From: a virus | IMG/VR virus record: IMGVR_UViG_3300006077_000045 | Coordinates: 1 to 21,542 of that record | Length of the DNA: 21,542 bases | Reading direction: 5' to 3' (one strand) | Shown here: positions 1 through 21,542 of the stretch, piece by piece | Position numbering within the stretch: position 1 is the first letter of the stretch | Layout of the letters: each line of letters starts with the position of its first letter | Translations under genes and position numbers: made by a program | Notes under the pieces: model-generated | Told to the model about the DNA's origin: nothing | Databases searched by the model: none | The model's input: only the letters and a program-made list of their open reading frames with translations

Positions 1-665
1 CCTCCTTTTGATTTTATATCAGCAGGCGTAGAATCGTAGATTCCATCTTTTACAACTTTATTCAGATACCCGATGGCAACTCTTCTGGCGTAACCGTCAT
101 CTCTATTTAGCTCCCCAAGAGTAGAGTCCAAGCCATCACTGATAGCTTCGCCAGATTCAAACTCGCTCCAGTTTGTTCTGTCTAACGTATCGTATGCTGA
201 GACGGCTCTTACGAATTCCTCTAGGTGACTAATATTAGCGGTAGCTGACTCAATAATAGACGCATACAACAATGCCACAGTTGGCATATTTTCGTTATAG
301 TGGTACCATTGGAATTCTTCTGATTCGAAGTGTTGGCTTATCGCTCTTACATCCACATTATCTGTATTAACAGCGTTTAACTTAGCGCGTTGCTCTTTTG
401 TAAGATATAAGTCGGTAACCAATATCAACAGGGTGCCTTCTTTATGAGACTCACCTTTGGCTATTAGTTTAGTTATTAGTTTATCTACGCCTATGTTGTC
501 TTCACCGTTTATCTGCTCAATGTCGCCTTCTCTAGCTTCGTGTGTAAGAAGAGAACATGAGAAACCGTCTAAGTCCACGTGACTTAAGTGGATTACCCGA
601 TCGTAATTCATGATGTCTATCGCAGGTACGTTTAGTTCTTCAAATGCTTGTTGTTCTTTTTTCAT
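1..665 (-). CDS. DHH/NrnB-like protein lacking DHH motif (3' end outside window)
   Basis: The reading frame starts at ATG 665 behind a good AAGGAG site and stays open to base 1, so the C-terminus lies outside the window (221 codons visible). Near the N-terminus HLSHVDLDGFSCS matches motif I (HxDxDG) of DHH-superfamily phosphoesterases, and LLILVTDLYLT matches motif II with its Asp. The layout, including the AVSAYDTLDRTNW segment, resembles the NrnB (oligoribonuclease/cyclic nucleotide phosphodiesterase) branch. Where the family has DHH, this protein reads ISQHF, so the metal-binding centre looks broken and catalysis is doubtful. It is a close paralogue of the gene at 813-2030, and a class A promoter motif lies upstream. 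Family assignment is by motif recall; the role in the phage is unknown. Confidence 0.6.
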   Translation of the reverse strand, partial: MKKEQQAFEELNVPAIDIMNYDRVIHLSHVDLDGFSCSLLTHEAREGDIEQINGEDNIGVDKLITKLIAKGESHKEGTLLILVTDLYLTKEQRAKLNAVNTDNVDVRAISQHFESEEFQWYHYNENMPTVALLYASIIESATANISHLEEFVRAVSAYDTLDRTNWSEFESGEAISDGLDSTLGELNRDDGYARRVAIGYLNKVVKDGIYDSTPADIKSKG

Positions 666-740
666 TTTATACTCCTTATAGTTAAGTATGGGATGACTCC
701 CGTTTTATTGCTTATAAATAAACACCTCTCTTATACACCA

Positions 741-760
741 TAATGATATGTGAGTAAAAT
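741..760 (-). promoter_or_regulatory. Class A promoter-like motif
   Basis: On the minus strand this reads ATTTTACTCACATATCATTA, one of seven copies of a shared motif in this window. It lies 76 bases upstream of the start codon at 665, giving the longest leader of the set. The leader holds a small GGGA/TCCC stem at 690-701. Function as a promoter is inferred from position and recurrence. Confidence 0.6.
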
Positions 761-781
761 ATCTTCGAATACTAAAACAAT

Positions 782-809
782 ATACAGTATACCATATGGT
801 ATACTGTAT
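782..809. repeat. Cassette palindrome 1 (perfect, 28 bp)
   Basis: Perfect inverted repeat with half-site ATACAGTATACCAT, centred at 795/796. It lies three bases past the stop codon of the leftward gene ending at 813 and upstream of the class A motif at 741-760. It could be a 3' hairpin terminator (only a short TTTT follows on the minus strand) or a protein-binding site. Confidence 0.85.
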
Positions 810-812
810 GTA

Positions 813-2030
813 TTATTTTAGCAATCTATTTATTGTAATGATATATTGATTGCGTAATAGACGGAGAGCTTTTCTCCATGTTCTTATTGCACCGGACTCT
901 ATAACAGTAGGTGTTGATTCGAACACTCCTCCTTCTATGACCTTTGCGATTTCTGCTAAATACCAGATGGCGACATCTCTAGTGTAATCATCATCTTTCT
1001 TTAACTCCCTTAGGTAAGTATACAAGCCATCGTCAATAGCCTCACCAGAAGCAAATACATTCCAGTTCGTTCTGTCGAATGTGTCATATGCCGACACAGC
1101 TTTTACAAATTCGTCGAAGTAACCGATATGAGCGGTACTAGGTCCACTAATAGCCGCATACAGTGACGCGGTAGATGACACACTTTCGTTATTGTAATAC
1201 CATTGATAATCTTCTAATTCAAAGCATCGTGTATGATTATTAGATATCGCCCTTACATCCACATTACCTGTGTTAACAGCATCTAACGTAGCGCGCTGTT
1301 CTTTGGTAATGTATAAGTCAGTAATCAGTATTAATAGACTGCCAGACGTATGAGATTTACCTTTGACTACTAATTCTTCGATAGTCTTATCCGCACCTGC
1401 TCTGTCTTCAACGTTTATCTGTTCAACGTTACCTTCTCTAGCTTTGTGCACAAGAGTTGAGCATGAGAAACCATCTAAGTCAACGTGACTTAAGTGGATC
1501 ACATGATCATAATCTGTTATGTTTAGCGCAGATACATTTAGTTCATTGGATTCCATATAAATATCCTTTTTTTTCATGAATTCTTCGAGATAACCGATAT
1601 TAGTGGTAGCTGACTCAATAATAGCCGCATACAGTAACGCTGCAGCTGACGCGTCTGTGTTGGTGTAATACCACGATGGGCGATCTTCCAATATGGTGCC
1701 TTGCGTATAATGATTAGATATCGCCCTTACATCCACGTTACCTGTGTTAATAGCGTCTAACTTAGCGCACTGTTCTATATTAATGTATAATCCAGTAATC
1801 AATATTAGTAGAGTACCTTCTTTATGATCTTTGCCTTTGACTACTAATTCATCTATAGTCTTATCTACGCCTGCTGAGCCTTGAGTTCTCAACTGCTCAA
1901 CGTAACCCTCTCTAGCTTCATGTGTTAACATGGAACATGAAAAACCATCTAAGTCCACATAACTTAAGTGAATTACGCGATCATAATCTGTGATGTTTAT
2001 TGGAGGTACATTTAGTTTATTGAAATCCAT
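813..2030 (-). CDS. Fused tandem DHH/NrnB-like protein, 405 aa
   Basis: I chose ATG 2030 rather than the more upstream in-frame start at 2072, because AAAAAGGATATTCA precedes it and the N-terminus then aligns with the paralogue at 1-665. Residues 1-151 are a truncated DHH-like copy (HLSYVDLDGFSCS, ILITGLY, AISNHYT). Residues about 159-405 are a complete second copy (HLSHVDLDGFSCS, ILITDLY, AISNNHT, AVSAYDTFDRTNW). Both copies have lost the DHH triad, and the first has also lost the motif II Asp (D to G). The join at residues 151-159 is a former leader: it still carries AAAAGGATATTTAT before an internal ATG at 1556, so a separate 247-aa product may also be made. It probably arose by deletion between tandem genes. 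Function unknown; a phosphodiesterase role is doubtful. Confidence 0.65.
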   Translation of the reverse strand: MDFNKLNVPPINITDYDRVIHLSYVDLDGFSCSMLTHEAREGYVEQLRTQGSAGVDKTIDELVVKGKDHKEGTLLILITGLYINIEQCAKLDAINTGNVDVRAISNHYTQGTILEDRPSWYYTNTDASAAALLYAAIIESATTNIGYLEEFMKKKDIYMESNELNVSALNITDYDHVIHLSHVDLDGFSCSTLVHKAREGNVEQINVEDRAGADKTIEELVVKGKSHTSGSLLILITDLYITKEQRATLDAVNTGNVDVRAISNNHTRCFELEDYQWYYNNESVSSTASLYAAISGPSTAHIGYFDEFVKAVSAYDTFDRTNWNVFASGEAIDDGLYTYLRELKKDDDYTRDVAIWYLAEIAKVIEGGVFESTPTVIESGAIRTWRKALRLLRNQYIITINRLLK

Positions 2031-2074
2031 TGAATATCCTTTTTTATTTTTATATACTATACTTAGTATCATAT

Positions 2075-2094
2075 TAATAATATGTGAATAGAAT
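2075..2094 (-). promoter_or_regulatory. Class A promoter-like motif
   Basis: On the minus strand this reads ATTCTATTCACATATTATTA, matching the class A consensus. It lies about 45 bases upstream of ATG 2030 and just downstream of palindrome 2, the usual order in this window. Confidence 0.6.
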
Positions 2095-2115
2095 AATTAG
2101 AATAGTAAAAAATAG

Positions 2116-2147
2116 ATATACAGTATACCATATGGTATACTGTATAT
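2116..2147. repeat. Cassette palindrome 2 (perfect, 32 bp)
   Basis: Perfect inverted repeat with half-site ATATACAGTATACCAT, centred at 2131/2132. It begins two bases past the stop codon of the leftward gene ending at 2150. On the minus strand it is followed by CTATTTTTTAC, a T-run that would suit an intrinsic terminator. Confidence 0.85.
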
Positions 2148-2149
2148 GT

Positions 2150-2902
2150 TTATTTTAATTCGCCTTGAGCTAATGCTTCGGGAATCTCTACGGGGGACAG
2201 GTCTTCATCTTCATCATCAGGGATTGGTTCTTTATTTTGATATTCTTCTGGAATCTCTTGCGGAGAAAGGTTATCGGGGACTGGCTCTTTATTTTGATAT
2301 TCTTCGGGAATCTCTTGTGGAGAATCGGGGATCTGTTTTTCATATTCGTCGTCAGGGATCGGCTCTTCGCCATAGTCTTCGCGAACATCTTTCGGAGCTA
2401 TCGACGCTTCGTCTTCGGTAGTTGGTTCTTCAGTGGTGGTACCGGATAGTAAGCTAATTGTATCATCATAGATCTTTCCTAACGTACCAGTATGGATATC
2501 TAAGAAGGCTTCACCTACCTCTTTAGCTTTATCTTCATCTCCCTCGATCACTTCATATGAAATGTCCCCTCCGTCGAATAGACGTAACGATATGGTGACG
2601 TCATCTTTCTTACAGACAATACTACCTGTACCTGCGACTAAACTAATTTCATAATCAGTGATTTCGCTCTTTATCTTACCATTGATAATGGCATCAGCAG
2701 CAAACTGCTTTATTTGCATCTCTTTATGTTCATCTGGTAAACCGCTTATGAAATACTCTAGTATACCTGTCGCTATTAGTCTCAGTACGACTTTATCCTC
2801 TTTATTAGCTTTCATGTTATCACACCCAGCATACGCTGTCCACAATGCTACGATCTCTGGAGACGCTTCTACTTGTTCTTCTGGTTTGTTTCGTTTTGAC
2901 AT
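2150..2902 (-). CDS. Unrecognised protein with acidic Pro-rich tail repeats, 250 aa
   Basis: I do not recognise a family. The start at ATG 2902 has a good AAGGA site. Residues 1-150 look globular and soluble, with no signal peptide or membrane segment. From about residue 155 the chain becomes acidic and Pro/Glu-rich and contains near-identical units SPQEIPEEYQNKEPVPD (194-210) and SPQEIPEEYQNKEPIPD (213-229), with a decayed third unit near 236. The gene follows the portal gene on the same strand, but a terminator-like hairpin and its own class A motif separate them, so it is probably expressed independently of the portal. It may be an accessory virion or host-interaction protein; that is only a guess from context. 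Confidence 0.7.
   Translation of the reverse strand: MSKRNKPEEQVEASPEIVALWTAYAGCDNMKANKEDKVVLRLIATGILEYFISGLPDEHKEMQIKQFAADAIINGKIKSEITDYEISLVAGTGSIVCKKDDVTISLRLFDGGDISYEVIEGDEDKAKEVGEAFLDIHTGTLGKIYDDTISLLSGTTTEEPTTEDEASIAPKDVREDYGEEPIPDDEYEKQIPDSPQEIPEEYQNKEPVPDNLSPQEIPEEYQNKEPIPDDEDEDLSPVEIPEALAQGELK
2216..2323 (-). repeat. In-gene tandem repeat encoding SPQEIPEEYQNKEP units
   Basis: Two near-identical copies with a period of 57 bases (19 codons) lie inside the 250-aa gene, followed by a diverged third. They encode an acidic, Pro-rich, probably disordered tail. Repeats of this kind can change copy number by slippage. Confidence 0.75.
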
Positions 2903-2931
2903 AAATATCCTTTATAAATTGTGTGTCAATA

Positions 2932-2950
2932 TAATAATATGTGAATAAAA
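2932..2950 (-). promoter_or_regulatory. Class A promoter-like motif
   Basis: On the minus strand this reads TTTTATTCACATATTATTA. It lies about 30 bases upstream of ATG 2902 and overlaps the T-run of the portal terminator, so termination and re-initiation signals are merged. Confidence 0.6.
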
Positions 2951-2992
2951 AAACTTGACTCTGTTCATCTTGGATATCCAAGATGAACAGAG
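2947..2992 (-). terminator. Intrinsic terminator after portal gene
   Basis: A perfect 34 bp inverted repeat (2959-2992, half-site CTCTGTTCATCTTGGAT) starts 20 bases past the portal stop codon. On the minus strand it is followed by AAG and seven T's (2947-2953). Its sequence is unrelated to the ATACAGTATACCAT palindromes, although it occupies the equivalent place upstream of a class A motif. Confidence 0.75.
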
Positions 2993-3012
2993 ATTTGTTA
3001 CATATAGTCAGG

Positions 3013-5487
3013 TTATTCGACATCTATAGGGTCGCCTTCGTCTTCACCTCCGGCTGGCGTAGGGTCATCTGGATCACCTTCATCTCCGGCTGATGTAGGA
3101 TCATCTGGATCATCTATAGGGTTGCCCTCATCTTCGCCTCCGGCCGGTGTAAGGTCATCTGGATCATCTTCCTCTTTGATCACTGCTGATTTTTTCACCC
3201 TTTTATTTTGTTTACGGAATCCCTTCATAGCTTTTGCTATGTTGGATATGTATATATTGTACTCGTCTAACACAGATGAATCTATCTCGCCGGTATCATC
3301 CGTCTCAAACACAGAGGCTAAATCTTCCATATAACCATTCTCTCGCATCCATCTCCTTAAGAGACTGTTCTTGATAGATTGTTGTAGTGTATCAATATCA
3401 TCGCTTAAATCTCCAGCAAAGTCTTCAGGTAACGCATCTTCGCTAAAGAACATTTCGATATAATCGTCTAGTGATTCTTTATAGTTATCGAACGCTTCTT
3501 TACTTCCATCTTCGGCTATTTCCACTTTAGGTAGAGTTACGTCTAACCCATTGATGTAGTTTTCAAATAGGAATTCTACTAATTCGTTTTTATTAATACC
3601 CTTTGCATCTAACGCCTCATTGAAGCCGTCGTTCATGTTCTTCTCTATAATCTTCAGACTAGCCGTTAATATGTGTTTCACTTGTGAATTAATATACCCA
3701 TCGTATTTAATATAGCGTACCACGTCTTTTGTTATCAATGGGTTCAATTTCATTTGAATTCTAGAAATACGTCTAGCTTGCAATGCGTTATTGGCTACCA
3801 CAGTAGCGGCAAAATCAGCATCTTTCGTATTCTCCACTGTTTCTGGTGAGAGACCCATCTTCATATACATCGTACGTTTGAGCTCGTCTTCTGTTTCTGT
3901 ATCAGGTACTACGTGGCTGATACTCTTCTCAGATGTATTTATCGACATATCTGGTAGGTCAGCATGTTTAAATGTGAAACTAAACCCATATTTGTGTAGC
4001 CAATCCACTATATCTGAGGTTTTAGATAGACCTACAGGCAAAGATAGAGATCTAGTGTTCATGATATATGATCTAATTGACTCCATTGTTTTAGGAGCAT
4101 CTGGGTCATTATCGTCTAAAGTCACATCTACTTCCGTATTTGGTATACTATTCCTAATCAACGCAGAGATCTTAGCAAATCTTAACATAGTCCGTAAAGA
4201 ACTAATCGTGCTCAGACCTTCCAATATTGGTTTACCGGTACCGTTCGGTCTATAATTAAATGCGTAATAAGTCAACTGCGATGCTGGTACGTATAGTAAC
4301 CTAGTCTTTAGATCTTTGAGAGCTCTATCTAATACTATTCTATATAACGTTTCTTTATCATCATCGCTAACGTAGGCTCCTCCTATCTTGTTCCGAATAC
4401 CGTTAGTTAGTTTAGCATCAATAGCTTGGCTTAATACCTCGTCACTATTAGGTATCTTAGGAGCGGATGCTGAACTACTCTTCACGTTCTCTTTGGCTTT
4501 CGATACTAAATTAGACATCATAGTTTTGATTTCGTTCTTGTCTGATTCTTGGACGGACCCTAAAATCGGAGAACCCTTACCGTCCAGCAATATGAAATAC
4601 CCAAAATGTTTACTTATGTCATTTGTAAAATGTAGAGGCACCACTGATTCCATAGGTAAGCGCATTACCAACCCTCTGGTGTTGTCCACTGTATATGATG
4701 TCATGTCTAAATTATCATTAGACTTCTTATCGGAGTGTGCGTTAAATATATCCATGATATCTGATTGTTTACGTTTAGTCTGCGCAGCATCGCCTATAGC
4801 CTCCGTAGTGACTACGTCTATCGAACTCATAGCATCTGCTATATTATCAGCTATCATCAGTACCGACGTATCGTTGGTTAGACTTATGTTAGCTAGAGCA
4901 TTGTTAACCACTCTATCGCGAGTCTTTAAAGGCGAACATAGCGCGCTCACTTCGCTCTCTACAGATGCAGTTGATAAATTCACCAATTCCACTAGTTTAG
5001 TAGATGGTATGAATAGTTTACAAAAAGCACCCTTTGTGATATACGATTCTTTTACTATATCGTATAAGTCGTTCTCTAACTTATGAGTAGTTTTAATCTC
5101 CTTTTGCACGAACGAGTTCAGTGCGAATGTCACTTGAGCAGGCAATACTCCAACATCGGCTTTGAAGAAGAGGTTTGTCCTAAATAGGTCATTCGGAGAT
5201 AGTATACTAGAGACCAAAGTCTGAGCGGCTAACTCAATATCAGGATGTGCTTCGAATATTTGCTCTATTAGATCTATTCTCGAATGAGTGTATTTGGCGA
5301 TTGCATCTAGCGATGCTCTGGTCACGTTAGCTTTAGTAGCTTGCTTCTTACGATTTGTCTCTTCTAGCCTGATAGTCTCTTTATTCTTAGATGGTTTCTT
5401 TTCTTGAGCTAACACTCGCAAAATATCAGGTGAGTCTAATTTAGTAACAGGTAGTGTAGGCAGTAAGCCTAGTTCAGGTTTCTTCAT
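3013..5487 (-). CDS. Portal protein, 824 aa
   Basis: Probable portal vertex protein, the dodecameric ring through which DNA enters and leaves the head. The frame can be opened from a TTG at 5499, but ATG 5487 is preferred because GGAG lies six bases before it and overlaps that TTG. Portal-like segments of large phages include IFEAHPDIELAAQTLVSSIL (about residues 77-96), RLPMESVVPLHF followed by KHFGYFILLDGKG (about 276-305), and KMGLSPETVEN followed by FAATVVANNALQARR (about 543-573). The length suits a jumbo-phage portal. The last 50 residues are an acidic disordered tail of imperfect DDPDDPTPAGGEDEGDPI-like units (DNA 3016-3177). A class B motif drives it, and a strong terminator follows. 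The call rests on recalled sequence patterns, not a search. Confidence 0.75.
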   Translation of the reverse strand: MKKPELGLLPTLPVTKLDSPDILRVLAQEKKPSKNKETIRLEETNRKKQATKANVTRASLDAIAKYTHSRIDLIEQIFEAHPDIELAAQTLVSSILSPNDLFRTNLFFKADVGVLPAQVTFALNSFVQKEIKTTHKLENDLYDIVKESYITKGAFCKLFIPSTKLVELVNLSTASVESEVSALCSPLKTRDRVVNNALANISLTNDTSVLMIADNIADAMSSIDVVTTEAIGDAAQTKRKQSDIMDIFNAHSDKKSNDNLDMTSYTVDNTRGLVMRLPMESVVPLHFTNDISKHFGYFILLDGKGSPILGSVQESDKNEIKTMMSNLVSKAKENVKSSSASAPKIPNSDEVLSQAIDAKLTNGIRNKIGGAYVSDDDKETLYRIVLDRALKDLKTRLLYVPASQLTYYAFNYRPNGTGKPILEGLSTISSLRTMLRFAKISALIRNSIPNTEVDVTLDDNDPDAPKTMESIRSYIMNTRSLSLPVGLSKTSDIVDWLHKYGFSFTFKHADLPDMSINTSEKSISHVVPDTETEDELKRTMYMKMGLSPETVENTKDADFAATVVANNALQARRISRIQMKLNPLITKDVVRYIKYDGYINSQVKHILTASLKIIEKNMNDGFNEALDAKGINKNELVEFLFENYINGLDVTLPKVEIAEDGSKEAFDNYKESLDDYIEMFFSEDALPEDFAGDLSDDIDTLQQSIKNSLLRRWMRENGYMEDLASVFETDDTGEIDSSVLDEYNIYISNIAKAMKGFRKQNKRVKKSAVIKEEDDPDDLTPAGGEDEGNPIDDPDDPTSAGDEGDPDDPTPAGGEDEGDPIDVE

Positions 5488-5510
5488 ATCATTCTCCAAA
5501 AAGGGTTATT

Positions 5511-7586
5511 ATGTTTTCAAGTAAGCGCGTTAGCGAGAATCTTTCATTGGTCAATTCTTTAACCATAAAAATGTCCTCAATAGCAGAGTCTATGAATTAT
5601 GAATTAGAGAAATTTGGCGTCACATTTGACGTAAATGATCTCACAACATGGTCATATTATAAAAACATATCAGGGCAAAAACATTCGGCGAATACCGATA
5701 TTTACTTCACATCTATAGAAACCAACGAAGAGATAGAATTAACGAAAGCTAATTTATCTATTTACCAAAAATCAAGAGCTGAACTATTAAAGTATGATAC
5801 GTACTTCTCCGATCTAGCGAAGAAGTACTCTGGACAAGAGTTATATATAAGAGGCGTCCTATCGTCAATAGATATAAACGATGCCATATCGGCACCAGAT
5901 GGTAAGATATTGTATGCGAACGAGGATTTCTTAGATTATAACGAGACATCTGTTCTGCAACGGCTCTCATCTGCATCAGAAAGGTTTGTAGATAGGTGGG
6001 ATATACCACAATACTCTCTAATAGAAAATTTATACGCACCTGCCATATACGGTGTGTTAATTAACTTTCTAATTGTAAAGATACACTTAATAAGGTTAGA
6101 GAATATATCTACAGTGGAGATATCTGATAGTTATATAAAAGATACATTAGACTCTTACATGGGAGTAGGCAAATTCGCATCGTCTTTGAATAAAGCTTCT
6201 AAGTTATGGTTATCAAAAGTTATTAAGTATATTACCTTTAACATAGGTAAAGAGATTACCATGGATCTAATGGATAAAAATCTCCTGAGACCAAACGGAA
6301 TTAGCATGAGAGAAGTGAATGTCGTACAGAGTTCTCCTAGAGATACTGGTTCTACTGACCCTACGGTGGACAATACTGTATATACTGATAACGTCTTGTA
6401 TACCGTACTTAAGAACGGTGATAATAAGGTATTAGAACCGAAGTTATTTTCCGAACTAAACGAAGAGTCGTTTATAAATGAATCGCTAAGAGCTGACTAC
6501 GCACAAGGTTCATATAAGTTTGCAAACACAAAACAACGTCTTGTTGATTCCGACATGGATGAGCGCACGAAGTTCTACGTGTTGCAGAAGAGCGAAGACG
6601 TAAACTTTGTTATACATAGCAACTATAAGATAATCACTGACTCCATAGTATTGATGTTCAACCAACTATCCGGTCTAATCAAAGGAGGTACGTCGGAACT
6701 AATCACTTCTTCTGGAGTTAGTTACGACATATCGAACTCTGATCTATTCGACTACTTCTTATATGGCATAGGTAAGGCTGTTGGTAACTCAGATGACGAT
6801 GTCGTAGACAATGCTACAATCGGAGATATAATCAGTTGGGATCCGGTATCGTTAATAAAACACGATTTCTCAATAGATGATGCTTTAGCTAATCTACATG
6901 AAAGTACTTCTGAATATAGAACTATCTTATCTGCTATGAAGGATGCGTTAATAGATCCAAATGGAGCCTCTATATCGGACTATATATCAGCCCAGCTAAA
7001 AGCCCAATCTATATTAGGGTCTTGTGCTCCTAGAATAGAGGGTCCCGTGCAAGAGGCGGAGTTATTATCTATAATAAAATGCATCACCATGGATCCGTTC
7101 CCTATGACGATTGCTACGACGTACGGAGATTTAATAACTGGAAATGTAATGGATAGTGTATATGCCGAATACGACATAAATAACGTATTAGATGTTGTTT
7201 CGTCATTGTCTGGTTCCATTATAGATAAGAATGCTAAATCGATAGAGTTACTGAATGCTTTGAAGAATGTCGTGAAAGCTCTCACATCGTATACGGTCTA
7301 TCCGTTGGTGGATATATCGTTTTCAGATGAATTCGCTAACACGAACAAGATTGGTGTTCTAGAAGGAGAGATGATCACGTATGTAGGGGACGTCGAAATA
7401 CGTCGCGGAGTTGTGGCCGCTGTGATAGATGACGCTATAGGCAATGATGAGAGGTTAACGGTAGATGTATTGGAACAATCGCTACTATACTCCACATCGG
7501 ACGATAATAGGTCAATGGGTATCTTTGTAGATGCTAATAAAAGAAGCACTATCTTCATAGAGAGACCTATATTAATATCGGATTAA
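5511..7586 (+). CDS. Unrecognised large protein, probably virion-associated, 691 aa
   Basis: I do not recognise a family. The start at ATG 5511 has a modest AAGGG site; the next Met (codon 21) has none. The chain is soluble, rich in Ile/Ser/Asp, without signal peptide, clear membrane anchor or nucleotide-binding motif. A short hydrophobic stretch near residues 180-195 is not a convincing membrane segment. Size and position next to the portal gene suggest a structural or morphogenetic protein such as a baseplate, tail or inner-head component; this is inference from context. It runs divergently from the portal with only 23 bases between start codons, and the portal's class B motif lies within its first codons. 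No class A or B motif is visible on its own strand, so its promoter is unidentified. Confidence 0.7.
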   Translation: MFSSKRVSENLSLVNSLTIKMSSIAESMNYELEKFGVTFDVNDLTTWSYYKNISGQKHSANTDIYFTSIETNEEIELTKANLSIYQKSRAELLKYDTYFSDLAKKYSGQELYIRGVLSSIDINDAISAPDGKILYANEDFLDYNETSVLQRLSSASERFVDRWDIPQYSLIENLYAPAIYGVLINFLIVKIHLIRLENISTVEISDSYIKDTLDSYMGVGKFASSLNKASKLWLSKVIKYITFNIGKEITMDLMDKNLLRPNGISMREVNVVQSSPRDTGSTDPTVDNTVYTDNVLYTVLKNGDNKVLEPKLFSELNEESFINESLRADYAQGSYKFANTKQRLVDSDMDERTKFYVLQKSEDVNFVIHSNYKIITDSIVLMFNQLSGLIKGGTSELITSSGVSYDISNSDLFDYFLYGIGKAVGNSDDDVVDNATIGDIISWDPVSLIKHDFSIDDALANLHESTSEYRTILSAMKDALIDPNGASISDYISAQLKAQSILGSCAPRIEGPVQEAELLSIIKCITMDPFPMTIATTYGDLITGNVMDSVYAEYDINNVLDVVSSLSGSIIDKNAKSIELLNALKNVVKALTSYTVYPLVDISFSDEFANTNKIGVLEGEMITYVGDVEIRRGVVAAVIDDAIGNDERLTVDVLEQSLLYSTSDDNRSMGIFVDANKRSTIFIERPILISD
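5513..5524 (-). promoter_or_regulatory. Class B promoter-like motif for portal gene
   Basis: On the minus strand this reads TTACTTGAAAAC, 25 bases upstream of the portal ATG at 5487. It overlaps codons 1-5 of the divergent 691-aa gene, so these bases serve two functions. Confidence 0.65.
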
Positions 7587-7592
7587 ATAACA

Positions 7593-7624
7593 CACTATCA
7601 CATGTCATGTGACATGTGATAGTG
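7593..7624. terminator. Bidirectional hairpin between convergent genes
   Basis: A 15-bp perfect stem (left arm CACTATCACATGTCA, 7593-7607) with a 2-base loop lies between the stop codons at 7586 (+) and 7626 (-). T-runs on either side are weak. The position between convergent genes supports a shared terminator. Confidence 0.65.
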
Positions 7625-7625
7625 A

Positions 7626-8285
7626 TTATATGTTTATGTCGATGTGTATAGCTTTGAACACTTGCTTCAATGTAGTGGTAGCGCCTGTCTTGGTGATGAA
7701 CGGCGCTAACGTAGCTTTATCTACTACACCATTATTAAATAATTGAGTCTTCAGCATATTGGAGGCGGATATATCACCACCTCTAATTCCTACTAACTCT
7801 CTTAGAGTATTATCTAACCCTAAAGATTTCAGTATGTTTATTTCATTTAAAGTAATCTCTCCGGATTTACTATCACTAGTCACCTGACCAGTTAACGCAT
7901 TCCTAGATTTAAGATTATCGTGTACACTAAAGTTTTTAGATATAGTCTGACTCATAGCAGCTATAGGCATTGGTAATACCATAAACTCATTATTGGGCAT
8001 GTAGCTATCTTCCCCGTTCATGATGTTTAACTTCTTAAACAGTCTCACGCCATGTTTTTGCATTAGCTTCTTATTTCTATTCAGATCCAACTTAACGTTC
8101 TTATCAGAGTTAGGAGCAAATATACTTATACCATAAACACCGGTCCTGATGTCCGTCATCATGCTATCGAATTCTACGTCAGACATACGCTTAAATAGCT
8201 TTGAGTACATCTTAGAGTTAGTCTTAGATGGGTCTATCTCATCCAACCTAGATAAGATCATCTTCTCTACCTTGCCTCTTTTCAT
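7626..8285 (-). CDS. Unrecognised protein with possible RNA polymerase beta C-terminal resemblance, 219 aa
   Basis: Start ATG 8285 follows AGGGAG at good spacing. No signal peptide or membrane segment. Residues about 110-180 contain SKNFSVHDNLKSRN, LTGQVTSDSKSGEI, then LKSLGLDNTLRELVGIRGGD. The order and spacing recall the conserved C-terminal block of bacterial RNA polymerase beta (DKIHARS, GGQRFGEMEVWALE, YTLQEMLTVKSDD). The likeness is faint and could be convergent, and the protein is far shorter than a beta subunit. It also fits a family of small virion proteins in jumbo phages with LTGQxTxxSK and RGGD signatures. It is the last gene of the leftward run from the class B motif at 9118-9129, 26 bases after its neighbour. 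Function not established. Confidence 0.7.
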   Translation of the reverse strand: MKRGKVEKMILSRLDEIDPSKTNSKMYSKLFKRMSDVEFDSMMTDIRTGVYGISIFAPNSDKNVKLDLNRNKKLMQKHGVRLFKKLNIMNGEDSYMPNNEFMVLPMPIAAMSQTISKNFSVHDNLKSRNALTGQVTSDSKSGEITLNEINILKSLGLDNTLRELVGIRGGDISASNMLKTQLFNNGVVDKATLAPFITKTGATTTLKQVFKAIHIDINI

Positions 8286-8311
8286 TTAGACTCCCTCTGT
8301 CTCTTAAATAT

Positions 8312-9094
8312 TTATAACTGTGACACTACCAATATGTCAGCTAGAGCACCCGCTTTCATAGGTAATAAAGCATAAGAGTTATTAGAACTCTTTACTAATC
8401 TAGCACTCTTAACCTCTCCACCTAAAGCAACCGTTCCACCTATGGACGTCATTTGGAGACAAGAAATAAGGTCTGATTCGAGATACTTACTACCTAACGT
8501 TATTCCTGAGTTCTTTATAACACCGCCTACCTCTCTAAACCCTGTTATAGTGAACAAGTGAGTCTTGGTAGGTAACTCGGCACCCGGTACAGGTATATTC
8601 AGATTAGCCTCTACCTCTTGGTATAATGATTGAGTATACTGTCTAACAGAACCGCCTACTTGATATCCATCTATAGGTATGGAGGAATCAGCTAATAAGT
8701 CTGTCGTAGCTCCGTCTCCCATGCACAAAAGAGTTGGTACTAAAATCAGATCACCGTATTTAGAGTCGTGTACTAACATAGATTCATCCTGAGTCAGCAG
8801 ACTGCCTATCACTGCTACTGTAGTGAACCTCGCAATGTTATTTGGGTCCACTAATACATTAGTGAGAGCGCCAACTGCTCCTGTATCAGTCACAGCAGAT
8901 GCGAATGCTTTGTTGTATTCTAAAGCAGCCACATCAGATGACTCCACTTTAGCTGTGCCAGTGCCATCTGTCTGGGACATCGATATAAAAGGTATACGGT
9001 GTTTCAAGTGTATCGACACTTCTATGTTTCTACCGGTGTCAGTGTCACTGACACTGACGCCTATGTGCGCTCTTCTATTCTTTAACTCTGGCAT
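8312..9094 (-). CDS. Unrecognised protein, possibly structural, 260 aa
   Basis: I do not recognise a family. Start ATG 9094 is preceded by AAGGATATAGTC. The chain is Gly/Ser/Thr/Val-rich and predicted mainly beta by eye, without signal peptide or membrane segments, a composition common in phage head and tail proteins. A class B motif lies directly upstream, and a 26-base gap separates it from the next gene, so the two are probably co-transcribed. A head completion or tail protein is plausible, but no motif proves it. Confidence 0.65.
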   Translation of the reverse strand: MPELKNRRAHIGVSVSDTDTGRNIEVSIHLKHRIPFISMSQTDGTGTAKVESSDVAALEYNKAFASAVTDTGAVGALTNVLVDPNNIARFTTVAVIGSLLTQDESMLVHDSKYGDLILVPTLLCMGDGATTDLLADSSIPIDGYQVGGSVRQYTQSLYQEVEANLNIPVPGAELPTKTHLFTITGFREVGGVIKNSGITLGSKYLESDLISCLQMTSIGGTVALGGEVKSARLVKSSNNSYALLPMKAGALADILVVSQL

Positions 9095-9117
9095 GACTAT
9101 ATCCTTCTTTGTGTTTT

Positions 9118-9129
9118 GTTTTCAATTAA
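9118..9129 (-). promoter_or_regulatory. Class B promoter-like motif
   Basis: On the minus strand this reads TTAATTGAAAAC, 23 bases upstream of ATG 9094 and just past the stop codon at 9134. It suggests an internal promoter in the leftward gene run. Confidence 0.55.
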
Positions 9130-9133
9130 AATC

Positions 9134-9433
9134 TCATAGGTCTCTATCGGCATTAGGATGACCCAATGCTAGTAGGCTGTTTGCTTGTAAGCACGGTAAA
9201 ATTATCTGCTCTAATCTATTTTTCTTTTCTGCAGTAGGTACGTCATCAGCTAACTGCAAGATCATAGACGAGTCGTAATGTTGTTTGTATATAAATACTC
9301 TTAGCTCATTAGAGAGCACCTCGTAAAACTTATCATCTGTAGCATGATGACCCGTCATAGCGTTTGGCGCTATGTGCGTCATTAATCTATTGTCGATACC
9401 TAATCTAGATAGTATCTCTAGGAAATCTTTCAT
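9134..9433 (-). CDS. Small unrecognised protein, 99 aa
   Basis: I do not recognise it. It is soluble with no membrane segment. Start ATG 9433 lies seven bases after the stop codon of the upstream ATPase gene (9441), with only a weak purine-rich site, so translation is probably coupled. It could act with the ATPase, but nothing in the sequence shows how. Confidence 0.6.
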   Translation of the reverse strand: MKDFLEILSRLGIDNRLMTHIAPNAMTGHHATDDKFYEVLSNELRVFIYKQHYDSSMILQLADDVPTAEKKNRLEQIILPCLQANSLLALGHPNADRDL

Positions 9434-9440
9434 GGTCGTC

Positions 9441-10865
9441 TCATTTCTTCTTATTTATTTTTGGCATCCAATAAGGATGGTAATCACCGTGTGCCATTCT
9501 CAGTAAATCAATAGTAGAAAGGAATGGAGGTATCTTATCAGAATACTGGTCTATTGCAAACCACGATCTCGTCTCTAATAATTCGTCCCAATCATACCCT
9601 CTCTCGGCTATTGCGTTATATAACTCATCAGGTGACATCAGAAGCCCTAAACGTTTTATTTCAGGCTTATGTTCTGCCAGCTGTAACAAATCAGCTGTAA
9701 TACCTATGGCACGTCTTAATTTAGAACTACCCTCTATCTTCGTTCTAACAGTTGTTCTACTTAAAGAGACTGATTTCAGAAAGACGGAATGGAAGTTTCT
9801 AGGATTGCCATCTAGTCCATAATACCCATTTGATTTTATATAATGGAATTCTGTTAACGTAGGTAAAACTCCCTCTGACTGTGACGCCACTAGAGGTATC
9901 ACCACGCCAGAAGCTCCGTTCTTGTTTCTTATAGTCTCTATTTTCACTACGTTTAAGTCAGTCTTAGTATCCACCGACCCTTTCATAGGATAAAGAGGAG
10001 ATACATTGTCATCTGCTTTCAGAGGATATGTACCTAATGATTTATATAATATCTTGGTTAGATATGTGAATTCTTTGGTCGTATTCTTTAGAGCTTCGGT
10101 GTCTTTCATATAGCCTAGAGTCTTCACAGGTTTACTATACTTGTTCTCATCCATTGTGCTCTTTGTACCTATGTGAGCTGACGTTAAGAAGAAAGCGTTC
10201 CCCTTAGGTGCTAACATGCTTAGTTCTGTCAGCATCTTAGATTTAAACGCACCGGCTTTCATAAAGTAAGTATTAGTACTGCCATCGTCCTTCTTAGACT
10301 TCTCTAGCATATCTAGAGACGCTTTACTCTCGAACTTACTGAAACTATCTAATACAACAACCGTCGGTAAGAAGTCTTTATGAGGCTTACCGTCCTTATT
10401 AACTATACCAGTATATTCGACCATGTCTTTTTTATCTTTACATACATCGGATAAAAAAGACTTCACATTATTCCACCACTCATCTCCATGTGATACCGAT
10501 TTATCAGTGTAATCGACGATACCTGTGTCAGGGTCGAAGATATCCCCTTGGAGATACTCAAATTTTCTAGCTAGCGACTCTATTCTACTCTCGGTAATGT
10601 TGTTCTCCGTGTCGTATATCTGTATATAAGCAGGATGGGTAGCCGCTACCACGTTAGCAGCTGCCAATGCCATGTGATACAATATCACAGATTTAAAACT
10701 GTTCCCAGCTCCAGCGATAGCCTCTATGTCGGCTACACCTCCTAAGACAATAGACTCTCCCTTTGCGCCTGTTACAATCACTGATGATGGGATATCTAAG
10801 AGAGCACCTACGTTCAACATAACTCTCTGTTTCGGTCTCTCCGATCGTATTCTTTTTCTCGCCAT
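9441..10865 (-). CDS. RecA/UvsX-like P-loop ATPase, 474 aa
   Basis: A RecA-fold ATPase is visible. GAGNSFKS at residues 52-59 is a Walker A loop of the FKS type seen in phage UvsX recombinases; YDTENN at 84-89 is placed like the following catalytic Glu region; TVVVLDSFSKF at 168-178 is Walker B; FFLTSAHIG at 225-233 sits where the third conserved strand is expected. The C-terminal half is unrecognised. It probably acts on single-stranded DNA in phage recombination or replication. A DnaB-type helicase or KaiC-like ATPase is possible, but the distinct DnaB-like gene at 18748-20295 favours recombinase. Start ATG 10865 has AGGAG; 19 bases separate it from the upstream membrane-protein gene, suggesting co-transcription. 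Confidence 0.7.
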   Translation of the reverse strand: MARKRIRSERPKQRVMLNVGALLDIPSSVIVTGAKGESIVLGGVADIEAIAGAGNSFKSVILYHMALAAANVVAATHPAYIQIYDTENNITESRIESLARKFEYLQGDIFDPDTGIVDYTDKSVSHGDEWWNNVKSFLSDVCKDKKDMVEYTGIVNKDGKPHKDFLPTVVVLDSFSKFESKASLDMLEKSKKDDGSTNTYFMKAGAFKSKMLTELSMLAPKGNAFFLTSAHIGTKSTMDENKYSKPVKTLGYMKDTEALKNTTKEFTYLTKILYKSLGTYPLKADDNVSPLYPMKGSVDTKTDLNVVKIETIRNKNGASGVVIPLVASQSEGVLPTLTEFHYIKSNGYYGLDGNPRNFHSVFLKSVSLSRTTVRTKIEGSSKLRRAIGITADLLQLAEHKPEIKRLGLLMSPDELYNAIAERGYDWDELLETRSWFAIDQYSDKIPPFLSTIDLLRMAHGDYHPYWMPKINKKK

Positions 10866-10884
10866 CTTATCTCCTAAAAATTAA

Positions 10885-11598
10885 TTATTCGTTCTCGTCA
10901 ACCAATTGCGTCTTTGAAGTTTTTCCATTCTCGGAATACTCGTTTAGTGCATCATTTATATATGGATATTGATCGCCTTTCGACTTCTTAAACTCAGCAG
11001 ACATTAAGCGTAATATCGATACGTCTTTACAAACATGTTTATGCGTCATACCACCGTCTATCATAGCTCCTAAGTTATCTGATCGATCTACTGCTATAGT
11101 CATATATAGCACCACATCACCTAAGTGAAATGCATATAGGTCACCGCATCGATATAATACAGGGTCAGCGTGAGACTGATCACTTTTTCTGTATTTGTAC
11201 TTCAGTCGACCCGATGATACAGTTACGGCATCTGCTATCAATACACTCAGCAATACAGATGCGATACCTAAAGATAAGTAACTGAACTCGTACGTTAGAC
11301 TACCGACTAACATCAAAGAGATTGGCAACGCCAATCTCAACTTACCTTGTAACAATTCATGCGACCAATTCATTGCAATACGTCTCTTCTTCATAGACGA
11401 GTTGTCGTTCTTACCTTTTGTATTGAATAAGTAATTCACAATTATGATAAGAACCACCGACGTTGAGATGGCGTATATCATTGTATCTGTATTTAAATAT
11501 GATAAATACAATATGATAATCATATAAATTGTGATGTACTCATCCAATTTTGGGCGCAGGATGCTTAATATGAGTTTTAATCTTTCTTCAGCTGTCAT
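10885..11598 (-). CDS. Unrecognised membrane protein, 237 aa
   Basis: Hydrophobic segments near residues 20-35, 40-58, 88-105 and 106-125 suggest two helical hairpins in the membrane separated by a basic loop (KKRR at 70-73), followed by a soluble C-terminal half of about 110 residues ending in acidic residues. No family is recognised. Start ATG 11598 has an AGAGG site and a class B motif close upstream. It is first in the leftward run that continues into the RecA-like ATPase. It might modify the host envelope or anchor a phage complex; this is a guess. Confidence 0.65.
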   Translation of the reverse strand: MTAEERLKLILSILRPKLDEYITIYMIIILYLSYLNTDTMIYAISTSVVLIIIVNYLFNTKGKNDNSSMKKRRIAMNWSHELLQGKLRLALPISLMLVGSLTYEFSYLSLGIASVLLSVLIADAVTVSSGRLKYKYRKSDQSHADPVLYRCGDLYAFHLGDVVLYMTIAVDRSDNLGAMIDGGMTHKHVCKDVSILRLMSAEFKKSKGDQYPYINDALNEYSENGKTSKTQLVDENE

Positions 11599-11616
11599 TG
11601 TATGTTCCTCTTTTTA

Positions 11617-11628
11617 ATTTTCAAATAA
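11617..11628 (-). promoter_or_regulatory. Class B promoter-like motif (left arm)
   Basis: On the minus strand this reads TTATTTGAAAAT, 18 bases upstream of ATG 11598. With the copy at 11659-11670 it forms an inverted repeat (arms CTAATTATTTGAAAA), so the 88-base gap carries two back-to-back promoters. Confidence 0.6.
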
Positions 11629-11658
11629 TTAGTATATCGTATATTATTACTATTCTAA

Positions 11659-11670
11659 TTATTTGAAAAG
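11659..11670 (+). promoter_or_regulatory. Class B promoter-like motif (right arm)
   Basis: Reads TTATTTGAAAAG, 16 bases upstream of ATG 11687, with AAAAAGGAG between. It is the mirror partner of the motif at 11617-11628. Confidence 0.6.
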
Positions 11671-11686
11671 ATAAAAAGGAGATTTT

Positions 11687-12184
11687 ATGGGGTGTGAATT
11701 TAGAGTGACCATAGAGGATGAGATGAGCGAAGATGGATATGATATATTGCCTATAGCGATCTCCGATTTATACGATGGTAGAATAAACAAACGCATATTT
11801 AAGTCAACTATAGGACTGAAGAATAAAATACGCACTCTCATATCAGATAGAACTAAACGCGGCGTCTGTCGAGTAAGATCATTTGTGATTCTGGCTAGAA
11901 ACAAGAATAAAGGTCACGTTAAGGTGGTACCATTAATTATAGGTAAGAGTAAACCCTCGTTAAGTAAGCTAGGAGACGTTTTAATGGACTTAAACGACAA
12001 AGGTAGAGTGTCGGGCCTCTGGAAGCTAAGAGTGTCTCTAATCGACACGTACGGAGAATTAGACATTAGCAAGGTAATAGGTGTCTATGTAAGTAAAATG
12101 AGAGACTATCCAGGTATCATAGAGTTTATAGTAAATGAGAGAGATTTGGATAGAGTGACAAAAATATTAAAAAAGAAAAGATGA
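11687..12184 (+). CDS. Small basic unrecognised protein, 165 aa
   Basis: I do not recognise a family. Start ATG 11687 follows AAAAAGGAG at good spacing. The product is Lys/Arg-rich, soluble, without Cys clusters or membrane segments, and ends in a basic KKKR. It has its own class B motif and is the only gene on its transcript before the convergent neighbour at 12194. Its last codons lie in the arm of the hairpin that ends the opposite gene. Confidence 0.6.
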   Translation: MGCEFRVTIEDEMSEDGYDILPIAISDLYDGRINKRIFKSTIGLKNKIRTLISDRTKRGVCRVRSFVILARNKNKGHVKVVPLIIGKSKPSLSKLGDVLMDLNDKGRVSGLWKLRVSLIDTYGELDISKVIGVYVSKMRDYPGIIEFIVNERDLDRVTKILKKKR

Positions 12185-12209
12185 TAGCGACCGTTAGATC
12201 ACTATCATC
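12160..12209 (-). terminator. Terminator embedded in the gene end of 12194-12520
   Basis: On the minus strand GATGATAGTGATC (12209-12197) pairs with GGTCGCTATCATC (12192-12180) through 13 pairs, two of them G-U, around a TAAC loop. The TAA in the loop is the stop codon of the leftward gene. TTTTCTTTTTTAATATTTTT follows at 12179-12160. In plus-strand RNA the two wobbles become C-A mismatches, so it is oriented for the minus strand. Confidence 0.7.
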
Positions 12210-12520
12210 GTTCTATTCCACGTCTTCCCATAAGGGATGACTGAGGTTTCAGAGTCATCGCTTACGACTCTGAAATGGCAGTTCTCTTTGGAGACCGTAG
12301 CTGTCTCCAAGCCTAGCATTGCTACTATTATTAGTGACTCTTGTGAGTCGTTGATATCTGACGATACGCTGTAAACACAATCACTGTTTTTAAATACAGT
12401 GATTATGTCTGTTGTCTCAGGAGATGCCAATAAGAAGCCTGCCGGTATAAAGGACAGCCCGTGCCCGGTATTTGATCTAAGTCGGCCTTTGTTGTCTCTA
12501 GTTATCATTAATTTTTTCAT
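12194..12520 (-). CDS. Small unrecognised protein, 108 aa
   Basis: I do not recognise it. Start ATG 12520 is preceded by AGATAGGAG. The product is soluble, Ser/Thr-rich and probably beta-rich. It is driven by a class A motif, not class B, which groups it with the accessory genes. It is convergent with and nine bases from the gene at 11687-12184. Its stop codon is in the loop of its own terminator. Confidence 0.6.
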   Translation of the reverse strand: MKKLMITRDNKGRLRSNTGHGLSFIPAGFLLASPETTDIITVFKNSDCVYSVSSDINDSQESLIIVAMLGLETATVSKENCHFRVVSDDSETSVIPYGKTWNRTMIVI

Positions 12521-12546
12521 ATTTTACTCCTATCTTTTATGTACTG

Positions 12547-12565
12547 TAATGATATGTGAATAAAA
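12547..12565 (-). promoter_or_regulatory. Class A promoter-like motif
   Basis: On the minus strand this reads TTTTATTCACATATCATTA, 26 bases upstream of ATG 12520. It mirrors the plus-strand copy at 12626-12644 around a 48 bp palindrome. Confidence 0.65.
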
Positions 12566-12580
12566 TATCTTTGAATAATA

Positions 12581-12628
12581 AAAATTAGATATACAGTATA
12601 CCATATGGTATACTGTATATCTAATTTT
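12581..12628. repeat. Cassette palindrome 3 (perfect, 48 bp, between divergent promoters)
   Basis: Perfect inverted repeat centred at 12604/12605 containing the common half-site ATATACAGTATACCAT extended outward by eight more bases (AAAATTAG). It lies between two divergent class A motifs, and no annotated gene is transcribed into it. This is the longest copy in the window. Confidence 0.9.
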
Positions 12629-12644
12629 CATTCACATATCATTA
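12626..12644 (+). promoter_or_regulatory. Class A promoter-like motif
   Basis: Reads TTTCATTCACATATCATTA, followed by TAGTACAATA and the conserved leader of the AP2 gene at 12702. Its first three bases overlap the palindrome. Confidence 0.65.
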
Positions 12645-12652
12645 TAGTACAA

Positions 12653-12670
12653 TAGAGATTAACATCTCTA
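12653..12670 (+). promoter_or_regulatory. Conserved leader hairpin of AP2 gene
   Basis: TAGAGAT, loop TAAC, ATCTCTA: a 7-bp stem in the leader, followed by AACTAACCTAAAA and the ribosome site. The same leader occurs in front of the paralogue at 15178-15966. It may stabilise the mRNA or regulate translation. Confidence 0.5.
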
Positions 12671-12701
12671 AACTAACCTAAAAAAAGGAGTAATTATTAA
12701 A

Positions 12702-13487
12702 ATGTACAATGAGCGACGTATAGGAGAGACACACGTATCTAACGAAGGATATGAAGTAGTTGTAGTTAGAGGTGGTGAGAAGAAAGGATATGTTGTAGTT
12801 AATATAGACGGTAGATATGAAAAGACAGTATCGCATTCGCAACTAGTCAAGGGTGATGTAAAGAACTTATATCATAAGTCTGTTTTTGGTTATGGTTATA
12901 TAGGTATAGGTAAGCATAAAGCGTCTATTAAACGTGTACATACTAAGAAATATAGCACATGGACAGGAATGCTAGAGAGATGTTGTAGTTCGGATTACCA
13001 TATTAAATATCCAACTTACAAAGATGTAACAGTCTGTGATGAATGGCATAACTTCCAAGTGTTTGGGGAATGGTATGACGAACAGTATAAAGAAGATGAC
13101 TGGCAATTGGATAAAGACCTACTAAGTGGAGGTAAAAAGATTTATTCTCCAGAGACATGTGTGTTTATACCTAGAGAATTAAATAGCTTCTTAGGACAAG
13201 ATAAAAGAAATGGAGACTACCCAACAGGTGTGTCTCGCAAAGGATCTAAATACCGTTCACGAAGCTATTGTTCGCTATCTGGCAGACTAGTGCATCTAGG
13301 AATGTTCGATACCATAGAAGAAGCTGATTTAGCATATAGGAATAAGCGATTAGTAAACATGATGGTTTGGTTAAAGCTTATAGATAACAATCTAAACATA
13401 GATTATAGAGTATATGATGGACTGAGAGTCATCTATGAAGAATACAAGAAAGAAAGAGATGACCTCAGAGAAATAATAGCATCTTAG
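12702..13487 (+). CDS. AP2-domain putative homing endonuclease, 261 aa
   Basis: It belongs to a common phage family of free-standing proteins whose N-terminal part (IGETHVSNEGYEV, then SVFGYGYIGIGKHK) precedes a conserved central block: W-GMLERCCSS, YPTYKDVTVCDEWHNFQVF, LDKDLL, YSPETCVFIPRELN (about residues 88-190). The end (GDYPTGVSRKGSKYRS, then LGMFDTIEEADLAYRNKR) is an AP2-type DNA-binding domain. Such proteins are often listed as HNH-like or AP2 homing endonucleases; cleavage activity is assumed from family, not shown. It has GGAG 11 bases before ATG, its own class A motif, and palindromes on both sides. It ends at TAG, the only TAG stop among the genes here, and 13 further in-frame codons resemble the tail of the copy at 21262, suggesting a recent nonsense change. 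Confidence 0.75.
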   Translation: MYNERRIGETHVSNEGYEVVVVRGGEKKGYVVVNIDGRYEKTVSHSQLVKGDVKNLYHKSVFGYGYIGIGKHKASIKRVHTKKYSTWTGMLERCCSSDYHIKYPTYKDVTVCDEWHNFQVFGEWYDEQYKEDDWQLDKDLLSGGKKIYSPETCVFIPRELNSFLGQDKRNGDYPTGVSRKGSKYRSRSYCSLSGRLVHLGMFDTIEEADLAYRNKRLVNMMVWLKLIDNNLNIDYRVYDGLRVIYEEYKKERDDLREIIAS

Positions 13488-13529
13488 CTAAGAGCTAACA
13501 AGCAACTAGATGAGACTAAAGTCGCTTAA
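13488..13529 (+). other. Untranslated relic of AP2 gene C-terminus
   Basis: In frame after the TAG at 13485-13487 the bases encode LRANKQLDETKVA and then TAA. This matches LSANKQSNEMNAA, the end of the paralogue at 21262-21542. It is either lost coding sequence or a short extension made by read-through. Confidence 0.65.
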
Positions 13530-13539
13530 TAACAATATT

Positions 13540-13561
13540 CAGTATACCATATGGTATACTG
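13540..13561. repeat. Cassette palindrome 4 (perfect core, 22 bp)
   Basis: Core half-site CAGTATACCAT, centred at 13550/13551. It sits between the convergent ends of the AP2 gene (ancestral stop at 13529) and the endolysin gene (13587), and could serve as a shared 3' end. Confidence 0.8.
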
Positions 13562-13586
13562 TATATATATATATTCTTTTTATTAT

Positions 13587-14450
13587 TTACTCCTTAAATC
13601 CAAGGCTTACTAATCTATTCACCCATCCTTTAAAGTATCGTTTGAATTTCTTCTTCTTAGCTAACATAGCGTAAAATTGGTACATGTACGATAACATACC
13701 TTCGTTCATCTCTTTGTCAGACCCGTTGTACTTCTTTAATGCATTAAACGATCCCCTACCAAAGGCACCATCTACAACAACTCCTAACGCGGACTGTAAA
13801 GATTTATACCCTCTACGCATACCTCCGTTGACAGAGATACTGAAAAACGATAGAGTCGATTTATTACCTAAAAATATATTTATCTTCTCATCCATGAAGT
13901 TATCCAGATAGAATTTGTAGATGCTATCTTTTAACTTACGACGTTGTTCAACAGTGAGTGAATGATCGACGTCTAAGATATTGGTTTTGGTAATATTCTT
14001 AAAACCGTTCTCTTTAGCGAATCTCTTTACTAACAATACAGGTTCTGCCTTAGGGAAACTATACGAGTACACGCCGTACATCGTAGTGAAGCCTTTTTCG
14101 TGTTTGTTCCAATGTAAATGCATTCCTTCCGCTTTAGCTAAGTACTTCATAATGACGTCTTTCAAGTCATCAGAAGATATGTCGAACTCTCCAGACTCTT
14201 TATTCTTCAATAGTAAGACGCCTATTTCACTCATTAGCTTAGATGGGTCGCACATAGAGAGGGCTTTAATTGTGTTCGGACCTACGATACCGTCCACTTC
14301 AATCTCAACACCTGCATTAACACAAGCCTGCTGTAGTAGTTTCTCTTCCTCTCTTTCCATTAATTTAACTATCACAATATAGACAGAGTTCCACATAGGT
14401 AGTGTGCTACCTATACGTCGGAATACATCAGCATAATCTCTAGGAGTCAT
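13587..14450 (-). CDS. Endolysin, GH108-type muramidase, 287 aa
   Basis: Probable peptidoglycan hydrolase that degrades the cell wall at lysis. The core resembles glycoside hydrolase family 108 (N-acetylmuramidase): KAEGMHLHWNKHEKGFTTMY at about 106-125 with the likely catalytic E108, then ISVNGGMRRGYKSLQ. ALGVVVDGAFGRGSFNAL (221-238) is the usual C-terminal peptidoglycan-binding segment, and FKGWVNRLVSL ends the domain. Unusually, LLQQACVNAGVEIEVDGIVG (38-57) near the N-terminus looks like a second peptidoglycan-binding repeat, in an added segment of about 100 residues. There is no secretion signal apart from a mildly hydrophobic stretch at 20-30, consistent with release through a holin. Start ATG 14450 has AAGGA and lies 15 bases after the holin gene, forming a lysis cassette. 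Confidence 0.8.
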   Translation of the reverse strand: MTPRDYADVFRRIGSTLPMWNSVYIVIVKLMEREEEKLLQQACVNAGVEIEVDGIVGPNTIKALSMCDPSKLMSEIGVLLLKNKESGEFDISSDDLKDVIMKYLAKAEGMHLHWNKHEKGFTTMYGVYSYSFPKAEPVLLVKRFAKENGFKNITKTNILDVDHSLTVEQRRKLKDSIYKFYLDNFMDEKINIFLGNKSTLSFFSISVNGGMRRGYKSLQSALGVVVDGAFGRGSFNALKKYNGSDKEMNEGMLSYMYQFYAMLAKKKKFKRYFKGWVNRLVSLGFKE

Positions 14451-14465
14451 AATCTGTCCTTTCTA

Positions 14466-15053
14466 TTAGAATAAGTCTAATATTGTATTTGATTCATCGT
14501 TTTGCTTCTTTTTATGTATAAGAGCATCTTTAGCTTTAGAACCGGAACTACTACCGAAGTGGAAACTGAATACTTGATTCACCAGAGTCCCTAATCCACC
14601 TATGAGAATATAAAATACGTCTTTGTTATCCCCAGGTACCACTTCGCTAAATAAAGCATAGATCAATACAACAAAAGCAATAGTGATGACAACAGATAGT
14701 ATGTTTGGCACTTCTTTAGCGAAGAGTGATGCTTTCTCAGATTCTTGCACTTTAGCATACGAACTACGGGCGTTATTTACGTCGCCATACCCTAACTCTA
14801 CTAGTTTAGCTTCGCTATCTAATTTCTTAGCTTCTTTCTCATTAGCTAATTTTTGCATCTTTACGTCGAGTTCTGTTAGTTTAGCTACTACTTCTGGTTT
14901 ATCTAAAGATTTTAAGTCATCTTCAGTGTTTAAATCGATGCCAACTTTCTTTTTGATAAACTTCTTAGCCTCTTCCTCTGTTTTACCTAATATAGCATCT
15001 GCTAACATAGGCAACCCTTTACTCATTAACATTGTAATCAACCCTGCGATCAT
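14466..15053 (-). CDS. Holin, GTA-holin/3TM-like, 195 aa
   Basis: Probable membrane protein that permeabilises the inner membrane for the endolysin encoded next to it. Hydrophobic segments lie near 1-22 (amphipathic), 116-135 (NILSVVITIAFVVLIYALF) and 146-164. The segment FSFHFGSSSGSKAKD (162-176) after the last membrane segment is typical of the 3TM holins first described in gene transfer agents. The middle (25-110) is a charged helical region, probably coiled. Start ATG 15053 has AAGGA, with a class B motif just upstream, so holin and endolysin are likely late genes on one transcript. An alternative is a spanin- or antiholin-like membrane protein, which is less likely given the neighbour. 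Confidence 0.75.
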   Translation of the reverse strand: MIAGLITMLMSKGLPMLADAILGKTEEEAKKFIKKKVGIDLNTEDDLKSLDKPEVVAKLTELDVKMQKLANEKEAKKLDSEAKLVELGYGDVNNARSSYAKVQESEKASLFAKEVPNILSVVITIAFVVLIYALFSEVVPGDNKDVFYILIGGLGTLVNQVFSFHFGSSSGSKAKDALIHKKKQNDESNTILDLF

Positions 15054-15069
15054 ATTTCATCCTTTTTTT

Positions 15070-15081
15070 ATTTTCAAATAA
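15070..15081 (-). promoter_or_regulatory. Class B promoter-like motif
   Basis: On the minus strand this reads TTATTTGAAAAT, 16 bases upstream of the holin start, with AAAAAAAGGATG between. Confidence 0.6.
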
Positions 15082-15095
15082 GAAAGAAAGAGTCG

Positions 15096-15125
15096 TATCT
15101 AGTATACCGTATGGTATACTAGATA
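15096..15125. repeat. Cassette palindrome 5 (30 bp, one mismatch, variant arms)
   Basis: Half-site TATCTAGTATACC with one G/T mismatch near the centre (15109/15112). The outer arm differs from the main type (TATCTAG in place of ATACAG), with matching changes on both sides. It lies between the AP2 gene end and the class B motif of the holin gene. Confidence 0.75.
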
Positions 15126-15177
15126 GTATTATATGGTATCTAAGTTATGAGCCGATGTTCTACCTCCATTCTGTCTG

Positions 15178-15966
15178 TTAAACTGTTTTCTCCTTAAGGT
15201 CATCTCGTTCTTTCTTGTATTCTTCATACATTACCTTCAGTCCATCATATACTCTATAATCTATTTTTGGATTATTATCTATAAGCTTTAACCAAACTAT
15301 CATATTAGATAATCGTTTGTTTCTATACGCTAGATCAGCTTCTGCTATTGTATCGTATGTCCCAAGATACAAAGATCTACCCGATAATAAACATTGTATT
15401 TGTGAACGGTATTTAGATCCTACACGAAATACGCCTGTTGGGTAGTCTCCATTTCCTTTATCTCGTCCTAAGAACATATTCAATTCTCTAGGTATAAATA
15501 CGCATGTATTTGGAGAATAAACTTTCTTACCTCTACTTAATAGATCTTCATCCAGTTGCCACCATTTTTCCTTATACTGTTCATCATACCAGTCTCCAAA
15601 GTTTTGGAAGTCATGCCAATCATCACAGACTGTTGCATCTTTGTAGGTAGGATATTTAATACGGTAATCAGAGCTATAACACATTCTTAGCATTCCTCTC
15701 CATGCGATATATTTCTTAGTAAGTACACCTTTAATAGACACTTTATGTCTACCAATACCTATATAACCATGACCATATACTGACTTATGGTATAGGTTCT
15801 TTATGTTACCATTGATTAGACTCGAATATCGTACTAACTTTTCGTATCTGCCATCTATACTAACTACAACATGATATGGTTTATCACTGCCTCTAACTGC
15901 AACTATATCATATCCTTCGTTAGATACGTGTCTCTCTCCAATATGTTGTTCATTGTATATTTTCAT
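15178..15966 (-). CDS. AP2-domain putative homing endonuclease, 262 aa
   Basis: A close paralogue of the gene at 12702, alignable over its whole length: IGERHVSNEGYDI, SVYGHGYIGIGRHK, YPTYKDATVCDDWHDFQNF, LDEDLL, YSPNTCVFIPRELN, then the AP2-type domain GDYPTGVFRVGSKYRS and LGTYDTIAEADLAYRNKR. Start ATG 15966 follows AAAAGGAG. It has the same class A motif and leader hairpin as its paralogue, and palindromes lie on both sides (15096-15125 and 16039-16070). It sits between the capsid and holin genes without interrupting either, as expected of a free-standing homing gene. The C-terminus ends at KEKTV and lacks the LSANKQ tail. Cleavage activity is assumed from family resemblance only. Confidence 0.75.
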   Translation of the reverse strand: MKIYNEQHIGERHVSNEGYDIVAVRGSDKPYHVVVSIDGRYEKLVRYSSLINGNIKNLYHKSVYGHGYIGIGRHKVSIKGVLTKKYIAWRGMLRMCYSSDYRIKYPTYKDATVCDDWHDFQNFGDWYDEQYKEKWWQLDEDLLSRGKKVYSPNTCVFIPRELNMFLGRDKGNGDYPTGVFRVGSKYRSQIQCLLSGRSLYLGTYDTIAEADLAYRNKRLSNMIVWLKLIDNNPKIDYRVYDGLKVMYEEYKKERDDLKEKTV

Positions 15967-15988
15967 ATTATCTCCTTTTAGGTTAGTT

Positions 15989-16006
15989 TAGAGATGTTAA
16001 TCTCTA
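15989..16006 (-). promoter_or_regulatory. Conserved leader hairpin of AP2 gene
   Basis: On the minus strand this reads TAGAGAT-TAAC-ATCTCTA, identical to the plus-strand hairpin at 12653-12670. Identity extends through AACTAACCTAAAA to the ribosome site. Confidence 0.5.
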
Positions 16007-16014
16007 TTACACAA

Positions 16015-16033
16015 TAATGATATGTGAATAAAA
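16015..16033 (-). promoter_or_regulatory. Class A promoter-like motif
   Basis: On the minus strand this reads TTTTATTCACATATCATTA, between palindrome 6 and the leader hairpin of the AP2 gene starting at 15966. Confidence 0.65.
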
Positions 16034-16038
16034 ATTAG

Positions 16039-16070
16039 ATATACAGTATACCATATGGTATACTGTATAT
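16039..16070. repeat. Cassette palindrome 6 (perfect, 32 bp)
   Basis: Perfect inverted repeat with half-site ATATACAGTATACCAT, centred at 16054/16055, four bases past the capsid stop codon. CTAATTTTTATT follows on the minus strand, so it could end the capsid transcript. Confidence 0.85.
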
Positions 16071-16074
16071 TATA

Positions 16075-18123
16075 TTAAATCGTGTGGTAGTTAGCAGTAA
16101 CTTTACCAAGTACACTGTCTAGCCCAGTCACAGAGTATTCAACCAATAAAGGAAGTGTGACCACATGCTCGAAGAGTGGGTTAACAACTGTTTTATTCAC
16201 AGTCTCTCCGTTCTCAGATACATTCGTTTTAGATACTAAAGACGGAATGTATAGTCTTGATCCAAATCTATCAATAGCTACAGATGACTGATCCGCACCC
16301 GTATCGCCGATAGTTACGAATAGCTTGTCTTTTATATCTGTGTTGTCAGTAGATACCACTTTAGCAACACAACCGTTTCCTAGATCGATGCCTGTACCAA
16401 GGTATGCTGCTAGTGCAGGGTATGTTCCAATAACAATATCTGTTTTACCAGCTCGCTTAACAAACTTCTCATAGTTAGAGTAGCCTGACTCAGAAAGCAT
16501 GTTAGCGACGTCAGTAGCGATGTTGTTTATAACAGTTGCTTTGATGTCAGCGTTTCTATCTTGACCACGTTGACTATCTACATACTCGGAGAGGTTCATG
16601 GCAGTGAACTTGTAGAATGGTTTACAGAAAGTCTGTCCAAGAGTATTCGTATTGATCTCGCTAGCGCTTACACCTTCTTGACTCTTCATGAATGCAGCAA
16701 AACCAAGGATAGTTTTCACAGCAGAGAAGTTAGAGAGAATACCTGTAACAGATATTAGGTCTGTAAGGAACGCTCCGTCGTTTGGTCCAACATTTTGTCC
16801 AATAATTGGAGAATCAGTAGTAATAGGAGTCTTAGCTCTTACCGGTAGTTTCTCTGTAGTTGGTTTAGAAGTTAGGTTGATACCTTTTCTTCTGATGTTG
16901 GAGTTTGTGATTCTTGTATCGATATCAACACCAACAGCTGTCATCGCTACGGCTTGAGTTTCGATAGCAGTGTACACTGAAGAAGATGAGTCGATTACGT
17001 TACCGTTTACATCTCTAGCACCAGCGAAAGTCCAAGCACCTACATATACAGATAGTTCGCCATCAACAGCGTTACCACTACCGAGGAGTTCTACGTCAAA
17101 TACAGCTTTAGATCCAGCAGGTAATGCAGCGAGTCCAGCGACAGTACTACCTGTTACGTGGTCGGTAAGAGCAGACAAGTCTACTACCATTTGAGTCTTA
17201 GTGTTCAATACTAGATCTTTAGAGTCGCCTCTTTGTCCAGCCATGAACGTAGCACCGATTAGTCTAGATACATCAACTCTTACAAACTTAGTTTTGTCTG
17301 TAGTCGCGAAGTATAGAGCTTCCAGAGGTAGGTTAGTATCAAGAGTATCTGTGTTATCCATAACGCCTTTAGCAAGAAGTGCAGTAGATTGTGATGCTCC
17401 AAGAACATTCAGTCTAGTACCAAGCTTATAAGGTGCTGTAGATACGCTATCACCTGATGCCGCATACTCTTTAGTAGTAGCTAATCCTGTTTCTAGTTGA
17501 GAATCAAACGCTCCACCGACGACTGGAAGAAGTTTAAGTTGATCTGACGCTAGAATACCTTTAGGGTCAGAGATAGCCGTGATCAATGATTGTCTGTTAA
17601 ATTTCTTAGAGTCAGCATTAGCATTATTTCTAAGGAATGTGTTAATAACTTGTGTAGTTCTCAACGACACCGAGATACCTGCTGTAGAGATGTCACCGAT
17701 TACAGAAGGGAAGAACGCTTCAGAGAATTCATCTTGAGTAGATGCTGATACATTGTATGCGAAAGTAGCTGCTTGATATACATCTACTGCTCTACCATCG
17801 AAGTGTTCTAGCGAAGCTACATCTAGTGCGTCAATGTTAGCACCAAACGATTGCTGGTTTTTGTCATCAACTGATTGGAATAGCGAGCTTCTATCAGCTG
17901 TGATAGCCGCTGCTGCTTTAGTCGCCGCCTTAATTGCTGTCGATGGAGTCGACTCAACTGACGCGCCGTCTAGTTGCGCTGCTACATGCAATGCTGTTCC
18001 GAAGTCTACAAGACCTTCGTTTGTGTTTTCTTCTACGGCAGCTACGATAGCTACGTCTTGGTCATATTGTTTTGCTCTGATAGCGTCTAATGCGCTACCA
18101 AACACTAGTTCGATTTTGGCCAT
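16075..18123 (-). CDS. Major capsid protein, 682 aa
   Basis: Probable HK97-fold major head protein. Segments typical of large-phage capsid proteins include TQDEFSEAFFPSVIGD (about 129-144), a stretch like NRQSLITAISDPKGILASD leading into LLPVV (about 176-202), and NSNIRRKGINL (about 407-417). The protein is Ala/Thr/Ser/Val-rich without Cys clusters or membrane segments, and its length matches jumbo-phage capsid proteins. The first 100 residues are Ala-rich and could be a cleaved prohead segment; no cleavage motif is certain. It has an AAGGA site, a class B-like motif, and its own leader, consistent with high late expression. A tail sheath protein was considered but fits less well. The assignment is from recalled patterns, not a search. 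Confidence 0.75.
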   Translation of the reverse strand: MAKIELVFGSALDAIRAKQYDQDVAIVAAVEENTNEGLVDFGTALHVAAQLDGASVESTPSTAIKAATKAAAAITADRSSLFQSVDDKNQQSFGANIDALDVASLEHFDGRAVDVYQAATFAYNVSASTQDEFSEAFFPSVIGDISTAGISVSLRTTQVINTFLRNNANADSKKFNRQSLITAISDPKGILASDQLKLLPVVGGAFDSQLETGLATTKEYAASGDSVSTAPYKLGTRLNVLGASQSTALLAKGVMDNTDTLDTNLPLEALYFATTDKTKFVRVDVSRLIGATFMAGQRGDSKDLVLNTKTQMVVDLSALTDHVTGSTVAGLAALPAGSKAVFDVELLGSGNAVDGELSVYVGAWTFAGARDVNGNVIDSSSSVYTAIETQAVAMTAVGVDIDTRITNSNIRRKGINLTSKPTTEKLPVRAKTPITTDSPIIGQNVGPNDGAFLTDLISVTGILSNFSAVKTILGFAAFMKSQEGVSASEINTNTLGQTFCKPFYKFTAMNLSEYVDSQRGQDRNADIKATVINNIATDVANMLSESGYSNYEKFVKRAGKTDIVIGTYPALAAYLGTGIDLGNGCVAKVVSTDNTDIKDKLFVTIGDTGADQSSVAIDRFGSRLYIPSLVSKTNVSENGETVNKTVVNPLFEHVVTLPLLVEYSVTGLDSVLGKVTANYHTI

Positions 18124-18144
18124 AATGTGTCCTTAAGGTTTATT

Positions 18145-18156
18145 TATGTAAAGTAA
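18145..18156 (-). promoter_or_regulatory. Class B promoter-like motif, capsid variant
   Basis: On the minus strand this reads TTACTTTACATA, sharing TTACTT and spacing to the start codon with other class B copies but lacking GAAAA. AATAAACCTTAAGGA follows. A weak TTGACA/TGTCAA stem at 18185-18200 lies upstream, after the stop codon of the preceding gene. Confidence 0.45.
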
Positions 18157-18223
18157 TGAAAATTGTTAAAATTGTTAAACTGGTTTGACACAACTGTCAA
18201 TAAACGGTGAAATCAGTCTAGAG

Positions 18224-18643
18224 TTATCTCAACAGCGCTAACGATCTTGATAGGGTTCCTTCTAATACACAGCGAGTTATAGTGGCAGGCGTTTCAAAAT
18301 ACGCATCCAATAATACTTTCACAGCTGCTACGATAGTAACGTAATGCTTAGACATCAAACGGTCAGCTTGCTCGTCAGTAATAGTTAATAAAACAGCTCC
18401 GTTCACTTCTTTAGTAGTCATCTTAGCTTCTTCTGCTTGTATATCTTCAAACGTAATCTTCGCATCTACAAATTCTGGCACGTTAAAAACGCACATTGAT
18501 AAATTCTGTATGATGTTCAAGTCATATGAACTTATCATACCACTCTCGCTCCTACCTCCACGTAAAACCGTCTCTAAATCCCCATCTTTCATCTTTAATG
18601 CTTTCATAGCTTCTAAATGTGTCTGCGCTCGCACCATGATCAT
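18224..18643 (-). CDS. Small unrecognised protein, 139 aa
   Basis: I do not recognise a family. Start ATG 18643 is six bases after AGGAG; a second ATG two codons later is possible. The product is soluble and probably helical, with no signal peptide or membrane anchor. It has a class B motif and lies directly before the capsid gene on the same strand, so a head assembly role (scaffold, decoration or protease cofactor) is conceivable but unsupported by motifs. Confidence 0.6.
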   Translation of the reverse strand: MIMVRAQTHLEAMKALKMKDGDLETVLRGGRSESGMISSYDLNIIQNLSMCVFNVPEFVDAKITFEDIQAEEAKMTTKEVNGAVLLTITDEQADRLMSKHYVTIVAAVKVLLDAYFETPATITRCVLEGTLSRSLALLR

Positions 18644-18660
18644 ATTATACTCCTATATGT

Positions 18661-18672
18661 GTTTTCAAGTAA
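18661..18672 (-). promoter_or_regulatory. Class B promoter-like motif
   Basis: On the minus strand this reads TTACTTGAAAAC, 17 bases upstream of ATG 18643. Identical to the copy serving the portal gene at 5513-5524. Confidence 0.65.
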
Positions 18673-18713
18673 TGCCACGCCTCTATAGACAGAGAAAATA
18701 TACCGACCGACTC

Positions 18714-18725
18714 TTATCTGAAAAT
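18714..18725 (+). promoter_or_regulatory. Class B promoter-like motif
   Basis: Reads TTATCTGAAAAT, 22 bases upstream of the helicase start at 18748, followed by AGAATAGAATGCGAGG. It is divergent from the motif at 18661-18672. Confidence 0.5.
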
Positions 18726-18747
18726 AGAATAGAATGCGAGGTAAAGA

Positions 18748-20295
18748 ATGGACACTATAGCCTTATTATTGGATATAATAACCCTAATTATCAGAGAGAC
18801 ACAAATAGGCGTGGATACGAACTCTGATAAGATGATAAAATCAATATTAGATATATACTCTAACGATGGTAAGAAGTGGAAAAGACGTGACGGATCTGTG
18901 ACTAAGAAGATTGTAGCTCTGATACAAGAGATGATCGAGACCAGAGAATTAGGAGAAGAGTTGGACTTAGACGGTATACGTAGGAGACTAACTCTACTAT
19001 TATCTCAAGACGAGGACTTGAAGTATTCCGATGATAGTGATGTAATTTTAGTAATGTTACAGAGTATCACTAATCCTATCGAGTCTAGAGAACAATGTGA
19101 AGATGAGATTAGAAGATTAAAGAGCTACATCACTCGTTCACATGCTAAAGAGAAAATCAAACAGATATTCAACAGTAAGAATAGAGTATTGTCTCAATCA
19201 GGGGACGTAGGAGAAGTGTTCGACTTTATAGATAGTACAATAGAAGACCTCGATAGAATACGAGCCACGAGTTCAAAGTCTGACGAAGCAGTGATGGGGG
19301 AGATAGACTTATCTAGTGATAACCTAGAAAAAGAAACGGAGTCGTCTGTCGTAATCAAACATGTGTTCAAGACTGGCTGTAAAGCTCTAAACCGTATGCT
19401 ACAGGGAGGAATCCGGACATCTGAGTTTACCACTGTATCCGGGCTGTCACACAATTATAAGACAGGCTTCACTCTGATGACGTGGTTGGGGATGGTTCTG
19501 AACAATAAACCAAGAAAGTGTGAAAAGGGTATGGAACCATTGGCTGTGTGGTTATCGTTTGAGGACGACCTGATAAATATTATAGAGAGTCTATTCAGAA
19601 TGATATACATCAGTGAGAACGGAAGTGACCCTGACCTAGGTACAATGTCCTTAAAAGGCATGATAGACATCGTACAGACTAGACTGCAAGCTTCTGGGTT
19701 CAGGGTGAAGATATTGAGAGTAAACCCATCTCTATGGACATATAAAGACATTTTCAATAAGATAGCGTCCTATAAGAGCAAAGGTTTCGAGACACAGATA
19801 ATGGTTGTGGATTACTTAGATAAGTTACCATCTACAGGATTAGGTAACGGGATAATGGGATCCGATAAGAAAGACTTAGTGAAGAGAGTTCGCAACCATA
19901 TGGCTGGGTTAGATATAGCTTTCATTACGCCATGGCAATTATCTTCTGGTGCGAACGGATTATTGAAAGATGGTCTAGGCGATGCTGAATTATTGAGCCA
20001 TATATGGGATAAGAGTTATTACCAAGGAAGTAATACCTTGAACACAGAGATAGACTTAGAGATATTTGTGAATAAGGCTCTATTTAAGAATAACTCTGTT
20101 GCTAAGTATTGGTTAAACGTACATAGAGGTAAACATAAGATACCGTCGGTTATACCTGAAGATGACATGAGTACATGGCTACCTTTCCCAAGTAGAGGAA
20201 TGATACCATTGGATGAAGGAACGGATAAAGATATATCTGTTAAGAGTCCGGATAGCATAGGTGGTACAGGTATGAGTTCTTCATCTCTTATATAA
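18748..20295 (+). CDS. DnaB-like replicative helicase, 515 aa
   Basis: Probable hexameric helicase that unwinds phage DNA at the replication fork. The C-terminal RecA-fold domain begins near residue 205: KTGCKALNRMLQGGI, then Walker A-like SGLSHNYKTG (231-240), WLSFEDD (269-275) at the position of the DnaB catalytic Glu, Walker B IMVVDYLDKL (351-360), and FITPWQLS (392-399) matching the DnaB sensor Gln strand. Residues 1-190 are charged and helical, as for an N-terminal helicase domain. Start ATG 18748 has GAGG and a class B motif upstream. It is divergent from the capsid block and convergent with an AP2 gene. DnaB-type helicase is preferred over a recombinase because of the SFEDD and PWQ motifs. 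Confidence 0.75.
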   Translation: MDTIALLLDIITLIIRETQIGVDTNSDKMIKSILDIYSNDGKKWKRRDGSVTKKIVALIQEMIETRELGEELDLDGIRRRLTLLLSQDEDLKYSDDSDVILVMLQSITNPIESREQCEDEIRRLKSYITRSHAKEKIKQIFNSKNRVLSQSGDVGEVFDFIDSTIEDLDRIRATSSKSDEAVMGEIDLSSDNLEKETESSVVIKHVFKTGCKALNRMLQGGIRTSEFTTVSGLSHNYKTGFTLMTWLGMVLNNKPRKCEKGMEPLAVWLSFEDDLINIIESLFRMIYISENGSDPDLGTMSLKGMIDIVQTRLQASGFRVKILRVNPSLWTYKDIFNKIASYKSKGFETQIMVVDYLDKLPSTGLGNGIMGSDKKDLVKRVRNHMAGLDIAFITPWQLSSGANGLLKDGLGDAELLSHIWDKSYYQGSNTLNTEIDLEIFVNKALFKNNSVAKYWLNVHRGKHKIPSVIPEDDMSTWLPFPSRGMIPLDEGTDKDISVKSPDSIGGTGMSSSSLI

Positions 20296-20338
20296 AAAGA
20301 AAGAAACATCAGGTATCTCTCCATACAAGTCTTCATAA

Positions 20339-20368
20339 TATCCGGCATACTTTACAGTATGCTGGATA
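20339..20368 (+). terminator. Hairpin terminator after helicase gene
   Basis: TATCCGGCATAC pairs with GTATGCTGGATA (12 pairs, one G-U) around a TTTACA loop, followed by CGCTCTTCTTTTC on the plus strand. It lies 43 bases past the helicase stop codon and before the convergent gene end at 20406. Confidence 0.65.
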
Positions 20369-20405
20369 CGCTCTTCTTTTCGCATAAGTTAGAAGAACCA
20401 ACCGT

Positions 20406-21161
20406 TTATTCTATATTTTCTATAGCTTCTCTCGGTAGGATACCTCTCATTCTGGATCGCCACTCAGCAGCGTATTCTTGTCTGGCTTTGTCATAGGCTT
20501 CAGCTGCTTCTTCTTTTGTTTCGAAAGATCCGAGGTAGACTCGTTTATTGCTCAGACCTTTAATGTATACTGAGAATGGACGCTTTTTATTACTCGTTCG
20601 TGCAGCCCCTATAACGCCCAAAACATTATTACTATATTTGTTAGACAAGAATTTCGTTAAGCTCTTAGGTATCATAAGACACGTGGATGGCGAATATAGT
20701 CCGTCTTTAGGCGATAGTAGAGACGAATTCAATTCTAAACTATCATACCCGTCAATATTTTTCCATTTAGCACGAGTATCTATATACCACTTTGCAAAGT
20801 TCTGGAAATTATGCCATTCCTCGCACACCTTAGACGGTTGATGATTAGGATGTGTTTCTGCATACTTTGGTGTTGACCGTAGAATCATACCATGCCATGC
20901 GTTATATGCTTTAGTATGTATTCTATTTTTAGAACGTGTGTACTCACCTACTCCGACGAATCCTATCCCATAAACGGAACGGTGAAACGGATTCTTGACT
21001 CTTCCTCTTTTCACATCGACATAAGAGAGATGTCTTCTAACCTTGTTGTCGATCAATACAGTACAGTGAGTGATTCTAGAACCTCCGTCCACTATTTCCA
21101 GTGAATATCCCTCTTTAGAGGTGTATCTCTCTCCAATTCTTTTCAAATTATACTTATTCAT
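20406..21161 (-). CDS. Divergent AP2-domain putative homing endonuclease, 251 aa
   Basis: Same architecture as the genes at 12702 and 15178 but clearly diverged: RIGERYTSKEGYSLEI, SVYGIGFVGVGEYTRSKN, KAYNAWHGMILR, KVCEEWHNFQNFAKWY, LYSPSTCLMIPKSL, then an AP2-type end with RPFSVYIKGLSNKRVYLG and SFETKEEAAEAYDKAR. LDKD is replaced by LNSS, and the Cys after the Trp-Met segment (RC) is replaced by RS, so the putative active region may be altered. Start ATG 21161 has AAAGGA and a class A motif upstream, but no leader hairpin. It stands between the helicase and a fourth AP2 gene. Free-standing homing gene is the best reading; a DNA-binding regulator is possible. Confidence 0.7.
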   Translation of the reverse strand: MNKYNLKRIGERYTSKEGYSLEIVDGGSRITHCTVLIDNKVRRHLSYVDVKRGRVKNPFHRSVYGIGFVGVGEYTRSKNRIHTKAYNAWHGMILRSTPKYAETHPNHQPSKVCEEWHNFQNFAKWYIDTRAKWKNIDGYDSLELNSSLLSPKDGLYSPSTCLMIPKSLTKFLSNKYSNNVLGVIGAARTSNKKRPFSVYIKGLSNKRVYLGSFETKEEAAEAYDKARQEYAAEWRSRMRGILPREAIENIE

Positions 21162-21191
21162 ATTTTTTTCCTTTCTTCATGTATTGTACTA

Positions 21192-21210
21192 TAATGATAT
21201 GTGAATAAAA
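21192..21210 (-). promoter_or_regulatory. Class A promoter-like motif
   Basis: On the minus strand this reads TTTTATTCACATATCATTA followed by TAGTACAATAC, closely matching the copy at 12626-12644 downstream of the core. Confidence 0.65.
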
Positions 21211-21232
21211 TTTCAACATTTAATATATACGA

Positions 21233-21248
21233 TATACCATAAGGTATG
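21233..21248. repeat. Cassette palindrome 7 (degenerate)
   Basis: TATACCATAAGGTATG keeps the centre of the palindrome with one central A/A mismatch and decayed outer arms. It lies 13 bases past the stop codon of the gene ending at 21262 and upstream of the class A motif at 21192-21210, the usual position. Confidence 0.55.
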
Positions 21249-21261
21249 CTAGATAGTATCA

Positions 21262-21542
21262 TCAAGCTGCGTTCATTTCATTCGATTGTTTATTAGCACT
21301 TAGATTATTTACTATTCTTTCCTTAAGACTATCTCGTTCTTTCTCATACTCTTCATATATTGCTTTCATTCCTTCATATGCTCTACGATCAATGTGCTGA
21401 TAATTATCTATAAGCTTTAACCAAAACAACATGTTGCCTAATCTACTATTCCTATATGCCAAATCAGCCTCTTCAATTGTGTCAAATACTCCAAGAAACA
21501 CCTCTCTACCAGATAATGAACATTGGTTTCGCGAACTATATC
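21262..21542 (-). CDS. AP2-domain putative homing endonuclease (5' part outside window)
   Basis: The frame is open to the right edge, so the start lies outside. The visible 93 codons begin YSSRNQCSLSGREVFLGVFD and continue TIEEADLAYRNSRLGNM, which aligns with the AP2-type C-terminal domain of the genes at 12702 and 15178 (YRSRSYCSLSGR, HLGMFDTIEEADLAYRNKR). It is therefore the end of a third close paralogue, not an independent small gene starting at the GTG near 21501. It ends LSANKQSNEMNAA, a tail still readable past the TAG of the 12702 gene. It is in tandem with the more diverged AP2 gene at 20406. Confidence 0.75.
   Translation of the reverse strand, partial: YSSRNQCSLSGREVFLGVFDTIEEADLAYRNSRLGNMLFWLKLIDNYQHIDRRAYEGMKAIYEEYEKERDSLKERIVNNLSANKQSNEMNAA

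Follow-up and report, generated by a model that had tools for sequence, protein, structure and literature searches.

The palindrome between two divergent genes

The window analysed here is the whole stretch of 21,542 nt (record positions 1-21,542) of IMG/VR record IMGVR_UViG_3300006077_000045. Its encoded proteins identify the window as part of an uncultured phiKZ-like phage. In profile comparison its capsid protein matches PhiKZ_MCP (E 4e-103), comparison with PHROGs and Pfam recognized a phiKZ-type DnaB helicase and a virion protein, and a UvsX-like recombinase and a piece annotated as RNA polymerase beta subunit are also encoded. The relatives are distant: capsid protein identity is about 30%, and by megablast none of 50,697 phage records matched the window at the DNA level. 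The region under study contains the following features:

12194..12520, minus strand: leftward gene of 108 aa; an AGGAG ribosome-binding site adjoins its ATG
12547..12559, minus strand: class A box of the leftward gene; a 22-nt box with one mismatch is present at 12540-12561
12577..12632, no strand: the palindrome under study; perfect over 48 bp at 12581-12628, and 56 bp long with one mismatched pair
12632..12644, plus strand: class A box of the rightward gene HEG1
12702..13487, plus strand: HEG1, an AP2/HNH-type free-standing endonuclease gene (PHROG 953, HNH endonuclease, E 2e-65)

The leftward gene has no PHROGs or Pfam match. The perfect 48 bp palindrome proposed in the original prediction is present and is flanked by divergent genes and promoters, as had been claimed (12194-12520 on the minus strand and 12702-13487 on the plus strand). 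Complementarity is 96% over the 56 bp, and the longest perfect arm is 24 nt, a length that reaches at most 12 nt and averages 7.5 nt in 200 sequences from a first-order Markov model. A 28-nt core occurs five times in the window (four exact occurrences and one with one mismatch) and not in shuffles, and diverged copies of the palindrome are found at 15095-15126 and 21224-21255. At 12577-12632 the symmetry runs outward into an inverted promoter pair with arms 12532-12565 and 12626-12659 (85%). It was also correctly observed that the other copies follow stop codons (their centres lie 18-68 nt downstream of the stops) and that the copy at 12581-12628, the longest and most symmetrical one, ends no sense transcript. 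The palindrome was absent from every other viral or genome contig covered by scans that may omit records very near the window's own genome, and no Rfam match to a known structured RNA was obtained. The argument that a hairpin of this length is a hazard and hence selected is weak, because an uncultured relative has a perfect palindrome of 44 bp (L008 6624-6667), so that a length of 48 bp is nothing unusual in this group.

A repeated cassette of putative terminator and promoter

The 13-nt class A box (TCACATAT[CT]ATTA) has exactly seven occurrences in the window, each located upstream of and directed into a gene, with a palindrome just upstream. For six of the seven boxes this palindrome has the shared core or a decayed form of it (two boxes share 12577-12632), and for the remaining one it is unrelated. 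A terminator-like palindrome in the window usually precedes the 13-nt promoter box, and the two form a reusable terminator-promoter cassette. The copies and related features outside the divergent junction are:

727..819, minus strand: terminator-promoter cassette in tandem order, with its palindrome at 780-811 and its box at 741-753; 83% identity to 12533-12628
2075..2161, minus strand: terminator-promoter cassette in tandem order, with its palindrome at 2116-2147 and its box at 2075-2087; 87.5% identity to 12547-12633
2932..2992, minus strand: terminator-promoter pair of the same layout; class A box at 2932-2944, palindrome of unrelated sequence at 2959-2992
13535..13566, no strand: partner palindrome at the convergent HEG1/endolysin junction, with 27 nt in common with 12577-12632 in either orientation
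15095..15126, no strand: diverged palindrome after HEG2, with two base pairs changed on both sides and the stem kept
15178..15966, minus strand: HEG2, a paralogue of HEG1 that follows the capsid gene in the usual tandem order
16039..16070, no strand: palindrome directly past the stop of the major capsid protein, followed by a class A box (16015-16027) and HEG2
21192..21255, minus strand: decayed palindrome (21224-21255) after the partial HEG4, with a class A box (21192-21204) before HEG3

The palindromes at 782, 2118 and 16041 have the box on one side, that at 12591 has it on both sides, and those at 13537 and 15096 have it on neither; apart from 12591, every class A site has just one side next to a promoter. 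The promoter-side flank is CTAATTTT, which is AAAATTAG on the other strand; it is also found at 16041 and in a variant form at 2118. The AAAATTAG extension is present on both sides of 12577-12632 and absent from the convergent partner at 13535-13566. The extra symmetry of 12577-12632 thus arises because both of its sides are promoter-side flanks of the cassette, and it needs no selection for an operator.

An operator shared by both class A promoters had been proposed. In such a reading, a dimeric protein, perhaps an AP2/HNH autorepressor like I-TevI, would bind the palindrome and control the two genes' promoters together. The palindrome is close to both promoters, the boxes being 9 and 27 nt away from its 32-nt core, the core sequence is strongly conserved among the copies, and a precedent exists in phage T4, in which I-TevI represses its own late promoter via an operator (PMC2988022). 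However, the palindrome next to the class A promoter at 2932 is unrelated and the one next to that at 21192 is decayed, the copies at 13535 and 15096 have no adjoining class A promoter, and copies are placed past the stop codons of unrelated genes. This distribution leaves the operator unsupported and we consider it improbable. The related suggestion that the palindrome is the target of an AP2 protein is not borne out either: none of 33 homologous AP2/HNH genes in other phages has a palindrome in any flank, although binding itself is still compatible with this result. On the same count (0/33), the idea that the palindrome travels with the endonuclease family was rejected.

The palindrome could also represent back-to-back late promoters, as its central CATATGG contains TATG on both strands. 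TATG is the reported consensus of the phiKZ non-virion RNA polymerase, with G as the start point (PMC10612078), and the loop CATATG is retained in five copies. TATG is merely four bases, however, and the copy at 15095 has it on one strand only; other palindromes in the window do not have TATG at their centre and palindromes of the relatives mostly have other loops, making this explanation very unlikely.

Another divergent junction in the window (10885-11598 / 11687-12184) has no perfect palindrome but an imperfect inverted repeat at 11610-11678 with 26-nt arms (85%), which resembles two promoters of a different type placed back to back. The only contig found with the promoter string (L043) has neither DNA similarity to the window nor a comparable palindrome and was judged a chance match.

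Palindromes are placed at gene 3' ends and are predicted to form stable hairpins

In the window and seven uncultured phiKZ-like relatives, 26 palindromes are located in tandem, 16 in convergent and 1 in divergent junctions, with 21 further palindromes inside genes or outside the junctions called by the simple gene caller that was used. The sole palindrome in a divergent junction in that survey is 12577-12632. In phiKZ, PhiPA3, Noxifer and FLC9, for which about 49 kb per phage was covered with the deposited annotation, palindromes are absent from all 11 divergent junctions, and those in convergent and tandem junctions mostly lie some 20-40 nt past stop codons. When these four phages and the window are taken together, palindromes are present at 9/16 convergent, 25/199 tandem and 1/15 divergent junctions (convergent versus divergent, window included, Fisher P = 0.006), the one divergent case again being 12577-12632. 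Among relatives, none of 18 divergent junctions has a palindrome.

The palindromes in the window are predicted to form strong hairpins (-13.8 to -29.2 kcal/mol, z -2.9 to -10.4), with -29.2 kcal/mol and z = -10.4 for the RNA of 12577-12632. Four palindromes of unrelated sequence (2959, 7593, 12180 and 20339) occupy the same kind of 3'-end position in the window. Hairpin and position are constant and sequence is not, as expected of terminators. An intrinsic terminator has a stable RNA hairpin at the transcript 3' end, and both the hairpins and their placement agree with this; the divergent copy at 12577-12632 lacks the 3'-end position. A T-run follows the stem at 12180, 12577 (minus strand) and 16039, and T-runs are weak, short or absent at several copies, for example at 7593 and 15096. 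Bidirectional phage terminators at convergent junctions are similar in that phiKZ and its relatives also have hairpins at convergent ends, whereas 12577-12632 lies in a divergent junction with no sense transcript to end. Covariation was rejected as proof of RNA structure because the distinct copies are too few and shuffles equal it in 139/500 cases; within the palindrome family the signal is weak and consists of two double changes that come from a single copy.

We conclude that the palindrome family is likely to consist of transcript terminators, at which RNA polymerases of the phiKZ type would stop. Strong termination at predicted terminators has been reported for jumbo phage AR9, which also has two multisubunit RNA polymerases (PMC5312081). 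If true, the placement would provide a simple and checkable rule for transcript ends in phiKZ-like phages, which rely on RNA polymerases of their own for transcription and whose terminators appear to have received little study in the papers found.

Three of the uncultured phiKZ-like relatives (L006, L009 and L010) reuse terminator-like palindromes of their own at several gene ends, with a shared core like CTAGTAGC...GCTACTAG. In the window, a 219-aa gene at 7626-8285 that matches PHROG 3233, annotated as RNA polymerase beta subunit, ends at a perfect-stem palindrome in a convergent junction.

Origin of the divergent arrangement

Self-comparison of the window identified one further unit:

12589..13473, plus strand: palindrome, promoter and HEG1; inverted copy of 16070-15187 (82.5%, 887 nt)

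The homology between the two units starts at the outer edge of the palindrome, and their upstream 95 nt are 96% alike, exceeding the coding part. At 16070-15187 the palindrome follows the stop of the capsid gene and precedes HEG2, in ordinary tandem order. On the other side, 13255-13568 (the 3' end of HEG1 and its palindrome) matches 21536-21223 in inverted orientation (partial HEG4 and its palindrome), and this match stops at the palindrome edge. The left half of the divergent palindrome with its leader (12533-12628) matches the tandem cassette at 727-819. Joining the palindrome centres 12604 and 13551 gives the layout of the tandem site at 2118, and normal tandem order is regained if the segment between the two palindromes is taken out or flipped.

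The repeat structure, the homology boundaries and the placement rule in the relatives are consistent with 12577-12632 being the terminator half of a cassette, placed between divergent genes via a reversed or inverted endonuclease unit. We regard this as probable, the reading for this single copy being somewhat less likely than the terminator reading of the family. The palindromes would be read as RNA hairpins at gene 3' ends, and, in the simplest history, a unit consisting of palindrome, promoter, HEG1 and palindrome would have been inserted in reverse or inverted in place. Because the palindrome is its own reverse complement, such a unit would be able to join in either orientation. The left half and leader would derive from the module of gene 12194-12520 and the right half and leader from the HEG1 module, and the divergent copy would be the joint of these two terminator-promoter modules back to back. 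Route and direction are inferred: the insertion or inversion may have come about through homologous recombination between palindromes, or else through homing-linked repair or another route. At present the divergent copy may at most insulate both promoters by stopping antisense read-through. The palindrome is thus judged to be a real feature with an ordinary function, whose unusual place is explained by its neighbourhood. If true, this reading accounts for a perfect palindrome between divergent promoters that has no role in their control, which bears on the annotation of such palindromes elsewhere.

Of the recombination site suggested in the original prediction, the part that stands is that of a passive homology joint; there is no sign of a dedicated recombinase or of a nick site. 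The perfect dyad symmetry and the repeated copies bounding gene units speak for a dedicated DNA element, which might serve for resolution, for nicking or as the target of a site-specific recombinase. Yet no site-specific recombinase gene was recognized in the window, and the positions of the palindromes, including those of unrelated sequence, obey the terminator rule, so that we give such an element very little probability. The reading as a tRNA attachment site was dropped because the window is without any tRNA.

Since the window is a single metagenomic contig, the orientation of 12619-13534 depends on reads across the palindromes. The contig might have been misjoined at these near-identical sequences, the real phage having the ordinary tandem order. 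Flipping 12619-13534 indeed yields a fully canonical layout with one promoter side per palindrome, and 27 nt are common to both bounding palindromes whichever way they are read. However, such an error would require joining at 27 nt or less; any assembly step with a longer k, or reads that span some 60 bp, would resolve the junction, and modern assemblers work with k longer than 27. Reverse-oriented HEG genes are, moreover, otherwise unremarkable, and we consider an assembly artefact unlikely. A relative with an empty site or with the opposite orientation was not found among the viral and genome contigs scanned, in scans that may omit the nearest records. As a tentative and rather doubtful generalization of the recombinational origin, self-complementary terminators may act as orientation-free recombination joints at which endonuclease cassettes of phiKZ-type phages insert or flip, and both orientations of HEG1 might then occur in the population.

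Comparison with known systems

PeSL (promoter early stem-loop) motifs, which Arbiol 2010 and Comeau 2014 are said to have described, are reportedly composite promoter-terminator motifs of T4-type phages. In these motifs a stem-loop terminator is said to lie directly upstream of an early promoter, and the unit is reportedly repeated at many gene borders and credited with recombinational gene shuffling. PMC4503421 cites Arbiol 2010 and Comeau 2014 for PeSL. The cassette resembles PeSL in that a stem-loop lies directly upstream of the promoter as a composite unit (7/7 class A boxes) and in that multiple copies are present in one genome (727-819, 2075-2161, both halves of 12533-12660, and 16001-16077). 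With respect to gene shuffling, homology boundaries at palindrome edges were seen within one genome. In contrast to T4-type phages with host-type early promoters, the window is phiKZ-like, a group that has its own multisubunit RNA polymerases; its stem is a near-perfect AT-rich palindrome, its promoter box differs and one cassette pair stands back to back. By analogy, the cassette appears to work like PeSL, its closest match in working. The likeness is one of layout, and we do not file the cassette as PeSL because the phage is not T4-type. If true, the idea of the terminator-promoter cassette of T4-type phages extends to phiKZ-like phages.

Campylobacter phage CP21 carries homing endonucleases, and recombination between repeats has been proposed to invert its gene modules (PMC4546147), a likeness to the arrangement proposed here. 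By contrast, the CP21 repeats form long arrays with units of 72-86 bp, where the window has individual terminator palindromes, and the modules of CP21 are much larger.

The window has three full HEG paralogues that match PHROG 953; the AP2 Pfam match to HEG3 is below the cut-off. Intergenic location and HNH/AP2 homology, the marks of free-standing HNH homing endonuclease genes, are found for the HEG genes, which are ordinary members of a widespread phage HNH family. Like the free-standing homing endonuclease genes seg and mob of T4, and like AP2/HNH genes of phages, they are intergenic HNH genes with their own promoter; insertions can set promoters against the surrounding genes (PMC2988022). 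Unlike the 33 homologues, the paralogues in the window are bounded by the phage's own terminator palindromes.

Four AP2/HNH genes are located within the 21.5 kb, with HEG3 and the partial HEG4 in tandem at 20406-21542. The gene at 813-2072 holds repeated blocks of about 300 nt (window 66-2072), and its left neighbour, which ends off the window, is its paralogue (71-77% identical); the same terminator-promoter cassette lies upstream of both. HEG1 stops at a TAG where its paralogue HEG4 appears to continue for about 13 residues of matching sequence (window 13485-13527), and HEG1 therefore looks slightly shortened relative to HEG4.
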